A DNA stretch of 42,444 bases from Nitrospira sp. bin75 (lineage in GTDB: Bacteria; Nitrospirota; Nitrospiria; Nitrospirales; UBA8639). The position numbers and the translations under genes were made by a program. The notes under the pieces were generated by a model, which searched no databases, was not told the origin of the DNA, and worked only from the letters and a program-made list of their open reading frames with translations. Positions 1 to 42,444 of this stretch are shown in pieces; the stretch's first letter is position 1; every line of letters begins with the position of its first letter. The DNA lies in the NCBI GenBank assembly GCA_002238765.1, contig MPMZ01000023.1, positions 1-42,444 of the forward strand, in the 5' to 3' direction.

Positions 1-39
1 TTCCCGTTGGTCCATGATCTTGATCTCCTTCCACGGCAT
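1..39 (-). CDS. Transposase, N-terminal fragment (continues beyond left edge)
   Basis: The ATG is at 39-37 on the minus strand and 13 codons are visible, reading MPWKEIKIMDQRE. This resembles the start of IS481-family integrase-type transposases, which commonly begin MPWKE or similar followed by a short acidic-basic stretch and an HTH domain. The catalytic DDE region is outside the window, so intactness cannot be judged. The position just inside the subterminal repeats agrees with a transposase start. Confidence 0.55.
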   Translation of the reverse strand, partial: MPWKEIKIMDQRE

Positions 40-121
40 GGGCAGGCCCCCCTTTGCCGTGTCGTGTACCAATGTAAACCATGTCCCCGGTTTAAAATGT
101 AAACAATGTGCCCGGTCTGTA
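1..121 (-). mobile_element. End of an IS481-like insertion sequence, cut by the window edge
   Basis: The left edge holds the 5' end of a transposase reading leftward, preceded by a block of short repeats. On the minus strand the block (about 72-116) shows the unit ACCGGG-ACAT-GTTTACA twice, as ACCGGGCACATTGTTTACA and ACCGGGGACATGGTTTACA. Iterated subterminal repeats like this are common at ends of IS481-type elements. The outer boundary is probably near 116-121, about 160 bases from the end of the NorD-like gene. The family assignment rests only on 13 transposase residues and the repeat style. The other end and any target-site duplication lie outside the window. Confidence 0.6.
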
Positions 122-164
122 CCCCCCTACCTCTCTCCCACCAAGGGAGAGGGAAAAGAAAGAC

Positions 165-210
165 AAAGACGCTGGATCCTCGATTCAAAATGTCGAGGAT
201 GACAGAAAGA
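165..210. repeat. Dispersed intergenic palindrome, copy 1
   Basis: The core is CTGGATCCTCGAT, a short loop, then TCGAGGATGACAGAA, so it can fold into a hairpin through the TCCTCGA/TCGAGGA arms. A second copy lies at 28070-28113 with co-varying arms (ATCCCCGA/TCGGGGAT). Paired change of both arms indicates that the hairpin is what is conserved. It sits in the 157-base gene-free stretch between the IS end and the NorD-like gene. That stretch also holds two smaller TCTCCC/GGGAGA hairpins (about 133-151 and 230-276). Confidence 0.6.
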
Positions 211-278
211 GAAAGGCAAGGACACTGCATGGTCCCCCACTCCAACCCCGACCACTAGGGGAGGGAGAGAAGCGCACG

Positions 279-3200
279 TCACGACCTTCCTGTCAACCGT
301 TGATACACGCGCGGCAACCGTTCAGGCAAGGTCAGGATATCATCCAGGACCAGATATTGAACGTCTCCGTACATGCGTTTGAGATAGCCGCTCGCCTGTT
401 GATCGATGGTCAGGCAAAAAGGACTGATCCCCTGCTGCCGCGCTTCCCGCAGCGCCATGCGGGTATCCTCCAAGGCATATTCCTCTCCATAATCCCCGTC
501 AAGGGGGCGCCCGTCACTCAACAGCACGAGCAACCGGTGCCGGGCCGGGCAGCGCAGCAGTTTTTGGACGGCATGCCGGATCGCAGCCCCGTCGCGATTT
601 TGCTGCAGCGGCGTCATGGCCGCAATGCGCTGGCCGATTTGATAACGCCGGCTGTCGCTGAAATCCTTCAGCACCATGAAATCCACCTGATGCCGGCCCT
701 GGCCGGAAAATCCGTACAACGCATATTGGTCTCCAATGGCCTCCAGGGCCTCGGTCAGCACAATCAACCCTTCCTTCTCCATGTCGATGACCCGACGCTG
801 TCCCGTTTCCAATTGCCGGCCCGTCGAGCCGCTCATATCGACCAAAAACGCCACGGCGACCTGGCGTTCACGTTTATCCCGCCGGTCATAGATCCGGTCG
901 GAGGGGTCGATGCCCGCCCGCCGTTCCGCCACGTGACGAATCGCGGCATCCAAATCCAAATGCTCGCCATGGTCATAGCCATGGACCCGCTGCAACCCCG
1001 TGGGCCGCATGGTTTCAAAGTAGCGCCGGAGGACCCGGATGGCCGGGGCATGTTTTTCCAGGACCTGATGGGCGAAATCCTGATTGCCCTCTTCACCGGG
1101 ACGCTCGACCACCCGGCACCATTTGAGCCGGTAGTCCTGGATCCCGCCATCCCATTCCGGGTACACGTACGTCTGCTCCTGACCGGATGGCACGGGCAAC
1201 AACCCGTCGCCCGCTCCCTTCACGTGGAGATATTCGTCAAGCACGGACCGCTGCGCCCCAGGTTCACCGGCATCGTCCTGATGCGCTTCCCCTGTTTCCA
1301 TCTCTTCGGTTCGACCCGCCGGAGTGGGAGAAGGCGCACCGGCAGTTTCCAAATCCGGTTCCGGCTGTTCCGGGACATCCGGGCCGTCGTCCGTTTCCGC
1401 CGATTCGCCACGGACGAAATCCGGATTCATTTCGCCCCGATAGGCCCAATTCGTAATGCTTCGGTAACCGCCCGCGGTTTCTTCCGCCGCACGAGGCCCC
1501 ACGCCCAACTCCTCGTCCTCCGGCGTCGCATCCGTTTCATCCGGAACAACGGGTTCCAGGCTGCCGATCATCTCATCCAGCACCTGATAGATCTGGTCAG
1601 CCAAGTCGATGGCTTGCTCGTTGGTGGCGTGAGGGTCCTGAATCGTCCGCGCCACGTCCCAACACCGATCCACGACCCGCTGAAAGGTCTCCGGAATCTG
1701 CGGTCTTTCCGTTCCTTGCGTAAATAGCAGCAACAACTCGTCCAGCACCATCTCCCTGGCTGTCATGCCATGGAGCAAGGATCGGGTCTGCACAGACGCC
1801 CGGGACACGGCGGCCAAATCCTCCCGCAGGCCCGGATATTCCTGCTGCAACAAGAACTCCACGCGCCCGTCTTCCAGAATGGTCCACAGGTCCCGGATCA
1901 CCCCTGATTGAGGATAGAGGGCAAAGAAGTCCGTCAAGCGATTGACGTCCGAAACACCGGCATCGAGTTGATAGCGATCTGCCATCCGTCCAGCCAGGGT
2001 CTGAAGAAACGCCGGATCGAGTCGATACGTTCCAAACTCCACGTGCCCGACCTCATGCGCCAACGTGACCGTATAGCTTCGAACGTTCTGGTCCTTCACG
2101 GAAAACCGGTTCATGATCGACGGCAGATAGACCATGGGGCCCTCGGTGTTCATTTCCAGACGCGGCCGTTGCGTCGCATCGGCCAGGGATTCAATCTGCA
2201 CGGGTTGCCCGCAGATCATATGGCCCAGCAGTTTCAACGAGCGCGCCACCTGTCGAAGCGGTACGGAATTGGTCGCTTGTTCGATCGCGCTCAACGCCTT
2301 TGAGGTTTCAAGGGCAAAGTACGCGCGCGCGCCTTCCGGGCTGTAGGCCAACACTTCCATGCCGCCTCGAAACCACGTTTCAAAGGCCTCGTCCCGGCCT
2401 TCCGCGCCGTCGCACAGGCGGATCACCTCCGGTGCCCGGCGAAAATATTCCATCGTCACGCCGGCATCCCGCTCGGCCAGCAGCGCTCCGTATTGGAGGA
2501 CTTTCATGCGCCGTTCCGCCGACGGCAGGAGCGCCATCAACCCCGGCGCTTCAGCCAAAAAGGTCAGGGACGTTGCAGGCGATTGATCCGCCAGGGTCGA
2601 GCCCACGCTCACGATATTCGGGTGCAGGACCGCATCGGGGATTTCTCCGAGCAGGCCGGGGCTTGAGCGGAAGAATTCCAGAATCCCCACGTAATCGGGT
2701 TTTCCCAAACTGTTTTGTGTAATCAGTTTCATACCGAAGACCACCCAGGGACGCACGTCTTCCAGGGCCAGCACTTCGGCCACCTTCGGACATTCCCGGA
2801 TAAACTCGATGCCCAGCACGTCATTCCAATCCGTCAGTTCCCGGCCAATCTCCGCCCACCGGGCCAGGTCGGTTTGTGAATCCGCGAGCAGCAATTCCGG
2901 AGCCTTTCGAAAAAACTCAAACGCGCAGTTGGCTGCCAACTCCGAGTCGCTGTCGGCGAGTTCCAGCGTCGTCTCGAGCACGGCTTGACGAAGCGCGGCA
3001 GAATCCAGGATCCCCAAAAGACGGGGGCTCTCGTTCAGGTATTTCAAGGTGATCGCCCCCGACAGCCCGGCCAGGGTCACGGCCACGTCCAGCCATGAGA
3101 CCACCGGCTCGGGCCCGCACCGTTCCAGCATCTCGGGAAGCGCTTCCACGGCCTGTCCCGCGAGTTTCGCGGAACGCTCCTCGAGTTCCTGCAATAATTC

Positions 3201-3329
3201 GGAAACGTGGCCGGCCCCACCCGTCTCAAAAAGAACGGTGGCGACCTTTTGTGCACCGTCGGGACCCAGCCGGTTTGCCAGTTGAGCCCGAAGCGCTTGT
3301 TGAGGGGAAGATTGGTCCATTGGTTCCAA
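279..3329 (-). CDS. NorD/CbbO-like von Willebrand factor A domain protein
   Basis: A protein of about 1016 residues. The C-terminal 200 residues are a VWA domain with an intact MIDAS motif DMSGST near residue 830 and the downstream LLSDGRPLDGDY segment typical of NorD/CbbO proteins. The first 350 residues look all-helical with repeated short helices. A middle stretch contains HEVGHVEFG, as in NorD-type proteins, followed by an acidic, proline-rich linker (about 610-720). In known systems such proteins work with a MoxR-type AAA+ ATPase (NorQ/CbbQ) to activate metalloenzymes or rubisco. No such partner is in the window. The start may be TTG at 3329, which has AGGA just upstream, or ATG at 3320. 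It lies 2 bases after higA, so it is probably co-transcribed with the TA module. The specific target is unknown. Confidence 0.85.
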   Translation of the reverse strand: MEPMDQSSPQQALRAQLANRLGPDGAQKVATVLFETGGAGHVSELLQELEERSAKLAGQAVEALPEMLERCGPEPVVSWLDVAVTLAGLSGAITLKYLNESPRLLGILDSAALRQAVLETTLELADSDSELAANCAFEFFRKAPELLLADSQTDLARWAEIGRELTDWNDVLGIEFIRECPKVAEVLALEDVRPWVVFGMKLITQNSLGKPDYVGILEFFRSSPGLLGEIPDAVLHPNIVSVGSTLADQSPATSLTFLAEAPGLMALLPSAERRMKVLQYGALLAERDAGVTMEYFRRAPEVIRLCDGAEGRDEAFETWFRGGMEVLAYSPEGARAYFALETSKALSAIEQATNSVPLRQVARSLKLLGHMICGQPVQIESLADATQRPRLEMNTEGPMVYLPSIMNRFSVKDQNVRSYTVTLAHEVGHVEFGTYRLDPAFLQTLAGRMADRYQLDAGVSDVNRLTDFFALYPQSGVIRDLWTILEDGRVEFLLQQEYPGLREDLAAVSRASVQTRSLLHGMTAREMVLDELLLLFTQGTERPQIPETFQRVVDRCWDVARTIQDPHATNEQAIDLADQIYQVLDEMIGSLEPVVPDETDATPEDEELGVGPRAAEETAGGYRSITNWAYRGEMNPDFVRGESAETDDGPDVPEQPEPDLETAGAPSPTPAGRTEEMETGEAHQDDAGEPGAQRSVLDEYLHVKGAGDGLLPVPSGQEQTYVYPEWDGGIQDYRLKWCRVVERPGEEGNQDFAHQVLEKHAPAIRVLRRYFETMRPTGLQRVHGYDHGEHLDLDAAIRHVAERRAGIDPSDRIYDRRDKRERQVAVAFLVDMSGSTGRQLETGQRRVIDMEKEGLIVLTEALEAIGDQYALYGFSGQGRHQVDFMVLKDFSDSRRYQIGQRIAAMTPLQQNRDGAAIRHAVQKLLRCPARHRLLVLLSDGRPLDGDYGEEYALEDTRMALREARQQGISPFCLTIDQQASGYLKRMYGDVQYLVLDDILTLPERLPRVYQRLTGRS

Positions 3330-3331
3330 GA

Positions 3332-3634
3332 TTATCCTGCCACCTGTCCTTCGGGTTGCCAGCGATGTATGTTGAGAATTTTTGTCCCGAGTGATGCTTT
3401 GGCCTTGTCCAGATCATAAGACTTTTGCAGGTTGAGCCATAGCTCCGGCCCCGTCCCAAAAAACTGACCAAGGCGCAAGGCGGTATCGGCCGTAATATCA
3501 CGCTTGCATCGAACGATCTGCGAAATACGATTGGGCGGCACGTCAATCTGACGAGATAACTCAGTCGCCGTCATTTCAATTTCTTGCAACTCATCTGCGA
3601 GAAACTCGCCCGGATGGATTGGTTCTCTAGCCAT
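3332..3634 (-). CDS. higA: HigA-family antitoxin (XRE HTH)
   Basis: About 100 residues. It opens with the HigA signature REPIHPGEFLADEL, followed by an HTH with LSRQIDVPPNRISQI and the conserved DTALRLGQFFGT segment. HigA neutralises HigB and represses the shared promoter. ATG at 3634 is chosen because GGAGGTGAT precedes it at good distance; a TTG six bases upstream is less likely. It follows higB by 32 bases, the toxin-first order typical of higBA. The downstream VWA gene begins 2 bases after its stop codon. Confidence 0.9.
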   Translation of the reverse strand: MAREPIHPGEFLADELQEIEMTATELSRQIDVPPNRISQIVRCKRDITADTALRLGQFFGTGPELWLNLQKSYDLDKAKASLGTKILNIHRWQPEGQVAG

Positions 3635-3666
3635 GATCAATCACCTCCGTCTTTCACTTCACGTCC

Positions 3667-3942
3667 CTAGTGGTAATCTGTGATTTCCACATTATGGGCA
3701 CCTTCGTCCCACGTGAAACATATGCGCCATTGTCGATTCACGCGAATGCTGTATTGCCCTGCTCGATCACCTGATAACGTCTCAAAACGATTACTCGGCA
3801 GGGCTTGTAAGGCTTTCAGTGTTTCAGAAGCATCCAGTATCCTCAGCCGCTTATCGGCTTGCCTGGAAAAACCGGAGAAAGCCGGGACCCGTTCTCCCTT
3901 GAACAGGCGCTCCATTTTCTTACATGTAAAATCCTTTATCAT
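3667..3942 (-). CDS. higB: HigB-family mRNA interferase toxin
   Basis: 91 residues, the normal length for HigB of the RelE superfamily. It starts MIKDFTCKKMERLF and contains the family segment NRFETLSGDRAGQYSIRVN followed by QWRICFTW and VEITDYH at the end. Such toxins cleave mRNA on the ribosome. It is the first gene of the higBA operon, and the likely operator lies directly upstream. No truncation is visible, so the pair is probably functional. Confidence 0.9.
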   Translation of the reverse strand: MIKDFTCKKMERLFKGERVPAFSGFSRQADKRLRILDASETLKALQALPSNRFETLSGDRAGQYSIRVNRQWRICFTWDEGAHNVEITDYH

Positions 3943-3959
3943 TTCTTACCCTGACATAT

Positions 3960-3985
3960 ATTGACGCATTACGTCAATCGTCAAT
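3960..3985. promoter_or_regulatory. Probable HigA operator upstream of higB
   Basis: A perfect inverted repeat ATTGACG-catta-CGTCAAT (3960-3978) is followed at once by another CGTCAAT (3979-3985). It lies 18 bases upstream of the higB start codon, where HigA proteins usually bind to repress their own promoter. The assignment as HigA operator is inferred from position and symmetry. Confidence 0.5.
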
Positions 3986-4035
3986 ACCATACCGGCATCC
4001 TCCATAGTCAGCAAAAAAGCCATCGACAAAAAAGC

Positions 4036-4065
4036 TTGACAACCCGCCGGCGACTCGATTAGAAT
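4036..4065 (+). promoter_or_regulatory. Sigma70-type promoter for the Bfd-like gene
   Basis: TTGACA (4036-4041), an 18-base spacer, then TAGAAT (4060-4065). The -35 is perfect and the -10 matches 5 of 6. The predicted transcription start falls near 4072, just before the Fur box and about 40 bases before the ATG at 4111. Confidence 0.65.
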
Positions 4066-4075
4066 GCTCGAAGAT

Positions 4076-4094
4076 GATAACGGAAATCAATATC
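4076..4094 (+). promoter_or_regulatory. Fur box
   Basis: GATAACGGAAATCAATATC matches the classical 19-base Fur consensus (GATAATGATAATCATTATC) at 15 of 19 positions. It lies just downstream of the -10 element and upstream of a bacterioferritin-associated-ferredoxin-like gene, a class that is Fur-controlled in many bacteria. The match was counted by hand; no genome-wide background was computed. Confidence 0.6.
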
Positions 4095-4110
4095 GCATTC
4101 GGCGGACATC

Positions 4111-4320
4111 ATGTACATCTGTGTTTGTAAAGGCATTAAAGAATCGGACATCGAAGACCTCGGTCGCGCCGGCGTGACCTGCCCGAAGCAACTGGCGGCC
4201 ACGCTGGGAATCGACGACGACGATGCTTGCGGGCGGTGTCTCGACAAGATCCATGACCTGGTCACCATCGCCTCAATCGAACACGCGCGTCACTGCACCC
4301 CCGCTGAAGTTCAAACTTAG
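4111..4320 (+). CDS. bfd: Bacterioferritin-associated ferredoxin-like [2Fe-2S] protein (Bfd)
   Basis: 69 residues with the BFD [2Fe-2S] cysteine pattern: C4 and C6 in MYICVCKG, then C40 and C43 in ACGRC. The spacing of about 33 residues is that of Bfd proteins, which donate electrons to bacterioferritin to release stored iron as Fe2+. The C-terminus is slightly longer than in E. coli Bfd. No bacterioferritin gene is adjacent. A sigma70-type promoter and a Fur box precede it, fitting induction under iron limitation. A role as a generic BFD-like ferredoxin cannot be excluded. Confidence 0.85.
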   Translation: MYICVCKGIKESDIEDLGRAGVTCPKQLAATLGIDDDDACGRCLDKIHDLVTIASIEHARHCTPAEVQT

Positions 4321-4495
4321 CCCTTCGCGGCAACGCCTCCTGCCCCCGGACGGTTGACTCTACCCCTCCAAGGACTCTACCCCACCTATCCTCCCCTTAC
4401 AAAGGGGAGAGAAGAGTTGCGGCCTTTCTTTCCTGTTTCCCCCTCTTGTATTCGGCCCTTGATTTTGGCAACGAATTGGTGGACATTTGACCCGT

Positions 4496-6442
4496 ATGCC
4501 GAATCCGAATATCGCTGCTTACGGGTCATGGGCATCGCCCTTGACCTCGGACCGGATTGTCTCGGAATCCATCAGACTCGGACATATCGCCCTCGACGGG
4601 GATCAGGTGTTCTGGGTCGAAAGCCGTCCCAAGGAGGGCGGGAGAAATGCGATTGTCCAACGGGATGCCGACGGGACCCCTCACGCCCTGACCCCAGCCC
4701 CGTTCAACGTTCGCACGCGCGTCCATGAATACGGAGGCGGGGCATATTGCGTGGCGGACGGCGTCGTGTATTTTTCCAATTTTTCCGATCAGCGGCTGTA
4801 TCGACAACACCCGGGCGGAGCGCCCGAGCCCGTCACCGCGGACGCGCCCATGTGCTATGCCGACGGGGTCCCGGACCTTCGCCGCCGCCGCCTTCTTTGC
4901 ATTCGTGAAGATCATACCCATTCGGACCGGGAGCCCCACAACTCCATCGTCAGTATTGCTCTCGACAACGGCTCAGATCCCACGTGCGGTGACATTCTGG
5001 TCTCGGGCCATGATTTTTATGCCTCTCCACGCCTGAGCCCTGATGGACAACAGTTAGCCTGGCTGGCCTGGAACCATCCCAACATGCCATGGGACGGCAC
5101 GGAACTCTGGGTCGCCGATCTCGGACAGGACGGCTCGATACGAACTTCACGATGCATGGCCGGGGGAACCGACGTCTCCATTTTTCAACCGGAATGGTCG
5201 CCGGACGGCCGGTTGCATTTCGTATCAGATCAATCCGGCTGGTGGAACCTGTACCGGATGGACAACGAGCAAATCGACGCCCTCTATCCCATGGAAGCCG
5301 AATTCGGCGCACCGCAATGGGTGTTCGGCCAACGGCTCTACGGGTTCGAGTCGCCTGACCGCGTGATCTGCGCCTATACGCAGGACGGCTTTTGGTTCCT
5401 GGGACGTTTGGATACGGCACAAAAAACCCTCGAACGATTCGAGCTGCCCTACACGACCTTCGACGACGTCCACGTACAGCAATCCCGCATTGTGTGTACG
5501 GCCAGTTCCCCTGCCGAGCCAACGGCGCTCATTCGGATCGAAGCGGATTCACAGGCCGTCACCGTTCTTCGCCGTTCGGTGGATTTTTCCCCGGACCCCC
5601 GTTATCTGTCCACGCCCTCCGCCGTCACCTATCCCACGCAGGACGCTTCGACCGGGCACGCGTTCTATTACCCCCCGCACAATGCGGATTTCCAGGCCCC
5701 TTCTTCAGAGCGTCCGCCCCTCCTTGTCAAGAGCCATGGAGGCCCGACCGGAGCCTCTTCTCCGACGTTCAACCTGATGATTCAATATTGGACCAGCCGG
5801 GGATTCGCCGTGCTCGACGTGAACTACGGAGGAAGCACGGGATACGGACGGGCCTATCGGGAACGTCTCAACGGTCAGTGGGGCATTGTCGACGTGGATG
5901 ATTGCGTCAGCGCGGTCACGGCGCTCATCGACCGGGATGCCGTGGACCCGGCTCGCGTGACCATCACGGGAGGCAGCGCCGGGGGCTATACCACGTTATG
6001 CGCCCTGACGTTTCGCGATTGCTTTACGGCCGGGTCCAGTTACTACGGCGTCTCAGACCTCGAAGCGCTCGTTCGCGATACCCATAAATTCGAATCGCGC
6101 TACCTGGACCGCCTCGTCGGGCCGCTGCCCGAACGGAAAGACCTCTATGATCAGCGATCGCCCATTCACTTCACGGACCGGCTGTCCGCTCCCCTCATTC
6201 TCTTTCAGGGCCTGGAAGACAAGGTGGTCCCGCCGAACCAGGCGGAGAACATGTTCAACGCGGTGAAAGCGAAAGGGCTTCCCGTCGCCTATATCGCCTT
6301 TGAGGGGGAGCAGCACGGGTTTCGACGTGCCGAGCACATCAAGCAGGTCCTGGACAACGAACTGTATTTCTATTCGAAGATTTTCGGCTTCGTCCCGGCC
6401 GACCCGGTGGACACCTTCCCGATCGCCAATCTGGACGAATAA
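4496..6442 (+). CDS. S9-family prolyl oligopeptidase-type serine peptidase
   Basis: About 648 residues. The N-terminal two thirds shows WD/PD40-like beta-propeller repeats (for example SPDGQQLAWLAW and PEWSPDGRLHFVSDQ), and the C-terminal 250 residues are an alpha/beta-hydrolase. The catalytic triad is visible: Ser at about 494 in GGSAGGYTT, Asp in GLEDKVVPP (about 575) and His in EGEQHGF (about 606). This is the dipeptidyl-peptidase/acylaminoacyl-peptidase group, which cleaves short peptides in the cytoplasm; no signal peptide is seen. ATG at 4496 is preferred over the upstream TTG at 4487. It stands alone, and the 175 bases before it contain only a CTCCCC/GGGGAG hairpin near 4390-4410. Confidence 0.9.
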   Translation: MPNPNIAAYGSWASPLTSDRIVSESIRLGHIALDGDQVFWVESRPKEGGRNAIVQRDADGTPHALTPAPFNVRTRVHEYGGGAYCVADGVVYFSNFSDQRLYRQHPGGAPEPVTADAPMCYADGVPDLRRRRLLCIREDHTHSDREPHNSIVSIALDNGSDPTCGDILVSGHDFYASPRLSPDGQQLAWLAWNHPNMPWDGTELWVADLGQDGSIRTSRCMAGGTDVSIFQPEWSPDGRLHFVSDQSGWWNLYRMDNEQIDALYPMEAEFGAPQWVFGQRLYGFESPDRVICAYTQDGFWFLGRLDTAQKTLERFELPYTTFDDVHVQQSRIVCTASSPAEPTALIRIEADSQAVTVLRRSVDFSPDPRYLSTPSAVTYPTQDASTGHAFYYPPHNADFQAPSSERPPLLVKSHGGPTGASSPTFNLMIQYWTSRGFAVLDVNYGGSTGYGRAYRERLNGQWGIVDVDDCVSAVTALIDRDAVDPARVTITGGSAGGYTTLCALTFRDCFTAGSSYYGVSDLEALVRDTHKFESRYLDRLVGPLPERKDLYDQRSPIHFTDRLSAPLILFQGLEDKVVPPNQAENMFNAVKAKGLPVAYIAFEGEQHGFRRAEHIKQVLDNELYFYSKIFGFVPADPVDTFPIANLDE

Positions 6443-6512
6443 GGAAGAGACCCTTCCAACAAGCTGCAGCCGCACCATCCCTGTCTAGAGATAGGAACAT
6501 GCAGATCTGTCT

Positions 6513-6812
6513 TCAAACCAGGGATTTTTGGGACAATTCTTGCAGTACTTCAGGGTAGGACGTGACGACTCGCAGCACGGTCTTGGCTGCACCACGGGGA
6601 GACCGCCGGCCCTGCTCCCAGTCCTGGACTGAATCGACAGAAACATTGAGGAGTCTGGCAAATTGCCGCTGTGTCAATTTGACTGATTGGCGGGCGAAAA
6701 TGGCCAATAATTGCTCAGGCGTGTAGACGCGGCCTTTTTTCCCGGCCTTCATTTGTTTGACGGCTTGGAGTAGTTCAACGCCTTCTGCCGTCATTTTCCT
6801 TTTACCGGGCAT
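6513..6812 (-). CDS. HTH antitoxin (NadS/HigA2-like) of a RelE module
   Basis: About 99 residues. The C-terminal half is an XRE-type HTH: KLTQRQFARLLNVSVDSVQDWEQGRRSP, shown here only to name the segment, is typical of NadS-like antitoxins that pair with RelE-type toxins. The ATG at 6812 has a strong ribosome-binding site (GGAGG nine bases upstream) inside the end of the toxin gene. The two genes overlap by 11 bases, which indicates translational coupling. It probably represses its own operon, although no clear operator is seen. Confidence 0.85.
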   Translation of the reverse strand: MPGKRKMTAEGVELLQAVKQMKAGKKGRVYTPEQLLAIFARQSVKLTQRQFARLLNVSVDSVQDWEQGRRSPRGAAKTVLRVVTSYPEVLQELSQKSLV

Positions 6813-7137
6813 GATCAATTACCTCCTTGAGCAGCCGCAATTCTCCAGGTGGTATGGAGGAGCGTTCACTTTTCGCATAGACGGTCAATAACCAAATTTC
6901 ACCTTTTTCCAAACGATTAAAATATATTACGCGGACCCCACCACTCTTTCCGGCGCCTTCAAGTGCCCACCGTACTTTACGGACACCGCCGGACCCACGT
7001 ACGACAACGCCAGCTTTCGGGTTTCTTGATATGTAGACGGCAAAAGCGTCACGCTCATCCTCTGATAGAATCTGTTCCGCTTTCCTTGAATAAACCGGCG
7101 TTTCGATGACCGTGTACACATAAAGAGCATACGGCAT
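6802..7137 (-). CDS. RelE/ParE-superfamily toxin
   Basis: 111 residues with the RelE-like pattern: VIETPVYSRKAEQIL at the N-terminus, a central GGVRKVRWALEGAGKSGG, then VRVIYF and IWLLTVYAKSERS near the end. This is the HigB2-like type typically paired with an HTH antitoxin encoded downstream, as here. Such toxins act as ribosome-dependent mRNA interferases. The start at 7137 is not backed by a strong ribosome-binding site, and a GTG six codons later is possible. Confidence 0.85.
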   Translation of the reverse strand: MPYALYVYTVIETPVYSRKAEQILSEDERDAFAVYISRNPKAGVVVRGSGGVRKVRWALEGAGKSGGVRVIYFNRLEKGEIWLLTVYAKSERSSIPPGELRLLKEVIDHAR

Positions 7138-7175
7138 TGCCGTACAAAGATCAACCTGAGTTCATCTAGACAACG

Positions 7176-7313
7176 TCAGATGACCCATTGCCGGATCAGG
7201 GCCAGAATCTGCGTGGGCGACAATACGGAAATCGTTTTATCCAATTCATAGGCTTCATCGCCGGGATAGAGACGCCCGACTCCACCCGTCGCGGAATGCC
7301 GTCTCGACATCAT
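7176..7313 (-). CDS. Possible 45-residue protein translationally coupled to the repeat protein
   Basis: Two adjacent ATG codons (7313 and 7310) overlap the stop codon of the upstream repeat-protein gene. The frame then stays open for 45 codons, ending TQILALIRQWVI. It has no signal peptide or cysteines. The sequence is of mixed composition (it includes YPGDEAYELDKT) rather than low-complexity. Coupling makes it a plausible small gene; I recognise no family. Chance is a fair alternative given the short length. Confidence 0.35.
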   Translation of the reverse strand: MMSRRHSATGGVGRLYPGDEAYELDKTISVLSPTQILALIRQWVI

Positions 7314-8134
7314 TCCTCGTAGACCCCCGGCACGTCGTCCGGCCCGGCGCGCTCGATCTTCAATGCTTTGTTGTTCATGAGGACTTTCGCTTTGATCCGA
7401 TCCCCATATCCGAATTCTTCCGTGATCTCGGTCTTGCCCGTGGCTTCAATCTGGATCTCCCCTCGTTCGCTCCGCACGATGTAGAAGTCCCGGTCCACGT
7501 CCAGCAGATCAGCAATAATGGTCTTGGATTCCGGTTGCTTGGGCTGTGCCGAAGGCGCGGGGGCTTCCCCCTTGCCGCCCTCTTGGGGTGGAGGGGCTTG
7601 CGCGGTGGCCGGCAGATTTTCCGTGACCCCCGTAACGTCATCCGGCCCCGCCCGTTCAATTTTCACCGCCTTGTTGTTCATGAGGACCAAGGCCTTGATC
7701 CGGTCCCCATACCCAAATTCCTCCGTGATCTCGGTCTTGTGCGTAGCTTCGATCTGGATCTCACCCCGCTCCCCCCGCACGATGTAGAAGTCCCGGTCCA
7801 CGTCCAGCAGATCGGCTACAATCGTTTTGGATTCCGGTTGCAGAGGCTGCGCCGGCGCCGCAGGGGCTTCCCCCTTGCCGTCTTGTGGGGCTTCAGGGGC
7901 TTGCGCGGCGACCGGCAGATTTTCCGTCACTCCCGGCACGTCATCCGGCCCGGCGCGCTCGATCTTCAACGCCTTGTTGTTCATGAGCACGAGGGCCTTG
8001 ATGCGATCGCCGTATTGGAATTCTTCCGTGATGTAGGTCTTGTACGTAGCTTCGATTTGAATCTCACCCCGTTCGCCCCGCACGATGTAGAAGTCCCGGT
8101 CCACGTCCAGCAGATCAGCCACAATCGTTTTGGT
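7310..8134 (-). repeat. 303-bp tandem repeat, 2.7 copies, inside a coding gene
   Basis: Units at 8134-7832, 7831-7529 and 7528-7310. The marker string GTAGAAGTCCCGGTCC (plus-strand reading) occurs at 7481, 7784 and 8087, exactly 303 bases apart each time, which keeps the reading frame. Copy number could vary between strains by recombination or slippage. Confidence 0.9.
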
Positions 8135-8239
8135 GGGTCCGGTTGATGCTCCCTCCTGCGCAAGGAGAGACTGACCCTGGACCAACAGAAGGACACACAC
8201 GGCACCCAGAAGTTTCACAACCGCGACAGACCCTTTCAT
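7310..8239 (-). CDS. Secreted protein of three near-identical 101-residue tandem repeats
   Basis: ATG at 8239, preceded by a purine-rich ribosome-binding site, starts a signal peptide of about 28 residues (MKGSVAVVKLLGAVC then LLLVQGQSLLAQ). Three repeats follow, each opening KTI(V/I)ADLLDVDRDFYIVR, with GDRIKA(L/K)VLMNN in the middle and ending in a proline/alanine/glutamine-rich linker. The third unit stops after 72 residues. The conserved part looks like a small beta-rich domain rich in charged residues. I know no function for it; a periplasmic location is inferred from the signal peptide. The identical 303-base spacing and high identity point to recent duplication or ongoing homogenisation. 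Confidence 0.8.
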   Translation of the reverse strand: MKGSVAVVKLLGAVCVLLLVQGQSLLAQEGASTGPTKTIVADLLDVDRDFYIVRGERGEIQIEATYKTYITEEFQYGDRIKALVLMNNKALKIERAGPDDVPGVTENLPVAAQAPEAPQDGKGEAPAAPAQPLQPESKTIVADLLDVDRDFYIVRGERGEIQIEATHKTEITEEFGYGDRIKALVLMNNKAVKIERAGPDDVTGVTENLPATAQAPPPQEGGKGEAPAPSAQPKQPESKTIIADLLDVDRDFYIVRSERGEIQIEATGKTEITEEFGYGDRIKAKVLMNNKALKIERAGPDDVPGVYEE

Positions 8240-8309
8240 CCCGCCACCACCTTTCCTGCTAGATGCTGTCAATTGGACGTGCGAGTCCGCGGCACGTCAC
8301 CTGTTCCGT

Positions 8310-9086
8310 TCAAATAGTACCATACCCGTTGAGCCTCATCCAGAGACCTCCCATCACCAGGGCGGCGATGACCGCGAGCGCCGCGTAATCGGACCCGTGC
8401 ATTTTCGAAACAAACAGGGGATGACGAACCTGCCCGGCCCCGAATCCTTTCGACTCCAAGGCCATGGCGAGCAGGTTAGTCTGGCGAAGGGTATGGCCGA
8501 TCAAAGGGACGATCAACGGAGGGTACCGGCGAATCTTGCCAAACACGCCCTTTGATTGCACGTCCAGGCCTCTCGAGCGCTGAGCCTGAATCACGGCGCC
8601 GATCGAGCCCAGCAAATTGGGAACCCATCGAAAGGCCAGCGACAACGAAAAGCCCAGAGGGCGGGGCACGCCTAATCGATTCGAGGCCTCGCCAAGCTCT
8701 TCAATGGACGTGGTCGACAAGAGGACGATGCCACTGATGAGCATGGCATTCAGCCGCAGGCCCATCCCCATCCCATGCAGCACGCCTTCCTGCATGACGG
8801 TCAGCCCGCCGATCGTGAACAACGGGGTGGCGCCTTCCACGAAAAAGGGCCAGAGCACCACGCTGTAGACAAACAACAACGCGAGCAGGACCCATATCTT
8901 TTTCAGATTGTGGAGACTCTGCGCCCTGATGACCAGGGCCAGGACGCCCGCGCAGAGCCCCGACAAGTACACCGGGTCCGAGAACAGCAGGCTCAAGGCA
9001 AAGAGTCCGAGCAGGCAGAGGATTTTTGTACGGCCGTCCAACCGGTGCACCCACGTTTGGGCATCCACGTACAATGACAGATTCAT
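8310..9086 (-). CDS. ecfT: ECF transporter transmembrane component EcfT
   Basis: About 258 residues starting MNLSLYVDAQTWVHRLDGR, followed by about six hydrophobic segments. It carries the EcfT coupling motifs in AQRSRGLD and ALESKGFGAG, the two A-R-G / A-x-S-x-G helices that touch the ATPases. EcfT couples ATP hydrolysis by EcfA to movement of the S component. The ATG at 9086 overlaps the stop of the upstream EcfSAA gene by 4 bases, so the two form one operon. Confidence 0.9.
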   Translation of the reverse strand: MNLSLYVDAQTWVHRLDGRTKILCLLGLFALSLLFSDPVYLSGLCAGVLALVIRAQSLHNLKKIWVLLALLFVYSVVLWPFFVEGATPLFTIGGLTVMQEGVLHGMGMGLRLNAMLISGIVLLSTTSIEELGEASNRLGVPRPLGFSLSLAFRWVPNLLGSIGAVIQAQRSRGLDVQSKGVFGKIRRYPPLIVPLIGHTLRQTNLLAMALESKGFGAGQVRHPLFVSKMHGSDYAALAVIAALVMGGLWMRLNGYGTI

Positions 9087-11467
9087 GGCGTGCGCCAGGC
9101 CTTTCGCACTTCCTCGACCGTCAGCAGCGTCACGCCCCATCGCTGCGCGAACCGGGTCAGGGCCGGCAACGCCAACGCCGCAGACCGGATGAGTTCAGGG
9201 TCCGAGAACACGTCCCGGGTCGGCCCATCCGCCAGGATGGTGCCGCCACGCATCAGCACGCATCGCGTCGCGTAGTTCGCGACGATCCCCATTTCATGAG
9301 TAATCACGATGATCGTATGGCCCTGTCGATGCAGCGCGCGCATCATGTTCATCATGCGAGCCGATTCTTCCGCGTCGAGCCCGGTGGTGGGCTCATCCAC
9401 AATCAGGATTCGGGGCTTGGCGGCAAGGATGGATGCGACCGCCACGCGCTGCCGTTCCCCTTTCGTCAGAGAAAACGGGTCCAGCTCTTCGGCCCCGGTC
9501 AACCCGACCGCCTGCAACGCTTCGGTGACCCGGACGTCGCACTGATGGGGTGAACATCCCGCATTCTCCGCGCCGAAGGCGACTTCCTTGCGTACGGTTT
9601 CCGCAAAAATCTGATGGTCGGGATTTTGAAAGACGTATCCGACGAGGGACGACAAGACCCCGGTTTGTTGCGTATCGCTTCCAAGCACCAGGACGCGGCC
9701 TTCCGACGGCGACAGCAGCCCGTTGCATAATTTCGCCAGCGTGCTCTTGCCCGAACCATTCTGCCCGAGAATCGCCACGAATTCCCCGGCCTGAAACGAC
9801 ACGGAAACCCGGGAGAGCGCGGGAACGCCCGGTTGGTAATGCGCCGACACGTTGCTGAGTTCAAGCACGGTTGCCGGAGGCTCGGAGCGGGCAACGTTTG
9901 AAGTCTGCTCGGACGACTGCGGCGCGACCAGGCTCAGGCCGAGGGTATCGGCCAATTGCCACGCTTCTTCAACCGTCGCCGGTAAGTTGCCGGCGCCCCG
10001 GCCTCGAAAACACTCAGCCAACGGATACGGGGTCACGCCGTATCGTCCGGCCAGATCGGGTTGGCCGAGCAGTTCACGGGGGGTGCCTTGCCACACCAGT
10101 TCTCCTGCATCCAGCACACACACCCTGTCCGCTTCCACCAAATCGTCGACTCCATGCCCGGCGATGATGATCGTGATCCCTTTGGCGTTCAGTTCCGCTA
10201 GGAGCCGGAGAAACTGCTGCCTGCCCGCGGGGTCGAGATCGGTCAGCGGTTGGTCCATGACGATCACCGGCGGTTCCCGGACCAGAACCGATGCCACCAC
10301 CAGGCGCTGCCGTTGCCCGCCCGACAGGGAAAAGGGGTCACGCCGTTCCAGGCCCGGCAACCCCACCAGATCGAGGAGGCGCCGCACGTGCTCGTGGAAG
10401 GACTCTTCGCCGGTGAAATCGTGCGTGCCTCCCTGCGCCTCCAGGGCGCATCGAAGCTCCGCCTCCACGTTGGTCGAGACCAATTGGGTTTCGAAATCCT
10501 GAAACACCATGCCGACGCAGTTCGCCTGTTGCCACACCGGGATTTGCGTCGTTCGTTGTCCGTGTACCATCACCGTGCCGGTCCATTCGCCTTGAATAAA
10601 CCGCGGAACCAGCCCGTTCAGGACATAACACAATGACGACTTCCCGGACCCGCTCCGCCCCATCAGCACGACCAATTCTCCACGCGGGACGACCAGCGAC
10701 ACGTGTTTGAGCACGGACCGCTCCGCATGAATCGGGCGAAACGTCACGTCCTGAATGGAGACGGCGACGGACTCGGCGACGGCCGATTGTGACGACGCCG
10801 GGAGGAGACGATCGCCGGCAGGGTCTTGACGCGGTCCGGCCGCAGCCTCGAAAGCCAGGTCACGATAATACAGGTTCCATTGCTTCACCCGTGGATAGAG
10901 AAACAACAGCAGCGGCGGACCGAGCAACGTCGCCATGACCAGGTTGTTCAAGAAAATGGCGGGAAACAACAGCCAAAACGGAAGGAGGCCCAACAGTTCC
11001 ACACCCCATCCGATGGTGGCGGCACAGACCATGGACGCACAGGCAATGACGATCACGTATTCCATGCCTTGCCTCCAGGAACGCACCACGGGTTCCCGCC
11101 CCGACGACAACCAGCCCAGGTTTCCCCACAACAGATAGGGCACGTACCCGTAGAGAAAATTTCCCAGGAACCCGAAGAGGCTGGCCGGGCCCAGCGTCCC
11201 GAAACAATCCCCGATCACGTTGCCGATCCCGGCCCCCCACGCCGCGGCCGGGCCGAAGAGCAGCGAACTGACGATGGGAATGACGTTGGCCGGCCTCAAC
11301 TCGACAAAGCCGGGGATAATCGGAATCCCCACCTTGAACGGGATGAGCACGGACGCATAAATGGCCGCAATCTGCGCGGACAAGACCAGCAGCCGTGTAT
11401 CGCGCCAGACGTGCCGGAGTTCCCCGTACCAGCGACGCGGACTCCAGCATGGGAGAGAGTTGTTCAT
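9083..11467 (-). CDS. ECF transporter fusion: S component plus two EcfA ATPases
   Basis: About 794 residues in three parts. Residues 1-200 are a membrane S component with RPANVIPIVSSLLFGP and WGAGIGNVIGD, resembling uncharacterised QueT-like S components. Residues 230-480 are an ABC ATPase with Walker A GRSGSGKSS and signature LSGGQ. Residues 530-780 are a second ATPase with Walker A GQNGSGKST, an altered signature LTKGERQ, and Walker B ILIVDEPTTG. The first ATPase has VIVMDQPLTD at Walker B, with Gln in place of the catalytic Glu, so the pair may be asymmetric. With EcfT it forms a complete dedicated vitamin or metal importer. The substrate is unknown, and I see no riboswitch upstream. ATG at 11467 is preferred to TTG at 11500. 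Confidence 0.88.
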   Translation of the reverse strand: MNNSLPCWSPRRWYGELRHVWRDTRLLVLSAQIAAIYASVLIPFKVGIPIIPGFVELRPANVIPIVSSLLFGPAAAWGAGIGNVIGDCFGTLGPASLFGFLGNFLYGYVPYLLWGNLGWLSSGREPVVRSWRQGMEYVIVIACASMVCAATIGWGVELLGLLPFWLLFPAIFLNNLVMATLLGPPLLLFLYPRVKQWNLYYRDLAFEAAAGPRQDPAGDRLLPASSQSAVAESVAVSIQDVTFRPIHAERSVLKHVSLVVPRGELVVLMGRSGSGKSSLCYVLNGLVPRFIQGEWTGTVMVHGQRTTQIPVWQQANCVGMVFQDFETQLVSTNVEAELRCALEAQGGTHDFTGEESFHEHVRRLLDLVGLPGLERRDPFSLSGGQRQRLVVASVLVREPPVIVMDQPLTDLDPAGRQQFLRLLAELNAKGITIIIAGHGVDDLVEADRVCVLDAGELVWQGTPRELLGQPDLAGRYGVTPYPLAECFRGRGAGNLPATVEEAWQLADTLGLSLVAPQSSEQTSNVARSEPPATVLELSNVSAHYQPGVPALSRVSVSFQAGEFVAILGQNGSGKSTLAKLCNGLLSPSEGRVLVLGSDTQQTGVLSSLVGYVFQNPDHQIFAETVRKEVAFGAENAGCSPHQCDVRVTEALQAVGLTGAEELDPFSLTKGERQRVAVASILAAKPRILIVDEPTTGLDAEESARMMNMMRALHRQGHTIIVITHEMGIVANYATRCVLMRGGTILADGPTRDVFSDPELIRSAALALPALTRFAQRWGVTLLTVEEVRKAWRTP

Positions 11468-11537
11468 TGGGGGGCGGTTAAGAGATGACCGCAGATTCAA
11501 GCCGGCTCGACATGGGGCATGTCACACAACAAGTGAA

Positions 11538-11732
11538 CTAAACCACCGCAAATTCCAATATTCGAGGATTTTCTATCCGCTTGGAGGCACTCAGGATTTC
11601 AAGCCCGACGATGTTGCCATCCCTGTCATAATCGAGAATAACCCCCGATTTATCTTGATCGCTTTCCTCAACGGGAGCATTGCTCAATTGAATGGTCAGG
11701 ACGTCGACTTCCTGGTCGTATTTCACCTTCAT
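11538..11732 (-). CDS. DUF2283 family small protein
   Basis: 64 residues starting MKVKYDQEVDVLTIQLS and containing GVILDYDRDGNIVGLEIL followed by SASKR, the DUF2283 pattern. ATG at 11732 has GGAAGGA just upstream. DUF2283 proteins are small and often found beside toxin-like genes, and their role is not established. A decayed copy of its 5' end lies at 12942-12988. A second, more divergent DUF2283-type gene is next upstream in the transcription order. Confidence 0.8.
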   Translation of the reverse strand: MKVKYDQEVDVLTIQLSNAPVEESDQDKSGVILDYDRDGNIVGLEILSASKRIENPRILEFAVV

Positions 11733-11818
11733 GGTTCCTTCCAATATTTATTGGTATTTTGGGTCGGGCAGACAGTGACGACGGGTAGATTAGCCATTTC
11801 CCGATCAGAAAAATGGGA

Positions 11819-12061
11819 CTATGCCGTCTTCGGTGGTCGTTTGCTGGCGTGCAAAACCGTGAAACCAATCACCGTATTCCCCTCATAGCGGACAATGACG
11901 TCATCCTCGGTCATCTCGCTGTCAGTGGCATAGCTGGGCTTTTTAAAGTTCGCATAAAGCGTGTCCGCCTCGGCATCAAACGTTAACCAGACAGCATGCT
12001 GTGGTGCACGATTCACAATGGGGATCAGCTCCAAGTATTCCTGAAAATCAGCTATGGCCAT
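11819..12061 (-). CDS. DUF2283-like protein, second type
   Basis: 80 residues with AVWLTFDAEADTLYANF in the middle and VIVRYEGNTVIGFTVLHASKR near the end. It shares the DUF2283 layout (D-x-E-x-D-x-L-Y, then a D/E-rich turn, then G-x-T-V-L-x-A-S). The ATG at 12061 has GAGGAGA upstream. The start lies inside the last codons of the remnant at 12052-12243, so the two were probably a coupled toxin/antitoxin-like pair. Confidence 0.75.
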   Translation of the reverse strand: MAIADFQEYLELIPIVNRAPQHAVWLTFDAEADTLYANFKKPSYATDSEMTEDDVIVRYEGNTVIGFTVLHASKRPPKTA

Positions 12062-12243
12062 ATCTGTCTCCTCTTCCCAAGCAATCGAGCCTTGCTGGTT
12101 AAAAATACGGTGATAATAAACCCGTCATGCCCCATCTTCCGTATTGCGATCAGTTCACCTTCGCCACCGCGGCGTATCCGTTCCGATAGCAAGCATCTCC
12201 TTCCCGATCCCCATGAGTCTGAGTTTAGGTTTGTTGGATTCAC
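12052..12243 (-). pseudogene. Probable internally deleted toxin-like gene paired with the DUF2283-like gene
   Basis: A 63-codon frame. Its C-terminal half reads IRRGGEGELIAIRKMG then HDGFIITVFLTS and ends KRRQIWP. From memory this matches the C-terminal part of small toxin-like proteins that sit in front of DUF2283 genes, but a strand between IRKMG and HDGFIITV appears to be missing, and the N-terminus does not match. It overlaps the DUF2283-like start by 10 bases. I read it as an in-frame deletion derivative. A short intact gene remains possible. Confidence 0.4.
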
Positions 12244-12548
12244 GAAGACGCCTTTTTGGCTCTCCGCACCCAGTATCCGGGCTTCCGCTTGAGGTGCATG
12301 ACTGCGGCAACATAGATGGTATCATCTTGCACAGCATAAATAAGGCCATAGGGGAACCCATGAACAAGGTAGCGTCGAAATTTGCCTTTGATTTTTCGCC
12401 ACCGTAATGGATGTCGGACGATCTCTTCAGTTGCCGCTTCCACACTCGCCAAAAACGTTTTCCCCAAATCCGGCTGGCTATCTTCATAGAAAACGGCGGC
12501 GTTTCGTACTTCCAGAAAGGCCTCCGGGTCAACAATTAATTTCACCAA
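12240..12548 (-). CDS. ParE/RelE-type toxin
   Basis: 102 residues with the ParE family pattern: ending of helix 2 LGKTFLASVEAATEEI, then HPLRWRKIKGKFRRYLV, FPYGLIYAV and AVMHLKRKPGYW. It follows the antitoxin gene with a 7-base overlap. Known relatives poison DNA gyrase (ParE) or cleave mRNA (RelE); which applies cannot be told from sequence. Length and motifs look intact. Confidence 0.88.
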   Translation of the reverse strand: MVKLIVDPEAFLEVRNAAVFYEDSQPDLGKTFLASVEAATEEIVRHPLRWRKIKGKFRRYLVHGFPYGLIYAVQDDTIYVAAVMHLKRKPGYWVRRAKKASS

Positions 12549-12775
12549 CCAAGTTCCTTGCGAATCCGTTTAAACGCTCGCTCCCGTGGAACTCCGACTC
12601 GACTCCCTCTACGCCATGCCGAAAACCGGCGTTCTGCTTCTTTCACCCAGGCTTCATCGACCTCAGTCAACGGTTCGTGTTTCAGGCTCCGTATCAACCG
12701 TTCAGCTAGAACCTCTCGATCCTTCGCGGGCAGGTGAGCCGCATCACGCTCGATTTCCTGGAATGTTCGACTCAT
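12542..12775 (-). CDS. Addiction-module antitoxin (putative addiction module component family)
   Basis: 77 residues: MSRTFQEIERDAAHLPAKDR then EVLAERLIRSL, and an EAWVKEAERRFSAWRRG segment. This is the helical antitoxin family commonly paired with the ParE-type toxin encoded directly downstream. ATG at 12775 has AGGAG five bases upstream; a GTG six bases earlier is less likely. The 7-base overlap with the toxin supports coupled translation. Confidence 0.85.
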   Translation of the reverse strand: MSRTFQEIERDAAHLPAKDREVLAERLIRSLKHEPLTEVDEAWVKEAERRFSAWRRGSRVGVPRERAFKRIRKELGW

Positions 12776-12941
12776 CGTCACTCCTCCATTACTATTGGGT
12801 TACGCACAATTTGCATAATACATTTGGCGATACCTTCAGTGTTTCTTGGACCTAAAATGCATTATTCTGGTCTTTTACCACAACAAATGCACGGAAGTCG
12901 GGGCGAAACTTGAAAATTTCCACGCTGCCGACCATTTCTCA

Positions 12942-12988
12942 ACTTCCTGGTCATATTTCACCTTCATGGTTCCCTCCAATATTTATTG
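12942..12988 (-). pseudogene. Duplicated 5' end of the DUF2283 gene (fossil)
   Basis: Forty-seven bases are identical, except for two positions, to 11707-11753, the ribosome-binding site and first codons of the DUF2283 gene. The copy starts ATG at 12967 and reads MKVKYDQEVE, then diverges at once and stops after 30 codons. Its ribosome-binding site (GGAGGGA) is intact. The remainder of 12782-13074 shows no other gene. Confidence 0.8.
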
Positions 12989-13074
12989 ATCTTTCTGGTT
13001 TTTCCATACGGTTGCACCATTGGTGAAGCGTATGGCCTTCTGGATTATACTGTGAGGTACTCCGTTGCCGAAGG

Positions 13075-13377
13075 CTACCGCCTTTCTACATCGTGCCTTT
13101 TCCAGCCGGGCACGTGAGCCGTCATGAGTGCCTTGAAGAGTTTGCCATGGTTGGGCACGCGCAGATGCAGTAGTTCGTGTGCGATAACAAAATTCTGAAA
13201 GCTCAATTCCTTATCGGCCAAGTCGTACGCCAGGGTCACGGTGCCCGACGTGGAACACGAACCCCACTTCTGCGTCATGTGCTGAACCCGGACCAGTCGC
13301 GGCCGGACGTTCAGACGCTGCGCCCAGTATGCAACGCGGTTCCGAATGACCTCGCGCCTTTTGTCATTCGTCTGCAT
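13075..13377 (-). CDS. YgjP-like (DUF45) zinc metallopeptidase domain protein
   Basis: 100 residues with the zinc motif [15 protein letters not shown] (HExxH-type, third ligand His in NHGK) preceded by [15 protein letters not shown], the YgjP/DUF45 signature. It is shorter than stand-alone YgjP proteins (about 170-240 residues), but small versions like this often accompany type I restriction genes. It overlaps the 3' end of hsdR by 14 bases, so it is co-transcribed with it. Whether it is proteolytically active or has a regulatory role on the restriction enzyme is not known. Confidence 0.85.
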
Positions 13378-16315
13378 CAGCGCCTTCGTCCAAAAGAATT
13401 GAGAGGATGAGCTTCACGACACGGCTCCGTTCCTCTTTGTCCAGTCGCAGGAGCAGACGATAGAGAACCATGCGCAGCCGCCGTTGCTCGTCGGAGTTGA
13501 CGGCAGCATTGGGAAAGCGCGTGAGAAGATCTTCCGTTTCCTTCGCCAAGTCCATGGCCGCGATACCCGTTGCGCCGAAGCCCGAATCATTCTTCAGCGT
13601 CCAATACACGCCGAAGGCACGCGGCGAGAGACCACTTTCCTTCGCCGCCTTGACTGCTTCTTCCTTTTCCCTGGCAATGTCGGCTAGCAGATCCATGGCC
13701 GCGAGCCCGGTCGTTTTGCGCTCTTCCAAGTCTTTCAGGACTTGTTCGGCGCGATCCTTGAGCGGCCGCAGCACGGCGGCCGATTCACGATTGTCCTCAA
13801 CCTCACGGTGTAGGCCGCGCACAAGGTTGAACACCTTAGCTTCATCGGAGCCCGATTCCCCTCGAAGCGCTTCGAGGGTGCTCACGTCGAACGTCACGGT
13901 TTTCGTCCGGTAACCGAGGCCTTGCTGAACGGCGCCATCCTGGATCAGCGAGCGCGTCTTGTTGGCGAGGTCTATCACGTAATTAACCTTGCTTGTGTAG
14001 GCGTTCCGGACGGCCGCGTAGAGTTGCGCAAGCTGCTTGTACGTCCCGATATGATCGCGAAGCTCAGGCGAGGGCGAGAGAATTTCCCAAAGCGCTTCGA
14101 TCTCCTTGTAAGTCTCGAAGAACACCTTGCGCGGCTCCGGGTCCAGGAAGCGTCCATAGACGATTTCCTCAAGATGCTCGTCTGCGCCGCCGCTCCTCTC
14201 TCCGGTGAGGTAGTCCGTTCTCGCCCGCTCGATCTTATCGAAAAAGTCAGCCAGCAGAAGGTCGAGGTCTTCGATTACGCCGCTCACGTCCGTGGAATCA
14301 AACCGTAGCGCCTTCCGCAACTCGCGTAACACGCCGACGAAATCGACCACGAGACCGATGCGTTTGCGAGTGCCGATCGCATCCACGTAAGGCCGGTTCA
14401 CGCGCGCAATCGCCTGCAAGAGCACGTGGTCGCGCATCGGCTTGTCGAGATACATGCAATACAGAAGAGGCGCATCATAGCCCGTCAGCAGCTTGTCGGT
14501 GACAATGAGGATCTTCGGATTCTCATCCGCTTTCTTGAACATGAGACGCACGTCCGCCTCGCGTTCAGGGGAAAGCTGGAGTTCAGAGACCAGCGGGCGT
14601 TCCACAACGTCGTTGACGTTTTCCGTGTACACCGGCGCAGTCCAGTCGGGTGGCAACAGCCTGTCGAGTGCACGCTTGTACTTGGCGCAGGCTTCGCGGT
14701 TCACACCGACGAGGAACGCCTTATAGCCAAGCCGGTCCACGTTCTCTTTGAAGTGCTCGGCCACAAACGCCGCGACCTTCTCGATCCGATCATCGGCGGT
14801 GAGGAACGTACGCAGGCCGACGGCTCGATCAAGGACCTTGTTGAGTTCATCGACGTCGGTGACGCCCTCGAATTCGGCCAAGGCGAAAAACTCCTTGTCG
14901 AGTCGCTCCGCCGGTACCGTCATCTCGCTCGGGGCCATCGTGTGGCGGATCGGCAGCGTCGTCTCATCTTCGATCGACTCGGCGATAGTGTACTTGTCGA
15001 GATAGCCTAATTCGTCGTCGGCACCAAAGATCTTGAAGGTGCCCTCGCCCTGGGCCGTCTTGTCGATGGGCGTGCCGGTAAACCCGATGATCGTCGCGTT
15101 GGGCAAGGCTGCCATCAGGTACGTGCCCAAATCCTTGGCTACCGACCTGTGCGCCTCGTCGATGAATACGTAGACGTTGTCACGGGTATTGGCGTCTTTC
15201 TCGATCCCCTCGAACTTGTGGATCATCGAAAGGATCAGGCCGCGCTTGTCGGTTTGGAACAGTTCCCGGAGTTCGGCCTTGGAACCGGCGCGCCAGACCG
15301 CGATGTCCTGCTGTTGCATCTCGCTGAGCAGCCTCTCGACCCAACCCTTGAGTTGTCCCTCAAGCTCCGTCCGGTCCACGACCACCACGACCGTCGGCGT
15401 GCGGAACCGGTCTGCGCGCTCCAGGATCAGGCGCGCGGCAGTAAGCAATGTAAAAGTTTTGCCGGAACCCTGCGTATGCCAGATAAGCCCGCGCCGCTTC
15501 GCCGGCTCCTCGCAGCGGTCGACAATGAGATCGATCGCACGACGCTGATGCTGCCGAAGTACCGACTTTCTGGTTTCACCGCCCTCGACATAGAAGAGGA
15601 TCCAATCCCGTAACGTGCGCAGAAAGGCGACCGGCTCGAAGAACGATTGTACGGCAAACAGGTAGCTCTCCTCGGGCCGTTCCTTCCAGCGCGCCATGTG
15701 CCGGCGCGACGCGTTCCAGGTGACGCCGTACCAGTATTCGATCAAGTGCGTGACGTTGAAAAGTTGCGGCGAGGCTATCAACTCGGGGGTCTCGATTTCA
15801 TAACGTCGCAGTTGTGTGACAGCCCGCTCAATGGCATCGGCATCCTTGGGGTTCTTGTGCTCGACGATGGCAACCGGCACACCGTTGATCACAAACATCA
15901 CGTCCGCCCGGTTGCCCTTCCGGGCCGGGGGCTTGAGCTTCCATTCCCAGGTGACGTGATAGACGTTGGCGCCCGGCGTCTCGAAATCGACGAGCCGTAC
16001 ACGTCGGTGACGCTTCTCATCCTCGTCGTACCATTGCCGCTCGCCGTGCAGCCAAGCGAGCATCTCACGGTTGCCCTCGATGGTCGGAGGGATCGCCTCG
16101 ATCCTCTCGACCACGGAGCGGATAACGTCGTCCGTCATCCAGGGATTGAATCGCCCGAGTGCTATTTCAAGCTCGTCCCGGAACAGCATCCCAGCCTCAC
16201 CACCGCGCTTATGCAGCGCCATTTCCGGCTGAAGGGGCGTCCAGCCGATCTCCTCCGCGTGGCGAACCATAGGAAACTGGACCGAGCCGGCTTCGGTGAT
16301 CTTGAGGTCACTCAT
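13364..16315 (-). CDS. hsdR: Type I restriction enzyme R subunit
   Basis: About 983 residues. The N-terminal nuclease domain shows the PD-(D/E)xK pattern ending in VEHKNP. Two RecA-like motor domains follow, with Walker [16 protein letters not shown]-box FIDEAHRS and the FTGTPID motif, and a helical C-terminal region binds HsdM. HsdR translocates and cleaves DNA lacking the modification placed by HsdM/HsdS. ATG at 16315 is chosen because AGAAGG precedes it; the frame is open further upstream to 16357. Its partner genes hsdM/hsdS lie 7.7 kb away on the same strand, separated by a different operon and TA genes. Confidence 0.93.
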
Positions 16316-16371
16316 ATCAAACCTTCTCTGCACACCAGACGCACTTTGAGACGACATGATTGAGCGAATCG

Positions 16372-16439
16372 TAATGCCGAAGAACGCGTTGGACGCATTC
16401 CTCTTCCCATCCTGGCGGAAAGCTGGTCCTGTTCTTCAT
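16372..16439 (-). pseudogene. Fossil of the antitoxin gene at 17232-17432
   Basis: From ATG at 16439 the frame reads [14 protein letters not shown] then [12 protein letters not shown], closely matching the start of the intact gene (MKNKTNFPPGWDEA, RVQRVLQHYDSL). It then becomes unrelated and stops after 40 codons at 16317, one base before the hsdR ATG. It may now act as a short leader whose translation runs into the hsdR ribosome-binding site. Confidence 0.75.
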
Positions 16440-16511
16440 CTTCCCCCGTCTGGCATCGTCATTGGTTGTTGAATCCTGCGGCCGAAGGTCTTATTATCGA
16501 TTTCAAAGGTT

Positions 16512-16571
16512 CCCCCCTGATGACAAGAGTGCCAAGGGTGCTCTCTCCACAAGGTGGAGTAGTCAGGGGGG
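16512..16571. repeat. 60-base inverted repeat with C6/G6 arms
   Basis: CCCCCCTGA (16512-16520) pairs with TCAGGGGGG (16563-16571), with a further small stem inside (CTCTCCAC-AAGGTGGAG). It lies in the 393-base gene-free stretch 16440-16832, where nothing else is recognisable. It could be a REP/MITE-like hairpin or a structured transcript end. No T-run follows, so a simple intrinsic terminator is unlikely. Confidence 0.5.
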
Positions 16572-16832
16572 TCGCTTTATCTGATCTGTCGCGCATCAGT
16601 AGTAGTCCTTCGTCCCCGTCCGAAAGATGTCGAAGTCGCTACGCACGGCTGGATGAATTCGGTCAAAGTGTTCCGATTCGCCCCTTTCGCACCTCCGAAA
16701 GACAGCCCAGCAACAGTAGTACGCTATCTGCAGCCATGGGAGCGCGAGGCGTGCTGGAACGTTCGGAGCCTTGCGCCGCTCGTTAGCATTCGCACCAACG
16801 TACGCCGCACTACGACCTCCACCGCGTATCGC

Positions 16833-17075
16833 TCAGACAGCCGCCGTAACCGTTCGGGCATGCGTGAGGTCAGCGCCCGTCACGGGACATGCCTGTGAGG
16901 GCAACACCGTCGCGATAGCCACCGTGCCGCCATCCAGGGACATGAACTCCACCACAAAGGCTTCTTTATCGGGATGGATGTGGATGATGGTGCCCACGTC
17001 GCCCTGTTTCAGTTCCTCCCCTTCATCACCCAGAACCTCAGCGGTAAGCACGATCTGCTCATGTCCCTTGAACAT
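16833..17075 (-). CDS. DUF4926 family small protein
   Basis: 80 residues with EELKQGDVGTIIHIHPDKEAF and VEFMSLDGGTVAIATV, the DUF4926 pattern, an SH3-like beta fold by prediction. The ATG at 17075 follows a good ribosome-binding site (AGGAGGTGAG). In many genomes DUF4926 is encoded beside a DUF6883 partner in a TA-like pair. No intact partner is seen downstream, so it may be an orphan. Confidence 0.75.
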   Translation of the reverse strand: MFKGHEQIVLTAEVLGDEGEELKQGDVGTIIHIHPDKEAFVVEFMSLDGGTVAIATVLPSQACPVTGADLTHARTVTAAV

Positions 17076-17231
17076 TTCTCACCTCCTGCGTGGGTGCGCT
17101 GTAATGACAAGCTACCTCGTAGCAAGGTCAAGTCGTCGTCTTGAATTCCGGAGTCTTGAATTCACTGATCGTAGCAGGCGATGCTATGTAATCTGGCAGT
17201 ATGCGTGAATTCCCTCATTCGTACTAGGGGA

Positions 17232-17432
17232 CTATCTGGCGCGGGTCGCAAGCAGAGCCCGCACGGCAGGCACCAACTCGTTGGGGATCTCCATCACCGT
17301 CTGCGTGGAGTCCTCGAAAGCGGCCTCATCCTCGGCAACCGCTTCTTCCTCTGTCAGCGAGTCGTAGTGCTGAAGGACGCGTTGGACGCGCGCTTCGTCC
17401 CATCCTGGCGGGAAGTTGGTCTTGTTCTTCAT
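17232..17432 (-). CDS. Small antitoxin-like protein paired with a DUF4258 toxin
   Basis: 66 residues starting MKNKTNFPPGWDEARVQRVL, then an acidic middle (EEEAVAEDEAAFED) and a C-terminal MEIPNELVPAVRALLA. The acidic, partly disordered character and position directly after a DUF4258 gene with a 4-base overlap suggest the antitoxin of the pair. A decayed copy of its 5' end is found before hsdR. Confidence 0.75.
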   Translation of the reverse strand: MKNKTNFPPGWDEARVQRVLQHYDSLTEEEAVAEDEAAFEDSTQTVMEIPNELVPAVRALLATRAR

Positions 17433-17713
17433 CTTCCTCTCCTTTTCATGCGCCTCCGAAAAGCGGTAAGCGGTTTACCTCTTAGTTCGTATGCCGTAAT
17501 GACGAAGGCCTGATCCGGTTCGCGGTCGGGCACATAGATGACCCTGAGGTAACGTCCGCCAAGCGTCCTGCCGATGGCAATGCGCGCGCCCTCTCGCCCG
17601 GGCCGGTCTTCACTCGGCGATGCCAAGACGTCCTCGACTTCGCTCTCCTCAACTCCATGAGAAAAAATATGAGGATAGCCCGTTTCTCGGTCAACATAGA
17701 ATCTGAGATGCAC
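17429..17713 (-). CDS. DUF4258/BrnT-like toxin
   Basis: 94 residues with FYVDRETGYPHIF at the start, HGVEESEVEDVLASP, and the strand VIYVPDREPDQAFVITAYEL near the end. This is the DUF4258 RelE-like fold family. It starts at GTG 17713 with GGAG upstream and overlaps the antitoxin-like gene by 4 bases. Predicted activity is mRNA cleavage by analogy with the superfamily; no residues prove it. Confidence 0.75.
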   Translation of the reverse strand: MHLRFYVDRETGYPHIFSHGVEESEVEDVLASPSEDRPGREGARIAIGRTLGGRYLRVIYVPDREPDQAFVITAYELRGKPLTAFRRRMKRRGR

Positions 17714-17934
17714 GCCTTCGATCTCCAGTCACCAGATTCTGTCACAGCTTACCACGGTATGCCATGCCACGGATCCATACAGCTTGTCACAGCGTCTCCC
17801 AAACCAAGCTATCCGCCATCGCACACGTATCGTTTGCCTAGGGGGCACCAAACCCACGTGCCCACGCCGCAGCCAGTTCCCTGCACAAGCGGATCAAACT
17901 GTCCCGGAACTCCGATCTGCCCACTGCACGCAAT

Positions 17935-17997
17935 CACAGGAAACGCAAGACTCCTTCTCAAGTGTGTACCAAGCGGTTTCGACACTGATTCGTCAAT
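17935..17997 (-). pseudogene. Possible fossil of a DUF5615 PIN-like toxin behind the DUF433 gene
   Basis: Directly after the DUF433 stop codon the minus strand reads IDESVSKPLGTHLRRSL, resembling the opening of DUF5615 toxins (LLDE-x-(L/V)-P-x-x-L), then loses similarity. No start codon remains. DUF433 antitoxins are normally followed by a DUF5615 gene, so a decayed partner is expected exactly here. The rest of 17714-17934 shows no gene. Confidence 0.4.
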
Positions 17998-18216
17998 CTA
18001 CGGTTTCGTTCGATTCCTGGTAAGCACGGCCTTGGCTCGTTTGAGCATTTCGATTGCCTGGTGACGCGACACCGTGGGGTAGCTTTCCAGAAAATCGTCA
18101 AGTCGATCGCCCGCTTCCAAATACTCGATCAGAATACGTATAGGGACCCGGGTTTCGGAAAACACCGGAGTTCCGCCAAGGATTTCAGGGGCTTTGTTGA
18201 TTAGTTTGTCGGTCAT
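17998..18216 (-). CDS. DUF433 (VapB45-like) antitoxin, orphan
   Basis: About 72 residues: MTDKLINKAPEILGGTPVF, then TRVPIRILIEYLEAGDRLDDFLE and a C-terminal VSRHQAIEMLKRAKA. This is the HTH-containing DUF433 family that normally neutralises DUF5615 PIN-like toxins. Its partner seems decayed. It starts 33 bases after the methyltransferase stop and could ride on that operon. ATG at 18216 is the conventional start. Confidence 0.8.
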   Translation of the reverse strand: MTDKLINKAPEILGGTPVFSETRVPIRILIEYLEAGDRLDDFLESYPTVSRHQAIEMLKRAKAVLTRNRTKP

Positions 18217-18249
18217 GCCACATCGAACCACCGTTCCGACCACAAGCTG

Positions 18250-19464
18250 TCATCGTTTCTCAAACATGACCACGCTTTCTCGGGCCGCCATGCGTCCGTA
18301 CTTTCCCATCTGCTGCGCACTATTCCCACGCCACCGCACTGCTCGTATTTCCTTGCAGGTCAGACCTGCCCGCTCCCCGATTTCCGCGGTGAACTCATCA
18401 ACGAGGATAGCCGTGCCGTCGTATTGTGTATTCCCCACGACGAACGCCGCCTTCGCACCTTTGCGACAAACACGGGCAACTTCGCAAAGACATAGATACA
18501 TGTCCAGAAAATATCCCTCTAACATGCACTGCATACGCTTGTCAGTAAGATCGCGAATACTACCGTTCAAAGCCTTCGGTGGCTTGTATCTTCTGGCCGA
18601 CGGTCGATTCGGACGAGCTTCCGGGTGAGAATGGAACGTCTGATATCTAAGGGCTCGATTTGCTTCCCAGTCATGAAAGGCAAACATCAATTCGACACCA
18701 AAGATCCGCGTATAGTCATGCCGATTCGGGTACGGTGGCGAAGTAATCACGGCTGAGTACACTGCATCGGAAGCCGGCATCACTCGCGCATCCGCGACAC
18801 GGGCTTTCCAATATCTATTGCTTTGGAAGGCTGTGTCACAAACATCCGACAACATCATCTCAACTTGCTCCTCGAAAAAAATCGTAACGTTCTTGGCACC
18901 AGCGCCTTGTTTCGACCATCTCAACCAACCTCCGTTTGCGACCGCATAGCTGAAACGCGGTATGATAGAAATCAACGCCAATCGGAAGAAGTCCCGTTCA
19001 GAGGACGAACAACCGAGACTCTCAATGCCACTGGCGATTCTATCGAATACTGCAAGCCGTCCCCTTGGGAGCGCCTTGCGAACCAGTTCCGGGTAGGCAC
19101 GGCCTATGGGTGCCATGCGTCCTGACCTTAATGCACGTTGCAGAATCTGCCATAGCTTTTTCAACCGCTGTCTGGAGAAAGTAACGGTCTTGGTATTGGA
19201 TGCAAGAACGGCAAGCGGGGAAAGATCATAACCGTCACTCGGAACGCCCATTTCCTTTGCGGCCAATAGCGTTGTTCCCGAACCGGCGAAGGGATCAAGG
19301 ATCCTATCCTGACCGTTAAGACCCCATTCATGAATCAACGCGTGGACGAGATCGTCGGTGAAGCTGTGAGGAAATAGATACCAACGGTGGACGGCCTTCT
19401 CTTTGGCACCCCTTGGAGTGACCCAATGCCTCCACTCTGTCTGTTCAGTCGCTTGCCAATTCAT
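18250..19464 (-). CDS. DNA methyltransferase (N4-cytosine or N6-adenine type), last gene of a four-gene operon
   Basis: 404 residues. The SAM-binding motif I is DPFAGSGTTLL at residue 57 and the catalytic motif IV is TSPPYPNRHDYT at residue 241. Motif I comes before motif IV with about 180 residues between, an alpha-like order with the target-recognition region in the middle. The TSPPY form occurs in both N4mC and N6mA enzymes, so the product base is open. It is unrelated in layout to HsdM. Its ATG overlaps the PIN-like gene's stop by 4 bases. The context (AAA ATPase, PIN-like protein) suggests self-marking or target sensing in a defence system, which is inference. Confidence 0.85.
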   Translation of the reverse strand: MNWQATEQTEWRHWVTPRGAKEKAVHRWYLFPHSFTDDLVHALIHEWGLNGQDRILDPFAGSGTTLLAAKEMGVPSDGYDLSPLAVLASNTKTVTFSRQRLKKLWQILQRALRSGRMAPIGRAYPELVRKALPRGRLAVFDRIASGIESLGCSSSERDFFRLALISIIPRFSYAVANGGWLRWSKQGAGAKNVTIFFEEQVEMMLSDVCDTAFQSNRYWKARVADARVMPASDAVYSAVITSPPYPNRHDYTRIFGVELMFAFHDWEANRALRYQTFHSHPEARPNRPSARRYKPPKALNGSIRDLTDKRMQCMLEGYFLDMYLCLCEVARVCRKGAKAAFVVGNTQYDGTAILVDEFTAEIGERAGLTCKEIRAVRWRGNSAQQMGKYGRMAARESVVMFEKR

Positions 19465-20264
19465 AGTGAACCATCGGCTCCAGAGACAGACAAATTGGGC
19501 TTTAGCGTACCGTCAGCCGTGATCGTGTGAGCACTTGGCAACTCAATGGCATCGGCATTTCCTAGTGTAATCTGGCTGACAAGCTGCTGAAGTTTCCGCC
19601 TCATCTCTTCATAGCGAGATTCGCCATTCGGACTGTGAATATAGTTTGCGGTCTCCTTAAGATATCCGTCTGCAGTAAACAAAAAATCCGCTTGGGCAAC
19701 TAATGCACTTGCGTAAATAATACTGTCCATGGCCGCCATATAAACCAACCCGTTGATGCCCTTTGCCAACTCCAACGCCTCGCTCGTCTGGTCGCTGCGG
19801 CTTGTCTTGACGGCAACACCTGATTCCTCCAGCATGGAGGTTAGTCTATCGACCTTATCCTTGATATCCGCCAAATCGGTGGAGGCTACTCGTTCACGAA
19901 TCTCATCTTCATGAAAGCGCGACCACATTCGATCCGGCACACCTTCTTTCGCCGCGCTCATGATGGCTTTTCCTTTGGTTTTTCCAGTAAGCAATTCAAG
20001 CTCTGAAACAGGCGCATATTCAACTTGCACATCCTGCGTCGAAAGAAAATAGACAGTTTCTAGACCTCGTTTAAGGCTTTTCTTGAGATCGACTTCCGCT
20101 AAGTTGTTCACATTCTCTGCCGCAGCCTCTTTTTCTTTCGCCGCGTCATTGGCACCTCTCGGAAACAGATCATTCTCCTTCGCATATTCCAGGTAGATTC
20201 CGATGTAATGTAGTGTGTTCGTGTCCAAGAACGCTAATTTCTGCAATGCATTCCGATCATTCAT
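19461..20264 (-). CDS. PIN-like domain protein (putative nuclease)
   Basis: 267 residues. The PIN fold pattern is visible: FLDTNTLHYI with Asp14, an acidic SELELL at 87-92, then MDSIIYASALVAQADFLFTAD with Asp180 and Asp199, matching the D-E-D-D positions of metal-dependent PIN nucleases. It is longer than VapC toxins (about 130 residues) because of a charged helical insert at about 30-70 and 95-160. It overlaps the ATPase gene upstream and the methyltransferase gene downstream by 4 bases each. A single-strand RNA or DNA nuclease acting as the effector of the operon is plausible but not shown. Confidence 0.7.
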   Translation of the reverse strand: MNDRNALQKLAFLDTNTLHYIGIYLEYAKENDLFPRGANDAAKEKEAAAENVNNLAEVDLKKSLKRGLETVYFLSTQDVQVEYAPVSELELLTGKTKGKAIMSAAKEGVPDRMWSRFHEDEIRERVASTDLADIKDKVDRLTSMLEESGVAVKTSRSDQTSEALELAKGINGLVYMAAMDSIIYASALVAQADFLFTADGYLKETANYIHSPNGESRYEEMRRKLQQLVSQITLGNADAIELPSAHTITADGTLKPNLSVSGADGSL

Positions 20265-21445
20265 GGCTTTGCGTTCCCGGTTGGAGACAAGCTGGGATAA
20301 AGTTCGTCTTCGATTTTGTAAAGATACTCCTTGGTAAATGGTAGCTGTACGTCAGCATCAGCCTGCGCAATCGCTCGAAAACATGTCTTTACGAGCCGCC
20401 TAGGATTGGAGTACGTGCTGGGGCGAAAGAGAACATCATCCGGAAACGGAAAAAGAACTCCTGTTGATTCTTTCATCTTTTTTAATCGAGCAGCGGCTAT
20501 CCGCGATTTCATGAGTTTGAGCGCGTCCTTTTTGGTCAAGGTGTCAATCTTGATTGTTTGGTCAGAGACGCGCTCAATCAGCGAAGGCTCAAGTTCTTTG
20601 GTGATCTCGTAGGCATCAGGCGTCATCGACAAAATGATCCAGAAGTCAACCTGTTGACTTTGAGCAAGGTTGATCAACCGTTTCAACGTGGCCAGGTAGT
20701 CATGTGCCGCCCGTTTAGTAAGACGTTTCTGAAGGCCTATTTCCTCGAATTCGTCGATCAGAAACGCAATGGCCTTCGCACCCGTCCCCTGCGAGATCGT
20801 TTTCAAGATTGCGCGGAAGTACGGTGCTTCCTCCCCTTCAGGAACCATGCTGCCTTTCTGCTGAGGTATAAAGTCTCGAAATTCGAAGTATGGTTTCTTA
20901 ACAATGTCAGTAACGATCCGCGCAAGACAGTGCGCGATCTCTTCGTCAGTTGTGATACCTGCAATCTTGACGGCATCCTGGAGGGGGCTTGTCATGTCCT
21001 GTTGACGACGCCGATGGGAAGCGTTGGATAAATATTCCTCAAAACCACTTTGAAAAAGCGTTCTCTGATATGAAACGTTCACTTTCGAGCCAGCAAGTTC
21101 CCAGATAAATTTTGCAAAATCCTTGCGGCCGATAGTGCGTAACAACATATTGGCGAGGTCGTAGAATTGCACCCCGGGGTTGTCAAAGTAGAACGACTTG
21201 ATTTGGCGTCTTGGACAGACTTGCCCATGGAGCCACTGCAAGAGGCATGTTTTTCCGGTCCCATACTCACCGACAATGACGATGGCCTTGACACCCTCTC
21301 CAGTCTCGTGCACGCTGAAGAGATTTTCCATCCTCTCTGCCAATGCATTCGGGGGCGAGAGGACGCCCGAGAGAGGTTCACCTGTTGCAGAGGGCTCGAA
21401 AGGATTGGAATCAAGCCAGAGTTTTTGAAGGATGTCGGTCCTCAT
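20261..21445 (-). CDS. AAA-family ATPase (Orc/Cdc6-like P-loop)
   Basis: 394 residues. It opens LQKLWLDSNPFEPSATGEP, followed by Walker A GEYGTGKTC (59-67), Walker B AIAFLIDEFEEIG with the DE pair at 231-232, and a sensor-1-like FWIILSMTPDAYE near 270-280. NPRRLVKTCFRA near the C-terminus resembles the lid and sensor-2 region of STAND/Orc-like ATPases. The insertion between Walker A and B is long (about 160 residues). It overlaps the preceding gene by 35 bases. Such ATPases often act as sensors or loaders in defence operons; the substrate is unknown. Confidence 0.8.
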   Translation of the reverse strand: MRTDILQKLWLDSNPFEPSATGEPLSGVLSPPNALAERMENLFSVHETGEGVKAIVIVGEYGTGKTCLLQWLHGQVCPRRQIKSFYFDNPGVQFYDLANMLLRTIGRKDFAKFIWELAGSKVNVSYQRTLFQSGFEEYLSNASHRRRQQDMTSPLQDAVKIAGITTDEEIAHCLARIVTDIVKKPYFEFRDFIPQQKGSMVPEGEEAPYFRAILKTISQGTGAKAIAFLIDEFEEIGLQKRLTKRAAHDYLATLKRLINLAQSQQVDFWIILSMTPDAYEITKELEPSLIERVSDQTIKIDTLTKKDALKLMKSRIAAARLKKMKESTGVLFPFPDDVLFRPSTYSNPRRLVKTCFRAIAQADADVQLPFTKEYLYKIEDELYPSLSPTGNAKP

Positions 21446-22490
21446 GGTCTGTGACCTCCATAGATTTGACCGTTACGTCTTTGTGTATGCGAATGTGGGA
21501 AATATAGGGACTATTTGAAGTCTTGTAATACCTTCTCAACTCTAGAGTCTCCCTTTGCGGAGACGTTGCCGATAGCGTCGCGAGGGCACGAGACGTCGGG
21601 ATCAGAACAATATGATTCGGCCATTCGTGAAGCAACCAATCGATCGCACCAAAAAGCACGCTGATCGGTTGTCTGCGTGCTTCACAGCAATGAGCGATGA
21701 GATCGAAAACGGAGAATCGCATCCACTCACCTGCAGCCCGTAGAGAAAGTAGGTAGCGCACCGTCTGCATTACAGCAGAGTTGATTCCTGTGGTAGAAGT
21801 GCTAGGCCGAGACACAGGAAACATGCTCGCACTCCCGTCAGAGCGTTGACAGTATTCGTCTATAAGTCGTAATTCATCACGCGCCCAATAGCGAACTCCA
21901 TATAGAATCGCAGCCACGCTTGCGGGTGATGAACAACACGCTGTGCGGCCTGTTGTGTCGTTTTGAAAAACGATCTCCGTTGCGCGAGAAGAATGCTCAC
22001 GGGACCACCTAACGGGGACTCCCTTTTGCCGGAAACTGGTAACAGAATCGAAGCTTCCGTCTGACGGCATGAAAAGATCAAAGAAAAGCGACCTGCATTG
22101 TTCATTGTTCAGCACCAGTGCTGCAAACGAGTCTCTCGCAGCATCACTTAGCGACTGATCTCCGTTGGCCGGGGCTGGCTGACGTAGCAGCTCGCAGACA
22201 TCGGGATTATCGGCGTTGACATGCAACATACGTCCATCTCGCTTGAGTGCGCGTAGGTGGAGCAAGGCATTTCGATAATGATAAAGGGTTGTAAGCGCTG
22301 GAGGTGAACTACGCCGAGTAAGCGAGATGTCCTTTTCTTGCACTAATTTGTTGAGTTCGCCAGCCCTTAGACCATTCGGAAAGACGGCAACGGCTTTCAA
22401 AATGCGATGTAGCCCGGCAAAGGAGATAGACCTCATCCAGTACTCACTCTGCTGCAGGCGGTCCTTGCTAGGACGTTGTAGCTGTTTCAT
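21411..22490 (-). CDS. Unrecognised protein with a probable winged-helix N-terminus, first gene of the operon
   Basis: About 359 residues from ATG 22490. This start is chosen because AGGA precedes it and an extended -10 lies 36 bases upstream; the frame is open to 22604, but that part would lie before the promoter. Residues 15-80 alternate helices with a GLRAGELNKLV and LTTLYHYRNALLHL pattern that fits a winged helix. Further helices follow with no motif I recognise, and the end is polar. It may be the DNA-recognition or regulatory part of the operon. No enzyme motif is visible. Confidence 0.7.
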   Translation of the reverse strand: MKQLQRPSKDRLQQSEYWMRSISFAGLHRILKAVAVFPNGLRAGELNKLVQEKDISLTRRSSPPALTTLYHYRNALLHLRALKRDGRMLHVNADNPDVCELLRQPAPANGDQSLSDAARDSFAALVLNNEQCRSLFFDLFMPSDGSFDSVTSFRQKGVPVRWSREHSSRATEIVFQNDTTGRTACCSSPASVAAILYGVRYWARDELRLIDEYCQRSDGSASMFPVSRPSTSTTGINSAVMQTVRYLLSLRAAGEWMRFSVFDLIAHCCEARRQPISVLFGAIDWLLHEWPNHIVLIPTSRALATLSATSPQRETLELRRYYKTSNSPYISHIRIHKDVTVKSMEVTDHEDRHPSKTLA

Positions 22491-22525
22491 GTCGTTATTC
22501 CTCTGTGTCCGAGCGTCGGAAGAGT

Positions 22526-22534
22526 ATATTAGCA
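22526..22534 (-). promoter_or_regulatory. Extended -10 promoter of the four-gene operon
   Basis: On the minus strand TGCTAATAT forms an extended -10 (TGn then TAATAT). A transcript would start near 22519, about 30 bases before the ATG at 22490. No convincing -35 is seen, as usual for extended -10 promoters. This suggests that the operon is transcribed separately from the upstream restriction genes. Confidence 0.45.
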
Positions 22535-22646
22535 CGGACAACAAATGGCAGGCGAACAGCAGTTTCCGGAGGGCTAATGACTTGCTGCTTGGAGCGAGAT
22601 TCATCCGTGCAAGCTGCTGATTATCGACCGATAATGAGCTATGTCA

Positions 22647-22925
22647 TCAACCTTGCTTGTTGTACTTTGGTTTTGAACGAGCAATGGCGAGAGCTTCCGT
22701 TTTCCTCGCATCCTGAATGCTCGGCTTTTGCTCAACCTCAACCTTTGCACCTGGTACATCACCAGCAGCAAGATGCTCCTGAATTCTTTCTTGCGCTCTA
22801 CCTCTTTTCGCTACACCGACATAATTTGTTTGACCGGCATTGGTCTTGATCCGGTAAACAACCGGCTTATCCTGTGGCAATTTGGATGCACCGGCTTGGT
22901 TATAGTTGACGGTTTTCTTTGCCAT
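22647..22925 (-). CDS. Small GIY-YIG-like protein
   Basis: 92 residues with VVYRIKTNAGQTNYVGVAKRG, then RIQEHLAAGDVPGA, and KTEALAIARSKPKYNKQG at the end. The spacing of VYRI, YVGVAKRG, the HL helix, the Glu in KTEA and the terminal KPKYN follows the GIY-YIG nuclease fold in its shortest form. GGAGG precedes the ATG. It lies between the restriction genes and the four-gene operon. Activity is uncertain because the first GIY is replaced by VYR. Confidence 0.65.
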   Translation of the reverse strand: MAKKTVNYNQAGASKLPQDKPVVYRIKTNAGQTNYVGVAKRGRAQERIQEHLAAGDVPGAKVEVEQKPSIQDARKTEALAIARSKPKYNKQG

Positions 22926-22974
22926 ATTACCTCCATACAGGAAAGTTTAAAATTATAGCCAGCGGCCAGCCATT

Positions 22975-23157
22975 TCAATTCCATCGAACAGCATGCATAT
23001 CCATTGCATCTTGCAGATGATACCCCTTGCTCAAGCCAAACATTGACATGTCGGGGCTTTCCGATGTTGAATTCGGCGTTGCCTTGGTCTCCTGAAGCAC
23101 CATTGGATTACACAAATGGCAGAATTTGATTGGAACATCCTTGAATACAGGTTCCAT
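22975..23157 (-). CDS. Hypothetical 60-residue protein with a CxxC
   Basis: The frame starts ATG 23157 with AGGAA about ten bases upstream, 45 bases after the stop of the zinc-ribbon gene. It has FCHLCNP near residue 13, then a polar stretch, ending MDMHAVRWN. One CxxC alone does not make a zinc site. It could be a real small gene of the restriction operon or a chance frame. The surrounding 277-base gap (22926-23202) has no other candidate. Confidence 0.35.
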   Translation of the reverse strand: MEPVFKDVPIKFCHLCNPMVLQETKATPNSTSESPDMSMFGLSKGYHLQDAMDMHAVRWN

Positions 23158-23202
23158 GTAAAATGATTCCTGCTATGGCTGGTTCTTACTCCCAATTTCC
23201 GC

Positions 23203-24009
23203 TCAACTTTTTGCACGTTCCTTGTTCCAGGAAACCACATCACCTGCGCGCATGCTTATCTGGCACTTTTTACAGGTTACCTGGTCATCTGGATCCGGCT
23301 CCTCTTTCTCCCTCTGCCACTCCGAACTTCCGCATTGCGGGCATACTATATTGATCCTCCGTAGTGCTGGTGAGGTTGTTACTCCGAGTTCTTTTCCGGC
23401 TCTGGTGATTTTCCACCTTATGGATCCGTCTTCATCGAAGTGAGCCGTAGCCAAGTGTTCCCCTCGTCCACTTCCTACACGTATACTTTCCCGCCAGCCG
23501 TCAAAGGTATTTTCGCCGACCATTTCGACGATCTCTGCATGAACAATCGCGAGACTTGGGATTACCAGTCCGGGCACACCATGAACGAAGCCTACTCCCC
23601 TTAGTTCTCCTTTTCTTCCTACCATCCAGTATTTCCTATCTGGATGACACATTCTTTCGTCCAGATATTTAAGAAGGTTCTCAATTGTATTTGGCGTATT
23701 CTCTTCTACAAATTTCTTGATTCTTGCCTGACTCTTCGTTCCAAGATTCCGATAATTCTTCTCCGCTTCGTGCTTCTTTGTGATGGGACGTCCTTCACTT
23801 TTCGCCAGCGCCTTCAAAGCTAACTCAAATGCAAGTCCTGTGCATACATGTGCCACGTTCAGTTCATTGCTGTCGGTCTCGACATCATGCCGTCCGCGTC
23901 CACTTCTTTGGTCTTTTTCTAGGGCGGTCTTCATCCATACTTGGCTGTCGCCCAGCCAGTTGCTAATTGGCGCTCGATCCTCGATCTTGATCGTTCTCTT
24001 GAAGTTCAT
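23203..24009 (-). CDS. Zinc-ribbon protein with HEPN-like N-terminus, coupled to hsdS
   Basis: 268 residues. The C-terminal 40 residues form a zinc ribbon: CPQCGSSEW and CKKCQIS. The N-terminal 120 residues are helical, with VAHVCTGLAFELALKALAKSEGR, reminiscent of HEPN-type helices, though the catalytic RX4-6H motif is not clearly present. Its ATG overlaps the hsdS stop by 4 bases (ATGA), so it belongs to the restriction operon. A role as accessory or regulatory subunit of the type I system is inferred from coupling alone. Confidence 0.6.
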   Translation of the reverse strand: MNFKRTIKIEDRAPISNWLGDSQVWMKTALEKDQRSGRGRHDVETDSNELNVAHVCTGLAFELALKALAKSEGRPITKKHEAEKNYRNLGTKSQARIKKFVEENTPNTIENLLKYLDERMCHPDRKYWMVGRKGELRGVGFVHGVPGLVIPSLAIVHAEIVEMVGENTFDGWRESIRVGSGRGEHLATAHFDEDGSIRWKITRAGKELGVTTSPALRRINIVCPQCGSSEWQREKEEPDPDDQVTCKKCQISMRAGDVVSWNKERAKS

Positions 24010-25346
24010 GATTTTCTTTCAGATGTGGATGCATATTTGCCACTGGTTCCTTTCAGCTTTAGCGGCGAATCGTGGGGCAATTGTAGTGCCGAGAGGTTGA
24101 GTTCGGCGACGCGAATTTCGCCCGTCATCAGTTTGTGCAGCAGCACTTTGAACAGGTCGCCCAGTACGGCGCGTTTTCGGCGGTGCAGGTCGATTTTGCG
24201 ATCGATGGCCTCCAAGATGGTGACGATTTCGCGCTGCTCCTCCAGAGTAGGCGGCAATGGAAGTGGCAGGGCGTCAATTGTTCCGGTGTTTAAATTGTAT
24301 TTGCCATCCGCTGCTGGAGTAGCACGCCCTGCTATTACACTGGTGCCGAGTTCCGATCCGAAGAAATACGCCATGAAGTGTGGATCGACCTGGTCGAGCT
24401 TGAGACTCGCTCGTATAAGATATGATGCGAAGAGCGCATTTTTGGGGTTGCCGGTATAGACGGCACAGGCCCCCAGCCGCTCGACAACACCGTTGGTTCT
24501 GATTAAGACTAGGTCGCCGTTTTTCAGCCTGTAGCGATCCGCCTCAGTAGAGCGAAGCCCGCCAAATTTTAGGTCCGCATCGTTGACTCGGCCCGGCTCG
24601 ACGTTCGGAATTCTGAGAACAGGAAATTCGGTCGGCTCATAGCTGCAACGGGTTGATGTACCATATTGGAGCCACTCTCGAACCGTGCTAAAATCAACAA
24701 TTTCCCAACTCGCCGGCACCGGGCCGATCTCGGTTTCCTTCTGCGTTTCGCCTCGTAACCCGTGAGTGAACAGTGATCGCATTGTGGCGCGTTTCAATTC
24801 CAGGGCAAGCGCAATGCTTTGATCGTGCGTCTTGATGGCGTCCCGTATCCTTGCAAGCACCGCGACGATGGCCTGCTGCTCGTCGAGCATTGGCTGCGGT
24901 ACATGTAGCACTGCCAGCCGGCTACGCGAGAGGTTCGGGATCGTCGTCTTGTTGCCTGCGCCCTCAAAGATGCCGAGTTGGGTGAAGGCGCATTGCAGGA
25001 AGTACACGTAGAAGCGCGGCTCGACCTCTTCAACGACGGGGCGTAGCCGATGCAAGTGGTTCTGGAACGACATCGTTTCAACTTCGCCACCCCAGATTGC
25101 CGCACGCCCGATCTCTCCGCCTTCACATACAAGGAGATCGCCTCGGCTCAGCAGTTTGCCGGGCAACTCATGCTCGGGGATCGACATCCGGTCAACCGAC
25201 TCCAAGTCTATCTCGTCCCAGAGGACGTTGGACGTCCGGAGGAACGGCGTCTTGTCTGCACCGTTGCGCGCCGCGGCGGACATTGTTTTGCCGGCGCCGA
25301 TCTCGAACAACTCTCCAAGAGAGCGCCACGTCCATATGTCGTTCAT
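24006..25346 (-). CDS. hsdS: Type I restriction-modification specificity subunit
   Basis: 446 residues with two target-recognition domains, each followed by a conserved helical spacer: LDEQQAIVAVLARIRDAI and LEEQREIVTILEAIDRKI. The pairing with HsdM encoded upstream is standard. The two recognition halves differ (residues 1-150 and 215-370), so the DNA target is expected to be bipartite and asymmetric. The gene is complete; the C-terminus has an extra 40-residue polar tail. It starts 14 bases after the aspartic-protease-like gene. Confidence 0.93.
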   Translation of the reverse strand: MNDIWTWRSLGELFEIGAGKTMSAAARNGADKTPFLRTSNVLWDEIDLESVDRMSIPEHELPGKLLSRGDLLVCEGGEIGRAAIWGGEVETMSFQNHLHRLRPVVEEVEPRFYVYFLQCAFTQLGIFEGAGNKTTIPNLSRSRLAVLHVPQPMLDEQQAIVAVLARIRDAIKTHDQSIALALELKRATMRSLFTHGLRGETQKETEIGPVPASWEIVDFSTVREWLQYGTSTRCSYEPTEFPVLRIPNVEPGRVNDADLKFGGLRSTEADRYRLKNGDLVLIRTNGVVERLGACAVYTGNPKNALFASYLIRASLKLDQVDPHFMAYFFGSELGTSVIAGRATPAADGKYNLNTGTIDALPLPLPPTLEEQREIVTILEAIDRKIDLHRRKRAVLGDLFKVLLHKLMTGEIRVAELNLSALQLPHDSPLKLKGTSGKYASTSERKS

Positions 25347-25360
25347 TGCAGTCCCGACAG

Positions 25361-25723
25361 CTACTTCAACCGCACGGCAGGCAGTCTCTTCAACCGCTGA
25401 TTCAGTGGGTCCACCTCTATGCCGACGGACTCCAGCGCCGTCACGCCCAGTAACGGCTCCGCGTTAGCCTCGCCGAAGATGACCGTCCCGCCAACGAATT
25501 CACCCATGAACTCGATCTTGACAACAGCGATGTCCACCGTAATCTCGCTCCCATCGGCCAGTTCATACAGGCGCTTCCCCTCGGGCTTGAGGCCGATGGC
25601 CTCCAGGTGAGGCCGGGGCACCAGGGAATCGGTAGACCCCGTATCAACCAGAAACAGCCCTTCCCAAAACCGGTCAGGATCCGCGGGGTTAGTAATCCTG
25701 ACCGTCACGTGAGTTGCTCCCAT
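25361..25723 (-). CDS. Retroviral-type aspartic protease (clan AA)
   Basis: About 120 residues from ATG 25723, which has GGAGG six bases upstream. The active-site motif is LFLVDTGSTDSLVPR (D-T-G), and the hydrophobic-hydrophobic-G near the end is PLLGVTALESVGI, both features of clan AA proteases that work as dimers. It sits between hsdM and hsdS in the same operon. A processing or turnover role for a restriction subunit is conceivable; nothing in the sequence shows its substrate. Confidence 0.85.
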   Translation of the reverse strand: MGATHVTVRITNPADPDRFWEGLFLVDTGSTDSLVPRPHLEAIGLKPEGKRLYELADGSEITVDIAVVKIEFMGEFVGGTVIFGEANAEPLLGVTALESVGIEVDPLNQRLKRLPAVRLK

Positions 25724-25756
25724 TTTCCTACCTCCTTCGCTCTTGAGCATCCATGT

Positions 25757-27580
<1,824 letters not shown>

Positions 27581-27757
27581 AAATTATGCTATATTTGAAT
27601 AATGCAAGTCACAAACATAACAAAAAGCAGCCTCTATTTCAAGTATCAAAGCCACACTTTCCGGTTATGCTGGGATTGTCTGGTTACGCTGCGCTAACAC
27701 GACCTACAGCTACTAATCGGACTTGTTACGCATTATGCTATGTTTTTTATAACATTT

Positions 27758-27880
27758 ATAGCATATGCATAGCACAAACATAGCAATTCATAGCAAAGTA
27801 TAGCATTGACATAGCAAACATCGCATGAACATAGCATGAACATAGCATGAACATAGCATGAACATAGCATGAACATAGCA
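27758..27880. promoter_or_regulatory. Helically phased ATAGCA array upstream of hsdM
   Basis: ATAGCA starts at 27758, 27769, 27780, 27790, 27800, 27811, (ATCGCA) 27820, 27831, 27842, 27853, 27864 and 27875. The steps are 9-11 bases, about one helical turn, and the last five copies form perfect 11-base repeats of GAACATAGCAT. Inverted copies (TGCTAT) flank the array at 27736-27741 and 27894-27899 and recur at 27587-27592 next to the hsdM start. This looks like a cooperative binding array on one face of the DNA. The likely ligand, by position, is the HTH domain of HsdM. Confidence 0.65.
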
Positions 27881-28069
27881 TGGATCATCGGGTTGCTATG
27901 TTTCCGAGCTACCAGCCGTTCCTCGGACAAGCACGCAGGCCTGTCCCTACACCAGAAAAGAGGAAATAATGTTTCCCTCAACCCAGCACCCGGCTCAGGT
28001 CCTAGGCAGGCTCTCTCGCAGTGGGAGAGGGAGAACGGCGGCGCTAACCTGACCTACCCTGACTTACAG

Positions 28070-28113
28070 AAAAAACGCCTGGATCCCCGATCTGGTCGGG
28101 GATGACAGAAGGA
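28070..28113. repeat. Dispersed intergenic palindrome, copy 2
   Basis: CTGGATCCCCGAT-ctgg-TCGGGGATGACAGAA folds into a hairpin and matches the copy at 165-210, with compensating changes in both arms. Together with a TCTCGCA/GGGAGA hairpin near 28010-28030 it fills the rest of the 660-base gene-free region 27581-28241, the other part being the ATAGCA array. Confidence 0.6.
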
Positions 28114-28241
28114 GCGTTCTTCTTGTGTAAAATTGTCGATGAATTTGGCATTATACGGCAGATTCAACCCCTGTTCCATGATTGGGCGAAAGGGGCAGGG
28201 TTGATGTTATCGGCCAGTACACAACGGGAGATCGAGACACC

Positions 28242-28511
28242 GTGAGTACTCGTTCCAACGCCTATTGGAAAGCCAACCTGCGGTTGATTGCCTGGTGCCT
28301 CACGCTTTGGGGTGCGGTGTCTTATGGCTGCGGCATCCTCTTTGTCGAACAACTCAATCACTTTTCTCTCGGTGGGTACAAACTGGGCTTCTGGTTCGCG
28401 CAGCAGGGCGCCATGTATGTGTTTGTCGCCCTGATCTTCTTCTACAATTGGCGGGTCGCGAAGCTGGATCAGCGGTACCGGGCCGGGCGTGACACACGGG
28501 ACGGCGCATGA
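28242..28511 (+). CDS. DUF4212 small subunit of a sodium:solute symporter
   Basis: 89 residues from GTG 28242 with GGGAG upstream; the frame is open to a TTG at 28182. It has two transmembrane helices (LIAWCLTLWGAVSYGCGILF and a second around GAMYVFVALIFFYNW), ending in a basic tail with the conserved WRVAKLDQRY. DUF4212 proteins are always encoded in front of a VC_2705-type symporter and are thought to be its small subunit. The stop overlaps the next start by 4 bases. Confidence 0.9.
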   Translation: MSTRSNAYWKANLRLIAWCLTLWGAVSYGCGILFVEQLNHFSLGGYKLGFWFAQQGAMYVFVALIFFYNWRVAKLDQRYRAGRDTRDGA

Positions 28512-30325
28512 GTCTACAGGATCTGACCGCGCTCGTCGTGGGGTTCACGTTTGTGCTGTATATCGGAATTGCCTTCTGGACCCGTGCCAACAGCACCAGC
28601 GAGTTTTATATCGCCGGGAAACACGTCCCGCCCGTGGCCAACGGCATGGCCACCGCGGCCGACTGGATGTCCGCCGCTTCCTTCATCAGTATGGCGGGCC
28701 TGATTGCCTTTCTCGGATATGAAGGCAGCATGTACCTCATGGGCTGGACCGGCGGGTACGTGTTGCTGGCCATGCTGCTCGCGCCGTATTTACGCAAGTT
28801 CGGCAAATTCACCGTGCCGGAATTTATCGGCGAACGGTATGACTCGGACCTGGCCCGCTTCGTGGCCGCTCTGTGTCTCATCTTCATCTCCTTTACCTAC
28901 GTGGCGGGACAGATGCGCGGGGTCGGCATCGTGTTTTCCCGTTTCCTCGAAGTGCAGATCGACGTGGGTCTGGCCGTCGGGATGGGTATCGTGTTTATCT
29001 ACGCCGTGCTCGGCGGCATGAAAGGCATTACCTACACACAGGTGGCGCAATACTGCGTGTTGATCTTCGCCTATACCGTGCCCGCGGTGTTTATCTCCAT
29101 GCAATTGACCGGCAACCCTATCCCGCAGTTGGCCCTGGGATCCACCATGGCGGACGGGTCCGGGCATCTTCTCCTGAAACTGGATCAGGTCCTCATGGAC
29201 CTGGGATTCAACGCCTATACGCACCCCTTCAACGATAGTTCCATGATCAACGTGCTGGCGATTACGTTTGCCCTGATGGCGGGGACCGCGGGCCTGCCCC
29301 ACGTGATCGTGCGGTTTTTTACCGTGCCCCGCGTGGCAGACGCACGACGTTCCGCGGCCTGGGCACTCGTCTTTATCGCGCTGCTCTATACCGTCGCCCC
29401 TGCCGTCGGCGGGCTGGCGCGTTTGAATCTCATTACGACCGTCAACGGCCCCGATGGGACGGGCACCCCCTATGACACCATGCCGGGCTGGTTTCGCACG
29501 TGGGAAAACTCGGGCCTGATTGCCTGGTTCGACCACAATCACGACGGCAAGGTCCAGCATGCCGCGGGCCGTGCCTTTGCCGGCGGCAAACCCGTCTTTG
29601 ATCGTGAAGTCCGTGGCGAATCGGGCCAGCGCCTGGTCACGAATCCCGGTCCCGGCGACGTGGCCGAGGGCGCGCCGTTTGCCAATGAAATCTACGTGGA
29701 CCGGGACATCATGGTCCTGGCCAATCCGGAAATTGCCGGCCTGCCCGATTGGGTGATCGCCCTGATCGCCGCCGGTGGCATTGCTGCGGCCTTGTCCACC
29801 GCCGCTGGGCTGTTACTGGTCATTTCCGTGGCCGTTTCCCACGACATCCTGAAAAGCACCTTCGCGAAAAACCTGTCGGACAAACAGGAATTGACCGCGG
29901 GCCGGGTCGCCGCGGCCGTGTCCATTGTCATCGCGGGGTATCTCGGGTCCAATCCCCCGGCCTTTGTGGCCCAGGTGGTGGCGTTCGCCTTCGGGTTGGC
30001 CGCCTCGTCCCTGTTCCCGGTCATCCTGCTGGGCATCTTCAGTACGCGCATGAACAAATGGGGCGCCGTTGCCGGCATGCTGACGGGGCTCATCTTTACC
30101 ATGGGATATATCATTTATTTCAAAGGCGTGTTTATCGCCCCCATGGCGGAGAACGTCCCGTCCAACTGGTTTCTCGGTATTTCGCCGGAAGGCATCGGCA
30201 CGGTCGGCATGGTCCTGAACCTGTGCGTCGCCCTGACGGTCTCGCACTTCTCCGCACCGCCGCCCGCCAAGATCAGGGCATTGGTCGAACGCATCCGTAT
30301 GCCGGAAGACCCGGACATGACTTGA
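28508..30325 (+). CDS. Sodium:solute symporter, VC_2705/ActP-like
   Basis: 605 residues with about 13-14 transmembrane helices and the SSS start FYIAGKHVPPVANGMATAAD. A cytoplasmic or periplasmic insert at about 325-410 includes WFDHNHDGKVQ, an EF-hand-like DxNxDG loop that is usual in this subfamily. Members move acetate or other short carboxylates with Na+, but the VC_2705 branch is poorly characterised, so the substrate is left open. It is translationally coupled to the DUF4212 gene. No catabolic gene is adjacent that would hint at the substrate. Confidence 0.92.
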   Translation: MSLQDLTALVVGFTFVLYIGIAFWTRANSTSEFYIAGKHVPPVANGMATAADWMSAASFISMAGLIAFLGYEGSMYLMGWTGGYVLLAMLLAPYLRKFGKFTVPEFIGERYDSDLARFVAALCLIFISFTYVAGQMRGVGIVFSRFLEVQIDVGLAVGMGIVFIYAVLGGMKGITYTQVAQYCVLIFAYTVPAVFISMQLTGNPIPQLALGSTMADGSGHLLLKLDQVLMDLGFNAYTHPFNDSSMINVLAITFALMAGTAGLPHVIVRFFTVPRVADARRSAAWALVFIALLYTVAPAVGGLARLNLITTVNGPDGTGTPYDTMPGWFRTWENSGLIAWFDHNHDGKVQHAAGRAFAGGKPVFDREVRGESGQRLVTNPGPGDVAEGAPFANEIYVDRDIMVLANPEIAGLPDWVIALIAAGGIAAALSTAAGLLLVISVAVSHDILKSTFAKNLSDKQELTAGRVAAAVSIVIAGYLGSNPPAFVAQVVAFAFGLAASSLFPVILLGIFSTRMNKWGAVAGMLTGLIFTMGYIIYFKGVFIAPMAENVPSNWFLGISPEGIGTVGMVLNLCVALTVSHFSAPPPAKIRALVERIRMPEDPDMT

Positions 30326-30350
30326 CGTACCATTAGGCAGGCAGTATGAT
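30322..30350 (+). promoter_or_regulatory. Promoter of the RHH-PIN module, probably giving a near-leaderless mRNA
   Basis: TTGACG (30322-30327), a 17-base spacer, TATGAT (30345-30350). The expected transcription start (about 30357) is 2-4 bases before the ATG at 30360, and no ribosome-binding site lies between. The -35 also overlaps the end of the symporter gene. Confidence 0.55.
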
Positions 30351-30359
30351 GGTGCCATA

Positions 30360-30620
30360 ATGATGGTTAGAACGCAAATATCCCTCAATTCCGAGTTGCA
30401 CACACAAGTTCGTGCGCGTGCTGCCGCGCTTGGCGTATCACTTGCCGAATATATGCGCCGGCTGGTTGACCGGGACTTGGCCGAGTCCCCACGAAGTATT
30501 GACCGTTCCATCGTCTTTGATCTTGGTACGTCGGGAACATCGGATATCGCTTCGGAGAAAGATCGAATGATCGGGGAAGCGACGGCCGCCGGAAAAGTCC
30601 GCCATTCAGAGGCGTCATGA
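30360..30620 (+). CDS. Ribbon-helix-helix antitoxin (VapB-like)
   Basis: 86 residues. Residues 1-45 are an RHH/CopG DNA-binding domain: MMVRTQISLNSELHTQVRAR with a following helix GVSLAEYMRRLVDRDL. The C-terminal half is polar and would bind the toxin. The gene overlaps the PIN toxin gene by 4 bases. Start at the first of two ATG codons; either is possible, with little room for a ribosome-binding site. Confidence 0.85.
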   Translation: MMVRTQISLNSELHTQVRARAAALGVSLAEYMRRLVDRDLAESPRSIDRSIVFDLGTSGTSDIASEKDRMIGEATAAGKVRHSEAS

Positions 30621-31030
30621 GTATCTTCGTGGACAGCTCGGCCTGGTATGCCGCGGCTGACCGAAGCGACCGGCAAAATGGCCGTGCGAAGCAACTGCTG
30701 GCCACGGACGAGCCGCTCGTGACGAGTGACCACGTCCTCGTCGAGACTTGGCGCCTTATCCACCACTTCATCTCCGCCGATGCAGCCGAAAGCTTTTGGG
30801 ATGGGTTGCGAAACGGTGTCGCAACCATTGAACAGACGACCAGCACAGACCTTGAAGCCGCATGGGCAATCGGCGAACGCTTCGCCGACCACGACTTCTC
30901 CCTTGTCGATCGCACTTCCTTCGCACTCATGGAGCGCCTCGGCATGTCGCGCGTCATTTCATTCGACAAAGACTTTGCCGTCTTCCGATACGGTCGAAAT
31001 CGCAGGATCGCATTCGAAGTGCTGACGTGA
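30617..31030 (+). CDS. vapC: VapC-type PIN toxin
   Basis: 137 residues, usual length. The acidic PIN residues are visible: IFVDSSAWYAA (D), SDHVLVETWRL (E), DFSLVDRTSFALM (D) and SFDKDFAVF (D). VapC toxins are ribonucleases that cut tRNA or rRNA at specific sites. Paired with an RHH antitoxin through a 4-base overlap. It appears intact. Confidence 0.88.
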   Translation: MSIFVDSSAWYAAADRSDRQNGRAKQLLATDEPLVTSDHVLVETWRLIHHFISADAAESFWDGLRNGVATIEQTTSTDLEAAWAIGERFADHDFSLVDRTSFALMERLGMSRVISFDKDFAVFRYGRNRRIAFEVLT

Positions 31031-31086
31031 ACTGTGAGTTGCCGGACCTGACGGAACGCCGGTAACTGGAAAGTGCTGGTCTCCCC

Positions 31087-31122
31087 TTGACAAGCCTCCT
31101 GTTAGTCATATAATTAGCTAAT
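31087..31122 (+). promoter_or_regulatory. Promoter and operator of a Phd-PIN module
   Basis: TTGACA (31087-31092), a 16-base spacer and a perfect TATAAT (31109-31114). The 10-base palindrome ATTAGCTAAT (31113-31122) overlaps the -10, where a Phd antitoxin would block transcription. A GGAG ribosome-binding site follows before ATG 31144. Confidence 0.65.
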
Positions 31123-31143
31123 CCTGTCAGTAAGGAGCCCGCT

Positions 31144-31398
31144 ATGGCCAAAGTGAACGTCCATGAAGCAAAGACCAACCTGTCGCGCCTTCTCATGCGA
31201 GTCGAAGCCGGCGAGGAAGTGGTCATCGCCCGCAACGGCGAGCCGGTGGCGCGGCTCGTGCGCGTCCAAAAACGGAGCAAGCGTCAATTCGGCTCCTGGA
31301 AGGGCCGGGTCAAGCTGGACGATGCTATTTTCGACGACAGCTTCTTCTTTGACCCGCTGCCGGAGGAGGAGTTGGCCGCATGGGAGGGGAAGGCGTAG
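31144..31398 (+). CDS. Phd/YefM-family antitoxin
   Basis: 84 residues with the Phd signature VNVHEAKTNLSRLLMRVEAGE and VVIARNGEPVARLV, followed by a polar C-terminal toxin-binding tail with FDDSFFFDPLPEEEL. AAGGAG precedes the ATG. It is separated from the PIN toxin by 3 bases. It binds its own promoter, where a palindrome overlaps the -10. Confidence 0.9.
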   Translation: MAKVNVHEAKTNLSRLLMRVEAGEEVVIARNGEPVARLVRVQKRSKRQFGSWKGRVKLDDAIFDDSFFFDPLPEEELAAWEGKA

Positions 31399-31401
31399 CC
31401 T

Positions 31402-31788
31402 GTGCGCCTTCTGCTCGATACCCACACATTCATTTGGTGGTTCGCCGGAAACGCACGCTTATCCGCGTCCGCCCGGCAGGCGATAGCGGATGAGGACAAC
31501 GACGTCCTGATCAGCGCAGCGTCGGCGTGGGAAATCGCCACCAAATACCGGGCGCGTAGACTCCCGGACGCAAAGGGGCTAGCCGAGGACATTGCCGGCC
31601 ACATAGCCGATGAAAACTTTGAGGGGCTGCCAATAACCGTGGCGGATGCAGCCCTCGCCGGGGCCTTGCAGGGTTCCCTTCGCGACCCCTTCGACCGGAT
31701 CCTGATAGCCCAGGCACTTGCGCGCAACCTGGTTCTCATCTCGATTGAGACACTCTTCGATCAATACGGCGTTCGCCGCCTCTGGTGA
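31402..31788 (+). CDS. PIN-domain toxin paired with Phd-type antitoxin
   Basis: 128 residues from GTG 31402. It reads RLLLDTHTFIWWFAG, with an SAASAWEIATKYR helix and a DPFDRILIAQALARNL near the end, the PIN subfamily (DUF/COG3744) that pairs with Phd antitoxins. The catalytic acidic residues D6, E-in-SAWEI and DPFD-R are present. A ribonuclease role is inferred from the family. Confidence 0.88.
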   Translation: MRLLLDTHTFIWWFAGNARLSASARQAIADEDNDVLISAASAWEIATKYRARRLPDAKGLAEDIAGHIADENFEGLPITVADAALAGALQGSLRDPFDRILIAQALARNLVLISIETLFDQYGVRRLW

Positions 31789-31837
31789 ACTCGTCAAACA
31801 GAAATTCTATTCGAGTTCCCTCTAAAGCAAAGGTCGT

Positions 31838-33058
31838 TTAGGAATTCTTGACGCACCGGAAGCCGGCGTGGGCGTGGGGATAGCCTTCGCGAAACCAATT
31901 CCGGAACGAGCGACGCAACAGGCAGGAGGCCGTGGTAGGGGCTCCCCCTTTGACGATGAAATGATCGTCGTCGAAGAAGCGGGCGGAGTATCCCGGATAG
32001 GTGGGATAGGGCTCGAAGCCTTCGAAGGGATGGAACCGCGTCGAGGTCCATTCCCATCCGTTCCCGACCAACTGGGAAATCCCGAAGGCGCTGTCCCCTT
32101 GCGGATTGGCCGTGACCGGGATGGGATCCCAGAACCGAAAGTGAAAATTCCCGTGCACCCCGTTGGTGATCCGGTCTCCCCAGGGATAGGCGCGTTCGCC
32201 GCCGCCCGGCATCCCGTATGCCGCCCGATGAAATTGCGCTTCGGTCGGAAGTGAGAGGCCGGCCCATTCCGCATAGGCTTGCGCGTGGCTCAAGGACACA
32301 TAGACGGGCCAATGCGGGGGAAGCGGCATTTCCTGGAACATCGTCAACAGGAACCAGCGCTCTCCTCGTTTGACCCAAAACGGAGGGATGGGACTGCCCT
32401 GTTCGACGAATGCCTGATATTGTTGATTGGTGATCTTGTACTTGCTAATCGCAAAGGCCGGGACGTCTTCTCGATGTTCGCCGAACTCATTATCCCACCC
32501 AAACCCGTCACGACGGCCGAGCGTCGCCACGCCTTGGGGAACGTCGATCATGGCGTGACCGGGTGACGGACTTTCAGGCGGTGATGACAAAGACGGCGAC
32601 GTTTTTCCGCCATGAGCCACGTGATGCAGCAGGTAGGCCGTGGTTTCCGCGTGCATCCACCGATGCTCGATCGCCATACGCAGGACGGTTTCCGGAGCGT
32701 CTTCCAGCGCCGCATCAACCGACTCCCTCGCCCTGACGTTGTACCGCCGGATTTCTTCGAGCGAAGGCCAGTCCGAGGGCACGTCGGCCTGCTGCGAGCC
32801 TACCTCGGGATCAATGCCTGCCTCGAACAGTGAATCAAACGTGTCATGAAACGAGGGTTGGCCCAACGTCCAGCGACAAATCTGATTCCAATCGAACGCT
32901 TCCAAATGGCCGAGATAAAACACGACGCGATGACGTTCCGGGATGGGACGCTCATAGAGCGTCTGCGGATGAAACAGGGAAAAGATGTGGTCGGTGCAGG
33001 CCCGTGCCGCGGATAATTCCTTTCGTATTTCGACTAAACGCGGCATACTTTCCTGCAC
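31838..33058 (-). CDS. egtB: Ergothioneine biosynthesis protein EgtB
   Basis: 406 residues. The N-terminal DinB-like part has GHLEAFDWN with His51 and HRWMHAET with His132 and His136, the 3-His iron site of EgtB. The C-terminal half is a formylglycine-generating-enzyme (FGE)-sulfatase domain with NQQYQAFVEQG, LPTEAQFHRAAYG and a C-terminal AHAGFRCVKN. EgtB joins trimethylhistidine (hercynine) to a thiol with O2, giving the hercynyl sulfoxide. The thiol substrate (cysteine or gamma-glutamylcysteine) cannot be settled, but no egtA or egtC is in the window. It is divergent from the ABC genes that start 180 bases away. Start GTG 33058 (AGGA upstream) or ATG 33046. Confidence 0.93.
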   Translation of the reverse strand: MQESMPRLVEIRKELSAARACTDHIFSLFHPQTLYERPIPERHRVVFYLGHLEAFDWNQICRWTLGQPSFHDTFDSLFEAGIDPEVGSQQADVPSDWPSLEEIRRYNVRARESVDAALEDAPETVLRMAIEHRWMHAETTAYLLHHVAHGGKTSPSLSSPPESPSPGHAMIDVPQGVATLGRRDGFGWDNEFGEHREDVPAFAISKYKITNQQYQAFVEQGSPIPPFWVKRGERWFLLTMFQEMPLPPHWPVYVSLSHAQAYAEWAGLSLPTEAQFHRAAYGMPGGGERAYPWGDRITNGVHGNFHFRFWDPIPVTANPQGDSAFGISQLVGNGWEWTSTRFHPFEGFEPYPTYPGYSARFFDDDHFIVKGGAPTTASCLLRRSFRNWFREGYPHAHAGFRCVKNS

Positions 33059-33201
33059 GATCAGGTCCTTTTACAGTGAGGCGAGGTCCGCTTTTCCGCG
33101 TGACTCCCGTCGCAGGAGCGTGATGGCTTCTCTCTCCAAGGCTCTTGTATTATATCCATAGCGGGGCTTGTCAAGAAAAAACGTTGCCCCCCTCACCCCA
33201 G

Positions 33202-33224
33202 CCCTCTCTCTCCAGGGGAGAGGG
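33202..33224. repeat. CCCTCTC/GAGAGGG hairpin in the egtB-egtV intergenic region
   Basis: CCCTCTCTCTCCAGGGGAGAGGG folds on itself. Similar TCTCCC/GGGAGA hairpins occur at about 133-151 and 4388-4411. They are all intergenic. This one lies upstream of the ribosome-binding site of the ABC ATPase gene and may be part of its leader. Confidence 0.4.
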
Positions 33225-33238
33225 AGTTGGAGGGAACG

Positions 33239-33991
33239 ATGAACCCATCCGTCCTGAGTATCCGCGGCGTTAGCAAGGAGTTCATCTCCGGTGTTCGAGT
33301 CCTCGATCGCGTCGATCTCGAAGTGGTTGAAGAGGAAACCCTGGTTTTGATCGGGGAAAGCGGGTCCGGGAAAACGACCCTGCTCCGGATGTTCAACGGG
33401 TTGACTCATCCCAGTTCGGGTGAGGTTTGCATTCACGACGAACCCGTACGAGTCAAAGATCCCATCGATCTCCGCCGTCACGTCGGGTACGTGCAGCAGG
33501 ACGCCGGATTGCTGCCGCACTGGACCGTCGAGGAAAACGTCGGTCTCGTGCCGTTGTTACTCGGATGGGAACCCGAACGAAGAACGAACCAGGTGCAGAC
33601 ACTTCTGGACCTCGTGCATCTCGACCCGGAACGGTTTCGAGCGCGTTATCCCATTGAACTGTCCAGCGGGCAACGCCAACGCGTGGCTTTTGCGAGAGCC
33701 CTCGCTGCCGATCCCGCGATTGTCCTGCTGGATGAACCCTTTGGCGCGCTCGACGCGATCACCAGGCATGAACTCCAGCGTCAATTCCTGAGCCTGAAGG
33801 AACGTCTCAAGAAGACCATGGTCATGGTCACCCACGACGTCGATGAGGCGCTACGGCTCGGCGACCGCATCGCGGTGTTGAAGGATGGACGCCTCCTGCA
33901 GATCGGCACCGCGCCCGACCTTCTCAACGCTCCGGCCCACGACTACATTGTGCAATTGCTTCGTCATCGATCCCATGGAGACCATTCATGA
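33239..33991 (+). CDS. ABC transporter ATPase, OpuCA/EgtV-like
   Basis: About 250 residues from ATG 33239 (GGAGGG upstream). Walker A is GESGSGKTTLL, the signature is LSSGQRQRVAFARAL, and Walker B is PAIVLLDEPFGALD, with the H-loop in VMVTHDVDEAL. It lacks the C-terminal CBS domains of OpuCA, as short EgtV-type proteins do. It overlaps the next gene by 4 bases and probably energises it. The placement between egtB and egtD suggests transport of ergothioneine or hercynine, or of its precursor. Confidence 0.85.
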   Translation: MNPSVLSIRGVSKEFISGVRVLDRVDLEVVEEETLVLIGESGSGKTTLLRMFNGLTHPSSGEVCIHDEPVRVKDPIDLRRHVGYVQQDAGLLPHWTVEENVGLVPLLLGWEPERRTNQVQTLLDLVHLDPERFRARYPIELSSGQRQRVAFARALAADPAIVLLDEPFGALDAITRHELQRQFLSLKERLKKTMVMVTHDVDEALRLGDRIAVLKDGRLLQIGTAPDLLNAPAHDYIVQLLRHRSHGDHS

Positions 33992-35544
33992 CCAGGGGTC
34001 TTCATGCGGTGTGTTTGGCGGCGCTGGCATTTTTCATGCTGGTTCCCTTGCCTGCCTTTTCACAGGACAACCGTATCGTCGTCGGTTCGAAAAACTTCAT
34101 GGAGAGCAAACTGCTGGCTGAAATCTTCGCGCAACTCATTGAAGCCCGCACGGATCTTGCCGTGGAACGGCGCTTGGGTCTGGCGGGCACACAGGTCTGT
34201 TTCGAAGCGCTTCGCACCGGAGCCATCGACCTCTATCCCGAATACACGGGTACCGGGCTCGTCAGCATTCTTCGGCAGCCGCCGACCGGCGATTCGCGGA
34301 CGGCGCTCAACGTCGTTCGCGCAGAGTTTTTGAAGCGCTGGGATTTGTGGTGGCTGACTCCTTTGGGATTTGAGAATGCCTATGCGCTCGCTGTTCCTCG
34401 CTCCCGAACGGACGACTTTCCCCTGCGCACCATTTCGGATCTCGTCAAAATTGCGCCCTCCCTGACGGGAGGATTCGGGTATGAATTCATCAACCGGCCC
34501 GATGGCTTACCCGGTCTTGAAACACGGTACGGACTCACCTTTCAACGCGTACAAGCCATGCAACAGGCCCTGAAATACCAGGCCGCCGCGGCCGGAGAGA
34601 TCGACGTGCTCGACGTGTATACCACCGACGGGCGCCTTGCCGTGTATGACTTCGTGCTGCTGGAAGATGACCGACAATTTTTCCCGCCCTATGAAGCGTC
34701 CGGACTTATTCGAGGCTCTACGCTTGCAGAGCACCCCGAGTTGGGCTTGATCCTGGGATTGCTGGCCAACGCGTTCGACGCCAAGACCATGCGGGAATTG
34801 AATTATCGCTTGCAGGAAGGCGGGGAATCGCCGGAGGTCGTGGCGCGCGATGCCCTGTCGGCCCTCCACCTGTTAACCGGCGATGCAGCCGGCAACCAAC
34901 CGGTTCCTCATCGGGAAGGGCTCTTCGCCTATGCCTGGTCGAAGCGAACGACGCTGATGCGCCGGACAATCGAACATCTGAGCCTGGCCGGGCTGGCGTT
35001 GGGGTTGGGAATCCTCCTGGCGGTCCCATTGGGCTTGTTGCTCGAACGTCACCAAACGGTGGCCGAAACCGTCATTCGAGGCATCGGCCTCACACAAACG
35101 ATCCCGTCCATCGCGTTACTCGCCTTCATGATCCCGGTGTTCGGGATCGGCATGCTGCCGGCCGTGATCGCCTTATGGATTTATTCCCTGTTTCCGATCG
35201 TGCGCAATACCTATTCCGGTCTCCGCGATGCCGCGCCCCAGGCCGTGGAAGCGGCTCGCGCGCTTGGCATGACGGAATGGCAAATCCTGCACTGGGTCCG
35301 ATTGCCTTTGGCTGCGCCCGTCATCATGGCGGGCGTCCGAACGGCCGGCGTCATCACCGTGGGGACCACCACGCTGGCCGCGTTCATCGGCGCTGGGGGG
35401 TTGGGCGTGCCGATTGTCGCGGGATTGCAAATGGCCAACACCACCGTGATTCTTTCCGGAGCGTTGCCCTCGGCGGCCCTGGCGTTGATGATCGACGGGT
35501 TTCTCGGCAAGGTGGAAACATGGGTCAGACCGCGTGGCGTCTGA
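33988..35544 (+). CDS. Fused substrate-binding protein and permease of an osmoprotectant/ergothioneine-type ABC transporter
   Basis: 518 residues. A signal peptide of about 26 residues (GLHAVCLAALAFFMLVP, ending AFSQ) is followed by an OpuCC/YehZ-like binding domain starting VVGSKNFMESKLLAEIFA with YPEYTGTGL. From about residue 320 a BPD-type permease has about six helices, with EAARALGMTEWQILHWVRLP as the EAA loop. In EgtU of Streptococcus the permease comes first and the binding domain second; here the order is reversed. The binding domain has aromatic residues that could cage a trimethylammonium group. The substrate is inferred from neighbours. Confidence 0.8.
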   Translation: MTRGLHAVCLAALAFFMLVPLPAFSQDNRIVVGSKNFMESKLLAEIFAQLIEARTDLAVERRLGLAGTQVCFEALRTGAIDLYPEYTGTGLVSILRQPPTGDSRTALNVVRAEFLKRWDLWWLTPLGFENAYALAVPRSRTDDFPLRTISDLVKIAPSLTGGFGYEFINRPDGLPGLETRYGLTFQRVQAMQQALKYQAAAAGEIDVLDVYTTDGRLAVYDFVLLEDDRQFFPPYEASGLIRGSTLAEHPELGLILGLLANAFDAKTMRELNYRLQEGGESPEVVARDALSALHLLTGDAAGNQPVPHREGLFAYAWSKRTTLMRRTIEHLSLAGLALGLGILLAVPLGLLLERHQTVAETVIRGIGLTQTIPSIALLAFMIPVFGIGMLPAVIALWIYSLFPIVRNTYSGLRDAAPQAVEAARALGMTEWQILHWVRLPLAAPVIMAGVRTAGVITVGTTTLAAFIGAGGLGVPIVAGLQMANTTVILSGALPSAALALMIDGFLGKVETWVRPRGV

Positions 35545-35658
35545 CTCCGAGTATCTTGCACAAATAGGATTGACCCGTTACAGTAGGCATTCCACGAATT
35601 TACTCCTCTCAATTCCATAACCTATCCCATTCAATCATAGCGGCAAAGAGTCGATTTC

Positions 35659-36642
35659 ATGCTGAAGCAATCCAATATTATTATCGACGTGCACCTGAAC
35701 AACCAGGATCCCGATTCCATCAAGGAAGAAATTCGCTCGGGACTGCTTTCGACTCCCCGGACACTTCCCACCAAGTATTTTTATGATGAACGAGGATCCG
35801 AGCTGTTCGAGCAGATCTGCGAATCGCCGGAATATTACCAGACGAAAACGGAACACGAATTGTTGAAAACCGTAGCCGATGACGTCGTGACCCGAAGCGG
35901 CGCCGATGAACTGGTGGAGTTGGGCTCGGGAGCCGCGACCAAGACCCGGGTCGTGTTGGACGCCATGGCTCGGGCGAATCAACTCCGCTTCTACGTCCCG
36001 TTCGACGTCAGCGAAGGCATCCTCCGACGGGTCGCGCAAGAGCTTGTCGAGGAATACGAGGGATTACAGGTTCATGGCGTCGTGGGAGATTTCCTGGCCC
36101 ATCTGGAACACATTCCGCAGGGCGGGAGACGCCTGGTCGTGTTTTTGGGCGGGACGATCGGCAACTTGGGCCCTGAAGCCGTTCCGGCCTTTCTGTCGTC
36201 GGTCTTTGATGAAATGGATCAGGGAGATTCTTTTCTCCTTGGGGTTCAACTCATCACCGACGTGGATCGCCTGGAAGCGGCGTATAATGATGCAGCCGGG
36301 CTCTCCGCCGCTTTCAACAAGAATATGTTGTACGCGTTACAGCCCGTACTTGGAGCCGCATTCGATCCCGATGCTTTTGACCACGTGGCACGATTCAATC
36401 ACACCGAACATCGAATTGAAATGCATCTTCGATCGATTCGAGAGCAAGTCATTCCTATTCCCGAATTGGAGTTAACCCTTCACCTCGAAAAAGGGGAAGA
36501 AATCCTCACGGAAATCAGCACGAAATACACGGGTCCCCACGTGGAATCCCTGCTGACCCATGCGGGCTTCCGCCCCGTTGCCTGGTATACCGATCCGGCC
36601 CACCTGCACGGTCTCGCCCTGGCTCAAAAGCCTGCCGGCTGA
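35659..36642 (+). CDS. egtD: L-histidine N-alpha-methyltransferase EgtD
   Basis: 327 residues, the usual EgtD length. It shows PTKYFYDERGSELFEQI near the start, the SAM site LVELGSGAATKTR, FLGGTIGNLGPE, and EEILTEISTKYT, where the Glu and Ser bind the histidine amine in Mycobacterium EgtD. It trimethylates histidine to hercynine. It is followed 3 bases later by an EgtE-like gene. The DUF2260/methyltransferase family is highly specific, so the call is strong. The upstream gap of 114 bases has no clear promoter. Confidence 0.95.
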   Translation: MLKQSNIIIDVHLNNQDPDSIKEEIRSGLLSTPRTLPTKYFYDERGSELFEQICESPEYYQTKTEHELLKTVADDVVTRSGADELVELGSGAATKTRVVLDAMARANQLRFYVPFDVSEGILRRVAQELVEEYEGLQVHGVVGDFLAHLEHIPQGGRRLVVFLGGTIGNLGPEAVPAFLSSVFDEMDQGDSFLLGVQLITDVDRLEAAYNDAAGLSAAFNKNMLYALQPVLGAAFDPDAFDHVARFNHTEHRIEMHLRSIREQVIPIPELELTLHLEKGEEILTEISTKYTGPHVESLLTHAGFRPVAWYTDPAHLHGLALAQKPAG

Positions 36643-36645
36643 TTC

Positions 36646-37734
36646 ATGATCTATCTGAATTACGCAGCCCTGTGCCCGGCTCTTGCCGCGGCTGAGGATG
36701 AAGTTGAACGGACGCTGGCGGAGTTCAGACGCTATTTGTATTCGGACGCCGGTATCGAGTGGTATCTCCGGAAAGTTCAAGAGTGCCGGCACAAAGTCGG
36801 CGCCCTGTTGCACGTGAGTGATCCGTCGACCATTGCGTTTACCACGAATGCGTCCACTGCGCACTATCTCACGCTCTCTTCCTTGAAATGGGAACCGGGC
36901 GATACCATTCTCACCACCACGCACGAAAACCCGTCAATCACGAAACAGCTTCGTGCGCTCGAACGCGACGGGGTCCGGGTCCATGCCGTCAAGCCGGCGT
37001 CCTTGCAAGCGTTCCTGCAGACGCTGGAAGCACGAGTCAACGAGCCCGGCGTCAAAGCCATCGTGATGAGCCACGTGTCGCACGTTGACGGGCGCGTATT
37101 CCCGGTGCATGACGTGGCGTCATTGGCCAGGGCGCGGCAATGTCTGGTCATCATCGACGGCGCGCAAGCCGTCGGTCATATCCCCGTTGATCTGGATGCG
37201 CTCGATTTCGACGGCTACTTTTTTGCCGGGCACAAGTGGTGTCAAGGCCCTCTCGGGACGGGGGCGATGGTGATGCGTGAGGGCTTTTTTGCGCATTCCC
37301 GCTACCGCGGCATCGAAGGAGAACACCTCGGTGAGTCGCCGGCCGGCTCATTTGAAATCGGGACGCATAACATCGGGCTCATTGCGGGACTCGCCGAAGC
37401 CTGCGAGCACCGCCATCAACCGGGCATCGATACGGAACCACAGCGAACCTTTCGGGAAACGGCCAAGTCACTGCTGGGCGGGCACCGGAATTGTCGTTTC
37501 ATGGAATGGCAGGGCCCCCACGCGCCCGGCATCCTCACGTTCAGAGGCGCGGATGACCTGGATCATGGAGCATTCGCTAGACGCCTTGCATCCGAAGCGG
37601 AAATCGTCGTGAAATCGTTTGTGGATTACCCTGAGGACGACGCGCCGGCGATCCGGCTGTCATGGTCTGCGACCATGGATCAACGGGATTGGCTGAAGGG
37701 CGTGACGGAGATTGCGCAACGGCTCGGGTCGTGA
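36646..37734 (+). CDS. egtE: PLP-dependent class V enzyme, EgtE-like C-S lyase
   Basis: 362 residues, fold type I. Asp171 in IIDGAQAVGH and Lys197 in FAGHKWCQGPLG are the PLP-binding residues, and a Thr-Thr-His-Glu-Asn-Pro segment near 90 fits the class V/Csd-like group. EgtE removes pyruvate from hercynylcysteine sulfoxide to give ergothioneine. Position directly behind egtD supports that role, but sequence alone cannot separate EgtE from other class V lyases or cysteine desulfurases. It has no catalytic Cys loop of IscS type near the C-terminus that I can point to. Confidence 0.75.
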   Translation: MIYLNYAALCPALAAAEDEVERTLAEFRRYLYSDAGIEWYLRKVQECRHKVGALLHVSDPSTIAFTTNASTAHYLTLSSLKWEPGDTILTTTHENPSITKQLRALERDGVRVHAVKPASLQAFLQTLEARVNEPGVKAIVMSHVSHVDGRVFPVHDVASLARARQCLVIIDGAQAVGHIPVDLDALDFDGYFFAGHKWCQGPLGTGAMVMREGFFAHSRYRGIEGEHLGESPAGSFEIGTHNIGLIAGLAEACEHRHQPGIDTEPQRTFRETAKSLLGGHRNCRFMEWQGPHAPGILTFRGADDLDHGAFARRLASEAEIVVKSFVDYPEDDAPAIRLSWSATMDQRDWLKGVTEIAQRLGS

Positions 37735-37749
37735 CCGTAGGGAACGACG

Positions 37750-38556
37750 TCAGGACTCACCCTGGCGATCCAAGCGTTCCTCCAAACGGCGCAAGGCTTT
37801 CTGTGTCGAGCGAAGGTCGCGCAGGATTTCTTCGCGCGAGACAGGTTGTTCCAGTTCTCGAAGGCGTTCGGCCTTGGCTTCATCGAGATTGTTGATCACC
37901 ACCGCGATAAAGAGGTTGATCACCACGAACGTGCCGAGTACCACGAAGCTGACGAAATACAGCCATGCCATCGGGTGCAGTTCCATGGCGGTATACATGA
38001 TGTCCGTCCAATCCTCCAGCGTCACGACCCGGAACAGCGACAACAGCGAGATGCCCAGGTTCCGCCAATGGACGGGATCGTGTTCATGAAACAACTGGTA
38101 GCCCGTAATCGCATAGATATAAAAGATGATGCTCATCAGGAGCATGACGTGTCCCATACTCGGGATCGAGCGCACGAGCGTCGAGACGATCAACCGCAGT
38201 TCCTGAATCGTGGAAATCAACCGCAAAACCCGCAATAACCGGGCGAGCCGGGCAATCATGGCGTACTCCCCGGTCGCCGGAAGCAGCGAGAAGACAATCA
38301 CCGAAAAATCAAAGACGTTCCACCCGTCCCGAAAATACCGGTCCACCTGCGGGGCCACGGCCATCATCTTCACCAGGGCTTCGAGAATGAACACCGCCAG
38401 CACGAGGTGATTTCCCAGGTGCATCCATTCTCCATATTGGCGAACCAGGGCAGGAGACGTCTCCATACCCAGCAACGCCCCATTCCCGAGAATGAGCGCG
38501 ATAATCACGTATTCAAACGCGGGAGCACCGACCAGTCGTTGCGCGAACCGTTTCAT
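37750..38556 (-). CDS. Single-domain voltage-gated cation channel (BacNaV family)
   Basis: 268 residues with six transmembrane segments. S4 has R103, R106, R109 and R112 at three-residue spacing. The pore filter TLEDWTD (179-185) follows the first pore helix, and a coiled-coil tail of about 45 residues (REEILRDLRSTQKALRRLEERL) would hold the tetramer. NavAb has TLESWSM at these positions, while the engineered Ca2+-selective CavAb has TLDDWSD; here two of the extra Asp residues are natural. So Ca2+ permeability is possible. The gene is convergent with egtE, 15 bases apart. Confidence 0.88.
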   Translation of the reverse strand: MKRFAQRLVGAPAFEYVIIALILGNGALLGMETSPALVRQYGEWMHLGNHLVLAVFILEALVKMMAVAPQVDRYFRDGWNVFDFSVIVFSLLPATGEYAMIARLARLLRVLRLISTIQELRLIVSTLVRSIPSMGHVMLLMSIIFYIYAITGYQLFHEHDPVHWRNLGISLLSLFRVVTLEDWTDIMYTAMELHPMAWLYFVSFVVLGTFVVINLFIAVVINNLDEAKAERLRELEQPVSREEILRDLRSTQKALRRLEERLDRQGES

Positions 38557-38638
38557 CGTCTGTGACCTCTACCTGTCTTGGTGTAATGGAAAGAATGAAG
38601 AACGGGAAAGCCGTGAGGACCGGGCCTCCTGCCTTACC

Positions 38639-39550
38639 TTACTCCAACCCACATTGTCCGAGTCGATGCTCCAGGGTTTGCGTTTGCGTCGAGACATCAA
38701 GCTGAAGATCGTGTCCCCCGGTCTGCGCAAGGGCCTCCTGAGGGATCAGCCCCACCAACTCGCTTTTCACCACGGCAACACCTTTCACGGCCGCCGCGCG
38801 TTTCACGTGTTCGAACGCCACGTGAACGGGTGTTCGGTGATAATTGATCAAATTCATCGATACCTGCACGCAGCCCTGACTCTTCAGTTCCAGCCCGATG
38901 GCTTTGACCGCCGGCAACCCGCGATTCGACGCGCGGATACTCCCGGCGATGTCCCGTGCCACGGAGACATCGTGACTCTGCAACACCACGTTGAAGGCAA
39001 TGAGCGGATGACGCGCCCCGACCGCGATCACGCCGGCCGTGGGGTGCGGCTCGGACGGACCGAAATCCGGAGCCCACGCCGGGTCGGTTGCCATTCGCTT
39101 CATCAGAGCCTCCGGCCCTCCTTTGCGGATCTGTTCCAATCGTTTGCGGGAGGGTCGTTCGCAGGCTTCCTCATACAGAAAAACCGGTATCCGCAATTCC
39201 CGCCCGATTCGCGCCCCGACATCATGCGCGAGCCTGACGCATTGTTCCATGGTCGAGCCTGATAGCGGAACGAACGGCAACACGTCACACGCCCCGAGAC
39301 GAGGGTGCTGGCCCGCGTGATGCGTCAGGTCGATCAATTCCGAAGCCTTGGCCACCACCGAAAACGCGGCTTCCTGCATCGACTCGACGGACCCGGCCAG
39401 GGTCAGCACGCATCGATGATGGTCCACGTCGCAATGCCGGTCGAGCAAGGCAACGCCTTGAGTCCCGGCCACGACGTGTTCGAGTTGCGCGAGCACCCCC
39501 GGATCGCGGCCCTCGCTAAAATTGGGTATGCTCTCGACAATCCCGGCCAT
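38639..39550 (-). CDS. ftcD: Glutamate formimidoyltransferase
   Basis: 303 residues matching the formiminotransferase half of FtcD: VESIPNFSEGRDPGVLAQLE at the start, LIDLTHHAGQHPRLGACDVLPFVP in the first domain with the catalytic His, and VGARHPLIAFNVVL and SMNLINYHRTPVH in the second domain. It transfers the formimino group from formiminoglutamate to tetrahydrofolate; some members instead or also salvage 5-formyl-tetrahydrofolate. No hut gene is in the window and the cyclodeaminase half is absent, so a folate repair role is quite possible. ATG at 39550. Confidence 0.9.
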   Translation of the reverse strand: MAGIVESIPNFSEGRDPGVLAQLEHVVAGTQGVALLDRHCDVDHHRCVLTLAGSVESMQEAAFSVVAKASELIDLTHHAGQHPRLGACDVLPFVPLSGSTMEQCVRLAHDVGARIGRELRIPVFLYEEACERPSRKRLEQIRKGGPEALMKRMATDPAWAPDFGPSEPHPTAGVIAVGARHPLIAFNVVLQSHDVSVARDIAGSIRASNRGLPAVKAIGLELKSQGCVQVSMNLINYHRTPVHVAFEHVKRAAAVKGVAVVKSELVGLIPQEALAQTGGHDLQLDVSTQTQTLEHRLGQCGLE

Positions 39551-39577
39551 GTCCCTGTTTACTGAAATCGTGCTTTG

Positions 39578-39606
39578 TTGACAACCTCAAAAAGGTGATA
39601 TACAAC
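39578..39606 (+). promoter_or_regulatory. Probable promoter of the DsrE-TusA operon
   Basis: TTGACA (39578-39583), a 17-base spacer, and TACAAC (39601-39606), a weak -10 of 4 of 6 matches. It lies 62 bases before the ATG at 39668. The -35 is perfect and the spacing ideal, so the call is moderate. Confidence 0.45.
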
Positions 39607-39667
39607 TTCTGATAGGTTTTCATGCTTGCGCGCATCGACCCTCTAGCCGATCAAAACAGGTGATCCC

Positions 39668-40201
39668 ATGACGATGATGACCCAAGTCGAACCAACCTCG
39701 CCCCTTGCCGAACTTCAGGAATCCAAGCCGGATCGGGTGACCATTGTGCTCCTGAGCGGAGACATGGATAAAGCCATGGCCGCCTTCATCATTGCCACCG
39801 GCGCCGCAGCCATGGGTATGCACGTGACCATGTTCTTCACCTTCTGGGGCCTGAACGTCATTCGCAAACCCGGGGCGACCAGTGCCGCCAAAGACCTGTT
39901 GCGTAAAGTCTTCGGCCGGCTCAACAAGGGCGGAGCCGCGAGCCTGCCCCTTTCAAAATTCAACTATGGCGGGCTGGGCACCACGATGATGAAAAAAGTC
40001 ATGCGGGACAATCATATGCCCGGGGTCCCGGAACTGATCGAAACCGCGCAGGATCTCGGCGTCAAAATGATCGCCTGCACCACCACGTTGGGGTTGCTGG
40101 GTATCTCAAAGGAGACTTTGATCGACGGCGTGGACCAACTCGCCGGGGTCTCGACCTACCTCGCGGAAGCCAAAGACGGCTCGGTAAATTTGTTTATTTG
40201 A
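39668..40201 (+). CDS. DsrE-family (DsrE2-like) sulfur-relay protein
   Basis: 177 residues with VTIVLLSGDMDKAMAAFIIA at the start, MHVTMFFTFWGLNVIRK, and a central hydrophobic Gly-rich stretch. Cys137 in KMIACTTTLGLLGI is the conserved persulfide site of DsrE2-type proteins. These act in intracellular sulfur transfer with TusA and rhodanese. The pair here is followed by tusA with a 23-base gap. No dsrAB or hdr genes are visible. ATG at 39668 with AGGTGA upstream. Confidence 0.85.
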   Translation: MTMMTQVEPTSPLAELQESKPDRVTIVLLSGDMDKAMAAFIIATGAAAMGMHVTMFFTFWGLNVIRKPGATSAAKDLLRKVFGRLNKGGAASLPLSKFNYGGLGTTMMKKVMRDNHMPGVPELIETAQDLGVKMIACTTTLGLLGISKETLIDGVDQLAGVSTYLAEAKDGSVNLFI

Positions 40202-40224
40202 GTCGAACACAGGAGTTTGTTCCG

Positions 40225-40470
40225 ATGATCCAATCCGATATCACGCTCGATACGCTGGGGTACTTCTGCCCCATGCCCATTATTCTCACCTCCAAGAAGA
40301 TCAAAGAACTTACCATGGGCCAAGTCCTCGAAGTCCTCTCCGACGACGAAGGGATCAAGAAAGACATGCCCGCCTGGTGCCAGACCACCGGCCATGAATG
40401 GGTCGGCCTCGAAGAAGAAGAGACGAACCCCAAGACGGTGTACAAGGTCTACGTGAAGAAGACCAAATAA
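40225..40470 (+). CDS. tusA: TusA-family sulfurtransferase
   Basis: 81 residues. The signature is LDTLGYFCPMPII, with the active Cys at 15 (C-P-x-P), then EVLSDDEGIKKDMPAWCQ with a second conserved Cys, and a closing VYKVYVKKTK. TusA carries persulfide sulfur. ATG at 40225 has AGGAG upstream; the frame is open to a TTG at 40198 that overlaps dsrE. The pair probably relays sulfur for cofactor or tRNA thiolation or in sulfur oxidation; context does not decide. Confidence 0.9.
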   Translation: MIQSDITLDTLGYFCPMPIILTSKKIKELTMGQVLEVLSDDEGIKKDMPAWCQTTGHEWVGLEEEETNPKTVYKVYVKKTK

Positions 40471-40583
40471 CCCGTCCAGCCCGTTGCCTGTGCCGAATCT
40501 TTTTTCCTCAGCTTCTTGACGGTCTGCCTCTCAGGGGAGAAGACATGGATCTATTTGATCTTTCCTTGCATATCATGCTAAAT

Positions 40584-40606
40584 TTAACCAGTTAAAATAA
40601 CCAGTT
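40584..40606 (+). promoter_or_regulatory. Operator-like repeats before a Phd gene
   Basis: TTAACCAGTTAA (40584-40595) is an inverted repeat, and TAACCAGTT recurs at 40598-40606, 13 bases on from 40585. The repeats lie 11-32 bases before ATG 40617, the usual place for Phd autoregulation. No confident -35/-10 pair is assigned. Confidence 0.45.
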
Positions 40607-40616
40607 TCATAAAAAC

Positions 40617-40868
40617 ATGCGCGAAGTTCAAGCCACCGAAGCCAAGACCCATCTTGCACAACTCCTGAGCGCGGTTGAGCGCGGCGAATCGATCGCGATC
40701 ACTCGCCACGGCAAACCGGTTGCCCACCTGGTTCCGGCTGGGAAGCAGGACCGTGCCACCCGCAGGGCGGCAGTCGAGCGTTTCAAGGCATGGCGCGCAA
40801 CATGGAAAGGTATTGACATGTCCATCAAGGAACTTCTCGCCGCCCGCCACGAAGGTCATCGCTATTGA
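40617..40868 (+). CDS. Phd-family antitoxin
   Basis: 83 residues: REVQATEAKTHLAQLLSAVERGE then IAITRHGKPVAHLVPAG, the Phd N-terminal dimer and DNA-binding domain, then a helical tail KELLAARHEGHRY. No ribosome-binding site is obvious. It ends inside the start region of a VapC-like gene. TAACCAGTT repeats upstream are the probable operator. Confidence 0.88.
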   Translation: MREVQATEAKTHLAQLLSAVERGESIAITRHGKPVAHLVPAGKQDRATRRAAVERFKAWRATWKGIDMSIKELLAARHEGHRY

Positions 40869-40873
40869 GCACC

Positions 40874-41275
40874 ATGGTCCTTGATGCGTCTGTCACCATG
40901 TCGTGGTTCCTCGACGATGAAAAAGATTCGCGAGCAGGAGTCGCGCAATCCCGTCTTACAAAGGACAGGGCGCTTGTACCTCACCTATGGCACCTGGAAA
41001 TCCGCAACTGCTTGATCGTGGCCGAACGCCGCGGTCACATCTCCGCGGAACGTGTGACTGAATGTTTGGAAGCCTTGAAATGGCTTCCCATACAAACCGA
41101 TACGGAACTCAACCTCGCATCCGCTTTTTCCCTCGCCCAAACGCACAGCCTGTCTTTCTACGATGCCGTTTACCTGGAGTTGGCTAAACGGCAGGACGCA
41201 GCACTGGCCACCCTCGACGCCGCGCTCGTTCGAGCCGCCAAGGCCGAAGGCCTCTCGCTCGTCGAGGCCATGTAA
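40874..41275 (+). CDS. vapC: VapC-type PIN toxin
   Basis: 133 residues starting MVLDASVTMSWFLDDE, with LVPHLWHLEIRNCLIV (E), SLSFYDAVYLELAKR (D) and LATLDAALVRAAK (D). All four acidic PIN positions are present. ATG at 40874 fits the family start better than TTG at 40865, which would overlap the antitoxin gene. It is the third PIN toxin in the right half of the window, and its sequence differs from the two others, so it was acquired separately. Confidence 0.88.
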   Translation: MVLDASVTMSWFLDDEKDSRAGVAQSRLTKDRALVPHLWHLEIRNCLIVAERRGHISAERVTECLEALKWLPIQTDTELNLASAFSLAQTHSLSFYDAVYLELAKRQDAALATLDAALVRAAKAEGLSLVEAM

Positions 41276-41317
41276 CGATACGTCTATCGCGCCAAGAGAC
41301 GGGCGAATTTTTGATGG

Positions 41318-41956
41318 TCAAGACTCTTTCAGCAATCGGCTGACATTGTCATCAATGGCTTGAGCCCATTCGTCGCCGATGACTTCGACGAATGACACGT
41401 CACCGACGAAAGCGCTGCACATGACAATGTCGGGATTGAGGTCTCGCAGCCGTATCAGGCTTTCGGCAAGCGACGCCTTACTGCCACCTGCCCGGGGAAA
41501 CGCCAGGGTTGCCCACTTCGCGTTCGACTGAAAGATCGTATCACCGGTAAACAGGTAGGACTTTCCGTACGGCGACTTGTAGAAAAAGCAAATGCTGCCT
41601 TCGGTATGACCGGGGGTATGGATAATCTCAATGTCGCCCAGATGACGGTCGCTTACCTGAAAGACGACATCAACCGGCGCGTCGTTGCCGACAATCGGGG
41701 CCTCCAGGGCACTACAACACAACCTGGAACCGAACAGATCCTTGATGCGGTTCAACGATGGACCCGATTCATCCCGGTGGCTGAGAAGCTGGAACCGGAT
41801 ACCTCCCAACTCGGCTATTTTCTTGAAATCACTCTCGTTACCCGTATTGTAAAAAAGCACGTTTTCTTCCGGCCGCCGGAGGAAATACGCATGAGTATTT
41901 AACGTGCCCATGCTATGGATCGTGCTTTGCCATAAGTCTTCCTGTAACTGTTTCAT
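41318..41956 (-). CDS. Metallo-beta-lactamase-fold hydrolase with atypical metal motif
   Basis: 212 residues with the MBL fold: THAYFLRRPEENVLFYNTG, then LLSHRDESGPSLN where canonical proteins have HxHxDH, IIHTPGHTEGSICFFY (third His) and LFTGDTIF (bridging Asp). The HRDE form keeps one His and the Asp but lacks the second His, as in some MBL subfamilies. It may bind one metal or use a different site. A glyoxalase-II/lactonase-like role is the broad expectation, substrate unknown. The gene follows the PIN module convergently, 42 bases apart. Confidence 0.85.
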   Translation of the reverse strand: MKQLQEDLWQSTIHSMGTLNTHAYFLRRPEENVLFYNTGNESDFKKIAELGGIRFQLLSHRDESGPSLNRIKDLFGSRLCCSALEAPIVGNDAPVDVVFQVSDRHLGDIEIIHTPGHTEGSICFFYKSPYGKSYLFTGDTIFQSNAKWATLAFPRAGGSKASLAESLIRLRDLNPDIVMCSAFVGDVSFVEVIGDEWAQAIDDNVSRLLKES

Positions 41957-41996
41957 AGGCGTTTTTCTTGTCGCTGAGGTTCACCCTCTCATCACA

Positions 41997-42444
41997 CTAT
42001 GCTGTTTTGCCAAATTGTTCCTTCCGAAGGAGATCCCGAACCCAACCAACGGCCTCCGGATACTCATCACAGTCCAAGATGAATTCCTGACCTCTTGCTA
42101 CCGTCTTCAATTCGGTTCGTTCACCTTGGCGTCGCCATCGCCGTGCATCTGAATGGTATGTGAGAGGCATCCGGTTTCCGGTTGGATGAAACCAGGCAGG
42201 AAGAAGCCAAGTCGTCGTGTTCTCCGCCAGCGGAGCGGTTAACTGCCGACTAGTGGAAAAATAGGAGAAAACTCCTGCTCCAAGCAAGCAGTCCGTGTCT
42301 ACGCTCTCTATTTCCAAATCTCGGCTCGCCAAGTACACCACATTGTTCGACTCACTGTCGTGACGAAAATGAGGGTGGTATGCCGCCCATTCATAACCGA
42401 ATGGTGGCTTCGAACTCTCGACTGGCAAAACTTCCGCAATTTGC
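41997..42444 (-). CDS. Hypothetical protein, C-terminal part, truncated by the window edge
   Basis: The frame is open to the right edge, so the gene continues beyond it; a TTG at 42428 is an unlikely start. At least 148 residues: GYEWAAYHPHFRHDSESNNVV, then LLGAGVFSYFST, WLLPAWFHPTG and GQEFILDCDEYPEAVGWV. The alternation of aromatic, His and Gly residues with a final GQEF-type motif recalls the Nmad3-like (nucleotide-modification-associated) group. That resemblance is from memory and weak. If right, it would be a phage- or defence-linked protein. Confidence 0.5.
   Translation of the reverse strand, partial: QIAEVLPVESSKPPFGYEWAAYHPHFRHDSESNNVVYLASRDLEIESVDTDCLLGAGVFSYFSTSRQLTAPLAENTTTWLLPAWFHPTGNRMPLTYHSDARRWRRQGERTELKTVARGQEFILDCDEYPEAVGWVRDLLRKEQFGKTA

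Follow-up and report, generated by a model that had tools for sequence, protein, structure and literature searches.

What kind of system is encoded by four overlapping genes, for a winged-helix protein, an AAA ATPase, a predicted nuclease and a DNA methyltransferase, that lie inside a type I restriction-modification (R-M) locus of a Nitrospira genome? We analysed them within the window, the whole 42,444-nucleotide stretch of DNA (Nitrospira contig C28) from a 3.04-Mb genome, and all coordinates below are window coordinates unless another locus is named. The four-gene cassette spans 18250–22490, entirely on the minus strand.

18250–19464, minus strand: DNA methyltransferase (MTase), 404 aa
19461–20264, minus strand: predicted PIN-domain nuclease, 267 aa
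20261–21445, minus strand: AAA ATPase, 394 aa
21411–22490, minus strand: tandem winged-helix (multi-wHTH) protein, predicted to recognise DNA, 359 aa
22491–22556, minus strand: candidate promoter and leader, with extended −10 TGCTAATATACT and an AGAGGAA ribosome-binding site
13364–16357 and 24006–27580: type I R-M locus enclosing the cassette (hsdM, clan AA aspartic protease, hsdS, hsdR)

Read 5′ to 3′, the genes run from winged-helix protein (22490–21411) through ATPase (21445–20261) and PIN protein (20264–19461) to MTase (19464–18250), and their coordinates confirm the overlaps of 35, 4 and 4 bases claimed for them. The winged-helix start is placed at 22490, and not at an upstream ATG, because the homologue in a genus-mate (G008, Nitrospira sp. 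SB0677_bin_15) is also 359 aa long. With start codons in the relatives picked by similarity, the winged-helix-to-ATPase, ATPase-to-PIN and PIN-to-MTase spacings are −35/−4/−4 in G008, −32/−4/+13 in a Latescibacterota cassette, and −41/−4/+6 and −8/−4/+39 in two Acidobacteriota cassettes; an overlap of 1–4 bases between the ATPase and PIN genes is retained in every same-order locus. The original prediction of a single coupled operon is borne out, and cannot be put down to chance because the same order recurs in five other genomes. The operon was also said to have its own extended −10 promoter. By consensus alone this promoter is weak (the candidate CTGCCA-17-TATACT is one of 8 matches, and shuffles yield 4.3 ± 2.0), but the extended −10 TGnTAATATACT is retained in G008, at the extreme edge of the cross-species homology block, and the claim is plausible.

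Distant genomes keep the four genes side by side and in one order. Five further loci with the full set have proteins 26–91% identical to those of the window: Nitrospira (G008, 78–91%), Latescibacterota (52–82%), Acidobacteria bin61 (40–62%), Vicinamibacterales, which is a second Acidobacteriota lineage (43–64%), and a planctomycete (26–51%); ATPase and winged-helix homologues in L004 were established by tblastn. Three Bacteroidales genomes have a permuted order, namely MTase, X (about 310 aa), ATPase and a PIN-like gene. Their ATPase and MTase are homologous to those of the window (22–25% identity, E about 1e-19) and the PIN acids are present in their PIN-like proteins, while hhalign comparison of the Bacteroidales X and PIN with the window proteins, using shallow profiles, gave no signal. 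The cassette is clearly rare: an ATPase scan of 84,980 species genomes, which rested on two peptide patterns and had limited recall, returned eight loci, and about nine are known in total. Outside the cassette, the PIN protein was absent from 396 Nitrospirota, 297 Acidobacteriota and 294 Planctomycetota genomes. The ATPase was likewise absent outside it from 197 relatives of the window genome, 64 Latescibacterota and 189 genomes of bin61's phylum, save for a decayed Latescibacterota copy and a 56-residue match to the Walker A region in G036 (E = 5.5e-4). Plasmids yielded none of the window's ATPase, PIN and winged-helix proteins, and three scans of viral contigs yielded no ATPase.

The gene identities were correctly predicted, and the first protein goes beyond a generic wHTH. 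The ATPase has the motifs GEYGTGKT and IDEFEEI and a sensor-2-like SNPRRLVK; its homologues all retain Walker A, Walker B and the SxPR arginine. It matches Pfam AAA_22 (4.2e-11) and, through a local Walker A match, narrowly passes BrxC_BrxD (PF10923; 4.6e-5, 23.0 bits against a gathering threshold of 22.2). It misses the NCBIfam BrxD cut-off widely (18.8 of 350 bits), and its matches to BrxD, mad8 and SspC are weak, those to SspC (E = 0.018 for the window ATPase and 0.00095 for the planctomycete one) indicating the same broad AAA class. By sequence, the protein is an ATPase of the BrxC/BrxD (Orc/Cdc6) type.

Pfam, PADLOC and NCBIfam hold no match to the winged-helix protein. Its structural model (pLDDT 68, pTM 0.56) predicts one winged helix at residues 20–117, aligning with MarR/PadR-like rows, and a second at 235–338, aligning with an MCM-type winged helix (Z 6.3, rmsd 1.7). 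Among the low-rmsd alignments, the longest, which is also the best multi-domain match, pairs residues 18–229 with FokI's DNA-binding part (167 residues, Z 7.4), a borderline value since generic winged helices also reach 7; SspB (6juf) ranks lower (Z 5.2, rmsd 15), and Foldseek returned nothing significant. Sequence comparison did not tie the protein to SspB or FokI. The modelled likeness to the FokI DNA-binding part, a relative of SspB, is suggestive.

The PIN protein matched no sequence family above any cut-off. For its AlphaFold2 model (pLDDT 75.5, pTM 0.78), PIN/VapC chains filled almost all of the best VIA-align rows, reaching Z 8.6, and the top Foldseek matches were also PIN proteins, but not significantly so (E = 0.17). 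Six homologues, with identities as low as 26%, all keep the four acids D14, E90, D180 and D199; together with the modelled fold these acids place the protein, as a prediction, in the PIN/VapC nuclease superfamily. Sequence searches of solved structures with PIN, ATPase and winged-helix profiles returned no significant relative. VapC/PIN toxins have the fold and the four acids in common with the cassette PIN, whereas the latter is double their length, contains a helical insert and belongs to a four-gene set. A plain VapBC toxin–antitoxin pair was rejected, as the PIN gene is flanked by genes for the 394-aa ATPase and the 404-aa MTase, with no small antitoxin.

The MTase carries motif I (DPFAGSGTT) followed by the catalytic motif IV (TSPPY), and the motif residues (FxGxGTT, SPPY) are invariant across 10 homologues. 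It matches Pfam N6_N4_Mtase (1.9e-9) and, over almost its full length, PADLOC MTase_II (PDLC03224, 4.9e-60). SPPY is commoner among N4-cytosine enzymes and does not by itself tell which base is modified. A 55% identical relative in another genome, G017, occurs without the other three cassette genes, and the MTase is therefore an exchangeable part that is not exclusive to the cassette. The locus of that relative (L027, 6498–14398) also encodes a HerA-type ATPase, a type IIG enzyme and a 381-aa NurA-looking protein without a Pfam match; it is another composite system using the cassette's MTase family. Around more distant MTase relatives (27–33%) in L028–L033, tblastn did not find the other three genes.

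As a set, the four proteins match no named system in PADLOC, NCBIfam or Pfam. The original prediction named three outcomes that would refute it, namely such a match, genes that do not stay together and variable PIN acids; all three were looked for and none was found, so that the original interpretation is supported in part. PADLOC 2023 and NCBIfam 2026 contain no model for it, the sole full-length match being the generic MTase_II, and no description of an operon combining an MTase, Orc/Cdc6, wHTH and PIN was found in the open-licence PMC literature. Excerpts of two surveys (PMC10853773, PMC12839542) describe systems built on Orc/Cdc6 and wHTH with a restriction endonuclease or helicase, not on an MTase and PIN core. 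The claim of an unrecognised type holds for the set itself, but its logic is the Ssp layout, a theme already described (PMC10853773). There, the triple-wHTH SspB and the Orc/Cdc6 ATPase SspC form a pair. Ssp phosphorothioate operons (SspABCD-SspE and SspFGH) likewise unite a modification enzyme with an ATPase of the Orc/Cdc6 class and a protein built of several winged helices, which in the cassette are modelled, whereas the cassette's modifier is a SAM methyltransferase in place of the PAPS-reductase-like SspD, and its effector would be the PIN protein. PADLOC and Pfam detect neither SspD/SspA sulfur-modification enzymes nor SspE/SspFGH in the cassette, and SspB has no sequence-level match there.

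The cassette lacks a defining part of each of BREX/Pgl, DUF499/Hma, Ssp, type I R-M and VapBC. BREX type 2 and Pgl have in common with it a methylation basis and an ATPase that passes BrxC_BrxD by a small margin, but were rejected as the cassette loci lack PglX, PglZ, PglW and BrxHI; the predicted difference from BREX and Pgl stands, with PglZ and PglX absent from both the cassette and the Nitrospira locus. DUF499-centred, BREX-related systems (Hma) follow a similar logic of ATPase, DNA MTase and nuclease in a short operon, whereas the cassette lacks DUF499 and a helicase and has PIN in place of the helicase-nuclease. With type II R-M methylases (PDLC03224) it shares the MTase itself, accompanied by three other genes instead of a cognate restriction endonuclease. 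HsdR, HsdM and HsdS lie outside the cassette, next door in Nitrospira only; the original prediction that there is no HsdR-like motor is right for the cassette but not for the enclosing locus, which has HsdR. Haloarchaeal DpdA/TGT loci have an ATPase homologous to that of the window (21% identity, E = 4e-11), with an HTH-like protein of ~300 aa and a DNA-modification enzyme ahead of it; unlike the cassette, their modifier is a 7-deazaguanine transglycosylase and no PIN gene is annotated beside the ATPase. On three haloarchaeal plasmids (L042–L044, about 5000–8113), DpdA/TGT, the ~300-aa HTH-like protein and the BrxD-like ATPase occur in a fixed order, and this three-gene set may serve 7-deazaguanine modification in archaea. 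As Ssp and the haloarchaeal loci have a comparable pair, the combination of winged-helix protein and ATPase seems to work with several modification chemistries. We rate the cassette as joining a known theme, modification-guided defence with an Orc/Cdc6-type ATPase, in which the MTase and PIN core is newly seen.

We propose that the cassette is probably a compact modification-guided defence system with an Ssp-like layout, comprising a reader-loader, a marker and, as effector, PIN. A complex of the Orc/Cdc6-like ATPase with the multi-winged-helix protein would load on DNA and read it to locate target sites, which the MTase would mark wherever they occur in the host genome. When the sites on incoming DNA are unmarked, the ATP-bound complex would instead activate the PIN nuclease, which would halt the infection; we infer the methylation specificity, the sensing of unmethylated sites and the activation of PIN. 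In favour of this reading, the BrxC/BrxD-type ATPase and the FokI-like winged-helix model match the SspC/SspB pairing (PMC10853773). It is further supported by the shared gene order across phyla and its permuted Bacteroidales form, the invariant catalytic residues of all three enzymes, the near absence of the PIN and ATPase families elsewhere, the horizontal movement and sharp borders of the cassette, the decayed copy and the defence neighbours. Weighing against it are the borderline FokI likeness, the non-significant Foldseek result for PIN, the Bacteroidales X and PIN proteins that shallow profiles did not link to those of the window, the G017 MTase and the small number of loci. The PIN target could be RNA, giving abortive infection, or invader DNA, giving true restriction; RNA is favoured by most prokaryotic PIN precedents.

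A different division of labour is possible but rather unlikely: the winged-helix protein and ATPase would mainly deliver the MTase to its sites, and PIN would act apart from them as an alarm effector, set off once something such as a phage anti-restriction protein obstructs methylation or the complex (a guard that triggers abortive infection). The Ssp wHTH and Orc/Cdc6 subunits belong to the modification machinery (PMC10853773, PMC8092258), and PIN RNases are listed among the endoRNases associated with Dnd loci (PMC10853773). PIN is also the fastest-evolving part of the cassette (53% identity between Nitrospira and Latescibacterota, compared to 76% for the ATPase and 81% for the MTase), as expected for a swappable effector. 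However, the G017 MTase does without the winged-helix and AAA genes, which suggests that targeting by them is unneeded.

DNA homology between the window and G008 extends over 18248–22556 (84.7% identity), running past the MTase stop by 2 bases and, at the other end, reaching 66 bases ahead of the first ATG. Cassette and promoter are a discrete homology block, of four genes and a 66-base leader with non-homologous small genes on either side, within a type I R-M locus that is homologous elsewhere; its hsdM, hsdR and protease genes are 89–91% conserved in G008, but its hsdS only about 49%. Between Nitrospira and Latescibacterota, the ATPase (76%) and MTase (81–82%) are far more similar than RpoB (56%), and the cassette has therefore been transferred horizontally. 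A second Latescibacterota genome (L036, 3925–5403) holds the decayed copy, with the same flanks as the intact one; its winged-helix gene is truncated, PIN and MTase are deleted and the ATPase is intact. The joint loss of PIN and MTase would fit a nuclease that endangers the cell when the mark is missing, but a single deletion can account for it.

In the window, the cassette sits between hsdS/hsdM and hsdR, together with small toxin–antitoxin-like genes. It had been placed in a defence island; this is correct for the type I R-M locus and its toxin–antitoxin-like genes, but the outer flanks carry transporter and metabolism genes. Between the cassette and hsdR (17232–17713 and 17998–18243) are a pair of small ORFs resembling BrnTA by eye and a DUF433 gene, which are not conserved in place in G008. 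The aspartic protease gene (clan_AA_DTGF, 25361–25750), between hsdM and hsdS and 90% identical in G008, is an unusual component for type I R-M. Farther out, an apparent ergothioneine cluster of this Nitrospira-like genome (31838–37734) encodes an FGE-sulfatase (EgtB-like), a Methyltransf_33 protein (EgtD-like), a class V aminotransferase and a betaine-type transporter.

Defence genes adjoin the Acidobacteriota, Planctomycetota and Bacteroidales copies, and the neighbours of copies outside the window include a McrB-type AAA with HNH, a type IIG enzyme with YhcG, an AbiEii-like AAA with DUF4276 and a PLD-helicase. This argues against a non-defence role, as does the patchy spread and cross-phylum transfer typical of defence genes. 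We consider it very unlikely that the cassette is a mobile addiction element or serves regulation or repair through methylation, with the MTase as a marker and PIN processing cellular RNA or DNA, even though one Latescibacterota copy lies among metabolic genes and an MTase with a nuclease can behave as a selfish addiction pair. Least probable of all, and dropped as a part of type I R-M, is an accessory without independence, a backup effector between hsdS and hsdR: both Nitrospira copies sit in the same hsdM-hsdS...hsdR locus, its hsdM and hsdR well conserved, but the association is not kept outside Nitrospira, the cassette has its own MTase, and the Latescibacterota, Acidobacteriota, Planctomycetota and Bacteroidales loci contain no hsdM or hsdR, so that the cassette stands on its own.

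For the preferred reading, a modification-guided defence system, a stronger form can be advanced only tentatively: that the cassette is a distinct R-M class, in which a PIN protein carries out restriction under the control of an Orc/Cdc6-type ATPase and of a multi-winged-helix protein that reads methylation status, with the same reader-loader joined to methylation in the cassette, to phosphorothioation in Ssp and to 7-deazaguanine modification in haloarchaea. With four genes in about 4.2 kb, the cassette would be among the smallest systems to combine a DNA mark, ATP-driven sensing of sites and a nuclease. Because of this small size, four proteins would suffice to study how an Orc/Cdc6-type ATPase that meets an unmarked site turns a nuclease on, a question that also stands for BREX and Ssp. 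The cassette would also show the reader-loader pair to be a general adaptor for various DNA modifications.
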